Below, one piece after another: positions 1 through 64,000 of a DNA stretch of 64,000 bases. Positions within the stretch are counted from its first letter, which is position 1. The number at the start of each line of letters is the position of its first letter. This DNA is from Oligoflexia bacterium (GTDB taxonomy: Bacteria > Bdellovibrionota_G > JANQFH01), in NCBI GenBank assembly GCA_028277945.1, contig JANQFH010000056.1, positions 124,001-188,000 on the forward strand. The letters are read 5' to 3'. Under the pieces are notes generated by a model. It was not told the origin of the DNA and did not search any database. It saw only the letters and a program-made list of their open reading frames with translations. The position numbers and the translations under genes were made by a program.

Positions 1-53
1 TTGCCCTGGCTGCCTTTAGCAAACTCAAGAAGATGTTCTCAGCTGTAGAGTAA
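1..53 (+). CDS. C-terminal tail of an upstream gene (partial)
   Basis: A frame open from base 3 encodes sixteen residues ending LKKMFSAVE and stops with TAA at 51-53. It would be the end of a gene lying left of the window. It overlaps the end of the convergent muramidase gene by about 15 bp, which fits the many short convergent overlaps elsewhere in this window. Too little is present to name a family, and it could be chance. Confidence 0.35.
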   Translation, partial: ALAAFSKLKKMFSAVE

Positions 54-1157
54 AAAATCTCGACAGCGTTTTTTAAACTCTGCGCACTCCGCCTTCCAGC
101 TCGTAGCTATTGTGTCTGCAACAGTTCCTTCAAGGAGCTGGGCACGCACAGAGCCGTTGCCAACAAGAATGTCAAACGGCTGCTTCTCTTCTTCGTATTC
201 ATAGGGTGGGTCGAGAAAGCAGAAGTCACTGCCGTGAAGCTTAATAATAGTATGCAAAATAGCGATGGCGCTCCGTACCGGCTGAAATCGACCCGCATCG
301 GTAATGTGCAGTTGCCCGCCATGGCACAACTCTCCTTGCCATTTATCAAAGGTTGGCGCAAAACTCGCCGGCCGCATGTGTACGCCGGGTAGTTTTTGTG
401 CGTTTAGCTGCTCACACAGCCTGTTGGCATCGATAAAGGGCGCTCCGAACAGTTCAAAAGGACGTGTGGTACCACGGCCTTCAGAGAGGTTAGTGCCTTC
501 GAGGAGCTCCATACCCGGAAAGACCAGCGCCGTGGTTGGTGTAGGGATGTTGGGTGAGGGCATCACCCATAGGTAACCGGTCTCTTCAAAGTAGTACTGG
601 CGTTGCCAATGCGGCATTGATTTTACTTCGAGTTCTAAATCGAGCTGCTTTTCTGCCTTTAGCATGAGTGCCAATTCGCCCAGGGTCATACCATGGCGAA
701 TGGGTAGCGGGTGCATACCGACAAAACTAAAGTAATCGGCCTGCAGTATCGGCCCCTCTATATCAACACCGTTGATGGGATTGGGGCGATCGATGACCAC
801 TACCTTGATGCCTTGATCGGCACACGCCTCCATGGTGTGGAGCATGGTCCAAACATAGGTGTAGCCACGCGTGCCGATGTCTTGAAGGTCGACCACCATC
901 GCGTCAATGCCCGCTAGCATCTTTTTACTGGGGCGCCTTACTTTGCCATAGAGGCTATAGATGGGTATCTGACGCTGACTATCGAAACTATCATCGACTT
1001 CAACCATGTTTGCCTGGGTATGCGCTAAAAATCCATGTTGTGGCGCAAACATCGCCTTGAGTTTAAAACCTAAACTCTCAAGGCGGTCTGCTGTATGGAC
1101 AAAGTGATTGTCGATCGAAGCTTGGTTGGCTAGAAGGCCTGCATTCTTTAGCGCCAT
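39..1157 (-). CDS. NamZ-like exo-beta-N-acetylmuramidase (DUF1343 family)
   Basis: This 372-residue protein has the signature blocks of the DUF1343/YbbC family: LLANQAS at the N-terminus, APQHGF, DLQDIGTRGYTY, DRPNP and GRGTTRPFELFGAPF. The characterised member, NamZ of Bacillus subtilis, removes MurNAc from non-reducing ends of peptidoglycan fragments, so a role in wall recycling is inferred. I see no signal peptide, so it may be cytoplasmic or the export route is not obvious. The start is placed at the second Met (1157) because GGAG lies 7 nt before it; the upstream ATG at 1169 has no ribosome binding site. The gene follows the deacetylase-like gene by about 18 bp and is probably co-transcribed with it. 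Confidence 0.88.
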   Translation of the reverse strand: MALKNAGLLANQASIDNHFVHTADRLESLGFKLKAMFAPQHGFLAHTQANMVEVDDSFDSQRQIPIYSLYGKVRRPSKKMLAGIDAMVVDLQDIGTRGYTYVWTMLHTMEACADQGIKVVVIDRPNPINGVDIEGPILQADYFSFVGMHPLPIRHGMTLGELALMLKAEKQLDLELEVKSMPHWQRQYYFEETGYLWVMPSPNIPTPTTALVFPGMELLEGTNLSEGRGTTRPFELFGAPFIDANRLCEQLNAQKLPGVHMRPASFAPTFDKWQGELCHGGQLHITDAGRFQPVRSAIAILHTIIKLHGSDFCFLDPPYEYEEEKQPFDILVGNGSVRAQLLEGTVADTIATSWKAECAEFKKRCRDFLLYS

Positions 1158-1175
1158 AGTTATCTCCATCAGCAG

Positions 1176-2558
1176 CTAGGAAGGGTACAAGTGAGACCAG
1201 TCCCGAGGATTTAGCGGTTGCAATGGCACGGTGACGCTGCCCTGACCGCTCTCGTCTGCGGGATTGATCTGCAGCTCAACCTCCCGATCGCCGTTGCCGG
1301 ACATCTCTTCTTTACCAGTGATGATTAGCCTCGTCTTATTTGGCTGCGGTGTATACCAGGTCATGCCGGCGAGCTCGGCCGGCGACACCGCACTGAACCC
1401 ATGCACAGGATCCTCGATTCCCCTGACCTTAATAAACCACTTTTCACCAGAAATCTCTTCTCGCCAGGACAAATAGCGGTTTATGCGAACAAAGGCGAGC
1501 ATCTTTGCCGTTGTTGTCACCCAGATGCGACCAGCAGCAACACGTCGCTTGAGCTCCTGCAAACAATTGAGTGTGTCAGAAGAAAACAGCTGCGAGCCAC
1601 GTTTTTTACCAAGATGAGAGTATGCCAACATAAAGCCTCGGCCTCTCTCAAGCTTGTCCAAGGTCTCTGTCTGCAACACAAACTTAAGGTCATCACCAAA
1701 GTCACGACCCCACTGCAACTGCGGCAGAAAACGTTTAAAAGCAAACAGCCGCTTGCCGTCACGCAGCTCTTTGACTGTGAGCAGTTGGTTTTCCGGCTGG
1801 TAGATAGCAGCGCTAGGCCGAAATAGCGCCTGTTTGGCCAGCATGCGTAAGATTGTCTTTGCAGTAGAGCCCACACCCTCTCGCTGGATTTTATCGGTAA
1901 CAAACTCGTCAAATTTGTAAGGACGTTCCTGGCCAATGATCGCCGTGGTGTCTTGCGGGCCACTCCAGACAAAGCGAATTCCATAGTCTAAGGTAATGTC
2001 AGCGTGGTACTCCTCCACGGGCGTCTTATCTCCCGAGGCCTGTTGTAAGTACGGTTTATCCCCCAGTCCATCGGCTAAGAGATTCTGGAGATTGTGGATA
2101 GCACTGTGGTTTATCCAAACTTTGAGTTTGAGGTCGTTTTTTTGCAGCTCTTCGATTGCCGCTTCAGCAAGGCGACGATGAAAGCCACCGTATTGGCTAA
2201 AATGCCCGTAAGAGTGTAGGCAGTCAATGTAGCCAGCACGAATGCCTTCACGAATACACGTGGCGTATGGAGAAGGCTCGGTTGTTGTGCCGTTAAAGTA
2301 ACTAAAGGCGTCATCGGTCTGCGAGCCTGCGGAATACATCCAACAGCTGTCCCCAATCTCCAGGCCAAGGCCTTCTCCTAGAGAGGTCTTTTCCTCTGTG
2401 TTAAGAAATCTATGCAACAACAGAAAATCATCAAAGCTGCAACGGTCGATGTCACTGCAGACTGTCAATGCGGAGCAATACGGATAAGGATGAGATCTTA
2501 AGCGCAAATAATTCGCCTTCTGCCGAGAAGCTTTGAATGTTATATTAACTCGGACCAT
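1176..2558 (-). CDS. Polysaccharide-deacetylase-like protein (putative)
   Basis: This 460-residue protein has no signal peptide. Its layout recalls the NodB/glycoside hydrolase-deacetylase (beta/alpha) barrel: an early strand with paired acidic residues (ALTVCSDIDRCSFDDF), a GHFSQYGG..HRRL segment followed by KVWINHS, and a late stretch with YSHLG and RIWVTTTAKM like the closing strands of capsule-cluster deacetylases. The C-terminal 110 residues look like a beta-rich add-on domain. It lies directly upstream of the NamZ-like gene on the same strand and divergent from a methyltransferase, so surface or wall polysaccharide modification is likely. The fold assignment is my inference. Metal-binding His residues of the classical D-H-H triad are not certain. 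Confidence 0.6.
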   Translation of the reverse strand: MVRVNITFKASRQKANYLRLRSHPYPYCSALTVCSDIDRCSFDDFLLLHRFLNTEEKTSLGEGLGLEIGDSCWMYSAGSQTDDAFSYFNGTTTEPSPYATCIREGIRAGYIDCLHSYGHFSQYGGFHRRLAEAAIEELQKNDLKLKVWINHSAIHNLQNLLADGLGDKPYLQQASGDKTPVEEYHADITLDYGIRFVWSGPQDTTAIIGQERPYKFDEFVTDKIQREGVGSTAKTILRMLAKQALFRPSAAIYQPENQLLTVKELRDGKRLFAFKRFLPQLQWGRDFGDDLKFVLQTETLDKLERGRGFMLAYSHLGKKRGSQLFSSDTLNCLQELKRRVAAGRIWVTTTAKMLAFVRINRYLSWREEISGEKWFIKVRGIEDPVHGFSAVSPAELAGMTWYTPQPNKTRLIITGKEEMSGNGDREVELQINPADESGQGSVTVPLQPLNPRDWSHLYPS

Positions 2559-2583
2559 TTCTCGGCATTCATATATTAAAGCA

Positions 2584-3345
2584 ATGCTCCGTGAAGAAGC
2601 AAGATGGTTTCAGCAGCAGATTGCTGCCTTAGATCCTACTCGGGTATACCCTATGCTGGATATCGGCAGCAGCACGAAAGCGGTAAGGACCTTAGAGCAA
2701 CCATGGATAGAGACTTCTCTGTTCAAACCGGCCCGAGACAAGGGCTACACTGTCAAGCATGTTGACATCAAGGACGCTCCCGGGGTGGACATTGTCGGCG
2801 ACGTTAGCGATGTGAGCTTTTTGCACAGCCTATCGAGTGAGGGGTTTCGCTCTGTGCTCTGCACCAATGTGCTTTACTGCTTTACAAACCGCGAAGCCGT
2901 TTGTCGTGGGCTTGTCGAGCTGTTGCCCATAGGAGGCTATCTGTTTGTCTCCTGCCCCTACAGATACCCGCTGATACCCGAGCCCCTGGATACCAACTAC
3001 CGCCCCAACACCGCAGAGCTGGCGAAGATCTTCCCAAACACCAAGGTCCTGGCCACAACTACGGTTCGAGCCCAGCTCTCATTCGCTAGCAAGTGTCGCA
3101 GGTTACGCCGCTATTTTGCCAACAGCAGGTACCAACGGCTTAAGTTTGCTATCCGTATGTTGCTGCCATTTTATCGGCCACGCGAGTGGCTACAGACGAT
3201 CACCGATTTTAGTTGGGCCTTGAAAACGTGGAAAGTTAGTTGCGTTGTCTTGCAACGGTATGAACCTACTCAGCAAGGCAAAAAGATAACATCGATCTAC
3301 GGAGAGAGGGATGCTGTACCTACTGCAGAAGTGGCGGCCCGTTAG
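2584..3345 (+). CDS. SAM-dependent methyltransferase, class I
   Basis: The protein (253 residues from ATG 2584) has a Rossmann-type SAM site: LDIGSSTKAVR as a variant motif I, HVDIKDAPGVDIVGD with the acidic end of strand 2 and motif II, then SVLCTNVLYCF and a GGYLFVSCPYRYP post-motif typical of methyltransferases in surface polysaccharide clusters. The substrate is unknown. The open frame begins at 2533, inside the divergent gene. ATG 2584 is preferred because a TATATT -10-like box ends 6 nt upstream, the spacing seen at other leaderless-type starts here, and no Shine-Dalgarno is present for either ATG. Its stop interlocks by 4 bp with that of the convergent zinc-ribbon gene. Confidence 0.75.
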   Translation: MLREEARWFQQQIAALDPTRVYPMLDIGSSTKAVRTLEQPWIETSLFKPARDKGYTVKHVDIKDAPGVDIVGDVSDVSFLHSLSSEGFRSVLCTNVLYCFTNREAVCRGLVELLPIGGYLFVSCPYRYPLIPEPLDTNYRPNTAELAKIFPNTKVLATTTVRAQLSFASKCRRLRRYFANSRYQRLKFAIRMLLPFYRPREWLQTITDFSWALKTWKVSCVVLQRYEPTQQGKKITSIYGERDAVPTAEVAAR

Positions 3346-3839
3346 TTTTCAAATTCAGGGCCGAGTTTGGGCAGCGTCGCGTAAGGAATCTCTTGCTCGT
3401 CTAGTTTTTCCTGTTGCTCGTGCGTCACGTGGCCGTAAATACCACGCTTTGGACTCTCTCCACGGTGCATCTTTACGACCTCGTCATAAAAGCGACTACC
3501 GACGTTTTCAAACTTTGTTCTAACGTGGTGATGTAGGGTTTTCAGCAATACGACTGGATCGACGTTGACTTCCTGTTTGCGTCGGCGACGACGTTTTTTG
3601 TTTATCGCCTTGGAATCTGATTTTGACTTGGTCTCTATCTGTTGTTGCTGTTCACTACTAGGCTGACGCGTGGACTTTTTAATAAAGGGAACAACTCCGG
3701 GCATCTTGCTAACGTTGTGACCATCGCACATTGGACAGGTGAGCAACCCCTGCTGCTTCTGCTGCTCATAGTCCTGGCTGTCACCAAACCAACCCTCAAA
3801 TCGATGCCCTGCTTCGCACTGTAGTTCAAAGATAATCAT
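3342..3839 (-). CDS. DUF1178 family zinc-ribbon protein
   Basis: The N-terminus (IIFELQCEAGHRFEGWF, then CPMCDG and SKMP) is the usual opening of DUF1178 proteins, which carry a four-Cys/His zinc ribbon related to FmdB. A basic low-complexity linker with KKRRRRRK follows near residue 85. The C-terminus has the conserved SRFYDEVVKMHRGESPKRGIYGHVT block. No activity is established for the family. The start is placed at ATG 3839, which gives the canonical MI.FEL.C opening, rather than the TTG nine bases upstream. The start is not preceded by a ribosome binding site. Confidence 0.85.
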   Translation of the reverse strand: MIIFELQCEAGHRFEGWFGDSQDYEQQKQQGLLTCPMCDGHNVSKMPGVVPFIKKSTRQPSSEQQQQIETKSKSDSKAINKKRRRRRKQEVNVDPVVLLKTLHHHVRTKFENVGSRFYDEVVKMHRGESPKRGIYGHVTHEQQEKLDEQEIPYATLPKLGPEFEN

Positions 3840-3861
3840 GACAAACAAATAGTAATCACTG

Positions 3862-3884
3862 CTTAACCCGCGTGCAAGGTTAAG
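3862..3884. other. Short hairpin between the GT2 and DUF1178 genes
   Basis: CTTAACC and GGTTAAG form a 7-bp stem with a 9-nt loop, and ACTG/CAGT outside the stem can extend it. It lies downstream of the glycosyltransferase stop and before the DUF1178 start on the minus strand. No U-tract follows, so a terminator is not established. It might act as an attenuator or transcript-end stabiliser. Confidence 0.3.
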
Positions 3885-3899
3885 TCACAGTAAATCTTG

Positions 3900-4655
3900 C
3901 TACTTTTTTGTAACCTCTTGATATTTTTGTTTTTTTAACCTCAACTTAAAACGAAACAACTCCACAAACATGTACAAAATGACTCTCAGCGTAGCGCCTG
4001 TCTGATCTCCTTGCCTCCGCAGCAGGTGGATCACGGGCACCTCGCGAATGGTCACACCTAAGCGACGGCAGTGGACGAGGATCTCCGCATCGATCAGCGC
4101 TCCTCTCGAGGTCAGAGGTGGTAAGTGCGCAAAGAGAGTTCGACGATAGAGCTTGAAACCACAATCAATGTCCCGTAGCTGCACCCCAAACACGATGGCA
4201 ATGAGCCAATGGTAGAGCCGTTCGTTGATCTTACGCCGTAAACCTTCAACGCGCCGAGTGCGGTAGGGCCAAATAATCGCCAGCTCTGCAGCAGGAATCT
4301 CTGCCATCGCCGCCACCAAAGTGCCAACCTCCTCGACGTCAAACTGGCCATCTCCTGGATACAACAGTACCAACTCACAGACGGCTGCATAAAAACCGCT
4401 GCACAGGGCTGCACCGTAGCCAAGGTTTTTGTGATGACGGATGGTTTTTACTGCTGCCGGTTGTAAACGCTCTTTCTCTACAGTCGCCTTGACCGCGTCG
4501 CTGGTACCATCGACGCTACCATCATCAACCACCAAAATTTCGAACGGATGAAAGCGCGGTTGCAAAAAACGGTAGAGTTTTGTAACCGTAGGGCCAATGT
4601 TGCCGGCTTCATTATATGCCGGCACCACCACGGAAATGCTCGCTTTGCCTGTCAA
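3900..4655 (-). CDS. Family 2 glycosyltransferase, polyprenyl-phosphate mannosyl/glucosyltransferase type
   Basis: This 251-residue protein has the GT-A fold motifs of dolichol-phosphate-mannose-synthase-like GT2 enzymes: SVVVPAYNEAGNI, LVVDDGSVDGT, a DGQFD in place of the DXD metal site, and the acceptor block DIDCGFKLYRR followed by DAEILVHCRRLG. These enzymes usually move a sugar from a nucleotide donor to a lipid carrier at the inner membrane. The C-terminus has a hydrophobic segment (LRVILYMFVELF) but no clear multi-span anchor. It is preceded by a divergent RimK-like gene and probably works on surface glycan or lipid modification. The donor sugar cannot be read from the sequence. Confidence 0.85.
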   Translation of the reverse strand: MTGKASISVVVPAYNEAGNIGPTVTKLYRFLQPRFHPFEILVVDDGSVDGTSDAVKATVEKERLQPAAVKTIRHHKNLGYGAALCSGFYAAVCELVLLYPGDGQFDVEEVGTLVAAMAEIPAAELAIIWPYRTRRVEGLRRKINERLYHWLIAIVFGVQLRDIDCGFKLYRRTLFAHLPPLTSRGALIDAEILVHCRRLGVTIREVPVIHLLRRQGDQTGATLRVILYMFVELFRFKLRLKKQKYQEVTKK

Positions 4656-4749
4656 GAGACTCTCTCCTATATACCATTAACAAAATTCCCAAAGGCAGGC
4701 AGCACTTTTATTGGCTTTTCTACCCCGGGATGCTAGATTTGCGCCTGCG

Positions 4750-5685
4750 GTGGCAAGGCAACATCCAGCACACATCATCATTCTCTCTCGTCGCCTTGGA
4801 TTTCATACGACCCAGAAACTTGTAGAGACCGCAAGACGGCTCGGCCATAGCGTTCGCGTGCTCGACCCGATCCACTGTTTACTTCACGTGGTACAAGGCA
4901 AACCTGCTGTCTTCTATCGCGGCCACCGGATCACCAAAGCCGACGTCGTCATTCCGCGCATTGGTGTTAGCATCACCGATTTTGGTCTCGCTATTGTCAG
5001 TCAATTCGAAGCCATGGGCATCCCCGTGCTTAACCGTGCCCATGCCATTGCTTGTTCCCGCAATAAGCTTCACTGTCTACAACTTCTCGCTGGTAGTGGT
5101 ATCGCCACTCCAGCTTCGGTGATGGTAAAAAATCTAGGCGACCTCGATAAGGCGGTGGCTCTGGTTGGTGGACTACCCGTGATCATAAAGACCTTACAAG
5201 GATCGCAGGGAATTGGTGTGATGCTTGCGGAGAGCCGAGCAGTAGCACGGGCCATTTTGGAAACCATGGTGGTTCTGAATCAACCGGTAATCGTACAAGA
5301 GTATATTTGCAACGGCCATGGTGCAGACATCCGTGCCATCGTCGTTGGCGGTCGTGTCATCGCAGCCATGCAACGGGTCGCTGAAAAAGACGACTTTCGT
5401 GCCAACGTGCATCGTGGTGGCAACGGCCAAAGCTTTACTCTAAGCGCCGAAGACAGACGGCTAGCTTTGGCTGCTGTAAAAACTGTGGGGCTCGATGTCG
5501 CCGGCGTCGACATCCTAACGAGCCAACACAAATCCATGGTGTTAGAAATCAACTCCTCTCCAGGAATCAAAGCGATTGCCGCAACCACCCCGACGGACAT
5601 CGCCACAGCTATAATTGATACGGCTCTCTCACTAGTAAGACGCCGCCCTGATCGATCCACAGGGGAGGAGATGAATATCTACTAA
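4750..5685 (+). CDS. rimK: RimK-family ATP-grasp alpha-L-glutamate ligase
   Basis: The protein starts IIILSRR..FHTTQKLVETARRLGHSVRVLDP, the standard RimK N-terminal domain. It continues with VVIPRIG, the ATP-grasp segments LPVIIKTLQGSQGIGVML and VQEYI, the RAIVVGGRVIAAMQR block, and VAGVDIL....VLEINSSPG with the metal-binding Asp, Glu and Asn. RimK adds glutamates to the C-terminus of ribosomal protein S6 in E. coli; related ligases make other poly-glutamate tags. The N-terminus is uncertain. GTG 4750 gives a 311-residue protein close to the usual 300, TTG 4711 is an alternative, and neither has a clear ribosome binding site. Confidence 0.87.
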   Translation: MARQHPAHIIILSRRLGFHTTQKLVETARRLGHSVRVLDPIHCLLHVVQGKPAVFYRGHRITKADVVIPRIGVSITDFGLAIVSQFEAMGIPVLNRAHAIACSRNKLHCLQLLAGSGIATPASVMVKNLGDLDKAVALVGGLPVIIKTLQGSQGIGVMLAESRAVARAILETMVVLNQPVIVQEYICNGHGADIRAIVVGGRVIAAMQRVAEKDDFRANVHRGGNGQSFTLSAEDRRLALAAVKTVGLDVAGVDILTSQHKSMVLEINSSPGIKAIAATTPTDIATAIIDTALSLVRRRPDRSTGEEMNIY

Positions 5686-5719
5686 CTCTCCAATATCAAA
5701 TGGTTAATTGGTATTGTAC

Positions 5720-5748
5720 TTGACTATACAGCATAAAAGCTGTATAAA
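5720..5748 (+). promoter_or_regulatory. hicAB promoter overlapped by a perfect palindromic operator
   Basis: TTGACT (5720-5725), a 17-bp spacer and TATAAA (5743-5748) form a near-consensus promoter. The arms TATACAGC (5725-5732) and GCTGTATA (5739-5746) are a perfect 8-bp inverted repeat around a 6-bp AT spacer, filling the space between the two boxes and covering most of the -10. This is the expected place for autorepression by the DNA-binding HicB encoded downstream. The -10 ends only 5 nt before the hicA start codon, so the transcript should begin at or next to that ATG. Confidence 0.8.
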
Positions 5749-5753
5749 CAAAC

Positions 5754-5945
5754 ATGCCCATCTCTGGGAAGAAAGTCATCAAGATTCTCAAGCTGCGTGG
5801 ATGGGTCATAAAGAGTCAGAGAGGCTCCCATATAAAGATGGTCAAAGGAAGTCGGACAACGGAAATTCCCGTACATGGGAATCACGATCTGGGCAAAGGG
5901 CTTATCCGATCCATCGAAAAACAGACAGGAGAAAAATTATTATGA
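5754..5945 (+). CDS. hicA: HicA-type mRNA interferase toxin
   Basis: This 63-residue protein fits the HicA dsRBD-like fold: an N-terminal helix (KKVIKILKLRGWV), the strand with the catalytic histidine in RGSHIKM, IPVHGN, and a C-terminal LIRSIEKQTG helix. HicA toxins cleave mRNA when free of HicB. The start is fixed by the family and by the promoter, whose -10 box ends 5 nt upstream, leaving no room for a leader or Shine-Dalgarno. The stop codon overlaps the hicB start as ATGA, so antitoxin translation is probably coupled to that of the toxin. The module may be horizontally acquired, since it lies between unrelated housekeeping genes. Confidence 0.92.
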   Translation: MPISGKKVIKILKLRGWVIKSQRGSHIKMVKGSRTTEIPVHGNHDLGKGLIRSIEKQTGEKLL

Positions 5946-6367
5946 TTCGCTATCAAGCAAAAATTTATAAAGATGGAAAACGATATTCTGTTGAGTTTCC
6001 CGATCTGCCAGGATGTTTTAGTGACGGGACAACTAAAGAAGAAGCGATGGAAAATGCTCGTGAGGCACTCAGTCTTAGACTAGAAGAGGCCCGAGACCCC
6101 AAATGGCAAGTTCCTCAGCCCAGGCCCCACAGAAGCAAGCACTACTATTGGGTGGTTCCTTATGAAGATGTGGCGATTCCATTGATGATTCGACAAGCCC
6201 GTTTAAAACATGGTTTGTCGCAAAAACAGCTGGCAAGAGAAATCGGTATAACCTTTCAGCAGCTGCAAAAATTGGAAACACCTGGAAAATCCAATCCGAC
6301 CGTAAAAACACTAGTCGCTATTTCTGAAGCCCTCGGGGGAGAGCTGGACATCAGATTGGCGGCTTAA
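5942..6367 (+). CDS. hicB: HicB-type antitoxin with C-terminal HTH
   Basis: Residues 1-50 form the degenerate RNase-H-like HicB domain (YQAKIYKDGKRYSVEFPDLPGC, split across strands, then EEAMENAREAL). Residues 80-140 are an XRE-type helix-turn-helix (IRQARLKHGLSQKQLAREIG, then FQQLQKLE and TVKTLVAISEAL). The N-terminal domain should bind and neutralise HicA, and the HTH should bind the palindrome at 5725-5746. The frame is open further upstream, but ATG 5942 gives the canonical N-terminus and overlaps the hicA stop by 4 bp. At 141 residues it belongs to the long HTH-bearing HicB class. Confidence 0.92.
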   Translation: MIRYQAKIYKDGKRYSVEFPDLPGCFSDGTTKEEAMENAREALSLRLEEARDPKWQVPQPRPHRSKHYYWVVPYEDVAIPLMIRQARLKHGLSQKQLAREIGITFQQLQKLETPGKSNPTVKTLVAISEALGGELDIRLAA

Positions 6368-6380
6368 CCGGGCTCAACTC

Positions 6381-7481
6381 TTAACGTAACATGCTTAGGT
6401 ATTCTTGTAGTGTTGGTGCGTCTACCTGCCTTAGCTGATTTAGTAAAAACCGTTGAATCTCCACGGGAAGCCGCGGGCCACGGTAGACTAGCCCCGTGTA
6501 TACTTGTACAAGGTTGGCGCCTGCCCGAAACAGTTGCCAGACGTCTGCAGGTGATAGGATGCCACCAACAGCAATAATGAGAAAATCGCCACCCAATAGC
6601 TGACGCAGTCGCTGTACCATCTTCACTGTGTAAGGCAGCAGCGGTCTGCCGCTAGTACCCCCCTGGGTATGCTTAAGGGTATTGCAGGCAATCACACCGC
6701 TAACTCCCTCCTCTCGCAATATAGCGACAACCGCCTTGAGTTCAGCTTCATCAAGTTCAGGAGCCAGCTTGACGAGAATGGGTTTGACAGGAGAGTTTTG
6801 CTGCAGTGCCAACCGTTTGCCCTGCTCGACCAACCCACCTAAGAGCTCACGTAGGTAGTTGGGTTTCTGCAACTCCCGCAACTGCGGCGTGTTCGGTGAG
6901 CTCACATTGACCACAAAGTAATCGCCAACACTGTAAACGATCTTAAGAACCTCTTTATACTCAGCAGCGGCTTCAATTAGCGGTGTATCGCGGTTTTTAC
7001 CAATATTGACGCCAATGGGGATGGGATGCTGTTTGATCTTTGCCAGCCGCGCCGCAATAACCGCAGCACCATCGTTATTAAACCCCATGTTGTTGATCAA
7101 CGCCCCCTCCTCTGCTAAACGCCAGAGTCGTGGTTGAGGATTGCCACTCTGAGGACGCAGAGTCACTGTACCGACTTCACAAAAACCAAACCCTAGGGCG
7201 TGCAGCCCGCGCACCAGCTGACCGTTCTTGTCAAATCCGGCTGCCAAACCAATGGGCGTGGGAAAGTTGAGATTTAGATACTCCTGCTTGAGTTGCGGCT
7301 GCCTACGAGCAAAGACAATGGATAACAACCAGGTTAACGGCGGCAGCTGAAAGACTAAATTAAGTAGACGAACAATCCGATCATGAGCTACTTCAGGATC
7401 AAGACGGAACAACCAACGTCTCATCCAACGGAATCCAGGATAAGCACGATGCTCAGTTGCCGCGGCGGCGTCGTTAGTCAC
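6381..7481 (-). CDS. pyrD: Dihydroorotate dehydrogenase (quinone), class 2
   Basis: PyrD oxidises dihydroorotate to orotate in pyrimidine synthesis and passes electrons to quinone. The protein has 366 residues. The amphipathic N-terminal region (RWLFRLDPEVAHDRIVRLLN) is the membrane-associating helix pair of class 2 enzymes. FMN and active-site blocks follow: GLAAGFDKNG, FCEVGTVTLRPQSGNPQPR, NNMGFNNDG, VNVSSPNTPQLR with the catalytic Ser, LVKLAPEL, CNTLKHTQGG and VGGILSPADVW. The start codon is GTG (7481), with the divergent small gene starting 28 bp away. An internal Met about 20 residues in would also leave a complete enzyme. Confidence 0.95.
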   Translation of the reverse strand: MTNDAAAATEHRAYPGFRWMRRWLFRLDPEVAHDRIVRLLNLVFQLPPLTWLLSIVFARRQPQLKQEYLNLNFPTPIGLAAGFDKNGQLVRGLHALGFGFCEVGTVTLRPQSGNPQPRLWRLAEEGALINNMGFNNDGAAVIAARLAKIKQHPIPIGVNIGKNRDTPLIEAAAEYKEVLKIVYSVGDYFVVNVSSPNTPQLRELQKPNYLRELLGGLVEQGKRLALQQNSPVKPILVKLAPELDEAELKAVVAILREEGVSGVIACNTLKHTQGGTSGRPLLPYTVKMVQRLRQLLGGDFLIIAVGGILSPADVWQLFRAGANLVQVYTGLVYRGPRLPVEIQRFLLNQLRQVDAPTLQEYLSMLR

Positions 7482-7485
7482 GGTG

Positions 7486-7494
7486 TGCTATAAT
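7486..7494 (+). promoter_or_regulatory. Extended -10 promoter
   Basis: TGC followed by TATAAT is a consensus extended -10 element. No good -35 lies 17 bp upstream. Transcription would begin about 8 nt before the ATG at 7509, giving a very short leader. It sits in the 27-bp gap between divergent pyrD and the LSm-like gene, so it overlaps the pyrD translation start region. Confidence 0.6.
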
Positions 7495-7508
7495 TAGAGA
7501 GAAGAGCG

Positions 7509-7781
7509 ATGTTTAGCAACTATTTAAATAAGCTTAAGGGTAAAGAGGTTGAAATCCGTGCCGCGGGCGTTACCTATAAAGGCAAACTGCTGGAAATTGC
7601 TGCGGAATACGTCTTCCTACGACGTAGCCAAGGCTACGCGCAGATTCCTATGGATCGCATTCAATCGATTAAGGCGGCTGCAGAGGCGCCACCACCACTG
7701 CGCCGTGATATCGCGCCCCAGTTTTTTGAGATGCCGGAGAGCACCACAGACAAAGATACCGACAGTAAAAACAGCAATTAA
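7509..7781 (+). CDS. Small protein with Sm/LSm-like beta fold (unknown function)
   Basis: This 90-residue protein opens with YLNKLKGKEVEIRAAGVTYKGKLLEIAAEYVFLR and then IPMDRIQSI, which reads as five short strands around a conserved-looking Gly. This resembles an LSm/SH3-like barrel such as that of Hfq, but no Hfq signature is present. The C-terminal 35 residues are Pro- and Asp-rich and probably disordered. Its promoter is the extended -10 just upstream, and its stop interlocks by 4 bp with the convergent dehydrogenase gene. RNA or protein binding is a guess from the fold only. Confidence 0.6.
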   Translation: MFSNYLNKLKGKEVEIRAAGVTYKGKLLEIAAEYVFLRRSQGYAQIPMDRIQSIKAAAEAPPPLRRDIAPQFFEMPESTTDKDTDSKNSN

Positions 7782-8812
7782 CGACGATGCTGCTGCAGAC
7801 GACTCTCACCAATTTCTCTGGCAATCAAATAGGATGGCAGTCGCTTTTTTAATGCCTCATCAATAACTTCCCGCATGGTCTCTTCGATTTTTTCCACGAG
7901 AACATCACGTTTGCTATCCGTATAATTGAGCCACTCATAGCAAACACTGATCAAACCACCGGCGTTGATGATGTAGTCTGGTGAGTAGAAAATGTTTCTT
8001 TCATGCAGTAAGTTGCCTGCCTCATCATTTTTAAGCTGGTTATTAGCAGCACCGGCAACTACCTGACAGCGTAAACGAGATATGTTGGTTGCATCTAAGA
8101 CACCGCCAAGCGCATTCGGGGAGAAAATGTCACACTCAAGATCAAAGATCTCATTCACAGACACCGGTGTCGCCGCAACTTCATCACAGATGGCTCTAGT
8201 CTTCTCTGCATCAACATCGGCAATAAAGAGCTTAGCCCCTTCCTGATAGAGAAGACGTGCAACATGCTTACCCACGTTACCAGCCCCCTGCAGAGCGATG
8301 CGGCACTGTGATAGATCTTTTTGCAGGATTTTATCTGCACAGGCACGCATACCAAAAAGTACACCTTTAGCTGTATAGGGTGACGGATCACCGCTGCCTC
8401 CCTTTTCTTCAGACGTACCAACCACGTAACGGGTAAACTTTCTAATGTGATCGATGTCTTGTCTGGTGGTGCCACTATCTTCTGCCGTTATGTATTTACC
8501 ACCAAGGCTGTCGACAAATTTCGCATGCGCCTCTAGCATAGCCGGAGTTTTCTCTGTTTTGGGATCGGCCTGAATCACCGACTTACCACCACCAAGCGGC
8601 AGATTGGCTACAGCCGCTTTATAGGTCATTCCTTTGCTCAAGCGTAAAACATCGTCAAGCGCTTCTTCAACGCTCTTATAGGGATACATACGGGTACCGC
8701 CAAGCGCTGGGCCGAGAGTGGTGTCGTGAATGCTGATGATTGAATGCGTATTGGAAGCGCGATCGTAGAAAAAGACGACTTCCTCATATCCATCACGCCA
8801 GATTTTTTCCAT
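7778..8812 (-). CDS. Leucine/valine/phenylalanine dehydrogenase (Glu/Leu/Phe/Val family)
   Basis: This 344-residue NAD-dependent amino acid dehydrogenase reversibly deaminates branched-chain or aromatic amino acids to 2-oxo acids. Diagnostic blocks are GPALGGTRMYPY, the active-site AAVANLPLGGGKSVI with its catalytic Lys, AEDSGTT, YTAKGV, the dinucleotide site ALQGAGNVGKHVA, and FSPNALGGVL. The length matches leucine dehydrogenases. GAGG lies 8 nt before the ATG. Feeding valine-derived isobutyryl-CoA to the mutase cluster at 15.8-19 kb would be a logical role, but that link is inferred. The exact substrate cannot be read from the sequence. Confidence 0.88.
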   Translation of the reverse strand: MEKIWRDGYEEVVFFYDRASNTHSIISIHDTTLGPALGGTRMYPYKSVEEALDDVLRLSKGMTYKAAVANLPLGGGKSVIQADPKTEKTPAMLEAHAKFVDSLGGKYITAEDSGTTRQDIDHIRKFTRYVVGTSEEKGGSGDPSPYTAKGVLFGMRACADKILQKDLSQCRIALQGAGNVGKHVARLLYQEGAKLFIADVDAEKTRAICDEVAATPVSVNEIFDLECDIFSPNALGGVLDATNISRLRCQVVAGAANNQLKNDEAGNLLHERNIFYSPDYIINAGGLISVCYEWLNYTDSKRDVLVEKIEETMREVIDEALKKRLPSYLIAREIGESRLQQHRR

Positions 8813-8991
8813 AATGCGGACCTCGGTGGTTGCCGCTCCTTATTAGTCGCTGCGACCGGGCATTGCAATAAAAAACTTACCCCGTTGAAATTAAAGCCTC
8901 TTTACTAAAAAGAAGCATTTCGGCAATTTCCTTGACTCTCACTTGCACTCCGGTAGGTAGTGGACATTCTCTCTAACCATCGCGATTAAAT

Positions 8992-10320
8992 ATGAAATTA
9001 TCAATCATTGGAACAGGTTACGTAGGGTTGGTCACGGGTGTTTGCTTTGCGGAACACGGCAATCAAGTTATCTGTGTGGATATTGACCGCAATAGAATCA
9101 AGGCACTCACTCGTGGTGAAGTGCCGTTTTTTGAACCAGGACTAAACAACCTTTTGGTTCGTAATACCAAAGAAGGACGTCTGCAGTTTTCTGAAGATCT
9201 TGCTGAAACCGTAAAGTCAGCGCAAGTCCATTTCATCTGTGTTGGTACGCCCGAAAGTATTGACGCGGGCAAATTAGATACTGAAGGCGTCAGCAGCGTA
9301 GCCAGGCAAGTCGGCAAGTTTACTGTGGCCGACGATGTTTTAGTTATTAAAAGCACCGTGCCAGTTGGTACAGCTGTTGATCTAAGTGCGAGGATCAGCA
9401 AAGAAATGCAAAAACAGCTGCAGATTGTCTCAAACCCCGAATTTCTTAGGGAAGGTACAGCCGTTGAAGACTTCATGAAACCAGACCGAGTGATTGTTGG
9501 CCTTAAGGATGCGCGCAGCAGCGCTGCCGCTGTTATGCGTCGACTCTACAGTCCTTTCGTGCGTACCGGCAATCCGATACTGTTCATGGACCATAACTCT
9601 GCAGAAATGGTCAAGTTGGCAAGTAACGGTTATTTAGCGACTCGTATCTCCTACATGAACGAACTTGCCAACCTCTGTGAGGCCACCGGCGCGTCTGTCA
9701 GTATGGTACGAAAGGGTATGGGACTTGATAGCCGTATTGGTCACCGTTACCTTTTCCCTGGGTTAGGATATGGAGGCTCCTGCTTTCCTAAAGACATTCA
9801 GGCACTGATTTATTTGGGTAAAGGCTATTCCTTTGGTTCCCGTATTGTTAAGGCGGTTCATGAAGTAAATGCGCAACAACGCCAAAACTTCCTAAAGAAG
9901 ATCACAAACCACTTTGGCGCTAGCCTTCAAGGGAAAAAGCTCGCTATTTGGGGACTGTCGTTTAAGCCGAACACGGATGACATCCGTGATGCACCAAGCC
10001 TTACCATCATCGAGGCCCTACTTGAGTTGGGCGCTCAAGTACACGTTTATGATCCAGAGGCTATGAGAAACGTCCGCACTATTTTTAAAGACCGCATTCA
10101 CTATGAAGCCAATCTGAATGATGGCCTAAAGAATGCTGACGCACTCTGTATCTTAACTGAGTGGAACCTCTTTCGCAGTCCAGACTTTGAGAAGATTAAA
10201 AGCCTGATGCGTAGTCCAGTGATTTTTGATGGACGCAATCTCTTTACGGATGTCGATTTAAAGAGACTCGGTATTACCTATTACTATATGGGGCAGCCTG
10301 CCGTTGATGGGTACGGCTAA
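8992..10320 (+). CDS. ugd: UDP-glucose/GDP-mannose 6-dehydrogenase
   Basis: The 442-residue enzyme oxidises a nucleotide sugar twice to the uronate using NAD, supplying acidic sugars for capsule or exopolysaccharide. The three family domains are visible: the N-terminal NAD fold (IIGTGYVGLVTGVCFAEHG), the central segment (NPEFLREGTAVEDF, then AEMVKLASN), the catalytic cysteine in GYGGSCFPKD, and the C-terminal UDP-binding domain (WGLSFKPNTDDIRDAPS). UDP-glucose is the most common substrate. No Shine-Dalgarno precedes the ATG. The 3' end overlaps the convergent hflX coding sequence by 47 bp. Confidence 0.94.
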   Translation: MKLSIIGTGYVGLVTGVCFAEHGNQVICVDIDRNRIKALTRGEVPFFEPGLNNLLVRNTKEGRLQFSEDLAETVKSAQVHFICVGTPESIDAGKLDTEGVSSVARQVGKFTVADDVLVIKSTVPVGTAVDLSARISKEMQKQLQIVSNPEFLREGTAVEDFMKPDRVIVGLKDARSSAAAVMRRLYSPFVRTGNPILFMDHNSAEMVKLASNGYLATRISYMNELANLCEATGASVSMVRKGMGLDSRIGHRYLFPGLGYGGSCFPKDIQALIYLGKGYSFGSRIVKAVHEVNAQQRQNFLKKITNHFGASLQGKKLAIWGLSFKPNTDDIRDAPSLTIIEALLELGAQVHVYDPEAMRNVRTIFKDRIHYEANLNDGLKNADALCILTEWNLFRSPDFEKIKSLMRSPVIFDGRNLFTDVDLKRLGITYYYMGQPAVDGYG

Positions 10321-11902
10321 ACAACAACGTCTCAAGTCGTCTCAGTAGTCCTGTGCTGCTCTCTTTGTCGAGAGCGCAGAGAGCCAAGGCGTCGAGCTTC
10401 TTGGCAAGCAGTTTGACTTCAAGTTCAGAGAGTTTGTCAATCTTGTTAAGCACACAGATTTGTGGAATACCAGTGTAGCCCATCTCTACCAGCAGGCGTT
10501 GTACGCTCTCCATTTGAAACGATAGGTCTTCATGGGAGGCATCCACAACATGGACGATGACGTTGGCCTCACGAATCTCTTCAAGCGTGGCACGAAACGC
10601 TGCTAACAGATCTGCTGGCAGGTCGCGTATAAAGCCGACAGTATCTAAAAAGATGACCTCACGGCCGTTAGGCAAACGGACACGACGGTTGGTCGGATCG
10701 AGTGTCGCAAAAGCGGCATCTGCTGTGGCCACGTTCGCCCCAGACAAAAGATTAAAAAGGGTTGATTTACCAACGTTAGTATAGCCAACCAGAGCAACGA
10801 CCGGCACGCCGCGACGTCGTCGCAGTTCACGTTTGCGTCCACGTAACGCCGAGAGGTGTTTGATCTCCTTTTCCAAACGGCCAATGCGTTCGCGTATCCG
10901 CCGACGGTCTATCTCTAGCTTCATCTCCCCTGGCCCGCGGCCGCCAATGCCGCCCATCAGTCGTGACATCGCCGTACCCTGGTGGCTCAAACGTGGTCGA
11001 ATATAGCGCAGTTGGGCAAGCTCTACTTGCAGCTTGCCATCTCGACTGGACGCATGACGTGCAAAGATATCTAAGATCAACTGGGTACGGTCGATGATCT
11101 TCAAATCTGTCAGATCCGCAAGGTGTCGCACCTGGTTAGCTGTGAGATTCCGACTAAAGAGCAAAATATCAACTCCTTGGCAAAGCGCCTGGACTGCTAG
11201 ATCTGTCAGTTTTCCCCGACCAAGAAGATAGGCAGGATGGAGCTTTTGCCCGTACTGGGTAACAACATCCACCACCTCGACATCACTACTGGCGGCAAGC
11301 ATTTGCATCTCTTGTAAAATCTCATCGCCGTAAGAGTCACGTCGATTCCAGACATGCACGATAACCGCTCTCTCTTTTGCTAACGGACTTTGCTTGGCTG
11401 CTCCGTTTATATGCAACTCTTCCTCTAATGATGCGACCATCTCTAGAAAGTTCGGTAGCGGCTTAGAAAACGAAAGCTGCAGTTGTATTGCCGTAGTAGC
11501 AGACTCGGGATTTGGATTGATATGAGCCACCTCAAGACTCTCCGCTAGTTCGGCCCCCTTAGCATGCAGTAGAGCCACGAGATCAAGCCGCAGCAACAAC
11601 ATATCGGAAATGTCTTCTGTGGAAAGCGGCTCTCCTTTGAGATGGGTGTGGATGAGACGAAGTCCACGCAGACGTGATTTACCAATACGGAACCGCTTGA
11701 GATCCGGAAGGAAGATGCGGCGATGATCGCCGATGATCACATAGGCAACATTGCCACGCCGATTCAGCAACAAACCGAGCTGGCGTTTGAGTTCAAAAGA
11801 GAGCGCACAGAGTTCACGGGCGAGATCTCGGCTAATGATTTCTTGAGGATTAACGCGACGGCGGTAGAGACGTAGGAGGCGGCGGAGATAACGTGCCTTC
11901 AT
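10274..11902 (-). CDS. hflX: GTPase HflX (long form)
   Basis: HflX binds the 50S subunit and splits stalled ribosomes. The 542-residue protein has an N-terminal extension of about 175 residues that E. coli HflX (about 426 residues) lacks. The HflX domain follows (YLLGRGKLTDLA, DRTQLILDIFARHASS..GKLQVELAQLRY, GGRGPGE), then a coiled segment, and the G domain with G1 GYTNVGKST, G3 DTVGF and G4 NKID. The long N-terminus occurs in deltaproteobacterial homologues. The C-terminal 15 codons overlap the end of ugd by 47 bp, the deepest overlap in the window. Confidence 0.93.
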   Translation of the reverse strand: MKARYLRRLLRLYRRRVNPQEIISRDLARELCALSFELKRQLGLLLNRRGNVAYVIIGDHRRIFLPDLKRFRIGKSRLRGLRLIHTHLKGEPLSTEDISDMLLLRLDLVALLHAKGAELAESLEVAHINPNPESATTAIQLQLSFSKPLPNFLEMVASLEEELHINGAAKQSPLAKERAVIVHVWNRRDSYGDEILQEMQMLAASSDVEVVDVVTQYGQKLHPAYLLGRGKLTDLAVQALCQGVDILLFSRNLTANQVRHLADLTDLKIIDRTQLILDIFARHASSRDGKLQVELAQLRYIRPRLSHQGTAMSRLMGGIGGRGPGEMKLEIDRRRIRERIGRLEKEIKHLSALRGRKRELRRRRGVPVVALVGYTNVGKSTLFNLLSGANVATADAAFATLDPTNRRVRLPNGREVIFLDTVGFIRDLPADLLAAFRATLEEIREANVIVHVVDASHEDLSFQMESVQRLLVEMGYTGIPQICVLNKIDKLSELEVKLLAKKLDALALCALDKESSTGLLRRLETLLFSRTHQRQAAPYSNR

Positions 11903-12064
11903 TCCAGCAGTCTGCCCTATGAGTTTGATTGCCTATGCCTCCCTGATCGTTACTGGCGGCTTATCTACCGCTATCCTTATATTATAGCCTGCTTATATAC
12001 CCTTTACATCATCAAAACAAAGGTGTTAGAAGTCTGCCGAGCATAAACAAACTTTGAGGCGCCT

Positions 12065-12508
12065 ATGTTTCAAAAGAAAACACCTCAGGATGATCAGATA
12101 ACAGAAGAAAAACGAAGGTTTACGGATCGGCTCGACGACCTCTCGACAAACCTTGGCAAGGGCATTGTCATTAAAGGAGATCTGCATGGTAAGGAGGGTA
12201 TTGAGTTGCGCGGCCAGATTGAGGGTAACCTGCATCTGGAAGCAACCCTGGTAGTACACAAGGGAGGTAAGGTCGTAGGTGATGTGAAGGCTGCTGATGT
12301 AGTGATCGAAGGTAGTGTTGAAGGTGATGTCTATGCGACTCAGCACATCGAATTGCGCAATGCAGCTGAGGTGCGTGGCAACCTAGAGGCCGCCTCGATC
12401 GCCATCTCCGAGGGAGCCTTTTTCCAAGGAGCGGTAAAGATGGGCAGAGGCAAACCAGACCAGAGTGAACCGTTCCGCTTCTCGGAAAAGCGTCGTCCCA
12501 CTGCTTAG
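12065..12508 (+). CDS. Bactofilin (polymer-forming cytoskeletal protein)
   Basis: This 147-residue protein has the bactofilin core: repeated short strands in a right-handed beta-helix (GIVIKGDLHGKEGIELRGQI, then EGNLHLEATLVVHKGGKVVGDV and further turns to about residue 120), flanked by charged disordered tails. Bactofilins polymerise without nucleotides and scaffold wall enzymes, stalk or polar structures, often with a peptidoglycan hydrolase. GAGG lies about 5 nt before the ATG. A tRNA-Met gene starts 18 bp after the stop, so the two may share a transcript. Confidence 0.93.
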   Translation: MFQKKTPQDDQITEEKRRFTDRLDDLSTNLGKGIVIKGDLHGKEGIELRGQIEGNLHLEATLVVHKGGKVVGDVKAADVVIEGSVEGDVYATQHIELRNAAEVRGNLEAASIAISEGAFFQGAVKMGRGKPDQSEPFRFSEKRRPTA

Positions 12509-12526
12509 TTTTTTGACAGAGAGCAT

Positions 12527-12600
12527 GGCTCGGTAGCTCAGCTGGTCAGAGCATGCGGCTCATATCCGCAGTGTCGGGAGTTCGAGTCTCCCCCGAGCCA
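12527..12600 (+). tRNA. tRNA-Met (CAT), elongator type
   Basis: The 74-nt sequence folds as a cloverleaf: acceptor GGCTCGG/CCGAGCC, D stem GCTC/GAGC, anticodon stem TGCGG/CCGCA with loop CTCATAT (anticodon CAT), and T stem GGGAG/CTCCC with TTCGAGT. The discriminator is A and no CCA is encoded. The anticodon-arm sequence and paired first acceptor base match elongator tRNA-Met rather than the initiator. A lysidine-modified tRNA-Ile cannot be excluded from anticodon alone. Confidence 0.93.
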
Positions 12601-12606
12601 TGATAC

Positions 12607-12612
12607 TATAAT
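12607..12612 (+). promoter_or_regulatory. -10 box directly before the histidine kinase start
   Basis: A consensus TATAAT begins 7 nt after the end of tRNA-Met and ends 5 nt before the kinase ATG. No -35 match exists at the correct distance inside the tRNA. The spacing would give a leaderless kinase mRNA; read-through from the tRNA is an alternative. Confidence 0.45.
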
Positions 12613-12617
12613 AAGCC

Positions 12618-14399
12618 ATGAAGTTTTCGATCCGGACCAAGCTGGTTGTACTGATTCTTTTCATCCTCTGCCTTGCAGTGGGTTTGATCTCCTATCAAAA
12701 TCTTACCTTCTTTCATAAAGACAAAGAGACTTATGTTTACGACCTCATTAGTCAGGTCATCGATGTGCAGGGTAAAGAGCTGGATAAACGCCTGCAGAGC
12801 TTAAGACAGCTCATGGAGATATATGCCGAGTTTGCCAAATACCGCCTCTCAGTCACCGAACGTGAACGTTTTCTTAAAAAGTATCGTGACTTCTATTTTA
12901 TCGGCACACTTAGGCTTGGTAAAAATGTACTTCGAGATGACTTGGTAATCGTTGAGCGGACCCGATTGAAGAGTGTTGGCTGGACGCCAAACGAGATTAA
13001 AAGCAACCCGCGTATTTTAAAAATGGCGCGGGAGACACGCCAATTTAACGCTCTTAATGTCACTGTTAAGGATTCTTCGCCGCTAGTGGCGTTATTCGTG
13101 CGTACCAGCCCAACTCGACTAGTACTCGGTTTGCTACCACAGAGTCGTATTCTTGATGTTTCCGAAACCAAGAGAGTGTACGACGCTTATGTGACGGACA
13201 CCAACGGAAACATTATAATGCATGCCGACGGCATGAAACTGTTAACTCGTGAAAATCTCGGCAATCGACCAATGGTTACCGCATGGATGAAAAACCCAAC
13301 ACTTCCTTTAACTAGAGAGTACACGATTGACGCTTCCAACATTCTTGCGGCGTACACGAGTATACAGAACGAGAGCCTGGGAATGTTTGTTGAAGTGTCT
13401 AAGGAACAGGCATTCGTTGCTGCAAAGAGACTGATTAAGTCATCAAGCATATGGACGGCAGCAGTATTCCTATTCAGTGTTTTGTTTGGTTTGCTGTTTG
13501 CGTATACATTGACACGCCCACTGAAGGTGCTGGCTAATCTAACTCGTCGAGTCGCCAAAGGTGATTTCTCGGCGCAGGCAGAAGTCAAGGCCAACGACGA
13601 AATTGGCGAGCTGATCGGCTCCTTCAATCGCATGAGCCAAGAGCTGGATATTCGCGACAAAAAGCTCGAAGAGACCCACCAGCAGCTCGTGCAAAGCGAA
13701 AAGATGTCTGCCTTTGGCCAGATGAGCGCCGGCATTGCCCACGAAGTCAAAAACCCCCTTGCTGGAATTCTCGGCTACGCCCAGCTGAGCAAACGCAAAA
13801 TGGCCGATGACAGTCCAGCAGTGAAGTACCTCGACATCATTGAGAAAGAGACGCGGCGCTGCAAAGATATCATCGAAAACCTCATGAAGTTTGCCCGGCA
13901 AGAAGAGAGTGTTTTTGAACGCTTTCCAATCAACCAGGCAGTTCGAGATGCTATCGCCCTTGTCGATCACCAGATCACTCTCAGTGGGATTAAGATTGTT
14001 CAAGAACTGGCTGCCGATGAAGAGATGCCGGAGATAATCGGCAGTGCAAATCAGCTTCAACAGGTGCTGATGAACCTCATGATCAATGCCCAGCATGCCA
14101 TAGAGGGGAAGGGCGCAGTCACCGTACGCACTACCAACAGTGGCCAGCAACAGGCAATCATTGAGGTGGCGGACACGGGCAAGGGCATCAAGCCAGAGCA
14201 CGTTAAAAAAATATTTGAGCCCTTCTTTACGACAAAACCCGCTGGCAAGGGTACGGGTCTTGGCCTTGCTGTGAGCTATGGTATTATCAAAGATCATAAA
14301 GGAGATATTGAAGTGACCAGTAAGGTTGGTCAGGGAACAACGTTTAAAATTTTTCTGCCAGTGGCAGACAGTTCAGAAGCTCCAAAAGTTACCAAGTAA
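12618..14399 (+). CDS. Membrane sensor histidine kinase with HAMP domain
   Basis: The 593-residue protein has a transmembrane helix near residues 8-28, a periplasmic sensor of about 245 residues that may be Cache-like, and a second helix near 274-295. HAMP follows ([19 protein letters not shown]), then a coiled coil, HisKA with the phospho-accepting His near 375 ([15 protein letters not shown]), and a HATPase domain with N box ([13 protein letters not shown]), [14 protein letters not shown] and GTGLGL. It resembles NtrB/ZraS-like kinases. The response regulator with a GGDEF output starts 12 bp later, making it the presumed partner. The ATG has no Shine-Dalgarno but has TATAAT 5 nt upstream. 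The ligand is unknown. Confidence 0.93.
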
Positions 14400-14411
14400 G
14401 GTGAGGTAGGT

Positions 14412-15824
14412 TTGGCTGAAAAGAGCACGATAAAGATTTTGGTAGCTGATGATGAGGAATCGATTCGCTCAATTGTCACTGAGGTTTTGCGTGATGAAGG
14501 TTATGAGGTTGAGATGGTCGCCGATGGTACTGCAGCACTTGAGCGCGTAAAACAAGGTGACATCCATGTTGTTATCACCGACATCCGCATGCCAGAAATG
14601 ACGGGTATTGAATTGCTTGAGAACATAAAAGCATTCAACTCTGATATCGAAGTGATCATTATGACCAGTCATGCATCGACAGACACTGCCATTCAGGCGG
14701 TTCGTCTCGGTGCTTATGACTATCTCACCAAGCCGTTTGAAGATCTCGACATCATTCCTGCCGTGGTCGATCGGACGGTTGGTAAGCTGAAACTAGAACT
14801 TGAAGTAAAAAAACTGCTTGGCGCGCTGAAGAAAAAGAACGAGGAGATGCATACCCTCTACAATCAAACCACTCAGCTCTTCGATACCCTGAACGCCCAT
14901 GAAATTCTTCAGCTAGCGCTCAAGGCACTTGTTGAGCTTAGCGGCAAGCAGACGAAAACCGCATTTTTTGCCTACAGCGACAAGAGTAACAGCCTGAACC
15001 GCTCTGTCACTTTTCCAGAAGAGGATTCTGTGGATGGCCAAAAACAAGAAGTGACCGTCACCAAAAAATCACTGACAGAAAAATTCTTGCAGACCATCAA
15101 CGCAAACAAAACTCTGAAGGCCGACCTCTGTGGCAATAGGGCGGCGCAGAGTTTGCTCTACCCCTTACTTATCGAAAAGGAGTTCAATGGCGTGTTCGTT
15201 ATCTGTCCTGAGAACCAACCCCTCGACGATGATGACCAAGCGCTTATCAGGCAGTATATCGACAACGTTGCCATGCAGATGGAAAAAGCTAAGTTGCACG
15301 CCACCGTGGAAACTATGGCGATCAAAGATGGTCTAACGCAAATATATAACCGTCGATATTTTGAGGCGACACTCGAGAGCGAATTGGCGCGGGCGCAACG
15401 ATTTGACAATGAGCTTAGCCTTATTCTGTTGGATGTCGATCACTTCAAACACTACAACGATACAAACGGGCATCTCATGGGTGATACCCTTCTCAAAGAA
15501 ATGGCAGCTCTGTTAACGAAAACCAGTCGCAACATCGACGTTGTAGCACGTTATGGTGGCGAGGAGTTTGTGCTGATTTTGGTAGAAACCAACAAGATGG
15601 GAGCCGCTATTAAGGCGGAGAACCTACGTAAGAGCGTTGCCGGACACGACTTTGCCAACGGCGACAAGCAACCGCTTGGCAGCATTACCGTGAGTGGGGG
15701 TTTTGCCGGTTATCCAGAAGATGGTAAGACCGTCGAGGAGTTGATTGACGCTGCTGACAAAGCGCTCTACAAGGCCAAAGAGGCAGGAAGAAACCGCATG
15801 CTACCTGCTGGCTACAGTGAATAA
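14412..15824 (+). CDS. Response regulator diguanylate cyclase (REC-GAF-like-GGDEF)
   Basis: The 470-residue protein has a receiver domain (DDEES pocket, phosphorylatable Asp57 in ITDIRMPEM, Thr88/Ser89, Lys107 in TKPF), a coiled coil, a GAF-like domain around residues 160-300, and a diguanylate cyclase domain. The active-site loop is GGEEF, and the inhibitory I-site RNID sits five residues before it, so the enzyme should make c-di-GMP and be product-inhibited. TTG start; GAGGTAGG precedes it. It should be phosphorylated by the kinase encoded just upstream. PilZ-domain proteins elsewhere in the window are possible effectors in the same network. Confidence 0.93.
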   Translation: MAEKSTIKILVADDEESIRSIVTEVLRDEGYEVEMVADGTAALERVKQGDIHVVITDIRMPEMTGIELLENIKAFNSDIEVIIMTSHASTDTAIQAVRLGAYDYLTKPFEDLDIIPAVVDRTVGKLKLELEVKKLLGALKKKNEEMHTLYNQTTQLFDTLNAHEILQLALKALVELSGKQTKTAFFAYSDKSNSLNRSVTFPEEDSVDGQKQEVTVTKKSLTEKFLQTINANKTLKADLCGNRAAQSLLYPLLIEKEFNGVFVICPENQPLDDDDQALIRQYIDNVAMQMEKAKLHATVETMAIKDGLTQIYNRRYFEATLESELARAQRFDNELSLILLDVDHFKHYNDTNGHLMGDTLLKEMAALLTKTSRNIDVVARYGGEEFVLILVETNKMGAAIKAENLRKSVAGHDFANGDKQPLGSITVSGGFAGYPEDGKTVEELIDAADKALYKAKEAGRNRMLPAGYSE

Positions 15825-15832
15825 AAGCTATT

Positions 15833-16981
15833 GTGTTTCCGCTATTGAACAAAGAACTTAACTTCTCTCTCTGCAGTGACACGGCTCAAACCGCGCGTCA
15901 ATTCTCGCAAGAGCAGCTGCTAACACAGGCCGTCCAGCTAAACCAAGAAGGTCAATTTCCCAGTGAAGTGCTGCAGCAGCTCGCTGCAAAGGGATTCTTC
16001 ACCCTCTGTCTACCACAGTCCTCTGGTGGACTCGGTTGTAGTTACCTTGAGTATGCCGAGGTGATGCGAGAGATCTCCTTGGCTTGTGCAAGCAGTGCCA
16101 TCACCTTGAGCGTGACTAACATGGTCGCACTGATCGTCGACAAACACGCAGCACCTAGCTTAGCCAAACCGATGCGGCAACGCTTTAGAGAACGGCAACC
16201 CTATCTCTTTGCCTTTGCCATCACCGAACCCGAAGCCGGTTCGGACGCACGGGCCATTAGCAGCAGCTATCACTCTAGCAAATCTGGCTTTGTCTTACGC
16301 GGCCACAAGTGCTTCATCACCTCGGGCAGCTACGCAGACGCGTTTGCCACTACTGCCCGCAGCGAAGCCGATCCAAAGAAGATCAGTTTCTTTTTAGTAC
16401 CGGGACAGAGCGCTGGTTTGCGTATTGGCAAGCCGGAAAAGAAACTCGGCTTGCGCGCTTCTAATACCGTGCAACTCTTTTATGAGGAGATCGAAATCCC
16501 CTCGGATCATCTGCTCGGCGAGGAAGGTGACGGCTTTAAAATCGCCATGACCGCTCTCAACGGTGGCCGCATTGGCGTGGCAGCCCAGGCGTTAGGCATA
16601 GGTTTGGCAGCCCTGCAGGCAGCGTCGGCGTGGACGCAAAAGTACAATAATACCCAAGGAAATCGGTGGCTTATATCTGAGATGGCAACGGTGTGTGAGG
16701 CGGGAATGCTGCTCATCGACCACGCGGCAAAGCTTGCCGATAAGGGTGTGCTTAACCCTGGGGTTGCCTCACAGGCAAAACTCTTCTGCAGTGAGCAGGC
16801 AAACAAAATGGTTGCCACAGCTATGCAGATTATGGGAAATGAGGCATATTATGGTAACTCGGCGGTACAAAGGCACTTTCGGGATTGCCGGGTTACCACG
16901 CTTTATGAAGGTACTTCAGAAATCCAACGTCTAGTGATAGCACGCAATCTCATCGCCCAAGGTTTGGCAGGATCACTATGA
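15833..16981 (+). CDS. Acyl-CoA dehydrogenase
   Basis: The 382-residue flavoprotein has all blocks of the short/branched-chain acyl-CoA dehydrogenase family: the [15 protein letters not shown]/substrate motif, [38 protein letters not shown], and the C-terminal [17 protein letters not shown], where the Glu is the catalytic base of most family members. It starts with GTG 9 nt after the cyclase gene, and its stop overlaps the mutase start as ATGA, so it is translated together with the mutase. The context suggests isobutyryl-CoA or butyryl-CoA as substrate; this is inference. Confidence 0.93.
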
Positions 16982-18645
16982 GTGTAGATAAATTGCGTCA
17001 AGCGTACAAAGCGTGGCAAGAGAAGACATTGAAGAACGCCTTGGAAAAGCAACCTGAGCGCTGTGAGACCTTCACAAACTTGAGCGGCCGTCCCATCGAG
17101 AGGCTGTACACGCCGCTCGATGTCGAACAGATGGATCCAGTTACGGATATTGGCACGCCGGGAGACTATCCTTACAGACGCGGCATCCATCCAACCATGT
17201 ACCGCAGCAAACTGTGGACGATGCGGCAGTTCTCTGGATTTGCCACCGCTGCGGAGACCAACAAACGGCTGCACTATCTACTCGAACATGGACAGACCGG
17301 GCTGAGTATCGCCTTTCATATGCCAACGCTCATGGGTTACGACTCCGATAACCCCAGGGCGAGAGGTGAAGTGGGTAAGTGTGGTGTTGCCATCGACAGT
17401 CTGCGCGACATGGAGACGCTGTTAAACGGCATTCCATTGGAGAAGGTTACCACTTCGATGACCACCAATGCGCCAGCATCGATTCTATTTTCCATGTATT
17501 TGGCGGTGGCTGAGAAACAGAAGGCATCGTGGAAAAAGATCAGTGGTACGATTCAGAACGACATTCTTAAAGAGTACATTGCGCAAAAGACTTGGATATA
17601 TCCTCCTAATCCCTCGCTGCGCCTCATCACCGACATCATTGAGTTTGCCACCAAAGAGGTGCCACGTTGGAACACCATTAGTATTAGCGGCTATCATATT
17701 CGCGAGGCTGGATCTACTGCCGTTCAAGAGTTAGCTTTTACACTGGCTGATGGCATCTGTTATGTCGAGCGTTGCCTTGAGCGGGGCATGGATATCGATG
17801 AATTTGCCCCGCGTCTGTCGTTCTTTTTCAATGCGCACAACGATTTCTTTGAAGAGATTGCCAAGTACCGTGCTGCCCGTAGCCTATGGGCAAAGATCGC
17901 ACGTGAACGCTTTAAAGCGAAAAATCCACGCAGTTGGAAGTTACGCTTTCATACGCAGACCGCGGGATGTTCGTTGACCGCGCAGCAACCCTACAACAAC
18001 GTCGTACGCGTTACTATTCAAGCGCTGGCGGGAGTTCTTGGTGGCACCCAATCCCTACACACCAACTCCTTAGATGAAACGCTGGCACTACCTACGCAGG
18101 AGGCGGTAACCATTGCCCTGCGCACGCAACAGATCATCGCTCATGAGAGCGGCGTTGCCGATACGGTCGATCCACTGGCAGGTTCCTACTTTTTAGAATC
18201 TCTGACCCACACTATGGAAAAGGAGGCCATGGCCTACATTGAGAAGATCGATGCCATGGGTGGCATGGTTGCCGCCATTGAAAACCAGTACCCGCAGAAA
18301 GAGATCGCCAATGCCGCCTACCAGTATCAAAAAGAGGTGGAAGCCAAGCGCAAGGTGATCGTGGGTGTTAACAAGTACGTTATGGAAGACGAAGAGCCTA
18401 TTGAGACCTTGGAGATTACCGAGGCCATGGAGAAGGCACAGATCGCCAACGTACAGCGTCTGCGCCAAGAGCGAGATCAGAGCAAGGTAGACATAGCCCG
18501 ACGCACACTCACGGAAAAGGCGGCCACCAAGGAAAACCTCCTGCCTTATATTCTTGACTGTGTGCGTACCTATTGCACCTTAGGAGAGATCGTCGACAGT
18601 ATGAAAGAGGTCTTTGGTGAGTATCGCGATCCAGGAGATTACTAA
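16978..18645 (+). CDS. B12-dependent acyl-CoA mutase large subunit, isobutyryl-CoA-mutase-like
   Basis: The 555-residue TIM-barrel catalytic subunit belongs to the methylmalonyl-CoA mutase superfamily and interconverts branched and linear acyl-CoAs with adenosylcobalamin. Landmarks are [49 protein letters not shown] with the conserved His240, and [15 protein letters not shown]-like end blocks. Two specificity positions differ from methylmalonyl-CoA mutase: the CoA-carboxylate-binding Tyr (Tyr89 in the Propionibacterium enzyme) is Phe85, and Arg207 is Gln203. Phe and Gln are what isobutyryl-CoA mutases carry. A normally conserved Asp after Phe113 is His114. The cobalamin domain is a separate protein encoded 6 bp downstream. 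Confidence 0.88.
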
Positions 18646-18651
18646 CCTACC

Positions 18652-19059
18652 ATGCCGGCAGTAAAAGCACGCATCTTACTCTCCAAAGCTGGTCTGGATG
18701 GTCATGACCGCGGTATTAAGATCATCGCCCGGGCGCTGCGGGACGCCGGCTATGAGATTATCTACACCGGGTTGCACCGTACCCCAGAGATGATCGTTGA
18801 AACTGCACTGCAAGAGGATGTCAACGCCATCGGCATCAGCGTGCTCTCGGGAGCGCATAACTTTCTCTTTGCCGAGATCATCCGTCTGCTCAAAGAGAAC
18901 AAGATGGAGGATGTCATCGTTTTCGGTGGCGGCATCATTCCTGAAGCCGATATTGCTGATTTGAAAAAGACAGGTGTAAGAGAGATATTCACACCCGGTG
19001 CATCTACTGAAGAGGTGCTGGAGTTTCTTGCCAAAGCACTGCCAGCACAACCTAGATGA
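18652..19059 (+). CDS. Cobalamin-binding small subunit of the acyl-CoA mutase
   Basis: This 135-residue protein is a stand-alone B12-binding Rossmann-like domain. It has the base-off/His-on signature DGHDRG (DxHxxG) near residue 17, the SVLSGAH loop and VFGGGIIPEAD, all expected for the adenosylcobalamin subunit of a mutase. Length matches the small subunit (IcmB) of two-protein isobutyryl-CoA mutases. It starts 6 bp after the large-subunit stop, so the two are made together. No MeaB-type G-protein chaperone is encoded nearby. Confidence 0.92.
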   Translation: MPAVKARILLSKAGLDGHDRGIKIIARALRDAGYEIIYTGLHRTPEMIVETALQEDVNAIGISVLSGAHNFLFAEIIRLLKENKMEDVIVFGGGIIPEADIADLKKTGVREIFTPGASTEEVLEFLAKALPAQPR

Positions 19060-19084
19060 AACACCTACTGTATGAGTATGAGCC

Positions 19085-20398
19085 GTGCCAGCAACCGTAG
19101 TCGTTGGTTGCCAGTGGGGTGATGAGGGCAAGGGCAGGATCATCGATCTGCTCGCCGAACAGGCCGACTACATCGTCCGCTTTCAAGGGGGTGCCAACGC
19201 CGGTCACACCCTCATCGATCGCCATGATAGGCAGGTTATCCTGCATCTGATTCCCTCGGGTATTCTCTGGCCGAAGAAGATCTGTGTCATTGGCAATGGC
19301 GTGGTCGTCAACCCCGCCAAGCTGGTTGAGGAGATCAACAGTTTACAACAGGCAGGTTACTTAAAAGATCAAAGTCAGCTGTGGATCTCTGACAGCTGCC
19401 ATCTGGTAATGCCCTATCATCTCATCTTAGATGGCTTAGAGGAAGAGGCACGCGGCAGCGATAAAATCGGCACCACTCTGCGTGGCATCGGCCCGGCTTA
19501 CATGGACAAGGTGGCTCGCTGTGGGGTACGCATGGCAGATCTCATCGACGAGCAACGGTTTCTTCAGAGGATGACAAACATCTTGCCGAGCAAACAGAAA
19601 CTCCTAAAACAGCTCTACAACCACGCCGGCATAGACGAACAAAAGCTTATCGATGAGCACTTACAGTACGGCGAGCAGCTCGCAGCGTTCGTGCGTCAGG
19701 TCCCACCGCTGCTCAATACGGCCTATGCCTCTGGTAAGAACCTGCTGTTTGAGGGAGCGCAAGGATGCGAGCTCGATTTGGATCATGGCACCTATCCTTA
19801 CGTCACTTCGACCAGTACGCTGGCAGCGGCAGCAATTCAAGGCAGTGGCATTGGTCTCAAGTCGATTGACCGGGTCCTTGGTGTGGTCAAAGCCTACACC
19901 ACCCGCGTTGGCGGTGGTCCTTTTGTTACTGAAGAACACAGTGAGATCGGTAACCAGCTCGTTGACAAGGGCAAGGAGTTTGGCGCTACCACCGGACGCA
20001 AACGCCGCTGTGGTTGGTTGGATACCGTGCAGCTACGACAGGCGCTCATGCTCAACGGCATGGATGGCATCATCCTCACCAAACTCGATGTGCTCTCAGG
20101 CTTTGCAAAGATTCCCATCTGCGTGGCGTATAAAAAAAACGGCACCACCTTAGAGCAGATGCCCACTTCCATTACAGAGCTTGCCAAGGTCGAGCCGGTC
20201 TACGAAGAGCTACCTGGCTGGGATATTATCCGCGATGAGATCCACACCTTTGAAGATCTACCGAAAAACGCCCGCGGTTTTGTCCGCCGTATTGAAGAGC
20301 TTTTAGAGGTGCCCATAGTCATTGCCTCAGTGGGACCAAAGCGAGAGAACTACCTATCGCACTCTGGCAGACCGTTTTCGCCATTCTCTGGGCTCTGA
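19085..20398 (+). CDS. purA: Adenylosuccinate synthetase
   Basis: PurA makes adenylosuccinate from IMP, aspartate and GTP, the first step from IMP to AMP. The 437-residue protein has [61 protein letters not shown]-like blocks, [22 protein letters not shown] and TKLDVL. GTG start at 19085, 25 bp after the mutase small subunit, so it may be the last gene of the same transcript. Nothing links it functionally to the mutase. Confidence 0.95.
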   Translation: [437 protein letters not shown]

Positions 20399-20418
20399 GT
20401 AAAAATAGCCGGCTCTCT

Positions 20419-21201
20419 TCATTCGAAATTCTTCGGCTTGCCAAACATCATCTCAGAGCTGTCAAAATTTGCTGCTGAAAAGCAGTAGGCAACGTCAATG
20501 AGGTTCTCTGAGTTTTCAATGGCGACTTCCATAAAACTTATGCCTGTGTACTTTTCCTCTATCTCGACAATTTCCTTTTTTAACTGCTCAAAGGTCTTGG
20601 GACGCATACGAAGTTTTGAGTTTGCTCCATAACCGTACTTAGGATCCCTGTTTGCAAGCTTCATTCCTTGGTATTGAATAAAACCGAATAACTTCGCAAA
20701 CAAATCCACAAACTTGGTCCTCAACGGTCCATCTGCTCGAATTTTGAGAGCACCCTTTCCCAATAAACGCACTCGGTTGTGTGGATGGAGTTCAATAAAA
20801 TTGTGTGTATCTAGATCGAGAAGATACTTGTGGAGCGATTTTGAACTCAGATTGTACTTCTTAGCAACCTCCTCAGGAGAGTATCCAGCCAGTAGGTCCT
20901 CGAAAATACATTGATGGCCTGGGTTGTTCACCAAAAACTCTTCTTGTTCGACACTGTATTCAGTAAACACCTCTTGCGTCTGCTTCTCCATAAGTTGAGC
21001 CACTTGAGCCAGATTGAGGCCGAGCCAATCAAAGATAAAAAAGAGCTTGGGCAGGGAAGGATCGTCTTTGGTCAAAATCCGCTTGACCGTGGTTTCCGAA
21101 ACCTGCATGGCCTTGGCCAAATCAGCATACTTATAGCCCTTGCGCTTCATCACCATTTTGATGACCTCTTTCAGCTTGCGGATCTCGGTTTGCTCAGCCA
21201 T
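20419..21201 (-). CDS. HTH transcriptional regulator, cassette copy 1
   Basis: This 260-residue protein has an N-terminal XRE-like helix-turn-helix (RKGYKYADLAKAMQVSETTV) near residues 20-45. A second HTH-like segment (SPEEVAKKYNLSSKSLHKYL) lies near 110-130, followed by a wing-like VRLLGKGALKI, and a C-terminal region with no family I recognise that ends MMFGKPKNFE. It is clearly paralogous to the regulator at 22465-23250. It is divergent from an EamA transporter gene across a 250-bp AT-rich region with repeated GTACT sites, and is probably the regulator of that transporter. Ligand unknown. Confidence 0.8.
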   Translation of the reverse strand: MAEQTEIRKLKEVIKMVMKRKGYKYADLAKAMQVSETTVKRILTKDDPSLPKLFFIFDWLGLNLAQVAQLMEKQTQEVFTEYSVEQEEFLVNNPGHQCIFEDLLAGYSPEEVAKKYNLSSKSLHKYLLDLDTHNFIELHPHNRVRLLGKGALKIRADGPLRTKFVDLFAKLFGFIQYQGMKLANRDPKYGYGANSKLRMRPKTFEQLKKEIVEIEEKYTGISFMEVAIENSENLIDVAYCFSAANFDSSEMMFGKPKNFE

Positions 21202-21451
21202 TTTAGGTTACCTCTGAGTAAGTTTAGTACCAAAAATCAGTACTTGATATCCTCACTAAAACTCTAAATACCAATTTTAGGACTTTTTCAATCAAAAAGT
21301 ACTAAAAAATAGTATTTTTTCTATATTAAGACCTGTTTGTACTGATAAAAATTACTATAAAACCAATTGAGCACCAATTATTAGTACTTTTAATAAACAA
21401 TTTGTATTTAAGAATCAAAAACTGTTATTGCTGTCTCAACAAGGAGGAGGG
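21202..21451. promoter_or_regulatory. AT-rich intergenic region with repeated GTACT-type sites (cassette 1)
   Basis: Between the divergent regulator and transporter genes lie at least four copies of an AGTAC/GTACT half site. GTACCAAAAATCAGTAC (21227-21243) and GTACTAAAAAATAGTAT (21299-21315) are 17-bp sites with outer half sites; 21339-21358 is a looser GTACT/ACTAT pair, and 21383-21387 is a single AGTAC. They look like operators of the adjacent regulator. The block CTTTTAATAAACAATTTG (21387-21404) recurs almost unchanged in the second cassette and may include the transporter promoter. Confidence 0.6.
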
Positions 21452-22468
21452 ATGTTGAAGAAGCAAGCCGAACCCAGCAGATCCAACCCAAAAACCCGCC
21501 AGCGCCAAGCCACCCTCTCTTTCCTCTTTGTCCTGTTAGCGGTGATCTTTGGCGGCGCTTTTGTAGCCACCAAGGCCGTCGGAGCCGCCATCTCTTCCAT
21601 GCAGGGGAGCTGTTTGCGGCTTGGCATAGCCTTAGTGCTGCTCCAGGTCTTTTACGCACTCTTAAAGAAACCACTCAAGCTCCCAGCCCGTTCACTGCCC
21701 ATGGTTTGGTTCGCCGGCATCCTCCTGCTAGCGATCCCCTACATCCTCTTCTTCTGGGGATTGCGTTATGTCTCTCCAGGCCTTGGCGGTGTTGTTGAAA
21801 GTACTCTGCCGATCTTTGTCTTCCTCTGCGCCTGCATTTTTACCAGAAGTAGCAAGCCTCTGTGCCTCAATCATCTTGCCGGCTTGAGTATTGGATTGGT
21901 TGGGATCTTGCTAGTCTTTGGCAACAAGATCGAGTTCTCCGGGAATCACCAGGAAACTCTAGGAATCGCTCTTCTATTTTTAGAAGTCCTCGCCTTTGCT
22001 CTTGGCACCATTCTCAACCGCCGCATCCTCTCGGGAAACAAACGATCCGAGCTTCACGCCGTACTCTACCATCAGAACCTCGCAAGTTTGATTTTTGTTC
22101 TACTCGTAACCCTTTTCATTGAAGGACTACCACAATGGAGCGGCGCCCAATTCACCCTGCCAGTCATTGCCGGAATCTTATTCCTTGGCATCTTTCCTAC
22201 AGCCATTGCCAACTACCTGTTTGCACTGCTCATAAAAGAATGGGGTTCGGTGCGTGCAGGTGCTGTAGGTTACCTTATTCCAGTGGCAGCATTCCTGCTC
22301 GATTTTCTCTGCTTTGGTAATGTGCCAACCCCATTAGAGGTGGCCGGCGCCTTTATCATCCTTCTCGGAGTCTTCCTATTACAGTCTCCAAAACTGAGAT
22401 TGCCTACTGTGATAAAACTGCGACCCGTGCTAGCACCAACCAACATCGCCTTTAGCAGGGCTGATTAA
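21452..22468 (+). CDS. EamA/DMT-family membrane transporter, cassette copy 1
   Basis: The 338-residue protein is a two-repeat EamA permease with about ten transmembrane helices. Typical features are FVATKAVGAAISSMQGSCLRLGIA in repeat 1, the FFWGLRYVSPGLGGVVES loop, and a GSVRAGAVGYLIPVAAFLLD segment in repeat 2. Members export or import amino acids and other small metabolites across the inner membrane; the substrate cannot be predicted. The start is ATG 21452 because AAGGAGG precedes it; the frame is open 24 bp further upstream from a TTG. Its stop interlocks by 4 bp with regulator copy 2. Confidence 0.9.
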   Translation: MLKKQAEPSRSNPKTRQRQATLSFLFVLLAVIFGGAFVATKAVGAAISSMQGSCLRLGIALVLLQVFYALLKKPLKLPARSLPMVWFAGILLLAIPYILFFWGLRYVSPGLGGVVESTLPIFVFLCACIFTRSSKPLCLNHLAGLSIGLVGILLVFGNKIEFSGNHQETLGIALLFLEVLAFALGTILNRRILSGNKRSELHAVLYHQNLASLIFVLLVTLFIEGLPQWSGAQFTLPVIAGILFLGIFPTAIANYLFALLIKEWGSVRAGAVGYLIPVAAFLLDFLCFGNVPTPLEVAGAFIILLGVFLLQSPKLRLPTVIKLRPVLAPTNIAFSRAD

Positions 22469-23250
22469 GCATCAAAATTCTTTGGCATGCCAAACAGTTT
22501 CATGCGCGCCTCCACGTTCGCAACAAGGCTCAAATAAAGAACACTAAGCAGATTTTCTCGCGGTTCCAGGGCCTTCTCAATAATCGATACCTCATGGTAC
22601 TTCTTAAGGAGTGCCCTTGATTCAATCCGCAATTGCTCAAAGGTCTCTTTGCGCATGAGGAACTGCAAAACTGCTTCGCGGCAATAAGTCGGATCATCAT
22701 CCCGTCTTGTCGCTGCTTCTAAAAAGAACTCGTGAAACACTTTGTCTCTTCGCGTACTGGTCTTAATCTGTAGTGTCCCGCCATCTCGGAATGCAATGGT
22801 GCCTTTGTTCAGCAGCCTGACACGGTTGTTGGCATGTAGCTCAATGAAATTGTGATGATCGAGATCCATAAGATACCTCTCAATGGACTTAGTACTCAGA
22901 TTGAACTTGCGTTGCAACTGCTCAGCTGTCAGACCATCCATGAGCTCATAAAGAATATGATGATGATCAGGATGATCTACCAAGAACTCCTCTTGCTCTT
23001 CAGAATACCTCTCATACTGTTCTTTGCGATACTGCTCTGATAGCTTGCCAAGCTGCTCCAGGCTCAAACCAAGCCATTCGAGAATGGTAAAGAGCCTGTG
23101 CACCGATAGATCGTCCTTATTGAGAAACCTCTTTACGGTGGTCACCGTGACTCCCAAAGTTTTCGCAAGGTCTTCATACTTGTAGCCCTTGCGCTTCATT
23201 ACCGATTTGATCGCCTCTTTGGTTCTGCGGACCTCGGTCTGTTCGGTCAT
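22465..23250 (-). CDS. HTH transcriptional regulator, cassette copy 2
   Basis: This 261-residue paralogue of the regulator at 20419-21201 shares the same order: RKGYKYEDLAKTLGVTVTTV in the first HTH, EEQEEFLV, LTAEQLQRKFNLSTKSIERYL in the second, DLDHHNFIELHANNRVRLLNKG, and the end KLFGMPKNFD. The two proteins differ in the likely recognition helices (QVSETTVKRI versus GVTVTTVKRF), consistent with the different repeats in the two intergenic regions. It probably controls the divergent transporter copy 2. Confidence 0.8.
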   Translation of the reverse strand: MTEQTEVRRTKEAIKSVMKRKGYKYEDLAKTLGVTVTTVKRFLNKDDLSVHRLFTILEWLGLSLEQLGKLSEQYRKEQYERYSEEQEEFLVDHPDHHHILYELMDGLTAEQLQRKFNLSTKSIERYLMDLDHHNFIELHANNRVRLLNKGTIAFRDGGTLQIKTSTRRDKVFHEFFLEAATRRDDDPTYCREAVLQFLMRKETFEQLRIESRALLKKYHEVSIIEKALEPRENLLSVLYLSLVANVEARMKLFGMPKNFDA

Positions 23251-23521
23251 GATCTGATGCCTCCTGAAGTTTTAGGTAACGTTCTATAGCACCTTATAGT
23301 GATACCGTCTACAAAATTATAGATCATGATGCCTTTTTAAAAAAAAGTAACATTTTACGTGTCTTTTTATGAATTTTATTAAAATATGTATAGTAAAGCT
23401 ACCTAAATCAAAATTAGGACACATATTACGTAACCTTTTATAAACAATTTTGAAAAGGGGTCTCTTTATGTTATCTGCGTCTGTAGTTAGTTGATGCACG
23501 CTCATGAGGGAGGAGAAGCCA
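23251..23521. promoter_or_regulatory. AT-rich intergenic region with GTAAC-type sites (cassette 2)
   Basis: Three related sites are visible: 23276-23293 (GTAACGTTCTATAGCACC), 23347-23363 (GTAACATTTTACGTGTC) and, on the other strand, 23417-23435 ending in GTAACC. They differ from the GTACT sites of cassette 1. The promoter-like block CTTTTATAAACAATTTTG (23435-23452) matches the block at 21387-21404 in cassette 1, showing common descent of the two regions. Confidence 0.55.
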
Positions 23522-24568
23522 ATGACAGATTCCAGGGCAGGACGAAATTCGCAGATCAGCTCAATACCTAAAAAGAGTCAAACCTCCTTGCTGCTCATGT
23601 TCTTTGCTCTGGCCCTCATCTGGGGTGGCTCCTTCATTGCCACCAAGATCGTCACGGTCGCGGTTCCGGTTATGCAGGCGACTGTCTGGCGTCTACTGGT
23701 CTCCTACCTGTTTATCCAGCTCATCTACCTTATCCGCGGCATTCCCATAAGCGTGCCGCGACAAGCTCTGCCGGCGGTGTGGATCTCTGGCATCATGATG
23801 CAAGCCATTCCCTTTCTGCTCTTCTTCTGGGGCCTGCGCTATATCTCAGCAGGGGTCGGCGGCATTATTGAGAGTACGCTGCCGATTTTTGTCTTTGTGT
23901 TTGCATGGCTCTTCATGAAGCAGAGAGAGTCTTTAACCACAAAGAGTATGGTAAGTCTCGCTGTTGGTGTAACAGGCCTCTTGCTACTGTTTGCCGACAA
24001 AATTGAGTTTACTGGCAATCCCGGAGAGGTGCTCGGTATTGTTCTCATAATCCTAGAGACGGTCGCCGTAGCTATAGGTACGATCATGAGTCGTAAGCTT
24101 CTTTCAGGTAAGAAACAGCTCCCCCTTCCCGCTCTCTTGTATCACCAGAGCCTGGCAAGCTTGATCGTCGTCATTCCCATCATGATCGCCGTTGAAGGCC
24201 TACCAAGTTGGGATAGCGTGGCAATCTCACTGCCGGTGTTTGTTGGAATTCTCTTTCTTGGCATCTTTCCTACAGCCACAGCCTATTATATCTACGCGCT
24301 CCTCATAAGAGAGTGGGGCTCAATACGAGCAGGTGCGGTCGGTTATCTCATTCCGGTTGCAGCATTCCTACTGGACTACTTATTCTTTGGCAACAAACCG
24401 ACCATACTTGAGATTAGCGGCTGCCTAACCATACTCGCTGGGGTTGCCATGCTACAGTCAGGTGGCATGATCACTACAATCGCTAGAACAGTGCAGCAAG
24501 GGTTGCGGCGGCCTTTCATACAGGGATGGATGGTGCCGGCGCTTTTGCACTTTAGAAAAGCCGCCTAA
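23522..24568 (+). CDS. EamA/DMT-family membrane transporter, cassette copy 2
   Basis: The 348-residue EamA permease is a close paralogue of the one at 21452-22468. Shared blocks include GSFIATKIVTVAVPVMQATVWRL, FFWGLRYIS.G.GGIIESTLPIFVF, LYHQSLASLI, ILFLGIFPTA and WGSIRAGAVGYLIPVAAFLLD. About ten transmembrane helices. The C-terminus is longer than in copy 1, ending in a basic tail. ATG 23522 is chosen because GGAGG sits 8 nt upstream. Substrate unknown, and the second copy may have changed specificity along with its regulator. Confidence 0.9.
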   Translation: MTDSRAGRNSQISSIPKKSQTSLLLMFFALALIWGGSFIATKIVTVAVPVMQATVWRLLVSYLFIQLIYLIRGIPISVPRQALPAVWISGIMMQAIPFLLFFWGLRYISAGVGGIIESTLPIFVFVFAWLFMKQRESLTTKSMVSLAVGVTGLLLLFADKIEFTGNPGEVLGIVLIILETVAVAIGTIMSRKLLSGKKQLPLPALLYHQSLASLIVVIPIMIAVEGLPSWDSVAISLPVFVGILFLGIFPTATAYYIYALLIREWGSIRAGAVGYLIPVAAFLLDYLFFGNKPTILEISGCLTILAGVAMLQSGGMITTIARTVQQGLRRPFIQGWMVPALLHFRKAA

Positions 24569-24687
24569 CATCTTAGCTAGTTAGCCGGAACCTCCAGCAC
24601 CGCAGTAGGACCGGATTTTCGTTTGCCTACTCGGGGTTTACGATTACAATAGCGCCGACGGTGAACTGAGGAGATAGGAGACCGGCG

Positions 24688-24927
24688 ATGCTAGCAAAGG
24701 ATAAAAAGTGTTGGGGTTGTTTGATTGATTTTTGTGCCTGGGGACTGATCATCTGGGGTATGGCCTACACGCTCAACAGCTTTGTCAAGGTGTGGAGTTA
24801 CTGGGGAGTCTATCCCGGCTTCTTTCTGTTTAAACTGGTGATCTATCGCTTTGGCATCACCCTCTTTACCGTGCTCGTCGGTGCCGTCGCGATCTACTGC
24901 CGCAAATGCTGCGACAGTAAAGGTTAA
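24688..24927 (+). CDS. Small two-helix membrane protein, unknown
   Basis: The 79-residue protein has two hydrophobic stretches (roughly residues 12-30 and 44-68) joined by a short aromatic loop, and paired Cys at both ends (KKCWGCLIDFC and YCRKCC). The cysteines could bind metal or be modified, but no family is recognised. GGAG lies 9 nt before the ATG. A possible promoter (TTGCCT, 16 bp, TACAAT) lies in the 120 bp before it. tRNA-Leu follows 83 bp downstream. Confidence 0.6.
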   Translation: MLAKDKKCWGCLIDFCAWGLIIWGMAYTLNSFVKVWSYWGVYPGFFLFKLVIYRFGITLFTVLVGAVAIYCRKCCDSKG

Positions 24928-25010
24928 AAACAATTCACCTGGATCGGCAGTCTGCCACTGCTGGACAAAACTGCGAGAGCCAACTATATAGCCAGCGAGT
25001 TTTCTAACGA

Positions 25011-25097
25011 GCGGGCGTGGCGGAATTGGTAGACGCGCTAGGTTCAGGGTCTAGTTGGGGCAACCCAGTGGAGGTTCAAGTCCTCTCGCCCGCACCA
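25011..25097 (+). tRNA. tRNA-Leu (CAG)
   Basis: The acceptor GCGGGCG/CGCCCGC, the anticodon loop with CAG and the long variable arm (TTGGGGCAACCCAG) identify a class II leucine tRNA. The 3' CCA is encoded (25095-25097), unlike tRNA-Met and tRNA-Val of this window. A brnTA toxin-antitoxin module begins 18 bp downstream on the opposite strand. Confidence 0.95.
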
Positions 25098-25114
25098 TCC
25101 CACAAGGTAAATGT

Positions 25115-25366
25115 TTAACCGGTCTTTCTCTTCTGGGACTTCTTTAAAATTGCTTCCCAGTTTGCAGAGGGCTCAAGACCAAAGGCAGCATAATCTTTGA
25201 GAACATAGTTGATCAGGGATTGATAGGGTATACCAGTCTTTAAAGAGAGTTTCTTAAAGTGCTGGATAACATTGGGATCCAGCCTCATGGTCACTGGTTC
25301 TTTGAGATGTTTTAGATAGCGGGGCTCAGCCCTTTTTAGTTTTGAAAAATCGTACTCTTTCCTCAT
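25115..25366 (-). CDS. brnA: BrnA-type antitoxin (CopG/RHH-like)
   Basis: The 83-residue protein has the BrnA core KEPVTMRLDPNVIQHFKKLS and IPYQSLINYVLKDY, a ribbon-helix-helix DNA-binding unit, with a flexible tail. It should neutralise the BrnT ribonuclease and repress the operon through the palindrome at 25654-25668. It overlaps the toxin stop by 4 bp (ATGA). It ends close to tRNA-Leu, a common site for acquired DNA. Confidence 0.88.
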   Translation of the reverse strand: MRKEYDFSKLKRAEPRYLKHLKEPVTMRLDPNVIQHFKKLSLKTGIPYQSLINYVLKDYAAFGLEPSANWEAILKKSQKRKTG

Positions 25367-25653
25367 CTTGATCCTCCAAAAGCCGTTTTTCGTTCCCGTC
25401 GAGTAGCCTTTCTAGCCGAGATTATTCTGACCTCCATGCCTTTTCTGTCTTCGCAATGAACGACTAGTAACGCCCTTTCTTGATCACTGATCCCAATGGC
25501 AATGTATCGATCTTCGCTCTTTGAATGGTCAGGATCGTAGAAAACCTCCAACGGAAAGTTAAAAAAAATGGTAGACGCTTCTCGAAAGGAGACACCGTGC
25601 TTTTTGATATTTTCCTGATTTTTTGCCTCATCCCAAGTAAACTTTACCTTCAT
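25363..25653 (-). CDS. brnT: BrnT-type ribonuclease toxin
   Basis: The 96-residue protein opens FTWDEAKNQENIKKHGVSFREA, the hallmark of BrnT (RelE-like fold), and has DRYIAIG, ALLVVHCE and EVRIISARKATRRER with the C-terminal basic catalytic patch. It should cleave RNA when free of BrnA. The frame extends five codons upstream, but those codons are the operator palindrome. ATG 25653 gives the family N-terminus and lies 6 nt after the -10 box, indicating a leaderless mRNA. Confidence 0.9.
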   Translation of the reverse strand: MKVKFTWDEAKNQENIKKHGVSFREASTIFFNFPLEVFYDPDHSKSEDRYIAIGISDQERALLVVHCEDRKGMEVRIISARKATRRERKTAFGGSR

Positions 25654-25687
25654 ATGTACATTGTACATATTAATTTTGTTTTGTCAA
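25654..25687 (-). promoter_or_regulatory. brnTA promoter with palindromic operator over the -10
   Basis: On the minus strand, TTGACA (25682-25687), a 16-bp spacer and TACAAT (25660-25665) form a promoter. The 15-bp perfect palindrome ATGTACAATGTACAT (25654-25668, minus-strand reading) covers the whole -10 and reaches the base before the brnT ATG. It is the likely BrnA or BrnTA operator. The -10 to ATG distance of 6 nt implies a leaderless transcript. Confidence 0.8.
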
Positions 25688-25731
25688 GCCAAGTCCAATC
25701 ATGTGGTCTTTCCGGGCAGGTGGCAGTTAGT

Positions 25732-27678
25732 CTAAGGCTTGAGGTGCTTGGTAAAGAACTCGACGATGCTCGTGTAGCAGGTCAGCTTGTTGGCATACTT
25801 TAGGATATCGTGGCCTTCGTCTTCAAAGAGAAGATAGTCAACCTCTTTGCCCTGCTCTCTTAAATCTCGTACCAGTTTTGTGGATTCTGCTTCAATTACC
25901 CGGGCATCGTTTTTGCCCTGGATAACCAGCAACGGACAGCTGAGCTGATGTAGGTAGGTTTTGGGAGAGCGCTCGAGAAGAAAATCGCGATCTCTCTCTG
26001 GATGGCCAACCGCTAGATAGAAGTAGGTCTTCCAGGTCTCAGGAATCCCCTCCATGAAGTGGAGTAGATCGTAAGGCCCGAACATGTCACAAGCCGCACG
26101 CCAAAGCTCTGGATGGCGAGCTGCCAGGGTGAGCGTCATAAAACCACCGTAGGAGCGGCCCATCACCCCAGCACGCTGTGTGTCTATCTGTTTGTATTCT
26201 GCGGCAAGAAACTTCAGGGCAGTAACATGATCAAGGCGATCTTTGCCGCCCCAATCATGATCGACCTGCTTCATATAGTTGATACCGTAACCACTGCTAC
26301 CTCGCACATTCGGCACAAACACGGCAAAGCCACGCAAGGTAAAGTATTGGATCAGCGGCATGGAGAACCAGGCAAAGTTGGGCTTCTCCTGAGACTGTGG
26401 GCCGCCATGAATATAAAAAATAACTGGACGTTGGCCTTGGAATCCAAGCCTTTCGGCAGGAAAGTACACTCTTGCCGATACGCGCGTACCATCGTGACTC
26501 TCGTAGCTCGCATCCTCGCCTGGAGAGAGAAACTCTTGCGGCAACGCTAACAACCTCTCCGCAGTTAAAGGTGTTGGCTCTGTTGCTTTGTTTGCCGGGT
26601 TAAGGCCTTCAAGCGTATAGAGCTGCGTGGGTGTTGTCGCCGTGGAGAAGGCACACGTATACTGATTGCTCTCTTTACTATAGAAAAGGCTCTGCATCAC
26701 GCCGTCACGCAACCATTCACCGCCACCAATCACTCGCTCGACCTGCAGACTCTTGTCACCTGCCGTATAAGAACACTCATAGAGACGCGAACAGCCATCG
26801 ATATTGTACTTGAGTAGATAGCGATCTTCGCTTAGGTGTTTGAGCTGTTCCAACTCGCCGTTGGCTTCATCGCCTTGCAGTCCAGCGATTTTAACTGGCT
26901 CTGGCTGATTGGGACTGTCTACAGCCATATAGCCGACGCCATAGTTGTCGGCAAAGAGCGTCGTAATGAATAGCAGGCCCGTTTCCCCAGGAGTGAAGAC
27001 AAAATCTGCAGCACCGTTGTTAGGTACCTTTTCGGCCGTTTGTCGCTGCTCTATGGGTTTACCGAGGAGGAGCTGCTTGGTTTTCTTACTTGCATCCAAC
27101 AGGTAAATGACATGATCGCCATAGGTGTACATCTCTTTCAACAGTACTTTCGAGTAGTCTGCGTTGACGCCACAGCAGGAGATAAAGTAGCGGCTCGAAC
27201 CAAGGCTTTCGTACTCCAATGTCTTGAGGTTGACACGATAGTCGGTAACTTCGGGACTTACCAAAGGATCCACGCTAAAAACGGCCATGGCCTTTTCAGT
27301 GTCGCACTTGTAACAGAATGTTCGCTTACCGTCTGTTATCTTCGGAAGGATGGGCTCTGGAATACCGCCATCTATAGGTAGAAAGCAGGGCTCATAGTTT
27401 TCATCGCCATCTTGATCGAGCACCAGGAGAATTTTGCCTAACTTAGGCAAAACCACATAGACATCTCCAGACATAAGCTCAGGGTTCTGTAAGGCCAGCT
27501 GCTGAGGTAGTAGAGGCTGTGGCACACCCCCAGCTTTGGCCATACGGTATAAGCTCAGCCGGCCAGAGAGGTCACTAAGAAAATAGAGCTGCTCGCCTAC
27601 AAGCTGCGGGCTGATAAAGAGCCGCGCCGAGAGTAGAGATGCAAGCGGGTCTGTTGTTGGTAGCGACTGAGGCATCAC
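25732..27678 (-). CDS. S9 family prolyl oligopeptidase-like peptidase
   Basis: The 648-residue protein has an N-terminal beta-propeller-like half (about residues 1-380) and a C-terminal alpha/beta hydrolase. The triad is visible as GRSYGGF (Ser), GKNDARV (Asp) and EDEGHDI (His). The block FYIHGGPQSQ and the segment around PNVRGSSGYG are typical of acylaminoacyl/dipeptidyl-peptidase-like S9 enzymes. No signal peptide is seen, so it probably trims peptides in the cytoplasm. AAGGAG lies about 10 nt before GTG 27678; ATG 27675 is the next codon. Confidence 0.9.
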   Translation of the reverse strand: MMPQSLPTTDPLASLLSARLFISPQLVGEQLYFLSDLSGRLSLYRMAKAGGVPQPLLPQQLALQNPELMSGDVYVVLPKLGKILLVLDQDGDENYEPCFLPIDGGIPEPILPKITDGKRTFCYKCDTEKAMAVFSVDPLVSPEVTDYRVNLKTLEYESLGSSRYFISCCGVNADYSKVLLKEMYTYGDHVIYLLDASKKTKQLLLGKPIEQRQTAEKVPNNGAADFVFTPGETGLLFITTLFADNYGVGYMAVDSPNQPEPVKIAGLQGDEANGELEQLKHLSEDRYLLKYNIDGCSRLYECSYTAGDKSLQVERVIGGGEWLRDGVMQSLFYSKESNQYTCAFSTATTPTQLYTLEGLNPANKATEPTPLTAERLLALPQEFLSPGEDASYESHDGTRVSARVYFPAERLGFQGQRPVIFYIHGGPQSQEKPNFAWFSMPLIQYFTLRGFAVFVPNVRGSSGYGINYMKQVDHDWGGKDRLDHVTALKFLAAEYKQIDTQRAGVMGRSYGGFMTLTLAARHPELWRAACDMFGPYDLLHFMEGIPETWKTYFYLAVGHPERDRDFLLERSPKTYLHQLSCPLLVIQGKNDARVIEAESTKLVRDLREQGKEVDYLLFEDEGHDILKYANKLTCYTSIVEFFTKHLKP

Positions 27679-27849
27679 ACAAAAACTGCTCCTTTAGCTG
27701 AACAACAGTAACGTCGCTCAGAGAACAACGAGTTGACGCGTAAAAACTTCATGGTAACCTCTAAAATCTATTTGACGGGCCTGTTCCCCGCGGAAATAGC
27801 AGCGATCCAAGGGGATGTCAACTTAGACGCCAAGGCCAAGGAGGTTGGA

Positions 27850-29592
27850 GTGCGACGGAACGTATCTGATTTTTTAAGTACGGTTATCATTCTGCTGACC
27901 GGCTGTACACCATTGCCGGCACTGGAAACAGCCAAGGCACACCAGCAACCTGCCAATGTTAGTAAGGCTGCAGGTCATGAGGCATTTGGTACCAAGTATA
28001 TGATTGCCACACAAGGCGAGGCAGCAAGTCGTGCTGGGGCGAAGATGTTTGAGCTTGGCGGCAACGCTATTGATGCTGCAGCCGCGATCTCCTTTGCCAT
28101 TGCCGTAGAACGACCGCAGTCGACTGGCATTGGTGGCGGTGGCTTTATGCTCATCCATCTGGCCGAGGAGAAGAACATCGTATCAGCAGACTTTCGTGAA
28201 CGCGCACCGCTGAAAGCCTATGAAACCATGTATCAGGATAAAAAGGGAGAGGTTATCCCCAGACTCTCCGTTGATGGCATCCTCGCCGCAGCGGTACCCG
28301 GCATGGTTGCCGGCGTTCTGGAGATTCATGAGCGCTATGGCAAGCTGGAACGCAAAGAGATCCTCACGCCAGCGATCGAACTGGCGGAAAACGGTTTTGC
28401 GATTTATGACCACCTCGCCAGAGCCATTAAAGCTAGAAAGGATCTACTCGCCCAGTCTCCAGCAGCAAAGGCAATCTTCTTAAAAGCCGATGGTGAACCG
28501 CTGGAAGAAGGAGACTGGCTAAAGCAACCCAATCTGGCCAAGACCCTCAAAACCATCGCCAAGAATGGGCGCGCTGGCTTCTATTCCGGCTGGGTAGCTG
28601 AGGCGTTAGTAAAAGAAGAGCAACGTCTTGGTGGACTCATCACTCAGCAAGATCTAGACAGTTACGAAGTAAAGTTCCGTCAACCTATTCAAGGCAGCTA
28701 CGAAGACTATGAAATCTACTCAATGCCACCACCGAGCTCTGGTGGAGTACACGTTGTCCAGATCCTTAATATTTTAGAAGGCAAGCTCGAAAGCACTGCC
28801 CCTAACAGTGCTCGCAATATGCATTTGACTGCTTCAGCTATGCAAATGGCCTTTGCAGATCGGGCACGTTATCTGGGCGATACTGATTTTGTCGAAGTTC
28901 CCCTGACCGGACTGACATCAAAAGAGTATGCCAAAAAACTCTACGCGCAAATTCCCGCAGATCAGGCGCGAGCCTCTAAGGTCATAGAGGCAGGTGAACC
29001 TACTGCCAAAGAATCGAATGAGACAACTCATTTTACCGTGATGGACATTGCTGGCAATGTGGTTACCTCGACTCAGACGATCAACGGATGGTTGGGTTCA
29101 ACGGTTGTCGTACCGGGTACGGGTTTTTTACTGAATAATGAGATGGACGATTTTTCCGCGAAGCCAGGTGTGGCCAATATGTTCGGCGCCATTGGTGGCC
29201 GTGAAAACGCCATTGAGCCGGGTAAGCGACCGCTTAGCAGCATGTCGCCAACGATTGTCATGAAAGAGGGAAAACCAGTAATGGCACTTGGGTCACCGGC
29301 AGGCACACGCATCATTACCTGTGTAACGCTGACCATGCTCAACTACCTTGAATACGACAAAGGACTTTACGAGGCCGTCGCTGCACCTAGATATCACCAC
29401 CAATGGCTTCCTGATGAAATACGTGTGGAAGAAGACGGCTTCGAAGAGGCAACCTTAGCAGAACTAGAGAGCATGGGATACAAAATCAACCGCAAAGATT
29501 ATGGCTGTAAGGTGCAGGCTATAGCACGTGAAGGGAAGAGGCTACATGGCGTTTCTGATCCGCGTGGCGCTGGGCTTAGCATTGGCAGATAA
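27850..29592 (+). CDS. ggt: Gamma-glutamyltransferase, lipoprotein form
   Basis: The enzyme transfers the gamma-glutamyl group of glutathione to peptides or water. Family blocks: MFELGGNAIDAAAA, ERPQSTGIGGGGFM, DFRERAP, the cleavage/active-site threonine in NETTHFTVMD, GSTVVVPGTGFLLNNEMDDF, RPLSSMSP and GSPAGTRI. The protein is made as one precursor and self-cleaves before that Thr. The frame is open from 27733, but GTG 27850 is chosen. It has AAGGAGG 5 nt upstream and begins a lipoprotein signal peptide (RRNVSDFLSTVIILLTGC), predicting a membrane-anchored, periplasmic enzyme of 580 residues. Confidence 0.93.
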   Translation: MRRNVSDFLSTVIILLTGCTPLPALETAKAHQQPANVSKAAGHEAFGTKYMIATQGEAASRAGAKMFELGGNAIDAAAAISFAIAVERPQSTGIGGGGFMLIHLAEEKNIVSADFRERAPLKAYETMYQDKKGEVIPRLSVDGILAAAVPGMVAGVLEIHERYGKLERKEILTPAIELAENGFAIYDHLARAIKARKDLLAQSPAAKAIFLKADGEPLEEGDWLKQPNLAKTLKTIAKNGRAGFYSGWVAEALVKEEQRLGGLITQQDLDSYEVKFRQPIQGSYEDYEIYSMPPPSSGGVHVVQILNILEGKLESTAPNSARNMHLTASAMQMAFADRARYLGDTDFVEVPLTGLTSKEYAKKLYAQIPADQARASKVIEAGEPTAKESNETTHFTVMDIAGNVVTSTQTINGWLGSTVVVPGTGFLLNNEMDDFSAKPGVANMFGAIGGRENAIEPGKRPLSSMSPTIVMKEGKPVMALGSPAGTRIITCVTLTMLNYLEYDKGLYEAVAAPRYHHQWLPDEIRVEEDGFEEATLAELESMGYKINRKDYGCKVQAIAREGKRLHGVSDPRGAGLSIGR

Positions 29593-29595
29593 ATT

Positions 29596-30411
29596 TCAAA
29601 CTTTTGTCCAATAGGTGAAATAGACCAGCGCTGCCAGGCCGACGACAATGCAATAGTAGCCGAGCAGATGAAATTTTCCTTGGGTCAGCAGTTGCAGTAA
29701 CCACCTAAGCGCAAAGTAACCGGTTACCAAAGCGGCAACAAAGCCAAGGGCAAGCGGTGTCCAGTCCACTACGATGCCGCCAGCAACAAGCTCTCTGACC
29801 TCCAAGCCCAGCGCACCAACAATCGCCGGTATAAACAGTAAGAAGGAGAAGCGTGCGGCCTCCTGTGGTTGGAAACGCATGAGCATGGCCATGGTGATGG
29901 TCGCACCCGAGCGTGAGATGCCGGGCATGAGTGCTAGAGCCTGTGACAGACCAATGAACAGGGCGTTGTCCAATTTCATCTCATCGAGCTTGTACTCTGC
30001 TGCTCGTTTCAGTAGGTAAGGCAACAACAGCAAGCTGCCGTTGATCATGAGCAGAACTGATACCGCCAACGGACTCTCAAATAGCCGGGCAACTTGATCT
30101 TTTGCCGTAAGACCGGCAATCGCTGCCGGCAGCGTGCCAATCACAAGAAAAAGAATAACTTTGCGACCCGTACGCCGTTGTTGCATATCTCCAGATAGAT
30201 TGTCCTGAAGAATTTTCCACAGGTCTTTGCCAAAGACGAGAAGCACGGCAACCAAACTTGCCACGTGCAAGACCACATCGAAGAAAAGATCTCCCTGTTT
30301 GAAATCAATGAGATAATGCGTGAGAACTAAATGTCCAGAGCTGCTAATGGGTAAAAACTCTGTCAACCCCTGAACAACACCGAGTATGACTGCTGCTAAC
30401 GCTTCCGACAC
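29596..30411 (-). CDS. uppP: Undecaprenyl-diphosphatase
   Basis: UppP (BacA) dephosphorylates undecaprenyl diphosphate so the lipid carrier can be reused in wall synthesis. This 271-residue protein is a multi-span membrane protein with the two signature blocks: GVVQGLTEFLPISSSGHLVL near the N-terminus and MPGISRSGATI near residue 165. GTG start. Its end lies 3 bp from that of the convergent ggt. Confidence 0.95.
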   Translation of the reverse strand: MSEALAAVILGVVQGLTEFLPISSSGHLVLTHYLIDFKQGDLFFDVVLHVASLVAVLLVFGKDLWKILQDNLSGDMQQRRTGRKVILFLVIGTLPAAIAGLTAKDQVARLFESPLAVSVLLMINGSLLLLPYLLKRAAEYKLDEMKLDNALFIGLSQALALMPGISRSGATITMAMLMRFQPQEAARFSFLLFIPAIVGALGLEVRELVAGGIVVDWTPLALGFVAALVTGYFALRWLLQLLTQGKFHLLGYYCIVVGLAALVYFTYWTKV

Positions 30412-30461
30412 AGGTTCAGCTCGCTAAAACAGAATGTTCTAAGACATGATAAGCCCTTATA

Positions 30462-33250
<2,789 letters not shown>

Positions 33251-33251
<1 letters not shown>

Positions 33252-33451
33252 CAACCACCGCCAACCGCTTCGACTATGATGATCTTGTCTCTATTTTGCA
33301 ACTTAAACGAGCTGTGCCTGGCGCGCGGTATCACTTCGTCGTTGACGGCAACAGCAAGATGGGGCTGTTTGAGATTGAGGTGATGCAACAGTTCACTGAG
33401 GTTGCTTCCCTGTGGCAATTGCACCGGCTTGTCATTGACGGTCAGATCCAT
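33251..33451 (-). CDS. thiS: Sulfur carrier protein ThiS
   Basis: The 66-residue ubiquitin-like protein ends in EAVGGG; its C-terminal glycine is adenylated and converted to thiocarboxylate to donate sulfur to ThiG. The internal [13 protein letters not shown] and DKIIIVEAV segments are standard. One Gly more than the usual GG end is encoded. thiF, thiH and thiO are not in the window. Confidence 0.92.
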
Positions 33452-33762
33452 CGAGTTAACGCCTTACTGAGTTGTTTTAAGGGTGTCAAGTAGCGGGCTA
33501 AAAGGTTAAGCCCACAACGACCGTAGGGTATGGTGAAATGAGAATGGCCGTGCCACCAAGAAGACCCCGACGAGTACGTTATGGGCTCCCCCACTCCCCC
33601 CCTCGAAAAATAAACGGAGAGGCTATTTAAGCAACGGTCAGATCAGAAGGAATCGCCAGATCGGTCGAACGGTTGGTAGGAAGGACAGGTTCTACTCCAA
33701 CTTTCATAACAGCTATAGCAAAACTCTGCGAAGCATTCAACAGAATATTTTTTTGCGGCGCG
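33452..33762. other. Non-coding gap upstream of thiS
   Basis: About 310 bp without a convincing gene. On the minus strand TTGACA (33484-33489), 17 bp and a weak TAAGGC (33461-33466) could be the thi promoter, ending 9 nt before the thiS ATG. GGGCT/AGCCC around 33492-33514 can form a small hairpin. I found no THI-box (TPP riboswitch) elements such as CTGAGA or the ACCTGATC core. Nothing else is recognisable. Confidence 0.4.
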
Positions 33763-34353
33763 CTAATGAACTCTGCGATACGCAGTGCGGTAGATGGGTC
33801 GCTTTTGCTTGCTGTACTTGATCTCAAAATGGCTCAATTGCAGTGGCGGTTTCTGCTGCGGTGCAAAAACAAAAGCCTCTTGATTATTAAAGCAGTTAGT
33901 AATCACGGCAAAGTAGTCGGCATGATCGGTGGCCACCATGACCACACCGTTAGGTTTGAGTTTCGTAGCTAGCAGTTCCACAAAGCGCGCCGTGACCAGT
34001 CGCCGCTTTTGGTGCCGACGCTTATGCCAAGGGTCTGGAAAGAGCAAGCTAAAGCTCGCCACCGACTGTGCGGCAAACAGCGGCGACAGTAGCTGTTCGG
34101 CGTCACCATGCAAAAGACGGACGTTGTTCAGGCCACGCCGCTCAATGCGATCGGACGCCAGCTTGATGTACTTGAGACGCCTCTCTATACCAATGTAGTT
34201 GAGATGTGGACCAAATGGCTGCTGCAGTAACACCAGCCCCTTACCCGAGCCAATGTCCACGTGCAGTGGGTAACTATTTGCAAAGATTCGAGAAAAATCT
34301 ACAGGCGGAGTCGTCGTAGAGTTGGCTATGGAGTTGTAGTTGTCAAGCAGCAC
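33763..34353 (-). CDS. trmB: tRNA (guanine-N7)-methyltransferase
   Basis: TrmB methylates G46 in the variable loop of tRNAs. The 196-residue protein has the SAM site LHVDIGSGKGLVLL, YIGIERRLKYI, GDAEQLL, the family signature LLFPDPWHKRRHQKRRL and ATDHADYF, with KYSKQKRPIYRTAYRR at the C-terminus. The start is GTG 34353; a TATACT -10 box ends 7 nt upstream with no room for a ribosome binding site, implying a leaderless message. Confidence 0.93.
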   Translation of the reverse strand: MLLDNYNSIANSTTTPPVDFSRIFANSYPLHVDIGSGKGLVLLQQPFGPHLNYIGIERRLKYIKLASDRIERRGLNNVRLLHGDAEQLLSPLFAAQSVASFSLLFPDPWHKRRHQKRRLVTARFVELLATKLKPNGVVMVATDHADYFAVITNCFNNQEAFVFAPQQKPPLQLSHFEIKYSKQKRPIYRTAYRRVH

Positions 34354-34360
34354 GGATCTC

Positions 34361-34389
34361 AGTATAGTGCTTCCGCACGCAATCGTAAA
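34361..34389 (-). promoter_or_regulatory. trmB promoter
   Basis: On the minus strand TTTACG (34384-34389), exactly 17 bp, then TATACT (34361-34366). The -10 ends 7 nt before the GTG start, which would place the transcript start at the initiation codon. Confidence 0.7.
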
Positions 34390-34417
34390 ACCCCTGTCTA
34401 CCGGGGCTCTACTAAGG

Positions 34418-34939
34418 ATGTCAGAAGTGCGGGCATATCATCGAGGCAGCCTACTCTTTGGCCTCATCATCCTCACGCTGGTAGCGGCCAGTTGTGGTAA
34501 CGAAGAAGATTCAGAGTTTTTCTTCTTTGCCACGCCCAACCATATTGCTGTGGCTGGCAAATACCAGATTCAGCTAGATCCATTCGCCTCTTCATGCAGC
34601 GGTGTTGTGCCGCTCGGCTCCACGGCAATCATGGAAGTCTTCCAATCTGGGGAGACGATCTTCCTTGAGGTTGAAGAGCACTCTAGCTTTGGGGTGGCAA
34701 CGATCTTTGTCAGCAGCCCCGCTCCTTCTGGACCCCTGTTTGATGATGGCAGCTTCAACGCCTCAAGTTTTGGCAGCTACTTTGATAGTTTTACCGGAGT
34801 GAGTGGCAACGCTGAGGTCTTCTTTAGCGGTATCTTTGGTCTTAATACGGTTCAAGGAACAAACGATCTGCGGCTCTTTGATCCCTTTATCGGTGACATC
34901 TGCACCCTAAGCCACAGCTTCGTTGGAACACGGTTTTAA
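34418..34939 (+). CDS. Small lipoprotein, unknown
   Basis: From ATG 34418 the 173-residue product begins with a basic segment, a hydrophobic helix (LLFGLIILTLVAASC) and a lipobox ending at Cys, so it should be lipidated and exported. The mature part is Phe-, Ser- and Gly-rich, likely beta-structured, with two cysteines that could pair. No family is recognised. The frame is open upstream to 34340, but that stretch has no signal-peptide character. The stop interlocks by 4 bp with the convergent secreted-protein gene. Confidence 0.65.
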   Translation: MSEVRAYHRGSLLFGLIILTLVAASCGNEEDSEFFFFATPNHIAVAGKYQIQLDPFASSCSGVVPLGSTAIMEVFQSGETIFLEVEEHSSFGVATIFVSSPAPSGPLFDDGSFNASSFGSYFDSFTGVSGNAEVFFSGIFGLNTVQGTNDLRLFDPFIGDICTLSHSFVGTRF

Positions 34940-35958
34940 GACAAATCACCGGTCAATTTGTAGAAGTTCTTTAGCCCGTCTCTATACCTATATCCAAGCC
35001 ATCTCTCTGGAAAACTCAAGAGCACATCCCGCTGGATCGTCTTGAGCTCCTCTGTTGATAGCTCAACATCTTCGCCTGGATTGGCGGTCCTCTTCTTCTC
35101 ATCAACCAGAGCATCCCGTCTTTTGTTTCTTTCCTTGGTATGATGCTCCCATGCATCCCAAAACAGATGCAGGGCAATATTGTTGGCGACAAAGTCCTTT
35201 TCCGTGGCAAAATCGAACACGTTTAGAGAGATCTTGTTTGGATCACCAAGATCACAGTCGTACTCTAGTGCCGCTATAAAATCATCCGGGTGTAAGAAAT
35301 CACAGTTACTCACCGGTTTCGCAGCTGCCCCGTCTGTAAAACTGTCGACGTGAATACAGCGAACATCGGGGTCGTCAAATTCAATGGTCCCGTCCCTTTC
35401 GTGGGGTTGCAACCTATCTGGCGGGTAGGGAATTGGATTCTTAAACACGCGATAACTCTCCACGTAAAATTGACCGGTCCTCTGTATTAAAGGGTCGGTG
35501 TCTATGTCGCCGTTGGATCCATAGGTTACATCATAATAGGTTATCGGCAGGGGTTCAGGCGAACGCTTCAATTCGTCTGGTATTCTTGCAGCATCCTCTC
35601 TTCTATAAGTGAGCAGATCACAGGACTTACCAGACTCATCTTGCTTGCCCCACTCAAGAAAGCGGTAAAATTGGGCTCTGGCTGCCAACTTTTTATCACT
35701 GGGAAAGAGAAGCAAGGGAAAATAGCCATGGAGCTTGGTGCGAAATTCCTGAAGACCATGCAACACGTTGAGCGTAATCTGCCAACCTCCGTGGGTGCCT
35801 TTTGCGGCTGCATCTTCATGAGATACAGAGCCAAAATTTAAGAGGCTGTAACCTGTGACGCCATTGTCAAACTCTGTCTCGTCACCGCTGCCCGCTATAA
35901 CCAGGGGCACTAGCAAACAGACCATTAACGTCGTAGAAAGAGCGTTTCGCCATTGCAT
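34936..35958 (-). CDS. Secreted protein of unknown function
   Basis: The 340-residue protein has a signal peptide (residues 1-23, with LMVCLLVPLVIAGS) and a mature domain rich in acidic and aromatic residues. The block HLFWDAWEHHTKERNKRRDALVDE suggests a long helix. No catalytic motif or family is recognised. ATG 35958 is chosen because GAGGAG sits 6 nt upstream; the frame is open 26 codons further. Probably periplasmic or outer-membrane-associated. Confidence 0.65.
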   Translation of the reverse strand: MQWRNALSTTLMVCLLVPLVIAGSGDETEFDNGVTGYSLLNFGSVSHEDAAAKGTHGGWQITLNVLHGLQEFRTKLHGYFPLLLFPSDKKLAARAQFYRFLEWGKQDESGKSCDLLTYRREDAARIPDELKRSPEPLPITYYDVTYGSNGDIDTDPLIQRTGQFYVESYRVFKNPIPYPPDRLQPHERDGTIEFDDPDVRCIHVDSFTDGAAAKPVSNCDFLHPDDFIAALEYDCDLGDPNKISLNVFDFATEKDFVANNIALHLFWDAWEHHTKERNKRRDALVDEKKRTANPGEDVELSTEELKTIQRDVLLSFPERWLGYRYRDGLKNFYKLTGDLS

Positions 35959-36142
35959 GGTGGACTCCTCAAAAAAGCAGTAAGCTTGATCTTTGCTCTG
36001 CTGAGATACCACAGCTAGATGCGACGTGTCAACCACTCTGGCCGGGCTGCGTTATGAGAAAACTACCTTATGGTTCCAATAGGTTAGCTTGCCAGGAGGG
36101 GTGCAGCGTGGTAGGATGCCAAGCGGTGAGATAAGGAGAGAG

Positions 36143-36535
36143 ATGCCCAAGGGTATTAGGCTGTTACTGCTCATTCTCTGTTTGAGCGCTGTGGTTGGGC
36201 TGGCAGATATGCGCCCGAACCGAGAGAGCGCTGATATCATTATCGAGACCGCGGTGAAACAGCTGCGTAAAGCAGGGGTGCATGGCTGTGAGACCGGCAA
36301 AGAGGTTCGCTATTACAACATTAAGCCTAAACTCATTGCCACGCAAAAAACCGGAACCTCGCTTGAACCACCCAAAGACTTTGCCTACAGATTGGAGTAT
36401 GAGATCTCACCGCTGCAGGGTGATAAAACCTTGTGGCGCCAAATCACCATGACCATTTATTGGAAGCCAGATCCCGCAAAACAACAAAGCTACAATACCC
36501 GTTACTCCTTCACCCTTGCTGACACAACGAAGTAG
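36143..36535 (+). CDS. Small secreted protein, unknown
   Basis: The 130-residue product has a signal peptide (KGIRLLLLILCLSAVVGLA) and a compact mature domain of about 105 residues with alternating strands and a single Cys near HGCETGKEVRYYN. No family is recognised. AAGGAG lies 4-5 nt before ATG 36143. It ends 6 bp before the RNase Z-like gene and is probably co-transcribed with it. Confidence 0.65.
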   Translation: MPKGIRLLLLILCLSAVVGLADMRPNRESADIIIETAVKQLRKAGVHGCETGKEVRYYNIKPKLIATQKTGTSLEPPKDFAYRLEYEISPLQGDKTLWRQITMTIYWKPDPAKQQSYNTRYSFTLADTTK

Positions 36536-36541
36536 AAGACC

Positions 36542-37606
36542 ATGACCAAACTCCTCCGCCCTCGCTTGATTAATGGCTCCTTTGGGGACCCGCTTGTCTA
36601 CTGCGGCATCGCTTATGTGGGTAGAGCATTCACCTTTGATCTGGGGGCGAGCTTTGATCTGGTCAACCGCGAGTTGCTGCGGATCGACGCGGTTTACCTC
36701 TCGCACGCCCACATGGACCACATCTTTGGCTTTGAGCATCTGTTGCGTGCCAACCTCAAACAGGACCGCACGATTCAGATCTTTGGGCCTAAGGGTATCC
36801 AGAGACAGATCCGTGGCAAGCTGCAGGGGTTTACCTGGAACCTGGTGCAAGGTTACGGCTTGGAATTTGTTGTCCACGAACTACACGCAGGACAAGAGAC
36901 CATCTATCAGTTTAAAAGCGCCGAAGGTTTTCGCATGCACAACATCGACACACGCGTTCTCAAAAACCGCATCATCCATCCGATACATAAGACCGACTAC
37001 TACACTGTTTACACGGCTGGGCTGGATCACCGCATCAGCAGTCAGGCTTACGCCGTGGTGGAAAACATCGCCGTCTCTATCAACAAAGAGGTGCTGGAAA
37101 AACGTGGTTGGATTCCAGGACCGTGGCTACAGCAGCTAAAACAGCTGGCCATCAAGGGTAGAGGCAAACAACAACAACTTGAGGTGCCTGTTGCTAAGAA
37201 GCGCAGCAAGAGCTTTGTGGTGTCTGATCTTGTTGCAGAGCTGATCATTCCACGCAAACGCAACCGCATCACCTATGTCACGGATGCCGCCATGACCGCG
37301 AAGAACCGCCAACGCATTCTTAAGCTAGCGGCTGATGCCGATATCTTTTTCTGTGAAGCTGCTTTCCTCGAGCGTGATCGCGATAAGGCCATGCAAACGC
37401 ATCACATGACCGCCAAAGAGGTAGGGTGCATGGCCAAGGAGGCAGGAGCACAACGTTTGGTGTTGTTTCACTTCTCTAAAAAGTACCTCAACACCCCACA
37501 GCTACTCATCGACGAAGCGAGCGCTGCTTTTGGCAAAAAGGCGGAAGCCAATCCAAGTTATGTACCGCACCACACCTATCGTCGGCTGCCGCAACAGCAA
37601 TCTTGA
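36542..37606 (+). CDS. RNase Z-like metallo-beta-lactamase-fold hydrolase
   Basis: The 354-residue protein has the zinc motif SHAHMDHIFGFEHLLR (HxHxDH), the upstream FTFDLGAS strand, a VTDAA second metal site, and CEAAFL followed by HHMTAKEVGCMAKEAGAQRLVLFHFS with the third His. These match the RNase Z/ElaC family, whose members trim the 3' ends of tRNA precursors. A clear exosite arm is not obvious, and the middle carries a 60-residue insertion with QQQLEVPVAKKRSKS. Two of the three tRNA genes here lack an encoded CCA, the substrate type RNase Z serves. Confidence 0.8.
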   Translation: MTKLLRPRLINGSFGDPLVYCGIAYVGRAFTFDLGASFDLVNRELLRIDAVYLSHAHMDHIFGFEHLLRANLKQDRTIQIFGPKGIQRQIRGKLQGFTWNLVQGYGLEFVVHELHAGQETIYQFKSAEGFRMHNIDTRVLKNRIIHPIHKTDYYTVYTAGLDHRISSQAYAVVENIAVSINKEVLEKRGWIPGPWLQQLKQLAIKGRGKQQQLEVPVAKKRSKSFVVSDLVAELIIPRKRNRITYVTDAAMTAKNRQRILKLAADADIFFCEAAFLERDRDKAMQTHHMTAKEVGCMAKEAGAQRLVLFHFSKKYLNTPQLLIDEASAAFGKKAEANPSYVPHHTYRRLPQQQS

Positions 37607-37637
37607 CGAAATAGAACTCGCCGCTACACTCGCGGCT

Positions 37638-38375
37638 ATGGCTGAAACCGTGCAATCCGCGCTGATCTTCGATGTTGAGACCTTCTCACCCAGCACTGAC
37701 AGCATCGACCCACACATCAGTGAAGCGCTGACAAAACAGTGCCAGAGTGAAGCAGAACGCCAGGAGGCGCGCCAGCTGTTTGGTCTCTATGCGGTTGCCG
37801 CACAGGTCGCCTGTGTCGGTCTCTTTGATCCGCGCCGTCAGCGGCCAGCGGTTTTTTACCGCCAGGATCTCGGCACCATCGAAAAGGCAAACTACGTTGA
37901 GTGGGAGGAAGAAGCGCTTGAAGTCAACATCCAGGGATTTGATGGCGAGGTAGCGCTGCTGGAGGCGCTGTGGCCGGCAATTGAGCAGTTCGACACGATC
38001 ATCACCTTCAACGGTCGCAACTTTGACTGTCCCTTTCTTATGCACCGCTCTTTTATTCTCGGTGTTGAGGTTAAGCGACATCTCTTTAGTAACCGCTACA
38101 ACATCAGAAAACATCTTGATCTCTGTGATTACCTCAGTGGCTTCGGTGCCAGCCGTCGCTACTCTCTCGATGTCTGGGCACGCTCGCTACGCGTGAAGTC
38201 ACCCAAGGATGAGGGCATCGATGGTTCGCAGGTGGGCGAATTGATTAAGGCAGGTAACATCCAAGCAGTTGCCAACTACTGTATCGGCGATGTTATTGCC
38301 ACGGCCAAACTAGCAAAAGCCGCTTGTAAGAGCTTCACCAACGATCTTGCTGACTTTGTCCCACTGTTTAGATAG
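37638..38375 (+). CDS. DEDD-family 3'-5' exonuclease (PolB-exonuclease-like)
   Basis: The 245-residue protein has the RNase H-like exonuclease motifs: Exo I IFDVETFSP, Exo II ITFNGRNFDCPFL and Exo III region NYCIGDVIATAKL, spaced as in the PF10108-type predicted 3'-5' exonucleases related to the proofreading domain of family B polymerases. It acts on nucleic acid 3' ends; DNA or RNA preference is unknown. ATG 37638 is preferred; the frame is open into the preceding gene. It follows the RNase Z-like gene by 31 bp. Confidence 0.82.
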   Translation: MAETVQSALIFDVETFSPSTDSIDPHISEALTKQCQSEAERQEARQLFGLYAVAAQVACVGLFDPRRQRPAVFYRQDLGTIEKANYVEWEEEALEVNIQGFDGEVALLEALWPAIEQFDTIITFNGRNFDCPFLMHRSFILGVEVKRHLFSNRYNIRKHLDLCDYLSGFGASRRYSLDVWARSLRVKSPKDEGIDGSQVGELIKAGNIQAVANYCIGDVIATAKLAKAACKSFTNDLADFVPLFR

Positions 38376-38378
38376 ACA

Positions 38379-38409
38379 CCCTAGAAGGTACGGCCTTACT
38401 TTTTAGGGA
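38379..38409. repeat. Single REP-like unit
   Basis: CCCTAGAAGGTACGGCCTTA and the following CTTTTTAGGGA form one copy of the 33-bp unit that occurs twice, head to head, at 46316-46381. It differs by one extra T and in its last bases. It lies between the convergent exonuclease and regulator genes, immediately after the exonuclease stop. Confidence 0.8.
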
Positions 38410-38417
38410 TAGGTCCT

Positions 38418-38822
38418 TTACTTCTTGTCGTCTTCCAAATCTTCTTCAATAGCCAGAGCAGTAAGCAAAGCGCTAAAGATAGCTCGCCGCTTCTTCTCTG
38501 GTAGAGCAATTTCAGCGGCTATCTTGTCAGACTCCTGTGGACGGTATTTCCTTAACATAGCTTGATAGTTGCGCACGAAATCAATGAGAGTATCTATATC
38601 AAAATCATAGCAGTAGATGAGTGCTGCTGTCCAAGTATCTAAACCACCTTCCCCCTTTAAGAGATTATTGACCGAAACCGGTGCCTGACCTAAAAACTTA
38701 GCTAGCTTCTCCTTATCTTTTGCTGTACGAATTTTCTTGCGTAGCGTGCTTCTTAAAAAGTCGCGCAGAGGCGCTGCCAAATCTGCTGTTTTGTCATTCT
38801 TTCTACTGTATTTCTTGGGCAT
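38418..38822 (-). CDS. XRE-like HTH regulator
   Basis: The 134-residue protein has a helix-turn-helix (KEKLAKFLGQAPVSVNNLLK) near residues 38-58, a helical extension, and an acidic C-terminal tail (ALAIEEDLEDDKK). It is divergent from an orphan gene across an AT-rich region with inverted repeats, and probably represses itself and that gene. A perfect TAACATGTTA palindrome sits 18 bp before the start, between a weak -35 and a TATAAG -10-like box. The pair has the look of an acquired module. Confidence 0.7.
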   Translation of the reverse strand: MPKKYSRKNDKTADLAAPLRDFLRSTLRKKIRTAKDKEKLAKFLGQAPVSVNNLLKGEGGLDTWTAALIYCYDFDIDTLIDFVRNYQAMLRKYRPQESDKIAAEIALPEKKRRAIFSALLTALAIEEDLEDDKK

Positions 38823-38989
38823 GGGCCTCTTATACCATGTAACATGTTATTTGTTGTCTTGTAGGTAGCTTAGATCGTCCTCTATGTGCCGATTCATTTC
38901 TAAGTATCTAAAATTACTATATTTATAAATTTTGACAGTAAGAACAGAATATAGTAATTATTAATATATAAATTATTTATTAATTAAAA
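38823..38989. promoter_or_regulatory. Divergent AT-rich control region with two inverted repeats
   Basis: On the plus strand TTGACA (38932-38937), 17 bp, TAATTA (38955-38960) forms a promoter for the orphan gene. The arms ATTACTATATT (38913-38923) and AATATAGTAAT (38948-38958) are a perfect 11-bp inverted repeat flanking that -35. A separate 10-bp palindrome TAACATGTTA (38840-38849) lies at the regulator end. Both look like operators. Confidence 0.65.
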
Positions 38990-39445
38990 ATGAAAAACTC
39001 TCACAAGAGCAGCCATACTTCTCTTATCGATCCACAGTTCAAAGGATTAATTTTTGACGACTTTGCAAACCTAGCACAAAGCTACGATGCATTGATTAAA
39101 GAATTCTACGGCTACTATAAGGAAAAAGGGCATGATAGGCCGAATATGTTTGGTTTTGTTGCTGTCCGACATGTTGTCAAGTTTTCTTCTTCTACAAAGT
39201 CTGTCTTTACTGAAAACATTGTTGGACAAAAAACAACGGCAATCCACGCTCCTCTTATTCCCGGTGAAAGCCAAGAAGAGCAGAACGAAAGACGTATCAA
39301 ACTGTTAACAGCATTTGATCACACCAAGCGCGCTTCTCATATTTTAGCCATGTCACTACTTGTTGGTCTGCTTAGAGGTCGTGGCATAAAAAAACTCATC
39401 AAAAAACACATGGAAGATGACATCAAAACAAGTAAGAAGAGATAG
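38990..39445 (+). CDS. Orphan protein, unknown
   Basis: The 151-residue basic protein has no family I recognise. It is mostly helical, with a hydrophobic stretch (HILAMSLLVGLLRGRG) near residues 118-135 and a Lys-rich tail. The ATG has no Shine-Dalgarno and follows an A/T-rich leader of about 22 nt. It is divergent from an XRE-like regulator and is bounded by a REP-like unit on one side and a strong hairpin on the other. A toxin-like role is possible but unsupported. Confidence 0.55.
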   Translation: MKNSHKSSHTSLIDPQFKGLIFDDFANLAQSYDALIKEFYGYYKEKGHDRPNMFGFVAVRHVVKFSSSTKSVFTENIVGQKTTAIHAPLIPGESQEEQNERRIKLLTAFDHTKRASHILAMSLLVGLLRGRGIKKLIKKHMEDDIKTSKKR

Positions 39446-39479
39446 TGCACCCCTCACAATCCTTCTCAGGGTCCCATCA

Positions 39480-39511
39480 GGGGAGCTGTAACTTACCTGT
39501 TGCAGCTCCCC
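39480..39511. terminator. Hairpin between orphan gene and radC
   Basis: GGGGAGCTG (39480-39488) and CAGCTCCCC (39503-39511) form a perfect 9-bp GC-rich stem with a 14-nt loop. It lies between two convergent genes. No U-run follows on either strand, so it is a poor intrinsic terminator by the standard rule, but position supports a transcript-end role. Confidence 0.5.
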
Positions 39512-39531
39512 GCCGTTTATACAGAGTTATT

Positions 39532-40215
39532 TCACGTTTTAAATCTGTCAGCAAAGCTGTAGTATCTATGGCGGCTGCATACAATAATATGATCGATGAG
39601 GGGGATGCCGAGAAGTTCACCAATACAGGTTAGCTTTACCGTTAGCTTCTTATCTTCCTCGCTCGGACGTGGATCTCCGCTGGGATGATTATGAACCACA
39701 GCAAGAGCAGAGGCTTGTTCGCGTACGGCTAAATGAAAAACTTCACGCGGATGAACGTGAACGCCATTGGTAGAACCAATCGCTATGGTTTGTTTGCACA
39801 ACAAGCGGTGGCGAGCATTCAAGAGCAATACCACAAAGTGTTCGCGTCGCTGTCGTTCTAACGCTCTATGCATGAGAGATACGATTGCCTCGCTTGAATC
39901 TATTTTTGGCTGCTCTGCGTCGTCTAATTCACTAAGGCGGTTGGCAATTTCAAAGGCAGCCTTTATTCGACAGCACTTCACAAGGCCGATACCCCTGAGA
40001 GCACAGATCTCCTCGAATCCCATCTGTTCTACACCTACGAGATTGCCTCCTTGCTGCAACAGCGTACGACTAAGCTCTAGCGCTGAAAGACCCTGTTTTG
40101 TATCCCCGGTATTAAGTAGGATAGCGAGTAACTCTCCGTCGCTCAGCTGCCCGGCACCTAGACTTTGCAGACGTTCACAAGGCCTTTCTTTTTTTGGCCA
40201 CTGCTTCATCGACAT
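39532..40215 (-). CDS. radC: RadC/JAB domain protein
   Basis: The 227-residue protein has the N-terminal RadC helix-hairpin region (KQWPKKERPCERLQSLGAGQLSDGELLA begins it; later ICALRGIGLVKCCRIKAAFE) and the JAB/MPN+ metalloprotease-like domain with the motif VVHNHPSGDPRPSEED. Once named for DNA repair, the true role is unsettled. ATG 40215 is chosen over a TTG 21 bases upstream since MSMKQWPKKERP matches the family opening. Confidence 0.92.
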   Translation of the reverse strand: MSMKQWPKKERPCERLQSLGAGQLSDGELLAILLNTGDTKQGLSALELSRTLLQQGGNLVGVEQMGFEEICALRGIGLVKCCRIKAAFEIANRLSELDDAEQPKIDSSEAIVSLMHRALERQRREHFVVLLLNARHRLLCKQTIAIGSTNGVHVHPREVFHLAVREQASALAVVHNHPSGDPRPSEEDKKLTVKLTCIGELLGIPLIDHIIVCSRHRYYSFADRFKT

Positions 40216-40325
40216 GGTCGGTTTGACGACAAGCAAAATTTAAGCCAAGTCTAACTGTTCTAGTTGCAAGTTTTGCTCTCTGATGCCAAGAACAACCGTT
40301 CGGAATCCGAACCTTCTAGGGTTGT

Positions 40326-41717
40326 CTACAACCCGGGTTTGGTTTGGCGTTTAAGGTCTAGAGCGCGCTCCAGTTCATCCGCTGGGAGCACCTGCCACTC
40401 TGTGGCAATTTCGCGGACGGTTTTGCCGGTGCGGTGGGACTCTTTGGCAATCTCAGCGGCTTTGTCATAGCCAATGTGGGGCGCCAGTGCTGTGGCCAAG
40501 GCGAGTGACTGCTCATTCATACGAGCTATCTTGTCACGATGCGCTCTAAGAGCGACAACCAGCTTTTCCGTAAACATCTCAACTGCGGCAGCCAGCAAGC
40601 GAAGCTGCTCGTGCAGATTCCTAGCGATAAGCGGCAACATGGTGTTGAGCTCAAAGTTTCCCTTGATGCCACCCACAGTGATCGCCGCATCATTGCCAAT
40701 AACCTGGGCACAAGCCATGAGTAGGGATTCCGCAATCACCGGGTTGACCTTACCTGGCATGATGCTGGAGCCAGGCTGCACCGCAGGGATCTCCAACTCA
40801 CCAAGACCAAGGCGCGGGCCAGAGCCAAGCCAACGAATGTCGTTGGCGACTTTCATCAAACCTACTGCAATACGTTTTAACGTACCGCTGAGCTGCACTG
40901 CCACATCTTGAGAGGCCTGGGCGGCAAAGTGGTTAGGAGTCTCAACAAAGTCGATACCAGACATCTTGCTCAGCTGCTTAGCGACTAGACGGCCAAACTG
41001 CGCCTCGGTGTTGATGCCCGTACCCACGGCAGTACCGCCTATCGCCAGCTGTCGTAGGGATTCAGCAGCATGCTCGAGAGCCGCCAAACCCTGTGACACC
41101 TGCGCTGCAAAACCAGAAAACTCCTGGCCCAGCCGAATAGGCGTGGCGTCTTGTAAGTGGGTGCGACCGATTTTGACAACATCGTCAAACTCCTTGGCTT
41201 TGGCTTGCAGTGCCTTGTGTAGTTTGGTGAGCGCCGGCTTGAGTTTTCTGTGGATCAGCAGTGCCGCGGCAACGTGGATGGCTGTAGGAAAGACATCGTT
41301 ACTCGACTGACCGAAGTTGACGTGGTCGTTCGGATGCACAGGATCTTTAGAACCCACCTTGCCACCGAGAATCTGGATGGCACGGTTGCTGATCACCTCG
41401 TTGGTGTTCATGTTGCTGCTAGTGCCAGAGCCGGTCTGGAAGACATCAATAGGAAAGTGAGCATCTAATCTGCCTTCGATAACCTCACGCGCTGCTTCGG
41501 CAATGGCATCGGCAACTTTACCATCGATATGACCGAGATCTTTGTTGACCGCTGCTGCAGCCAACTTGATCATACCGAGGGCTTCGAGCATCTCACGGCT
41601 TAGAGGCTCTCCGGAGACGGTAAAGTTAGCCACCGCCCGAGCGGTCTGCGCCCCATAGAGCATCTTGGTTGGCACCTCAAATTCACCCATGGAATCTCTT
41701 TCTCGACGAGACGACAT
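40326..41717 (-). CDS. fumC: Fumarate hydratase, class II
   Basis: FumC interconverts fumarate and malate in the TCA cycle. The 463-residue protein has RDSMGEFEVPTKMLYGAQT, QTGSGTSSNMNTNEVI, HPNDHVNFGQSSNDVFPTA, KIGRTHLQDATPIRLGQE, GTAVGTG and the superfamily signature GSSIMPGKVNPV. The ATG follows directly on the mlaD stop (TAG then ATG), so it is the last gene of the mla transcript, an unusual partner. Confidence 0.95.
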   Translation of the reverse strand: MSSRRERDSMGEFEVPTKMLYGAQTARAVANFTVSGEPLSREMLEALGMIKLAAAAVNKDLGHIDGKVADAIAEAAREVIEGRLDAHFPIDVFQTGSGTSSNMNTNEVISNRAIQILGGKVGSKDPVHPNDHVNFGQSSNDVFPTAIHVAAALLIHRKLKPALTKLHKALQAKAKEFDDVVKIGRTHLQDATPIRLGQEFSGFAAQVSQGLAALEHAAESLRQLAIGGTAVGTGINTEAQFGRLVAKQLSKMSGIDFVETPNHFAAQASQDVAVQLSGTLKRIAVGLMKVANDIRWLGSGPRLGLGELEIPAVQPGSSIMPGKVNPVIAESLLMACAQVIGNDAAITVGGIKGNFELNTMLPLIARNLHEQLRLLAAAVEMFTEKLVVALRAHRDKIARMNEQSLALATALAPHIGYDKAAEIAKESHRTGKTVREIATEWQVLPADELERALDLKRQTKPGL

Positions 41718-42560
41718 CTAAAACACCGACACCTTAAAATACTTACGTGGGTTCTTTTTGATGTCCTGGACTAAAGCTGTAAGCTCCTTGGTGAGCGTGT
41801 CGAGGTTGTCATAGAGCTTGCTGTCACCGAGAAACTTACCGAAGTTGCTCTCTGGACTCTTTATCTTGCTCAAAACCTCGGACAGGTCTGCTGCCGCCTG
41901 GCGTAGCGCCTCGTAAAGCTGAGGATCATGAGCGAGTTTGCCAAGCGTACTGTCGCTCTTTAGAGCACTGTCCAAATTGCCTACCAGGCGCTCGGCACTA
42001 TCATAGAGGTCGGCATCACTGACGAGCTTACCGAGGGTGCCTTTGGACGCGGTCACCTTCTCCAAGATCTCATTAAGCTTATCCACCGCTTCACGAGCAC
42101 GCGCCACCGCATGCGACGTGTCTGACATCAGATCAAAGACCGTTCCACCGCTCATGGCAGGCAGCATACCACCTTCAGGCAAGAGTGGATCCTCGGGTTT
42201 GCCCGGATGGATGAGGATAAACTTATCTCCTAACACACCCATGGTCTCGATGCTGAGGCTGCTACTGGTCTTGATAAACGGCCGAATCTCTTCGCGTACC
42301 TCCATAGTCAACACCACCGAGCCATCATCTTGAAAGGCGATCTTTTTAACGCTGCCCACCTCCACGCCAGAAAACTGCACCGGTGCACCGCTACTCAATC
42401 CTTTTAGATCCATCAGGTGTGCCTGCACCTGTTTGGTCCTGGCAAACAGGCCGCGATTCTGATCGACTTTCAACACGACATAAGCAACCACAGCAACCGC
42501 GGCTAGGGCAATAATCCCTACCTTGAGCTCTGGCCAACCTGGTTCATGGCTCAATTTCAT
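41718..42560 (-). CDS. mlaD: MCE/MlaD-family phospholipid-transport substrate-binding protein
   Basis: The 280-residue protein has one N-terminal transmembrane helix (ELKVGIIALAAVAVVAYVVL), one MCE domain (GLSSGAPVQFSGVEVGSVKKI; then GDKFILI), and a long C-terminal helical tail. MlaD forms the periplasmic ring of an ABC system that moves phospholipids between membranes. The ATG at 42560 overlaps the mlaF stop by 4 bp (ATGA). Longer open frame upstream lies inside mlaF and is discarded. Confidence 0.92.
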   Translation of the reverse strand: MKLSHEPGWPELKVGIIALAAVAVVAYVVLKVDQNRGLFARTKQVQAHLMDLKGLSSGAPVQFSGVEVGSVKKIAFQDDGSVVLTMEVREEIRPFIKTSSSLSIETMGVLGDKFILIHPGKPEDPLLPEGGMLPAMSGGTVFDLMSDTSHAVARAREAVDKLNEILEKVTASKGTLGKLVSDADLYDSAERLVGNLDSALKSDSTLGKLAHDPQLYEALRQAAADLSEVLSKIKSPESNFGKFLGDSKLYDNLDTLTKELTALVQDIKKNPRKYFKVSVF

Positions 42561-43354
42561 TTGAAGCTCTCCAGACGTTTCCTGGCAATACCCAGGATCG
42601 CATCGATATTGCACGTTACCAAATCTGCTGGCGATGGGGAAATGAAAGAGGTGATGCGCTTATCCTCAGCCTGCTTAAGCTCTTGCACGGTACCCGTAAA
42701 GATGAGCTCGCCGCGATGAAGCAAGGCAATCTGGCTGGCCACGGCAAAGGCGTGCTCAAGATCGTGGGTGACGACAATACTGGTAATCTCACTCTCATCC
42801 TTAAGCATTTTGATGAAGCTGCTGATGTTACGCGCGTTGATTGGATCTAAACCGGCAGTTGGTTCATCAAACAGTATCATCTCCGCCCCACTGGCAAGAG
42901 CTCTGGCAATGGCAATCCGCTTCTTCTCACCACCAGAGAGCTCCCACGGCATCTTGTTAGCAAAATCTGGCATGCCAACAAAGCAGAGCGCTTGATACAC
43001 CACCTGCTCAATTTCCTCTGCAGATAACATCGACTCTTCAATCAACCGGTAACCGACGTTTTCACTAACCGTTAAAGAGTCAAAGAGGGCACCGTGCTGA
43101 AAGACGATGGCCAGACGTTTGCGCATGCGGCGCAAAGCCTTGGCATCCATAGTCGTGAGCGCTTCACCATCGACAATAATCTCACCGCTTGTCGGTGCTA
43201 TGAGCCCAAGCAACAATTTTAAGATCGTTGTCTTTCCCGAGCCAGAGGCGCCAAGCATCACCTGAGTCTCGCCACGCTTAACTGAGAAGCAGACATTGTG
43301 TAAGATGGACTTATTGTCGATTTCAAAACAGACGTTTTTAAACTCTACTTGCAT
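42557..43354 (-). CDS. mlaF: MlaF-family ABC transporter ATPase
   Basis: The 265-residue ATPase has Walker A LGASGSGKTT, a Q loop (VFQHGALFDSLTV), the signature LSGGEKKR, Walker B MILFDEPTAGLDP and the H-loop VTHDLEH. It powers the lipid-transport system with the adjacent MlaE permease and MlaD. It begins 19 bp after mlaE. Confidence 0.94.
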   Translation of the reverse strand: MQVEFKNVCFEIDNKSILHNVCFSVKRGETQVMLGASGSGKTTILKLLLGLIAPTSGEIIVDGEALTTMDAKALRRMRKRLAIVFQHGALFDSLTVSENVGYRLIEESMLSAEEIEQVVYQALCFVGMPDFANKMPWELSGGEKKRIAIARALASGAEMILFDEPTAGLDPINARNISSFIKMLKDESEITSIVVTHDLEHAFAVASQIALLHRGELIFTGTVQELKQAEDKRITSFISPSPADLVTCNIDAILGIARKRLESFK

Positions 43355-43373
43355 ATACTAACACTCTAACCAA

Positions 43374-44132
43374 CTATCCAAAAATAACGATCATCACCTT
43401 GGTAATTACAAAGTCAAAGAGGATCACGAGAATTGTACTGACAACCACCGCACGGGTCGTTGCATGCCCTACACCACGGGCATCGCGTTCTGCAGTCATA
43501 CCATAAAAGGAGCCACATAGGCTGACGATGACGCCAAAGACAATCGGTTTGATAATTCCCATGAGCAGGTCACTGCCTTCAAGGATGCCGTAGGTATCAC
43601 TCCAGTAAACGGTTGTGCTCACGCCGAGATAGTTGGTACAGATGATCGCTCCGCCAATAAGGGCGACTGCATCCATAATCATCGTCAGGAGTGGTAACAT
43701 GATCAGACAGGCAATCAGCCTGGAGACCACCACCCGTTTGACAGGATCAATACCCTCGGCCTCAATGGCATCGATCTGCTCGGTAACCACCATCGAGCTA
43801 ATCTGTGAGGCGATACCCGCGCCAACACGGCCGGCAAACACCAGTGCCGTTAGCACGGGACCAAGCTCTTTGATAATGCCAATGGAGACAATCTTGCCAA
43901 CGCTGTGCGAGACACCAAAGCGTTGCAGACCAACGCCGGTCTGCAGCGTAAACACCATACCGGTAAAGAGACCAGTGAGAACGACGATAAACAGCGAGCC
44001 CATACCCACACGGTCGAGCTGATGGATGGTGTCTGAGATATACTGCTTACCGGTGATCGACTGGATAAAGGCGTGCCAAGAAAACTGCAGAAAGTTTTGA
44101 AAGCGAAAAATACCCTGTCTAACAAGCCGCAT
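43374..44132 (-). CDS. mlaE: MlaE-family ABC transporter permease
   Basis: The 252-residue permease has the family blocks GMVFTLQTGVGLQRFG, KELGPVLTALVFAGRVGAGIAS and EQIDAIEAEGIDPVKRVVVSR, with five or six membrane spans. First gene of mlaE-mlaF-mlaD-fumC. The start is set at ATG 44132 because GGGAG lies 5 nt upstream. mlaB, mlaC and mlaA are not in this window. Confidence 0.94.
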   Translation of the reverse strand: MRLVRQGIFRFQNFLQFSWHAFIQSITGKQYISDTIHQLDRVGMGSLFIVVLTGLFTGMVFTLQTGVGLQRFGVSHSVGKIVSIGIIKELGPVLTALVFAGRVGAGIASQISSMVVTEQIDAIEAEGIDPVKRVVVSRLIACLIMLPLLTMIMDAVALIGGAIICTNYLGVSTTVYWSDTYGILEGSDLLMGIIKPIVFGVIVSLCGSFYGMTAERDARGVGHATTRAVVVSTILVILFDFVITKVMIVIFG

Positions 44133-44209
44133 CACCACTCCCGCCTGGCAGCAGGCGAAGTGGTCTGACAATAGAAAAATCTTTTTAAATTATCAAGTTA
44201 AATGAAATA

Positions 44210-44812
44210 TCAGTCGGCAAAACGAACCCGCATGTCCCAGTCCTCGCCTGCTTCAGGAAGGTCGGGATTATTCAGACAGGCATCGAACTTCTGACGACTA
44301 CGTATGGTATAGGTACCATCGCCAAATTTTAGGGAGAGAAAGTCGAGGGTAACAATCATCTCTGTTCCGTCTGCGCTCAGGTTAATGTCGAAGAAACTGG
44401 TGAACGACTTAACAAGATTAAAAACACCCGGCGCTTCCAAATCTGTTTTGTCTTCTTCTCCTGTCCAAACAAAGATGTCATTGTTGAAATAGAAGTCAAT
44501 GAGCTCACAGTTGCCAATCGGATAGGTCCAAGTAATGATAGCCGTTGTCACGCCGTCGATAAACATGGTCCACATACCATCCTCACCTATTTGCAGTGCA
44601 GGATCGGTTGTCACAGAAAAGCTCACAGGTAGGGCAGGATCGTCAGCCACCGAAGGTGCAGGCGAGTTATCGCTACTACTGTCCGTACTGTCTCCGTCAC
44701 TGGTCAGCTCACTGCTGTTGCCGCCACAGCCAACTAGCAATAGCACTGTTAGTAGCAACAGAAAACGTGTGACGATCTTGAATAGTTGATTAGCATACTT
44801 ACCTGTCGTCAT
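44210..44812 (-). CDS. Small lipoprotein, paralogue 1
   Basis: From ATG 44812 the 200-residue product has a lipoprotein signal peptide (FLLLLTVLLLVGC). A Ser/Asp-rich low-complexity linker follows (SDGDSTDSSSDNS), then a beta-rich domain with PVSFSVTTDPALQIGEDGMW. That last block matches TFTVATVPALFVGPDGKW of the next upstream lipoprotein (45020-45577), so the two are tandem paralogues. No known family. GAGG lies 9 nt before the ATG. Confidence 0.65.
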   Translation of the reverse strand: MTTGKYANQLFKIVTRFLLLLTVLLLVGCGGNSSELTSDGDSTDSSSDNSPAPSVADDPALPVSFSVTTDPALQIGEDGMWTMFIDGVTTAIITWTYPIGNCELIDFYFNNDIFVWTGEEDKTDLEAPGVFNLVKSFTSFFDINLSADGTEMIVTLDFLSLKFGDGTYTIRSRQKFDACLNNPDLPEAGEDWDMRVRFAD

Positions 44813-44943
44813 GATTTGCATCCTCATCCGAGTAGCTTGTCTCGCTTAATTTTCTTTGGGTGGGAAAAATGACCCATCAGCCGCTAAAGGGAGCAAATTG
44901 CGTACCAACGGCATTTGTGGGCCAACAGCTTAATTTTATAACA

Positions 44944-44971
44944 AAAAAGCGGCTGAAACCAGCCGCTTTTT
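44944..44971. terminator. Rho-independent terminator (works in either direction)
   Basis: AAAAAGCGGCTG, loop AAAC, CAGCCGCTTTTT: a perfect 12-bp stem, the GC part bounded by A5/T5, so a U-tract follows on both strands. It sits 48 nt after the stop of the upstream lipoprotein gene (45020) on the minus strand, separating the two lipoprotein paralogues. It is the only textbook terminator I see in the window. Confidence 0.9.
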
Positions 44972-45019
44972 AGAAAACCTTGAAAACTTTACCGATTTTT
45001 AGGGGAACTTTTCTTCCGC

Positions 45020-45577
45020 TTAGTCGAAAGTGGCTATAAACGTAAAGGTTTCACTACCACTCGACTCAGGGGGGCCACCATAGGTGACGGTGATCTCACA
45101 CTCCTGATCTCCGAGAAAGACGGTTGGAAAGTTTATGGTAACGGCGTGAAATTCACCTTCAACATAATCAAGTGTAAAGTGCACGATCTCTTCTAAAGAG
45201 AGCAGGTCCGCAGACAAAAACCCACCTTCATCTGGACAGCTGATGAACATAGAAGATTTCTCTTCGAGTAAGGTCACCGCATCGAACTGACCTAGACCTG
45301 AATCCCACGGCGCGGAAATGGTTATGCTGACTGCGCCGTTGATATGGGTAAGCATCCACTTACCGTCGGGACCGACGAAGAGTGCGGGTACTGTGGCCAC
45401 GGTAAAAGTTTTGGGAAGGGGGTCAGGCTCCACGGTAGCTGTTTCACTCACAGCAGCGCTTGCTTCTTCCTCCTGCTCTTCATCACCACAGCTAACCACC
45501 AAGAGCAAAACTAACGGCAGTAGAAGAGAGATGATAGAAAGTTTATACCAGCAGTTGCGGGGTGCTTTAATACTCAT
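45020..45577 (-). CDS. Small lipoprotein, paralogue 2
   Basis: The 185-residue product has a lipoprotein signal peptide (IISLLLPLVLLLVVSC), an acidic linker (GDEEQEEEASAAVSE) and a beta-rich domain beginning TFTVATVPALFVGPDGKW, shared with the downstream paralogue. Two Cys (FISCPDE and DQECEITV) may pair. Function unknown. A strong terminator follows. Confidence 0.65.
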   Translation of the reverse strand: MSIKAPRNCWYKLSIISLLLPLVLLLVVSCGDEEQEEEASAAVSETATVEPDPLPKTFTVATVPALFVGPDGKWMLTHINGAVSITISAPWDSGLGQFDAVTLLEEKSSMFISCPDEGGFLSADLLSLEEIVHFTLDYVEGEFHAVTINFPTVFLGDQECEITVTYGGPPESSGSETFTFIATFD

Positions 45578-45803
45578 GTTCGTTTTCCTTCTTTGTTCTA
45601 AGTCTATTATCTAGGTTCGGCGCCCCATGCTATATGACATATCGCATTATCTGTCAAGGCTTACCTCTTGCCTGATATAGCTTCCCGATCAGCATCTGTA
45701 ATAGCTTGATTTAAATGCAAAAAATGGCTTTGCAGCAGGACTTCGTTCCACCGGCCCCTCCCTGCCTTGCCACAGAGTGAGGGTCAAGCTAGAAAGTTAG
45801 GTT

Positions 45804-46211
45804 ATGAGCGGCAAACTCAGAGAGATTGAAAGCAAAACAGTCATGTATATTGAAACAACCGATATACCAGATGGTATAGCGAATACTTTCACTCATCTTG
45901 AGTCGAGACTGCCAACTTTGCGACAGCGAAAGTTTTATGGAGTTATGTTCGGAAATAAATATTGGGCTGCAGTCGAGTTGAAACCTCAGGACGATCCAAC
46001 AGCTATGAAGCTCAAAGTTGGCAAAATCCCTGGGGGAGTCTATATATGCACAAAGTTAAAAGATTGGAGACAAGAGTCGTTAGCCAATGACATTCCGCAA
46101 ACATTCAACGAAATCACCATGGGTAAACATGTTGATCCAACACGACCATTTGTTGAATTCTATCGAAGTCAGCAGGAACTCATTTTGTATGCGCCAGTCA
46201 GAACTGAATAA
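45804..46211 (+). CDS. GyrI-like small-molecule-binding protein
   Basis: The 135-residue protein resembles the effector-binding domain shared by GyrI/SbmC and AraC- or MerR-type regulators: YGVMFGN, then LKVGKIPGGVYICTKLKDW, and the closing RPFVEFYRS....LILYAPV. There is no DNA-binding domain, so it would bind a ligand or protein alone. No link to neighbours. tRNA-Val follows 30 bp downstream on the other strand. Confidence 0.7.
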   Translation: MSGKLREIESKTVMYIETTDIPDGIANTFTHLESRLPTLRQRKFYGVMFGNKYWAAVELKPQDDPTAMKLKVGKIPGGVYICTKLKDWRQESLANDIPQTFNEITMGKHVDPTRPFVEFYRSQQELILYAPVRTE

Positions 46212-46240
46212 CCTTGTTTATTGCAACGGCGTAGGAGTGG

Positions 46241-46312
46241 TGGGCGGAACAGGGATCGAACCTGTGACCCTCGGCGTGTAAAACCGATGCTCTACCGCTG
46301 AGCTATCCGCCC
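46241..46312 (-). tRNA. tRNA-Val (TAC)
   Basis: On the minus strand the 72-nt sequence folds as a cloverleaf: acceptor GGGCGGA/TCCGCCC, D stem GCTC/GAGC, anticodon stem TCGGT/GCCGA with loop TTTACAC (anticodon TAC), T stem ACAGG/CCTGT with TTCGATC. CCA is not encoded. A 66-bp REPIN-like palindrome lies 3 bp upstream of its 5' end. Confidence 0.95.
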
Positions 46313-46315
46313 TCT

Positions 46316-46381
46316 CCCTAGAAGGTACGGCCTTACTCTTAGGGAATGCATTCCCTAAAAGTAAGGCCGTACCTTCTAGGG
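46316..46381. repeat. 66-bp near-perfect palindrome (REPIN-like pair)
   Basis: Two 33-bp units face each other with no spacer: 46316-46348 begins CCCTAGAAGGTACGGCCTTA and 46349-46381 is its reverse complement with a single mismatch (C/T in the run before AGGG). A single unit of the same sequence lies at 38379-38409. The form is that of REPINs, paired REP sequences mobilised by RAYT transposases. It sits just upstream of tRNA-Val. Confidence 0.85.
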
Positions 46382-46517
46382 ATATATAGCGTTTTTTGGC
46401 TGATGGCCAGCTTTTCCCGCTTGCCCTCTGGCGTCACCGTGCTAGGGTGGCAGGGTTGCGAGCATCCTAGGCATCGCGTCCCTAGCCTTAGACCAAAGCC
46501 CATAGGAGGATAGACCC

Positions 46518-48464
46518 ATGAGTGATGCGCAGATCACCTCTCTACTTCACGAAGAGCGCACCTTTGCGCCACCAGCGGCGTTTAGCAGCAAGGCGACCAT
46601 CAACAGCGAAGAAGAGTACCAAAAACTGCATCAGCAGGCGCTAACCGATCCGGAGACCTTTTGGGGCAAGATAGCTCAAGAGCTGCACTGGTTTAAACCT
46701 TGGAATCAGGTGCTCGACTGGCGCTACCCCGAGGTAAAGTGGTTTGTGGGTGGCACGACGAACATCAGCTATAACTGTCTCGATCGCCATCTAGACAAGC
46801 GGGGTGATAAGCAAGCCCTCCTCTGGGAAGGAGAGCCAGGCGATCAACGCTCCCTCACTTTCAAAGAACTCCACCACCAAGTCTGTCGCTTTGCTAACGT
46901 TCTGAAAGAGCTTGGTGTGCAAAAGGGTGACCGCGTTGCCATCTACATGCCGATGATTCCGGAGCTCACTATCGCCATGCTAGCGTGCGCCCGCATCGGC
47001 GCCATTCACAGTGTGGTCTTTGGCGGTTTCAGCGCCACCGCGCTCCGCGGCCGCATCGTCGATGCCGAGGCAAAGCTCGTCATTACTGCAGACGGTGGTT
47101 ACCGTCGTGGCAAGATTGTGCCATTGAAACAGAATGTGGATGAGGCGATTGATGGTGTGGGCTGTGTCCACAACGTCGTTGTGTTCAAGCGAACTGACGA
47201 AGAAGTTCCTATGCGTCAAGGTAGAGATCTGTGGTGGCAGCAGCTGATGCAACAAGCCAGCGATGAATGCGCGGCGGAACCGCTTGACGCTGAACACCCG
47301 CTCTACATTTTATATACCAGTGGTACCACTGGAAAACCCAAGGGTATCCTGCACACAACCGGCGGCTACATGGTAAGCACCTACCTCACCTCAAAGTGGG
47401 TTTTTGACCTCAAAGAGCAAGATATCTACTGGTGCACTGCTGACATCGGTTGGGTGACCGGTCACAGCTATATTGTCTATGGCATCCTCAGCAATGGTTG
47501 TACCACCCTTATGTATGAGGGCGCGCCCAACCATCCAGAGCCCGATCGGTTCTGGGATATTGTTGAACGCTACAAAGTGACAGTCTTTTACACCGCTCCT
47601 ACGGCTATCCGTGCCTTTCTCAAGTGGGGGGAGCAGTGGCCAAAAAAACACAACCTCAACAGCCTACGCCTGCTTGGTACGGTGGGCGAGCCCATCAACC
47701 CAGAGGCGTGGATCTGGTACCACCAACACATCGGTGGGAAGCGCTGTCCGATTGTCGATACTTGGTGGCAGACAGAAACCGGGGCGATCATGATCACCCC
47801 TCTGCCCGGAGTCACCCATACCAAGCCAGGCTCGGCAACCCGCCCCTTCCCGGGAATTGATGCCACGGTGGTCGATCAAGATGGTAAAGAGCTGCCGACA
47901 GGCAGTGGTGGTTACCTGGTCATCCGCAAACCCTGGCCATCGATCTTTCGTACTATCTACGGAGACCATGAACGCTATGTCAAACAGTACTGGCAGGAAA
48001 TTCCCAACGTCTATTATGCCGGCGACAGTGCCCACAAAGATGAGGATGGTTACTTCTGGATTATGGGACGGGTGGATGATGTCCTCAATGTCTCGGGCCA
48101 CCGTTTAGGAACCATGGAGATTGAGAGTGCCTTGGTGAGTCATGCCGCGGTTGCTGAAGCCGCTGTTGTGGGTAAGCCCGATGACCTCAAAGGCCAAGCT
48201 GTGGCTGCGTTTGTCACGCTGGATAGCACGCACCAACCGAGCGACGACTTAAAACAAGAGCTACGTAAGCACGTGAGTAAAGAGATTGGTGCACTCGCCA
48301 AACCTGATTTGATCTGTTTTACGGAGGCACTGCCAAAAACCCGCAGTGGCAAAATCATGCGCCGCCTGCTCAAGGACATTGCCGCTGGCCGTGAAATCTC
48401 GGGCGACACCAGCACGCTCGAAGACGTCAAGGTACTCAAGAGCTTGATGCAACTACAAAGCTAG
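46518..48464 (+). CDS. acs: Acetyl-CoA synthetase
   Basis: Acs activates acetate with ATP and CoA to acetyl-CoA. The 648-residue protein has the ANL-family blocks: [20 protein letters not shown] for the P-loop, [64 protein letters not shown] and the C-terminal [17 protein letters not shown] with the acetylatable catalytic Lys. Length matches bacterial Acs (about 650). AGGAGG precedes the ATG by 9 nt. Confidence 0.95.
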
Positions 48465-48509
48465 TGTGGTGTTCTACCTATGTTTTGTAAAGTCTTGTTA
48501 CATTTTGCG

Positions 48510-48653
48510 GGTACGGTGTCAGTTTCTCTTCCGAGGACGCCGTCAGCCTCGGTTTCGCCCTCGGCTGCGGCTCGGCTCTCGGCGTCGGCGTCTATTATAA
48601 GCATCGATGCCGCCGCCTGCGAGACGCCTCGTCAGAGATCCTGACACCGTACC
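48510..48653. repeat. Inverted-repeat element A (144 bp)
   Basis: GGTACGGTGTCAG (48510-48522) and CTGACACCGTACC (48641-48653) are perfect 13-bp arms. Inward the arms continue with matched blocks (TCTCT, CGAGG and GACGCC-rich segments), so the whole 144 bp can form a long imperfect GC-rich hairpin. No reading frame inside is credible. It lies 45 bp after the acs stop and could act as a REP-derived mobile repeat or a transcript-end structure. Confidence 0.75.
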
Positions 48654-48709
48654 TCCACAACGTTGCTAGATTAACCAATCATGCATGTAACCAAAGCTCA
48701 TTGGGTTGG

Positions 48710-48896
48710 AGAGGCAACTGAGTTGTTTTGTAAGCGACTGCGGAGCCAGCCGATTTGTTCGGGAGCGCAGGCGAGGGGAAACCGATACGCGCTGCGCCTA
48801 CGCTAGTAGCGCAGCGCGGAAGCGGAGGGGCCCCCGACGGAGCGACCGTTAACAAATCGAGCTGGTGGAGCGCAACAAAACAACTCAGTTGCCTCT
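48710..48896. repeat. Nested inverted-repeat element B (187 bp)
   Basis: The outer arms, 48710-48731 and 48875-48896, are a perfect 22-bp inverted repeat beginning AGAGGCAACTGAGTTG. Inside are a second pair, CGATTTGTT (48751-48759) and AACAAATCG (48851-48859), and a central 10-bp stem CGCGCTGCGC/GCGCAGCGCG (48788-48797/48809-48818). The nested order gives one long rod or cruciform. It ends 48 bp before the stop of the convergent helicase gene. Confidence 0.85.
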
Positions 48897-48944
48897 ATAG
48901 ACCTAAAGACTTTGATAAAATGTTTGTGAGACAGCGATGCAGAG

Positions 48945-51491
48945 TTACGCAAGGTAAAGTTGTAGGCGGCTGCGGCCAGAGAAAGAGCGGATCTCTTGTT
49001 GCTCTACGGGTCGAGCAGCTTCATCGTCAAGGTACTCTGCCAAGGGAAACTGCGCAAGCAACAGTTTAAGCCAGCTTGCCTCCAACCTACCGCCAACACC
49101 ACTACTTAAAATGAGATGTTCCTGCGCACGTGAAAGTGCCACGTAAAAGATTCGCTGTTCTTCAGCTTGAAACCGACGTCGCAGCTCTGTATCGATCTGT
49201 TGGTAGCCTAGGGTGTTGAGCGCGCCAAACTCCGGCGTATACCAGCGTAGCCCGACCTTACCATCACGGTCGCTGGCAATCGGTGGCGCCGCCCGCCCAC
49301 CACTGCGACGTAGATCCGCCACCACCACCAACGGAAACTCCAGCCCTTTGGCGGCGTGCACGGTCATCAAGCGCACGCTACCCCGATGAAAAGGTGGATC
49401 AGCCTGTGGCTCTTTGACGTCACGACGCTGTAGTGCCTCACACATGTTGACAAAGGGAATGACTCCCTGATTACCGGAACTATCCCACTGCAGCGCCAAA
49501 CCCAAAAGCTTGTCTAAGTTGGCAAGCTTTTGTTCTGCAACAAAGGGCTCGTAGTTGTGAACGAACTTGGCTTCAATCTCAGAGTGCAACACCAATGCCT
49601 CCATAGACGGGTAAACCAAAGAGAGAGCACGCTGCTGGAAGATCCGCTGCAACCAAACAAAAAACACGGCTAGCCGTTGTTGATCCTGCTCTGGCACCAA
49701 CTCCTCAGGCAGTACGCCATCAACCTGTAAGAGGTATTGCCAAATCGTGCCGCCCTGCTCCTGTCGCATGCGACAGAGCTGATAGAGGGCTGCATCGCTG
49801 ATAGCAACGAAATCGGACTTGAGTGCCGCAGCCATGGCCAGATCGTCCATGGGATCTACACCGAGGCGTAGCAGCGTTAGGGTATCCTGCACCTCACGCG
49901 TACCATAGAAGCCACCTGCAGCTACTGAGCTGGTTGGAATGTTTAACCTAGCAAGGGCATCGCGAAACAGCGGTATGCTGGCGCTTCTTCGACAGAGCAA
50001 GGCAATATCGCCATAGCCGAGGTGCTGTTGATAACGTGGACTCTCTTGGTTGGCAATGCAGACTTCTCGGTTTTCGACGATTTCATGAATGCGTGCGGCC
50101 AGTTGATTGGCCTCCTGCGCTCTCGCAGCTGCCGCACTTTCGCCGCGGACAAGCCGGCACTCAATAGGTGGAGCGTGTTGCTTGGCAAAGTGCAGCGCTG
50201 GCCTAAGCTCCGGGCCGTGCGCACACCCCTCTGTTAACGAAGCGTCGTGTACATCAACGTAGTCGTTGAGCAGATCGAGTAACTCTGGGTGAGCACGGTA
50301 GTTTTCTGTGAGTGGCAGCGTCGATCCAGTGGCTTTTGCAAACTTGTTGCGCAGCATCTCAAAGCTATGAATGTCGGCATGCCGAAAAGCATAGATAGAC
50401 TGCCGCACGTCGCCAACAAAAAAGAGATTGCCGTCGCTATGTAACAGCTCAACAAGCTCACGTTGTACTGGGCTGACATCCTGAAATTCGTCGACAAGAA
50501 TGAAGCGGAAGCGCTGACGCAGTTTATCTCTTACTTTGTGGTGCTCCTTTAACAGCTTCAGGGTGATTAACTGTAGGTCGTCGTAATCCAGCAACCCACG
50601 TTGCTGCTTACGTTGCCAGTAGATGGCATCCAGCCTGTCAAGGAAACGCGCCAGCGCCTCATAGGTGGGCTTGGCTAGGCGCTGACTGAGTAGTGTTAAC
50701 AAGCGCTCGGTGGTTTTTCGCAACCGGTCGCGACTCAGCTCTGTCTGCTTGTTCCAGCGGCCGCGCAACTCCTGCTTGAGTTGCAGCAGCTGCTGCACCA
50801 GAGCCGGCAGCTCATGGAGGTTGGCAAAGCGTGGCAACGCCTGTTGCTGTTTTTTAACCGCTTCGCTGCGTTCTGGGCGGTCGAGCAACGCTATCAATGC
50901 ATCGAGTTGTTTCTGCACGGCCTCAAACTCGCTTGCCAATCTCGCGTCAGGAACGTCGACGTAGAGAGATTGGCCTGCCTGCCACCCTGAGGAGCGCAAA
51001 TTGCCATAAAGCGGGAACAGCAACTCATGCAGTCGATCGCGGTAGGAACCCGATCTGTGCCACGGTATGGTTTGCAGTAACGTCTGCAGCTCAGAGCGGT
51101 GCGATTGTTGGAGCTGTAGAATGGTTTCGTCAAGAGCCTGATAGCAGACCGCGCTCGTCGTCATCTCTGTTGCAACCACAGCATCGATAGGCAAATGGCA
51201 CTCTGCATGGTAGCTGCGCACAATGTGGTAACAGAGGCTGTGGATGGTGCCAATATTGTCTTTTAACCTGTCGCTATTGAAACTCTCGCCCAACCGCCGT
51301 AGCATTTCAGCTGCAGCCTTCTCCGTAAAGGTGATGGCAAGGATCTCATCTGCCTGGGCTTTGCCACTACGGACGAGATAGAGAAAACGCTCTGCAAGTA
51401 CTCGTGTCTTGCCGGTACCAGCGCCCGCAAGCAGACAGAGATCGCGATCCACAGTCGTTACCGCTAGCCGTTGTTCCTCATTGAGCTGCAT
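48945..51491 (-). CDS. UvrD/AddA-like superfamily 1 helicase without nuclease domain
   Basis: The 848-residue protein has the SF1A motifs: LNEEQRLAV (Q motif), AGAGTGKTRVLAER (Walker A), ITFTEKAAAEM (Ia), FILVDEFQDVSPVQ (II), FFVGDVRQSIYAFR (III), LTENYRAHPELLDLLNDYV (IV), VRLMTVHAAKGLEFPLVVV (V) and FYVALSRAQEHLIL (VI). Its pairing with a downstream-type AddB-like nuclease gene (14-bp overlap) indicates an AddA subunit for double-strand-break processing. Typical AddA is about 1,200 residues and ends in its own nuclease; this one stops about 60 residues after motif VI. GAGGG precedes the ATG by 5 nt. Confidence 0.88.
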   Translation of the reverse strand: MQLNEEQRLAVTTVDRDLCLLAGAGTGKTRVLAERFLYLVRSGKAQADEILAITFTEKAAAEMLRRLGESFNSDRLKDNIGTIHSLCYHIVRSYHAECHLPIDAVVATEMTTSAVCYQALDETILQLQQSHRSELQTLLQTIPWHRSGSYRDRLHELLFPLYGNLRSSGWQAGQSLYVDVPDARLASEFEAVQKQLDALIALLDRPERSEAVKKQQQALPRFANLHELPALVQQLLQLKQELRGRWNKQTELSRDRLRKTTERLLTLLSQRLAKPTYEALARFLDRLDAIYWQRKQQRGLLDYDDLQLITLKLLKEHHKVRDKLRQRFRFILVDEFQDVSPVQRELVELLHSDGNLFFVGDVRQSIYAFRHADIHSFEMLRNKFAKATGSTLPLTENYRAHPELLDLLNDYVDVHDASLTEGCAHGPELRPALHFAKQHAPPIECRLVRGESAAAARAQEANQLAARIHEIVENREVCIANQESPRYQQHLGYGDIALLCRRSASIPLFRDALARLNIPTSSVAAGGFYGTREVQDTLTLLRLGVDPMDDLAMAAALKSDFVAISDAALYQLCRMRQEQGGTIWQYLLQVDGVLPEELVPEQDQQRLAVFFVWLQRIFQQRALSLVYPSMEALVLHSEIEAKFVHNYEPFVAEQKLANLDKLLGLALQWDSSGNQGVIPFVNMCEALQRRDVKEPQADPPFHRGSVRLMTVHAAKGLEFPLVVVADLRRSGGRAAPPIASDRDGKVGLRWYTPEFGALNTLGYQQIDTELRRRFQAEEQRIFYVALSRAQEHLILSSGVGGRLEASWLKLLLAQFPLAEYLDDEAARPVEQQEIRSFSGRSRLQLYLA

Positions 51492-53373
51492 GAAATCCCT
51501 CGTTTATGTCATAGCGGCACAATCCCCAATAGGGGCAGTTCCCCAAACCACAGCGTTCCGCCTTGCGCGGCGCTGGCGCCAATTCATGTTGCAGTAAACG
51601 ACGCAACAGCGACTTGAGTTGCTGCTCAAAACTTGGCAAAAACTCTGCCGCCGACAGTTTTTGAAACTGAGCACTCTTGAAGATTGACGCATACTCTTCA
51701 CCGACAACACCGCCACGCTCACCCGTGCGGATACGTATCTCAATAGCACCGGCAAGTTTTGCCGCCTCCCCTTGCTGCTCCTTTTGCAACGCCAACAGAT
51801 AAATCGGCAGCTGTGGCTGGATCAAAGCGCTAATCTCACCTCGCTCTTTTGGACCAAGACGACCACCCATGGTTTTGTAGTCGATCACAACCAGCGCACC
51901 GTCCTCAGCAAGACGATCGACGCGATCAAGACGCGCCACCAGGCGTATCTTAGCCTCTTGGCCATTCTCTAGCTGTAAATCGAAATGGAGCTCTAGCTCG
52001 CTACCGTGGAGCTCTAACCTCTTGTCAGCCATCCACAACGGTTCTTGTACCAGCAGCTCTAACAGTGCCCGACGCAGGTTCTCCCACTCCAACTGCTGCA
52101 GCAGGCTATGAAAACCATGCACAAAGGTCTTTGCCGCCACCTTGTCCAAACTAGAAGCATTGATTTCGCTGCCAGCAAGCGCCTCGGGCAGTTTGATCTC
52201 AAGCACCTTGTGCGCTACCTCACCGAGTGTTTGTGGCTGCAACCCCCAATAGGAAGGCGCTGGCTTTGCATCGAGCTTGAAGAGATAACGTGCCAGATAG
52301 CGATATGGACAGAGAGCGTATTGGGCAACAGCGCTGGTTGAAAGTTGCTTGGGTAGAGGCGGCTCAGGGGAGATTGGGGCTTGCACGTCTCTCTTGCCAA
52401 CCCCTGGTCGCGGAAACAGAGAGTTGCCATCTCTGCTGTGCCACGAGGATGGCAGCAGGATCGGGGTGAGTTCGCTGCCATCGAAATCTCTAAGTGGCGT
52501 AAACAGGTTGATCGCCTTGCGCGCCAAGAGATGCGCGAGCAGCTTACTGCGCTGCTTTTCAGAAACAACCAGCAGATCTTGCTGACACATACCGAGCACG
52601 ATCAATCTCTTTTTTGTCGACAACAACCGATCAGAGGCTTGCGTGATCGCAACAACCTCCACTCCACGATCTTGTTCAAATTGAACAGCAATCTCCTGCT
52701 GTCGCACTTTGACGAAGAGCTCGGTTAAATCTTCACTCTCTGTGCTGAGAATCTTTCTGAGTAGTGTAGCCTCTTCGCTGTCAAACGGCTCCGCAGTTTT
52801 TTGATTTTGCTGCGCAGCCCTAGTGAGCCATTCTAATAGGCGCAGACGCTCCTTCGGATCTTGGGGATTCCAAACATCCATACCTGGCATCTGTTGCAGG
52901 AGCGTAGCAAACGAAGCGAGATCGCCATGGTTTGAGAGCACGGACATGAGTTGCTGTAATGAAATGTTCACAGGCAAATTCTTTAAGCGTGTCACAACAT
53001 GGCCAATCTCAGTCGAGTCGAGCATGAAGTCGTTGCAATGCAGAAGTCGGCTGAGCCCTTCGCTGACACCGTAGCCATGAGAAGCGTGCACCAGAAACTC
53101 GTGCCATCCATACCATTGTCGCCACAGTGGGCGATCTGCCAGCGAGGCACGATAAGCTATGCTACAAGGAATGGCAGCATGGCTGAAAAAGCTGCCCAGC
53201 ATCGGTAAATAGTAAGAGTTCTTGGTAACAGCGACACACAAGTTGTCGAGCTGCGAGGCAGTGATGTTCTCTTGAATGAGATGGGTTAGATAGCGGACTT
53301 CATCACGCCTGGAAGCACAAAGAACCAACACCCTATCTTGCCCAACATTGTTCTGGGTACCCACGACCGGCAA
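51478..53373 (-). CDS. AddB-like PD-(D/E)XK nuclease, N-terminally short
   Basis: The C-terminal 300 residues carry a RecB-type nuclease: an isolated Cys in YALCPYRYLARYLF, the metal site in VARLDRVDRL and VVIDYKT (D...DYK), and a final CGLGNCPYWGLC cluster, likely holding an iron-sulfur centre as in AddB. Residues 10-350 resemble the second helicase half of AddB (ASRRDEVRYL, VAVTKNS, IPCSIAYRASLADRPLWR). The first helicase half, several hundred residues in typical AddB, is absent: the frame stops at the pepP stop codon, and the only starts are TTG 53373, GTG 53364 or later. The start is therefore uncertain. Confidence 0.8.
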   Translation of the reverse strand: MPVVGTQNNVGQDRVLVLCASRRDEVRYLTHLIQENITASQLDNLCVAVTKNSYYLPMLGSFFSHAAIPCSIAYRASLADRPLWRQWYGWHEFLVHASHGYGVSEGLSRLLHCNDFMLDSTEIGHVVTRLKNLPVNISLQQLMSVLSNHGDLASFATLLQQMPGMDVWNPQDPKERLRLLEWLTRAAQQNQKTAEPFDSEEATLLRKILSTESEDLTELFVKVRQQEIAVQFEQDRGVEVVAITQASDRLLSTKKRLIVLGMCQQDLLVVSEKQRSKLLAHLLARKAINLFTPLRDFDGSELTPILLPSSWHSRDGNSLFPRPGVGKRDVQAPISPEPPLPKQLSTSAVAQYALCPYRYLARYLFKLDAKPAPSYWGLQPQTLGEVAHKVLEIKLPEALAGSEINASSLDKVAAKTFVHGFHSLLQQLEWENLRRALLELLVQEPLWMADKRLELHGSELELHFDLQLENGQEAKIRLVARLDRVDRLAEDGALVVIDYKTMGGRLGPKERGEISALIQPQLPIYLLALQKEQQGEAAKLAGAIEIRIRTGERGGVVGEEYASIFKSAQFQKLSAAEFLPSFEQQLKSLLRRLLQHELAPAPRKAERCGLGNCPYWGLCRYDINEGFHAAQ

Positions 53374-54690
53374 TCAACCACGGCGCATGAGGGATTCTAT
53401 AGCATCAACTTCCTTTGGTATGCCCTCAGTAAGCACGCGACAACCACGCTTGATCACCAACACATCGTCTTCAATACGCACGCCCATGCCACGATACTTT
53501 GCAGGTACTCGCTTGGCAGATTTTGAAAAGTAGAGCCCTGGCTCCACGGTCAAAACCATGCCCGCACGCAGCTTTTTTGAGGAACCATCTTTCTCATAGT
53601 AGTCACCAACGTCATGGACATCGAGCCCAAGCCAGTGGCTTACACGGTGTGGATAAAATTCCTTAAAGCGCTCACTCTTAAGAGCTGTGGACAGAGATCC
53701 CCTGAGTAGGCCGAGCTTTAATAGACCACGGCAGAGAGAGCGTTTGCTGATGCGGTTAAGCTCCTCGTAGGTGGTGCCTGGCTTTACTGCGTTTATGACC
53801 TTCTTCTGCGTTGCCAACACCAGTTCATAGATTTGTCGCTGCGCCTGATTAAATTTGCCTGAGATCGGCAACGTACGGGTGACATCCGAAGCGTAGAAGT
53901 TGTAGGCACAACCCGCGTCTATCAAAACCAAATCTCCTTGACGTAGCCGGGCGCTGTTTTCGGTGTAATGGATTGTCGTGGCGTTGTTGCCGCTGCCAAC
54001 AATCGTCGCAAACGACCGTCCTTGGGAACCACGTTTACGAAACTCATGCTCGATCAACGCCTCGACTTCGTACTCATACACGCCAGCGCGCACACGTTGC
54101 ATTGTTGTCATAAAAGCCTCAGTGGCTATGGCTGCGGCTTGCTCCAGCATTTTTATCTCATAGCCATCTTTGATAAGCCGCATCTCATTGAGAATCAGCA
54201 GTGGATTGTTCAATGCGACGAGTGGCCGCTCGCCCTCTCGCATATTTGGACTATAGTCGGCCAGCAGATCTGAAATAGCGTGGTCATACTCTTTGTAGAG
54301 ACCCATGCCGTAGTGAAACACGCCCGCCTTGGAAATCAATTTACGTAAATCGCTCTCAAGTTTATCGATGGGGGCAGCGGCATCTGCACCGAGCCGACGT
54401 TTGGCTCCGACAACGCCTAATCGCTTACCGTCCCACGCTTCCTTTGTTTTATCGCGTGGCAACAGGTAGAGTTTGTATGGATGCGAGTTTTCGGCGTTGA
54501 AGAGCGCTGCAGACTCTGGCTCACTCAAGCCCGTCAGATAGTAGAAATAACTATCGGGCCGAAACCTCACTTCGTTAGTGCGATTCGGAGTGCCGGGAAA
54601 GTTATGCAATAGCGCTACGCCTTTCTCTATCTGCTTGAGAAAATCACGGCGTCGTTTGGCAAAGACATGTTGCGGAATGCTTCCAGACAT
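53374..54690 (-). CDS. pepP: Xaa-Pro aminopeptidase (aminopeptidase P)
   Basis: The 438-residue protein removes N-terminal residues before proline. It has the N-terminal creatinase-like domain (FPGTPNRTNEVRFRPDSYFYYLTG) and the pita-bread metallopeptidase: VLIDAGCAYNFYASDVTRT (metal Asp pair), HRVSHWLGLDVHDVG (His), MVLTVEPGLY (Glu) and GVRIEDDVLV (Glu). ATG 54690 has no Shine-Dalgarno; a TATAAA box ends 8 nt upstream. It is the first gene of the transcript that continues into the AddB/AddA-like genes, whose first possible codon abuts the pepP stop. Confidence 0.95.
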   Translation of the reverse strand: MSGSIPQHVFAKRRRDFLKQIEKGVALLHNFPGTPNRTNEVRFRPDSYFYYLTGLSEPESAALFNAENSHPYKLYLLPRDKTKEAWDGKRLGVVGAKRRLGADAAAPIDKLESDLRKLISKAGVFHYGMGLYKEYDHAISDLLADYSPNMREGERPLVALNNPLLILNEMRLIKDGYEIKMLEQAAAIATEAFMTTMQRVRAGVYEYEVEALIEHEFRKRGSQGRSFATIVGSGNNATTIHYTENSARLRQGDLVLIDAGCAYNFYASDVTRTLPISGKFNQAQRQIYELVLATQKKVINAVKPGTTYEELNRISKRSLCRGLLKLGLLRGSLSTALKSERFKEFYPHRVSHWLGLDVHDVGDYYEKDGSSKKLRAGMVLTVEPGLYFSKSAKRVPAKYRGMGVRIEDDVLVIKRGCRVLTEGIPKEVDAIESLMRRG

Positions 54691-54698
54691 GGGGTCAG

Positions 54699-54727
54699 TT
54701 TATAGCGGATATTCCTATGGCTGTCGA
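54699..54727 (-). promoter_or_regulatory. pepP promoter
   Basis: On the minus strand TCGACA (54722-54727), 17 bp, TATAAA (54699-54704), with the -10 ending 8 nt before the ATG. Transcription should start at or within a base or two of the start codon. Confidence 0.65.
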
Positions 54728-54788
54728 CCTTGGGGGGTTAGCCAAAAGAGCTTGCCAATCAGCAACTTTTAGCCGAGAGTGACGGCGT

Positions 54789-55175
54789 ATGGCAGCCAAA
54801 AGTCAGGAAAAACGTGGCTTAAGACGACTTGAGCTCAACATGCCGGTGGATCTCAAACGGCTCGACCTACTGGATCAGGCGATTATCGGCGATATCACTC
54901 CGCACGGCGTTTTCATCGCTACAGACAAATCTATAGCACCAGGAACGGAGTTGGAAATCGAGCTTAAGTTTCCAGCCAACGGCGCCTCGGGCAATACGCT
55001 TTCCAAGCCAACGGCTGTCACCGTCATGGGTGAGGTAGTGTGGAACGGCCCGAAGCAGTCCGCCCCAGGTTCACCACCCACTCAAGGCATTGGCGTACGC
55101 TTCACCAACATGAACGCTGAGACCTTTGAAATCATCCAAGCGCTCTACGAGCGGCTGGACGCAAAATTGGTTTAG
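54789..55175 (+). CDS. PilZ-domain protein
   Basis: The 128-residue protein is a single PilZ domain. The N-terminal basic stretch KRGLRRLELNMPVDLK provides RxxxR-like arginines, GDITPHGVFIAT corresponds to the D/NxSxxG motif (with Thr and Gly), and GIGVRFTNM closes the barrel. It may bind c-di-GMP, possibly the product of the diguanylate cyclase at 14.4 kb. The lysine/arginine spacing fits the looser PilZ type common in deltaproteobacteria, so binding is not certain. Confidence 0.85.
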   Translation: MAAKSQEKRGLRRLELNMPVDLKRLDLLDQAIIGDITPHGVFIATDKSIAPGTELEIELKFPANGASGNTLSKPTAVTVMGEVVWNGPKQSAPGSPPTQGIGVRFTNMNAETFEIIQALYERLDAKLV

Positions 55176-55190
55176 TCCAACTGTCCTATG

Positions 55191-56495
55191 TCAACAATCA
55201 GGTGGTAGCAGTGTCTTACGATCTAGAGGCGTCTTAAAAAGATGTCCTTGGCTACCGACGTTGCCGGCACCAAACAGCCATGGCAAACCTTCAGCGTCAA
55301 CAAAATACTCTAAATCCCGAATCTGCATACCTTCGCTGTTAAATTTATCTAAATTCAAGCGACATTTACTCTCTAGCCCGTCATCTACAACAGCTGCCAC
55401 TTCAAGCTGACTCGCAGCTGTCCAGTCTCCTGGTTGTACAGCGATGAAGAGATATTCGCCGATTGGTTGTACATCACTACAGGTAAACGCCTCTGCACCA
55501 ATGGCAAACTCGCCAAGTTCAGCTGGATGATCTGAATCATAATAGTAGACCCGACCACGGTCCCATTCTTTGCTACCAGGCTCGCCAGCTTTTTCACGAA
55601 CCTTCGGATCGGTGTCACAGAGGTAGAGACGCTCTTTTGACTCATCATAGGCTATCCGCTGCACCACACCCGAAAACTCCAGGGGTTGCGTAGCTAGATA
55701 ATCACGAAATTCTAGGTTTGAACCCTCAGCTGCTTCGAGTTTGTCACGATCGAAAATCAACAGATGACCGTGATCCCTCTGTCTCACCCCTGCAGTAAGG
55801 GCAATCTTATCTTCTCCCATGGGCTGTAACTCGCCGAGAAAGGCGTACTGTTTCTTTCCATCTATCTCTTTCACAATGTTGATCTTCATGGAGGCACGAA
55901 CCCTATCTTGCGTAAACAACACCAGTTTGCCAGGCTCTTCCACACTCGCCGTGTAATGGTCGTTGAATCTTGCATTGCTGAACGTTACTAGGCAGCCGGA
56001 ATCCAAGAGACAGAGATCCTGTGGGTAGAAGTCCTGCACACCACAGGCTGGGCGCTCTAAGTAGAGTTCTGATTCCTGCTTTTGCAGATGGCAGCGAATC
56101 ACCAAGGGAATTTTTAGACGCTCAGTCTCTTGGTCATCGGCGACATATCTCGCGATCAACACAAAAAGCTCTCCATCCGCAAGCGCCATCCGCCACGGAT
56201 TTGCCCAACCCTGTCCCACTAGATGTTGATGTAACGATAACGCGCCATCTTTCTTAAAATCCGGTAGTGCTATGAAATGCACACCCGGATTACCCTGCCA
56301 GGCCATACCATCATAGGCACCGCCATCTAAGACAACCATTTGCTCATCCTTGATAATTACTTGCTCTAAGTAGGATCCAACTGCGAGCGTTGCGGTTTTT
56401 CGTTCACTACCCTCCCAGGCAACAACCGTCTGGCTCAAACTAGGCAAGCTGACAAGGGCAGCAAAGAGACCAACGGGTTGTAAGATTGACTTCAT
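55191..56495 (-). CDS. Secreted protein of unknown function in a cobalamin-riboswitch operon
   Basis: The 434-residue protein has a signal peptide (LFAALVSLPSLSQTVVA) and a mature domain made of many short strands with repeated aromatic-turn-acidic units, suggesting a beta-propeller (for example MVVLDGG, FVLIARYV, LVTFSNARF, LLIFDRDKL, RLYLCDTD, YLFIAVQPGDW). No family recognised. Its ATG overlaps the stop of the anchored protein upstream by 4 bp, so both are expressed from the B12-controlled transcript. Cobalamin or cobalt handling outside the inner membrane is a hypothesis from the riboswitch only. Confidence 0.7.
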   Translation of the reverse strand: MKSILQPVGLFAALVSLPSLSQTVVAWEGSERKTATLAVGSYLEQVIIKDEQMVVLDGGAYDGMAWQGNPGVHFIALPDFKKDGALSLHQHLVGQGWANPWRMALADGELFVLIARYVADDQETERLKIPLVIRCHLQKQESELYLERPACGVQDFYPQDLCLLDSGCLVTFSNARFNDHYTASVEEPGKLVLFTQDRVRASMKINIVKEIDGKKQYAFLGELQPMGEDKIALTAGVRQRDHGHLLIFDRDKLEAAEGSNLEFRDYLATQPLEFSGVVQRIAYDESKERLYLCDTDPKVREKAGEPGSKEWDRGRVYYYDSDHPAELGEFAIGAEAFTCSDVQPIGEYLFIAVQPGDWTAASQLEVAAVVDDGLESKCRLNLDKFNSEGMQIRDLEYFVDAEGLPWLFGAGNVGSQGHLFKTPLDRKTLLPPDC

Positions 56496-57967
56496 TGTAG
56501 GTACTCCTCTGTGACATAGGCGTAGTGCATCTGCAGCGCATCTGGGTCTGCCCCTTCGGTATTGGCAACTGCATCTGGATCGCCGGCAAAGATGTCGACA
56601 AAGCAGACGCAGCCAACAGCGTCAAAACCTCGAGCTGCCATCTCGTTGCGCATCGGCCGAAGATCAAACTTGTCTCCTCCCTGCTCAGTTGGAATCACTC
56701 CGGCACAACCGCGAAAGTACTCTGCTTTGGTGGGAGCACAGGGAAACTGCACGTACTGACCTTGAACGTAGTCCTCACAGTTATCGGCAATCCGCACCGC
56801 CATGGGCTCGACAAAGTAACGGCCGGTTTTAAACATGCGAGCTCTAGTATCATCCTGTAAGAGGTTTGCTGCAGATCTTTCGGTTGTATCCATCTCGGCA
56901 TCCGACTTCTTGTCAATTTGGAAAACGTTCTCAAAGCCTACAAAATCAATGCCATTTTCATCGTAGATTTTGCCACCATCCCTTGGTTGAAAGCAGACCT
57001 CGCCACCATGACCCAAAGGGTGTGCTTTGTTTTTCAGCGCTGTACGTGCGTATGGAGAGTTTTCGCCCCAGCGATATCCAGGAGGAAAACGATAATCAGG
57101 AGGGCCGCTCAGTCTGAGCGCCAATCGCTCGGCTGAGATAGCTGGAAGGCTATTGTTACTGCGGTAACGACGACCAATGATATCCAAGCCTGGCCGGTTG
57201 TGCTCTACCGGCACGACGTGATCCCAAAGTCCTAGGGCGATCTTTTTTGGCTCGTCTGGTTTCTCTGCTTGTGGCTCCTGTGCTGCCGGACTGCCGGCTA
57301 TGGCTGCAGCCTCACTCTCTAGAAAGGCCTCCTCTTCCTCAGCAGTTACCTCCTCTACCTCACGATACCAATTACCATGGGGTTCAATCACACCTTCGGC
57401 AAGCAGGGTATCCAAGACGTGTTGTTTGAAGGTATCCAGCTCCTCGTCTTCTTCAGGCATATGCGATTTAAACTCTTCAATGACTTCACGCCGCCAACGG
57501 GGTACGTCATCTCTGTCTTTTGCATAGCCACGAGTTAGATAGCGTGGTTTGGGGTAGGTCACCACGAGCTCTTCGGGATAGTCAGGTTGGTTGTCGGAGG
57601 CTTTACGTTGCGATGGCAGAACCAGTAGCTCACCGGATTTTTTGCCAGCTGAAGATTTAACAGGACCGAGTGTCGCTTGGCCGGTTTTCTGCGCAAAACC
57701 CACTTCGACGATTTCCGCTGCTGTCGACTCCTCTATCTTTGCAGCCGTTGGTGCTGCTGTCTGAATCAACTCCTTTACTGGTTCTACCAACACGGGTTGT
57801 TCCGATGTAAAGAGCTTTTGATAACCGCGTTCAAGCACTCTGACCAACCAAGCAAGCTTGTCGGCTGAACGTGGTACACTCGAACCACCTAAAAGCGGCA
57901 GCAGTGCCAAGGCAAGCAAGACAAATACTGAGAGAAAAATTAAGCGGCGGAAATCTGGTGAGAACAT
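56492..57967 (-). CDS. Membrane-anchored protein of unknown function, first gene after the cobalamin riboswitch
   Basis: The 491-residue protein has one N-terminal transmembrane helix (LIFLSVFVLLALALLPLLGG), a Glu/Ala/Pro-rich linker to about residue 235, and a C-terminal domain with several Cys (GEVCFQPRDGG, NCEDY, FPCAPTKAEYFRGCAG, VGCVCF). The anchor plus long linker recalls periplasm-spanning proteins such as TonB, but no TonB C-terminal motif is seen. ATG 57967 has AAGGAGG 6 nt upstream. A short TTGCC/GGCAA stem next to this ribosome binding site could let the riboswitch control translation. Confidence 0.7.
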   Translation of the reverse strand: MFSPDFRRLIFLSVFVLLALALLPLLGGSSVPRSADKLAWLVRVLERGYQKLFTSEQPVLVEPVKELIQTAAPTAAKIEESTAAEIVEVGFAQKTGQATLGPVKSSAGKKSGELLVLPSQRKASDNQPDYPEELVVTYPKPRYLTRGYAKDRDDVPRWRREVIEEFKSHMPEEDEELDTFKQHVLDTLLAEGVIEPHGNWYREVEEVTAEEEEAFLESEAAAIAGSPAAQEPQAEKPDEPKKIALGLWDHVVPVEHNRPGLDIIGRRYRSNNSLPAISAERLALRLSGPPDYRFPPGYRWGENSPYARTALKNKAHPLGHGGEVCFQPRDGGKIYDENGIDFVGFENVFQIDKKSDAEMDTTERSAANLLQDDTRARMFKTGRYFVEPMAVRIADNCEDYVQGQYVQFPCAPTKAEYFRGCAGVIPTEQGGDKFDLRPMRNEMAARGFDAVGCVCFVDIFAGDPDAVANTEGADPDALQMHYAYVTEEYLQ

Positions 57968-58014
57968 GCGGCCCTCCTTGCCCGAACCACGAGGCAATAT
58001 AAGTGGAGGCAAGT

Positions 58015-58212
58015 TACCGACCGGTCTCCTGGCTTATACCTCAAACGTCCTTGTAGCCGCCTTCCCAGAGGCTATCCAGTGGCAACATGGCTCAAGGACT
58101 TGGTAATCACAGTGACGGGATCGCTGTGGGATTACACCACATTCCCGACATCGGCAGTTGCTATGGCAAAGCTAGCACAGTGGCTTTAGCCGTCAAATGT
58201 TTCCCTATACCA
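58015..58212 (-). promoter_or_regulatory. Cobalamin riboswitch
   Basis: Read on the minus strand, the leader has the order of conserved blocks of the adenosylcobalamin/cobalamin riboswitch: GGGAATGTGGTGTAATCCCA (from 58146), CCCGTCACTGTGA, the B12 box GCCACTGG with TCTGGGAAGGCG (58058-58083), and the closing AAGCCAGGAGACCGGTC (58021-58035 region). It lies about 50 nt before the ATG at 57967 and points at the two orphan genes. Binding should reduce their expression when B12 is plentiful. Ends are approximate. Confidence 0.93.
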
Positions 58213-58239
58213 CTAAGAGTAAAATAAGGCTTTTTAGAC

Positions 58240-58268
58240 TTTACTCATGAGTAAAATCTGGTTATACT
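58240..58268 (+). promoter_or_regulatory. Promoter with 16-bp palindrome before the AAA ATPase
   Basis: TTTACT (58240-58245), exactly 17 bp, TATACT (58263-58268), ending 10 nt before the ATG at 58279. The perfect palindrome TTTACTCATGAGTAAA (58240-58255) covers the -35, and GAGTAAAAT recurs directly at about 58216-58224 and 58249-58257. It suggests control by an unidentified dimeric regulator and is shared with the divergent riboswitch operon. Confidence 0.6.
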
Positions 58269-58278
58269 GATTTTTATC

Positions 58279-59427
58279 ATGAAAACACCCGCACTCCCAA
58301 GATACCTGCAGGGACCTGTTCATGAGGATCTGCAGGCAAAGATGGTCTTCGTTGGCGGGCCACGTCAGGTGGGGAAAACTACCTTTGCTCTGAGCTTCTT
58401 GGACAAACCCCACCTCAATCATCCTGCCTATTTGAACTGGGATGTTCCACAAGTGCGTCCGGCCCTCTTGAAAGGGGAGCTACCGCCAAATCAACCGCTT
58501 GTCGTTTTCGATGAAATTCATAAGTTTGCGCGCTGGCGCAATCTTGTGAAGGGTTTCTATGATCGTTATCACTCCTCTACATCGTTTCTCGTTACAGGAT
58601 CGGCCCGGCTTGACTATTACCGACGAGGCGGTGATTCTCTGCAGGGACGCTACCACTATCATCGACTACATCCCTTTTCGTTGGCCGAGATAGAGAAAAC
58701 CGCTTCACCTAAAGACGTCGATCATCTACTGCGTTTTGGCGGTTTTCCAGAACCTTGTCTTCGCGGCAGAGAGAAACATTGGCGACGCTGGCAGAGGGAA
58801 CGATTACAACGAGTGATCTACGATGATATCCGTGACCTGGAAAACCTGCGAGAGGTTAGCTTGATGGAACTCCTTCTAGAAGAGCTGCCGCATCGGGTGG
58901 GTTCGCCGCTCTCGGTCAAAAACCTCAAAGAAACCCTGCAGGTAGCTCATGATACTGTAGAACGTTGGCTCGCGATTCTTGAGCGCATGTATGTCTGCTT
59001 TCGTATTCCTCCCTATGGCGCTCGACGCATTCGGGCAGTCAAAAAGGAACAAAAACTCTATTTTTGGGACTGGTCGCAATGTCCTGATGATGGCCGTCGC
59101 TTTGAAAATCTGCTCGCTTGCCAGTTGCTCAAGTACTGTCATTTTTTGCAGGACACCGAAGGATATAAAATGGAGCTACGCTTTGTGCGAGACACGGACA
59201 AACGTGAAGTCGATTTTGTTGTGTTGCAAGAAGATAAACCCACTTTTGCTGTAGAGTGTAAAACAGGAGAAAGAGAGATTTCACAAGCAGCGCGTTACTT
59301 TCGTGCAAGAACGCCGATCAAACGTTTTTTTCAGGTGCACCTTGGACGGAAGGATTTTGGTGATGCTGATGTCGATGTACGGGTGTTACCCTTTACCCGG
59401 TTTTGCAAAGAACTGCGCCTACCATAA
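58279..59427 (+). CDS. AAA+ ATPase with DUF4143 domain
   Basis: The 382-residue protein has Walker A FVGGPRQVGKTTFA, Walker B PLVVFDEIHK, the FLVTGSARLDYYRRGGDSLQGR segment broken after Ser-Ala-Arg, and LHPFSLAEIE, then a winged-helix/DUF4143 region (SVKNLKETLQVAHDTVERWL) and a PD-(D/E)XK-like C-terminal end (REVDFVV...FAVECKTGE). These stand-alone ATPases are widespread, often variable between strains; their role is unsettled. No Shine-Dalgarno; the promoter lies 10 nt upstream. Confidence 0.88.
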   Translation: MKTPALPRYLQGPVHEDLQAKMVFVGGPRQVGKTTFALSFLDKPHLNHPAYLNWDVPQVRPALLKGELPPNQPLVVFDEIHKFARWRNLVKGFYDRYHSSTSFLVTGSARLDYYRRGGDSLQGRYHYHRLHPFSLAEIEKTASPKDVDHLLRFGGFPEPCLRGREKHWRRWQRERLQRVIYDDIRDLENLREVSLMELLLEELPHRVGSPLSVKNLKETLQVAHDTVERWLAILERMYVCFRIPPYGARRIRAVKKEQKLYFWDWSQCPDDGRRFENLLACQLLKYCHFLQDTEGYKMELRFVRDTDKREVDFVVLQEDKPTFAVECKTGEREISQAARYFRARTPIKRFFQVHLGRKDFGDADVDVRVLPFTRFCKELRLP

Positions 59428-59456
59428 AATGGTTTGGTAAGCGGCAACTTCTATAA

Positions 59457-60560
59457 TTATGGAGATTTCGGCAGTAGAAGATAGAGGATGCCGCTCGCCT
59501 TCATATGGCCGGCCTGCTCACCGGCAAAGGCGCCGGCGCCCCAGTAGAGATCAACGTGATCGCCACGCACACCACCGCCTGTGTCCTGACTGACCACAAA
59601 CAGGGAGAGTGGTTTCGTTGGATCCAGGGGCTTGCTCGTACTGAGGTAAGCGAGCAGTCCGAGTGGGATTCTTGTGGTGTCGACGGCAATCGTACGCATG
59701 GGCGTAATGGCTAAGCCAGAGGCTCCCTCGACATAGTCCTTGAACTTAAAAAAGATATAGCGCGGCATGCGTGCTGCATAACGGCGAAATCGTTTTGGGT
59801 TTGCTGTAAAGTAGCTGTCGATCGTTTGCATGCTCATACCTTGTTTCTGCAACACGCCATCAGCAATCAACAGCTTACCCAGCGAGACATAGTCATGGCC
59901 ATTGTCACCCGCATAACCGACGATGGCTGAACTACCATCGGGCCAGATCAGCCTGCCACTGCCCTGAACCTGGAGAAAAAAGCGTTCGATGTCATTCTCC
60001 AGCCAAGCAAGCGGTTTGGCTTTACCACGGAGCACGCCACGATAGTCAATCTCTTCGCGAGTGTGGTATCGTCTACCCGGTTTTTTATCCTCTGGTACCG
60101 GGTAAATTGGGTGGCGAAAACGCGGAGAGGGCTCGCGTGCCGCTCGGTACTCCGGGAGGAAATAACCCGTTACTAAAATCTGTCCGTTCTTCTTGGTTCC
60201 ACGATAGCGATAAACCATAAAGTGGCGCCAAAGCCACTGTGACAGCTCGCTCTTAGAAGGTTGTGTCTGCAAAAATCTCACTAACTCCCGATAGTGGGAT
60301 GCCAACGAACGCACTGTGACTTGCCGACCCGCAACATCCACGACAGCATGTGGATCGCGTTGCAGCTGCCGCTCGAGATGATCCCACTGTTTTATCAGCA
60401 TCTTCTGCAATGACGCCATGTCGGCATCGTCCACAAAGTCACGGCTGGAGCGCCCATCTTGTCGTAATAGCGTCTCCTCTGTAGGGAGACGTTTTTGGCA
60501 AGCAATGAGTAACACCGCGCCAAAGAGCAAACTGACTGTAAGACAAGCGTAGCGAATCAT
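59457..60560 (-). CDS. mltA: Membrane-bound lytic murein transglycosylase A
   Basis: MltA cleaves peptidoglycan glycan strands to 1,6-anhydro ends at the outer membrane. The 367-residue lipoprotein has a signal peptide with LLFGAVLLIAC. The MltA domain includes LVTGYFLPEY, YPVPEDK, YHTREEIDYRG, LAWLENDIERFFLQVQGSG, and the 3D domain has VVSQDTGGGVRGDHVDLYWG with the catalytic Asp. Its ATG overlaps the PilZ-Hsp70 stop by 4 bp (ATGA), so the two are translated together. Confidence 0.94.
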   Translation of the reverse strand: MIRYACLTVSLLFGAVLLIACQKRLPTEETLLRQDGRSSRDFVDDADMASLQKMLIKQWDHLERQLQRDPHAVVDVAGRQVTVRSLASHYRELVRFLQTQPSKSELSQWLWRHFMVYRYRGTKKNGQILVTGYFLPEYRAAREPSPRFRHPIYPVPEDKKPGRRYHTREEIDYRGVLRGKAKPLAWLENDIERFFLQVQGSGRLIWPDGSSAIVGYAGDNGHDYVSLGKLLIADGVLQKQGMSMQTIDSYFTANPKRFRRYAARMPRYIFFKFKDYVEGASGLAITPMRTIAVDTTRIPLGLLAYLSTSKPLDPTKPLSLFVVSQDTGGGVRGDHVDLYWGAGAFAGEQAGHMKASGILYLLLPKSP

Positions 60561-62569
60561 TTAAAAAACTTTTTAAAAAACCCCTGACGCTCGGCCACGG
60601 GTTTGGAGATCTCCGGAGTGATGAGGGGGTGTGCCATGATTTCTACCTTGAGGATCTCGGTCTTGCCGCTAGGCTGGTGGCAAGCACGCAGTTTTAAAAT
60701 GCCCTCTTTGGTTAATTCAAACTCAATAATAATGTCGCTAAGGCCGTCTCCTAAAGTAGGAAATAGAAGTTTGACCGTACCCAGGTACTCATTCTCATCC
60801 ACCCGATCGTGGTTTCCCTGGTAGAGTGCGAGCTCTCGTGTCTGCGTAGCAAAGGGCAGCTCGTTGAGATCAAAACGCTTACGGCATGGCAATGGTGAGT
60901 ACCTGGCAAAGATCTCCTTAAAACCACCATCGGCCATGGCCATGCCTATGGGCAACGTCAGCACGTCTAACAGCAGCGGCCCATCGATACTCTGCATCGA
61001 TCCACCTAGCAATGCCGCCCCCAGCGCAACCGCCTCGTCGGGGTGCACACCCTTGCTTGGATTCTGCTTGAAGTACTCCTGAATCCTCTCTTGTAGATAG
61101 GGCATACGAGTTTGGCCACCAACCAACAAGACATCATCGATATTGCTCGGCAGTAAACCCATAGAGTGGACAACCTGCCCGCAAATCTCCAACGCCTTCT
61201 CTACCAGATCTTTGGTGAGGTCGTTGAGTTGCTGACGTTGGATAGTCATCTGTAAGTCAATCGGCTTACCCTTCTTCTCGACAAGATAAGGAAGCATTAT
61301 CTCTGCCTCTTCTTGAAACGACAGTTGTATCTTGGCATTTTCTGCGGCATTGGTGATGCGTTGTAGGACAACATGATTATCTTGTATGGAGACGCTATGT
61401 TTTTTTTCAAACTGTTCCGTAACGTAATCAATAAGACGTTGATCAAAATCAATACCTCCCAGGAGAGTATCCCCTCCCGTTGCTTTAACCTCGAAAACGT
61501 TCGCAGATACCTCTAAGATGGAAACATCAAAAGTGCCGCCACCAAGATCGAAGACGAGGATGCGCCGGTCATACTCCTTTTGGTAGCCGTAAGCGAGAGC
61601 AGCGGCAGTCGGTTCGTTCAGCAGCAGGTCTACATGCAGTCCTGCAAGCTGGGCTGCCTGTTTCACGGCAGCTCGTTGACTCTCAGTAAAGTAGGCGGGA
61701 ATGGTGATGATCGCCCGCTTAATGGTCGCGCCAAGCAAGCCCTCAGCGCTTTCGCGTAGCTGTGTAATAATAAAAGAACAGACCTCTGGTAGCGTGTACT
61801 CCTTACCAGCCAGAGTAACGATGACCTCATCGTTTTCATTTGCTTTCAACGGGTAGGAGAAATGCGATGCCATCTCACGCACAAACGGAGAGCGGAAGTT
61901 CCTACCAGCAAAACGTTTGACCCCGAAAATCGTATTCTGTGGATTGATGACCGCCTGCTCTTTTGCTGCCAGACCTATCAACATTTTGCCCTGTTCATTG
62001 ATGGCTACAACCGAGGGAATAATCAAACTACCCTTGTCACTGGGCACAAGTTTTGGATGGTCCCCATCCATAAACGCAACGCAGCTATTGGTCGTACCAA
62101 AATCGATGCCAACAATAGGGCCCTGCATTTCATCGACTGAAGGTTGCGGTATTTGCTTGGCCGCGGTCGCTTCCAACTGCATATCGAGATCGAGCTCCGA
62201 GCCGATACCGGCCTCACGGTTTTTGCGGGCAACGTTCCAAACGAACTTGCGACTCGCAGGGGAGAGGCGCACAAAACGAAAGGCCATCCCTGTCGGTTCC
62301 TGCGGTTTGTGGGAGCGACGGGTCCAAAGCACCTCGCCTTCGGCCTCGATAACGACCTCCCCAGACTGCAGGCTAATCTGTAAGGCCAACACCGTCCCAG
62401 CCGATCTCGGGGTCTCCGTCGGTATAAAGAGACCTTCTTCGTAGATATGACGCCCCAGCCGATTCATCAATGCTTCCAGGCTGGGAAACTTGAGCTTGAG
62501 CCGTCCCGCTACGGGCAGAACTGGGGTGGAGGCCGTTGCTTCAGAGCCATCTTTTTTGGGTGGAGCCAT
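60557..62569 (-). CDS. PilZ-Hsp70 fusion (DnaK-like chaperone with N-terminal PilZ)
   Basis: The 670-residue protein has an N-terminal PilZ-like domain (residues 18-125: LKLKFPSLEALMNR, EGLFIPTE, GMAFRFVRLSP), then an Hsp70 ATPase with VGIDFGTTNSCVA, IITIPAYFTESQRAAVKQA, NEPTAAALAYGY, VFDLGGGTFDVSILE and DVLLVGGQTRMPYLQ. The substrate-binding part is short, about 130 residues, with an unusual LPIGMAMADGG. The usual RxxxR and D/NxSxxG c-di-GMP motifs are not obvious in the PilZ part, so it may bind protein rather than c-di-GMP. Similar fusions are known in myxobacteria. First gene before mltA. Confidence 0.9.
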   Translation of the reverse strand: MAPPKKDGSEATASTPVLPVAGRLKLKFPSLEALMNRLGRHIYEEGLFIPTETPRSAGTVLALQISLQSGEVVIEAEGEVLWTRRSHKPQEPTGMAFRFVRLSPASRKFVWNVARKNREAGIGSELDLDMQLEATAAKQIPQPSVDEMQGPIVGIDFGTTNSCVAFMDGDHPKLVPSDKGSLIIPSVVAINEQGKMLIGLAAKEQAVINPQNTIFGVKRFAGRNFRSPFVREMASHFSYPLKANENDEVIVTLAGKEYTLPEVCSFIITQLRESAEGLLGATIKRAIITIPAYFTESQRAAVKQAAQLAGLHVDLLLNEPTAAALAYGYQKEYDRRILVFDLGGGTFDVSILEVSANVFEVKATGGDTLLGGIDFDQRLIDYVTEQFEKKHSVSIQDNHVVLQRITNAAENAKIQLSFQEEAEIMLPYLVEKKGKPIDLQMTIQRQQLNDLTKDLVEKALEICGQVVHSMGLLPSNIDDVLLVGGQTRMPYLQERIQEYFKQNPSKGVHPDEAVALGAALLGGSMQSIDGPLLLDVLTLPIGMAMADGGFKEIFARYSPLPCRKRFDLNELPFATQTRELALYQGNHDRVDENEYLGTVKLLFPTLGDGLSDIIIEFELTKEGILKLRACHQPSGKTEILKVEIMAHPLITPEISKPVAERQGFFKKFFK

Positions 62570-62720
62570 TGCCTACTCGATACTTTAAGCCTAACAATTT
62601 CCACCTTATCTCTCAAGCCGCAGTCGCTGGGGCATTCTTCACACGCTCTATTTGTTGGTACACAAGGACTTGACCCCAACAGCCATATAACGAAATAATC
62701 AATATCGCAGGGAGGTCGGC

Positions 62721-63488
62721 GTGCCGAGTATCGATAAACTAGACTATATCCGTTATCGCTTCCGTTTCAGAAGTCGCTCTGATCAGGTAGAGGTAGAAGA
62801 GCCGGTGGAATGTAACTTTACCGTCTTTCTTGAAAAAGACACCCATGATCTTGTTCAACCCGTGCGTGAAGAGGAGCCCATTCCTGAGTGGGCGAAGTTG
62901 AACTTTGCCAAGTGTGGCAGTTGTCCCTTAGCCGACAAAGACTACAAGTACTGTCCAACGGCACGTTCACTGGTAGACGTCGTCGAATTCTTTGCAGACC
63001 TACCTTCGTATGAAGAGGTTGAAGTGATTGTTGAAACTCCGAAACGGATTATATCGGCACAGACCACCGTGCAACTTGGACTACGTTCACTTATGGGACT
63101 ACTTATGCCGATTAGTGGCTGCCCCATCCTCATGAAACTAAAACCGATGACCTTTACCCACCTTCCCTTTAGTAGCATTGAAGAGACTACCTACCGTGCA
63201 GTGTCGATGTACTTACTCAATCAGTACTTCAGCCATCGTTTTGGCGGAGAGGCGAGCTTTGATCTTGAGGGTCTACGGCAAATCTATAAAGAACTGCACG
63301 ACGTGAACCTTGATTTTTTACAACGCCTGCGTAGCGCCAGCCGTACCGATGCCAACTTAAACAGCCTGGTAAGCCTTGATGTTTTCACGATTGCCATACC
63401 ACGCTCGATCGACAATCAGCTGGAGAAGCTCATGCCCCTATTTATGCCCGATACCGCCGTAGATGATGACAGTGAGAGTTGTCGTTAA
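62721..63488 (+). CDS. Conserved hypothetical protein with CxxC/Cys motif
   Basis: The 255-residue protein has an N-terminal strand-rich region, then FAKCGSCPLADKDYKYCPTARSLVDVVEFF with three Cys in a possible metal site, and a helical C-terminal half (ISGCPILMKLKPMTFTHLPF). The Cys block and the VDVVEFF helix recur in a family of proteins annotated only as DUF6901-like; I am not certain of that name. GTG start with GGAGG 6 nt upstream. Function unknown. Confidence 0.65.
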   Translation: MPSIDKLDYIRYRFRFRSRSDQVEVEEPVECNFTVFLEKDTHDLVQPVREEEPIPEWAKLNFAKCGSCPLADKDYKYCPTARSLVDVVEFFADLPSYEEVEVIVETPKRIISAQTTVQLGLRSLMGLLMPISGCPILMKLKPMTFTHLPFSSIEETTYRAVSMYLLNQYFSHRFGGEASFDLEGLRQIYKELHDVNLDFLQRLRSASRTDANLNSLVSLDVFTIAIPRSIDNQLEKLMPLFMPDTAVDDDSESCR

Positions 63489-63494
63489 ACACTC

Positions 63495-64000
63495 TTACAC
63501 GTTAAAATAGACGACGACCTTGACGAGAAAACTACGGAAGAGAGCATCAAAGCTGGCATCTTCTCTCTCCTCACTGTAGACGACAAAGAGATCACTTAAG
63601 GGACGAAAACGCCAACGAAACCGGTATTGAAAGTTGAGCTGGTCATCAGGCTGGTTCCACGAGGCGTTGGCATCCAGATACATCTGCTGGTTGATGGAGT
63701 AGCTCGCCGAGCTGTTCAGTGCCGCAGTGACAAAATCAGCCTGCAGGTCTGGGATGTCAATTAGGCTAACGTTGGCGCTGCTGTTGAAGTAGAGAGTGCT
63801 TAGGGGTCGAACCAGGAAACCGGGACGAAACTGGTGGATGGTGCCACCAAAGAAGCCACCGTAGCGGTAGGTAGCAAACGCACCAATATTATAGCGCTCC
63901 GGCATAGTTGCCGCCACTTCGAGTGCCGCCTCAGTATAGCGCCCTACTGGAATATCTACCTTATCCGCGATATCAAAGACCTCTAGCACCTCGTCGGAAA
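63495..64000 (-). CDS. C-terminal part of an outer-membrane beta-barrel protein (partial)
   Basis: The frame stays open to the window edge, so only the last 168 codons are present. The sequence alternates polar and hydrophobic residues in amphipathic strands (for example YNIGAFATYRYGGFFGGTIH and LNFQYRFRWRF) and ends RPLSDLFVVYSEE..FLVKVVVYFNV, with the terminal aromatic/Val pattern typical of barrel strands. RWRFRPLSDLFVVY resembles the C-terminal end of DUF5916-type barrels. The N-terminal part lies beyond the window. Confidence 0.7.
   Translation of the reverse strand, partial: SDEVLEVFDIADKVDIPVGRYTEAALEVAATMPERYNIGAFATYRYGGFFGGTIHQFRPGFLVRPLSTLYFNSSANVSLIDIPDLQADFVTAALNSSASYSINQQMYLDANASWNQPDDQLNFQYRFRWRFRPLSDLFVVYSEEREDASFDALFRSFLVKVVVYFNV

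Follow-up and report, generated by a model that had tools for sequence, protein, structure and literature searches.

In the window (the whole 64,000-nucleotide stretch of DNA analysed here), a cobalamin riboswitch precedes a two-gene operon, and the first of the two encoded proteins (protein 1) is best read, from sequence comparison, as a membrane-anchored BtuH-like cobamide binder produced under B12 scarcity. We consider it quite likely that the operon as a whole is a cobamide-capture module turned on when intracellular B12 is low.

The riboswitch and the operon behind it

Searching with the RF00174 covariance model returned a match that spans model positions 1-189, that is, the entire aptamer, and that far exceeds the gathering score of 31.5 (Table 1); it is the only RF00174 match in the 2.86 Mb genome, which is 95.6% complete. 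The cobalamin riboswitch that a sequence-only reading of this DNA had placed upstream of the operon is thus confirmed, the match being neither weak nor absent. The open reading frame of gene 1 as listed (56492-58012) begins with a TTG at 58012 that falls within the aptamer; since an ATG at 57967 lies 5 nt beyond an AAGGAGG at 57979-57973, the shorter protein that starts there is likelier than the TTG-start product. Genes 1 and 2 overlap in an ATGA (56495-56492), as the same reading had noted in proposing a coupled two-gene operon, and gene 2 is translationally coupled to gene 1 through this overlap. Because no terminator-like site was found between the aptamer and the ATG of gene 1, we infer that the riboswitch would control the operon at the level of translation. 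The divergent gene adjoining the riboswitch (58279-59427) encodes an AAA_14/DUF4143 ATPase with no B12 link that we could see, and window positions 60557-62569 encode an Hsp70/DnaK-like protein whose N-terminal extension looks PilZ-like by eye.

Table 1. Features of the riboswitch-controlled operon (window positions)
Feature	Position	Strand	Details
Cobalamin riboswitch aptamer (RF00174)	58002-58169	-	cmscan 83.4 bits, E 4.6e-19
Shine-Dalgarno AAGGAGG, gene 1	57973-57979	-	immediately 3' of aptamer; from sequence
Gene 1	56492-57967	-	491 aa from likely ATG; N-terminal membrane anchor, acidic/Pro linker, predicted BtuH-like C-domain
FEN (BtuH-like) domain of protein 1	56495-57250	-	motifs LGHGGEV, DFVGFENVF, FRGCAGVIP, QGGDKFDL
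Gene 2	55191-56495	-	434 aa, exported, beta-rich, probable very divergent propeller

Protein 1 opens with a hydrophobic anchor and continues through a linker of ~235 aa that is rich in Asp/Glu (45) and Pro (19), and all six of its Cys, the first being residue 325, sit in the C-domain, an architecture that had been described correctly before. No lipobox Cys or lipoprotein signal was seen in the protein.

A domain family behind cobalamin riboswitches

Neither protein matched any Pfam family above threshold (a DUF4465 match to protein 1 was also absent), and neither, used singly as a query, matched any PDB sequence. Against NCBIfam, protein 1 gave one faint match, to the LIC_13355 lipoprotein family NF033170 (E 0.035), at 13.3 bits against a curated cut-off of 120 bits; the two share the FEN motif region described below, and they differ in that the family annotation is not B12-related. 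Relatives gathered via this family comprised 12 weak loci among 143 genomes, whose common domain carries the motifs LGxGGxI, DGPGxDFxVFENxF, GGDxFDL and FDLDAV; we label it the FEN domain, a name coined here after the invariant FEN motif. A FEN profile built without the window protein scored protein 1 at 42.1 bits (hmmsearch; maximum of 1000 shuffles, 4.6), hhalign of protein 1 against FEN gave a probability of 98.5, and the best phmmer match of protein 1 among 9245 related-locus ORFs was the FEN protein of L018, a locus of the same phylum (E 1.7e-5). With a profile match as well as the LGxGG, FENxF and GGDxFDL motifs by which we recognise the FEN (LIC_13355-like) family, the C-domain is assigned to that family, and protein 1 is judged to be no orphan. 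The window domain is 27-36% identical to the other 12 aligned sequences and has inserts, which marks it as a highly divergent member by sequence.

The 12 initial loci had been picked by domain alone, ignoring riboswitch presence, and an RF00174 match lies upstream on the same strand within ~7.5 kb at every one of them (12/12). Scanning named genomes with the FEN alignment produced 79 loci; the genomes of 50 were searched for RF00174, and coordinates place a same-strand riboswitch upstream in 40 of these 50. Ten loci were scanned directly; the scan confirmed the coordinate placement in four (L061, L062, L070 and L097), put the L093 riboswitch after the FEN gene, and refuted the riboswitches that coordinates had suggested at L084 and L095, both of which are left out of the counts. 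By a rough estimate, from one to five riboswitches per several-Mb genome, chance would produce such linkage at ~0.1% per locus. Riboswitch-linked BtuH-like domains occur in Myxococcota, KSB1, Calditrichota, Fermentibacteria, Kapaibacteria, Ignavibacteria and others.

Across 87 distinct FEN loci, a YncE/BtuG-like propeller is encoded on the same strand within 5 kb at 63 (fused to FEN in 11) and a TonB receptor within 6 kb at 46, both counts being lower bounds since many contigs end early. The propeller of one fusion matched YncE-family chains of the PDB, BtuG1 among them (E ~1e-8), and some FEN relatives bear surface-sorting tails. Time and again, then, homologues of protein 1 follow a cobalamin riboswitch and have TonB receptors and BtuG-like propellers as neighbours, which is the opposite of a family never linked to such switches and known for some other function.

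Within the phylum, two of four other genomes (G001 and G002) have a riboswitch above cut-off. In both, the genes behind the switch encode a small lipoprotein and a FEN protein laid out like protein 1, with an anchor and a long linker. At L110:3612-4157 and L018:15038-15619, a small lipoprotein partners the FEN protein, where the window operon has its propeller-like protein. DUF4430 was considered for the lipoprotein of G001 and set aside as a mere hint below the Pfam threshold (E 0.033); we take DUF4430 to be a relative of the transcobalamin C-terminal domain.

Relation to the B12 binder BtuH

In a Foldseek search of the PDB, an AlphaFold2 model of the FEN domain of protein 1 (pTM 0.64) had as its best match 8blw_B, a chain of the BtuB1-BtuG1 complex (E 0.058, probability 0.72), and BtuH2 (7biz) came at ranks 11 and 22; none of these matches is significant taken singly, and weak CBM32 matches were also returned. 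BtuG1 itself combines a propeller and a BtuH-like domain in one fused protein (PMC10404256). We then consider the family as a whole: a FEN profile of 62 sequences, from which BtuH was excluded, was searched against 177,635 PDB sequences and ranked 8blw_B BtuG1 first (E 0.0064, over residues 428-498 of the BtuH-like domain) and 7biz BtuH2 second (E 0.24). In the reverse direction, a profile of two BtuH segments placed FEN ORFs at 19 of the top 20 ranks, against a background in which FEN is present in only 98 of 9245 ORFs.

Three B12 contacts are reported for BtuH2: Asn399 with the phosphate, Gln333 with the ribose and Phe401 with the lower ligand (PMC8941943). A single chain offset accommodates Q333, N399 and F401 and, on this inferred numbering, places NAF 399-401 opposite FENxF. 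The FEN Asn aligned with Asn399 is invariant (62/62, including the window), and the Phe aligned with Phe401 is kept in 54/62, the window sequence being FENVF. Taken together, the searches place the FEN family as a distant, indeed remote, relative of the B12-binding BtuH domain (E 0.0064 and 0.24), a homology that holds at the level of the family, the window protein by itself giving only the Foldseek match at E 0.058. The earlier view that neither protein matches a recognised B12 family does not survive for protein 1, whose FEN domain is by these comparisons BtuH-like.

Protein 1 thus resembles BtuH and the H-domain of BtuG1 of Bacteroides thetaiotaomicron (PMC8941943, PMC10404256) distantly in sequence and in its model, in riboswitch control, which it shares with BtuH, and in the alignment of its invariant Asn with the phosphate-contacting Asn399. 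It differs in being strongly diverged, in having no detected PKD/Ig domains, and in having a membrane anchor where BtuH has a lipoprotein signal; its cobamide binding is a prediction. Another class of exported B12 binders, the beta-jelly-roll BtuJ/DUF4465 proteins, is riboswitch-controlled in B. thetaiotaomicron (PMC12751083, PMC13398666), and protein 1 is unlike these in giving no Pfam DUF4465 match.

Protein 2, cofactor import and a proposed mechanism

The genome encodes a permease with BtuC as its best NCBIfam match, together with an ATPase, and no binding-protein gene adjoins them; a Peripla_BP_2 protein is encoded elsewhere (G000:C68:157848). Methylmalonyl-CoA mutase, a B12-dependent enzyme that would consume captured cofactor, is encoded in the window by a large subunit (16978-18642) and a separate B12-binding small subunit (18671-19017). 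A corrinoid-binding protein resembling CarH/MtgC (L126:3463-4242, contig C35 of the same genome) is a possible further B12 user. No TonB plug or barrel domain was detected in the genome, of which a few per cent is missing and in which a divergent receptor could escape detection, and accordingly no btuB was found beside the gene of protein 2. The lack of a detectable TonB receptor weighs against the capture reading, which needs a route for B12 over the outer membrane.

With no lipobox Cys in protein 1 and no TonB receptor detected in the genome, the protein may be periplasmic, and the cell-surface location first proposed for the pair can no longer be taken as given. Protein 1 might then be an inner-membrane-tethered cobamide store, or a BtuF-like feeder of the BtuC-like importer, rather than an extracellular capture protein, and its anchor and long linker, as well as the absence of a binding-protein gene next to those of the permease and ATPase, would suit such a role. 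We nevertheless regard this as rather unlikely, because the genome has its separate Peripla_BP_2 protein, and because FEN relatives elsewhere adjoin outer-membrane receptors and in some cases carry the surface-sorting tails.

Protein 2 begins with a hydrophobic signal, in keeping with the secretion claimed for it, whereas the propeller-like fold claimed at the same time has so far gathered weak signs. Homologues were found neither across 58 genomes nor by a pattern search of genome contigs. A full-length propeller profile gave 3.6 bits, the best shuffle being in the 2.8 range, and was not significant; a single-blade profile gave 6.4 bits, above all of 2000 shuffles (maximum 5.1). Ranked by this profile among 1063 natural proteins, a set that may include unrecognised propellers, protein 2 comes only ninth. 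The alignment-free AlphaFold2 model was of very low confidence and unusable (pLDDT 34.6, pTM 0.28), and Foldseek matches to it, none significant and the model being untrustworthy, were nearly all propellers (thiocyanate dehydrogenase, prolyl oligopeptidases, DPP-IV and WD40). An internal-repeat test was not significant but uninformative, the repeat signal being weak in several divergent control propellers too.

These missing profile and repeat signals, and the low pLDDT, would fit an unrelated beta-rich exported protein that merely shares the operon and is neither a propeller nor a B12 binder. Such a protein seems doubtful in view of the blade profile, which beats every shuffle albeit at rank 9, of the propellers that dominate the Foldseek matches of the unbiased model, and of the propellers usual at FEN loci. 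On balance, we think it fairly probable that protein 2 is a propeller, and the same weak evidence suggests that it is probably a very divergent BtuG-like partner of protein 1. Like the surface propeller BtuG (PMC6143338, PMC10404256), it shares a cobalamin-riboswitch operon with a BtuH-like protein, and it shows weak propeller signs; unlike BtuG, it lacks a lipobox and an adjoining BtuB, and it gave no significant sequence match. Of the capture pair envisaged from the sequence, then, protein 1 is well supported by riboswitch linkage, by its neighbours and by its BtuH-like domain, and a propeller fold for protein 2 is plausible.

We propose that, at low B12, the empty aptamer would leave the ribosome-binding site free, such that both proteins would be synthesised. 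Protein 1 would be held to a membrane by its N-terminal anchor, its long flexible linker extending the BtuH-like domain to bind cobamides, with the Asn and Phe conserved in FENxF predicted to contact the phosphate and the lower-ligand side, respectively. Protein 2, most likely a divergent propeller, would act as the BtuG-like partner that helps or completes capture, and the BtuC-like importer encoded elsewhere would take the cargo in and so supply methylmalonyl-CoA mutase. As B12 rises, the B12-bound aptamer would mask the ribosome-binding site, neither gene would be translated, and the switch would shut.

That the two proteins are instead a surface adhesin or carbohydrate-binding pair, B12-regulated and nothing more, is very unlikely, given that the weak CBM32 matches of the protein 1 model and the published laminin and plasminogen binding of a refolded family relative, Leptospira LIC_13355 (PMC11891782), are opposed by the riboswitch linkage (12/12 and 40/50 loci), by the TonB receptor and propeller neighbours of FEN loci, and by the BtuH homology of the family.

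Published work confines BtuG to Bacteroidetes (PMC6143338) and has surveyed btuH homologues among gut members of that phylum (PMC8941943). In the open-licence papers that we searched, we did not find the FEN family described as a B12 binder outside Bacteroidetes, and an earlier mention is possible. BtuH/BtuG-type capture probably extends beyond Bacteroidetes, to judge from the distribution of FEN domains, which gives an unannotated family a hypothetical function and suggests that bacteria in general compete for B12 with dedicated capture proteins. More tentatively still, an old, phylum-spanning mode of high-affinity B12 capture of the BtuH/BtuG type may lie under 'LIC_13355-like' domains, taking here a TonB-receptor-free form in which a tethered BtuH-like domain and a propeller would feed a BtuC-like importer. 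The NCBIfam model through which the B12-linked FEN family was reached is defined by the Leptospira lipoprotein LIC_13355, which has hitherto been studied as a host-matrix binder, for its binding of laminin and plasminogen (PMC11891782); B12 binding is a candidate alternative role for it.
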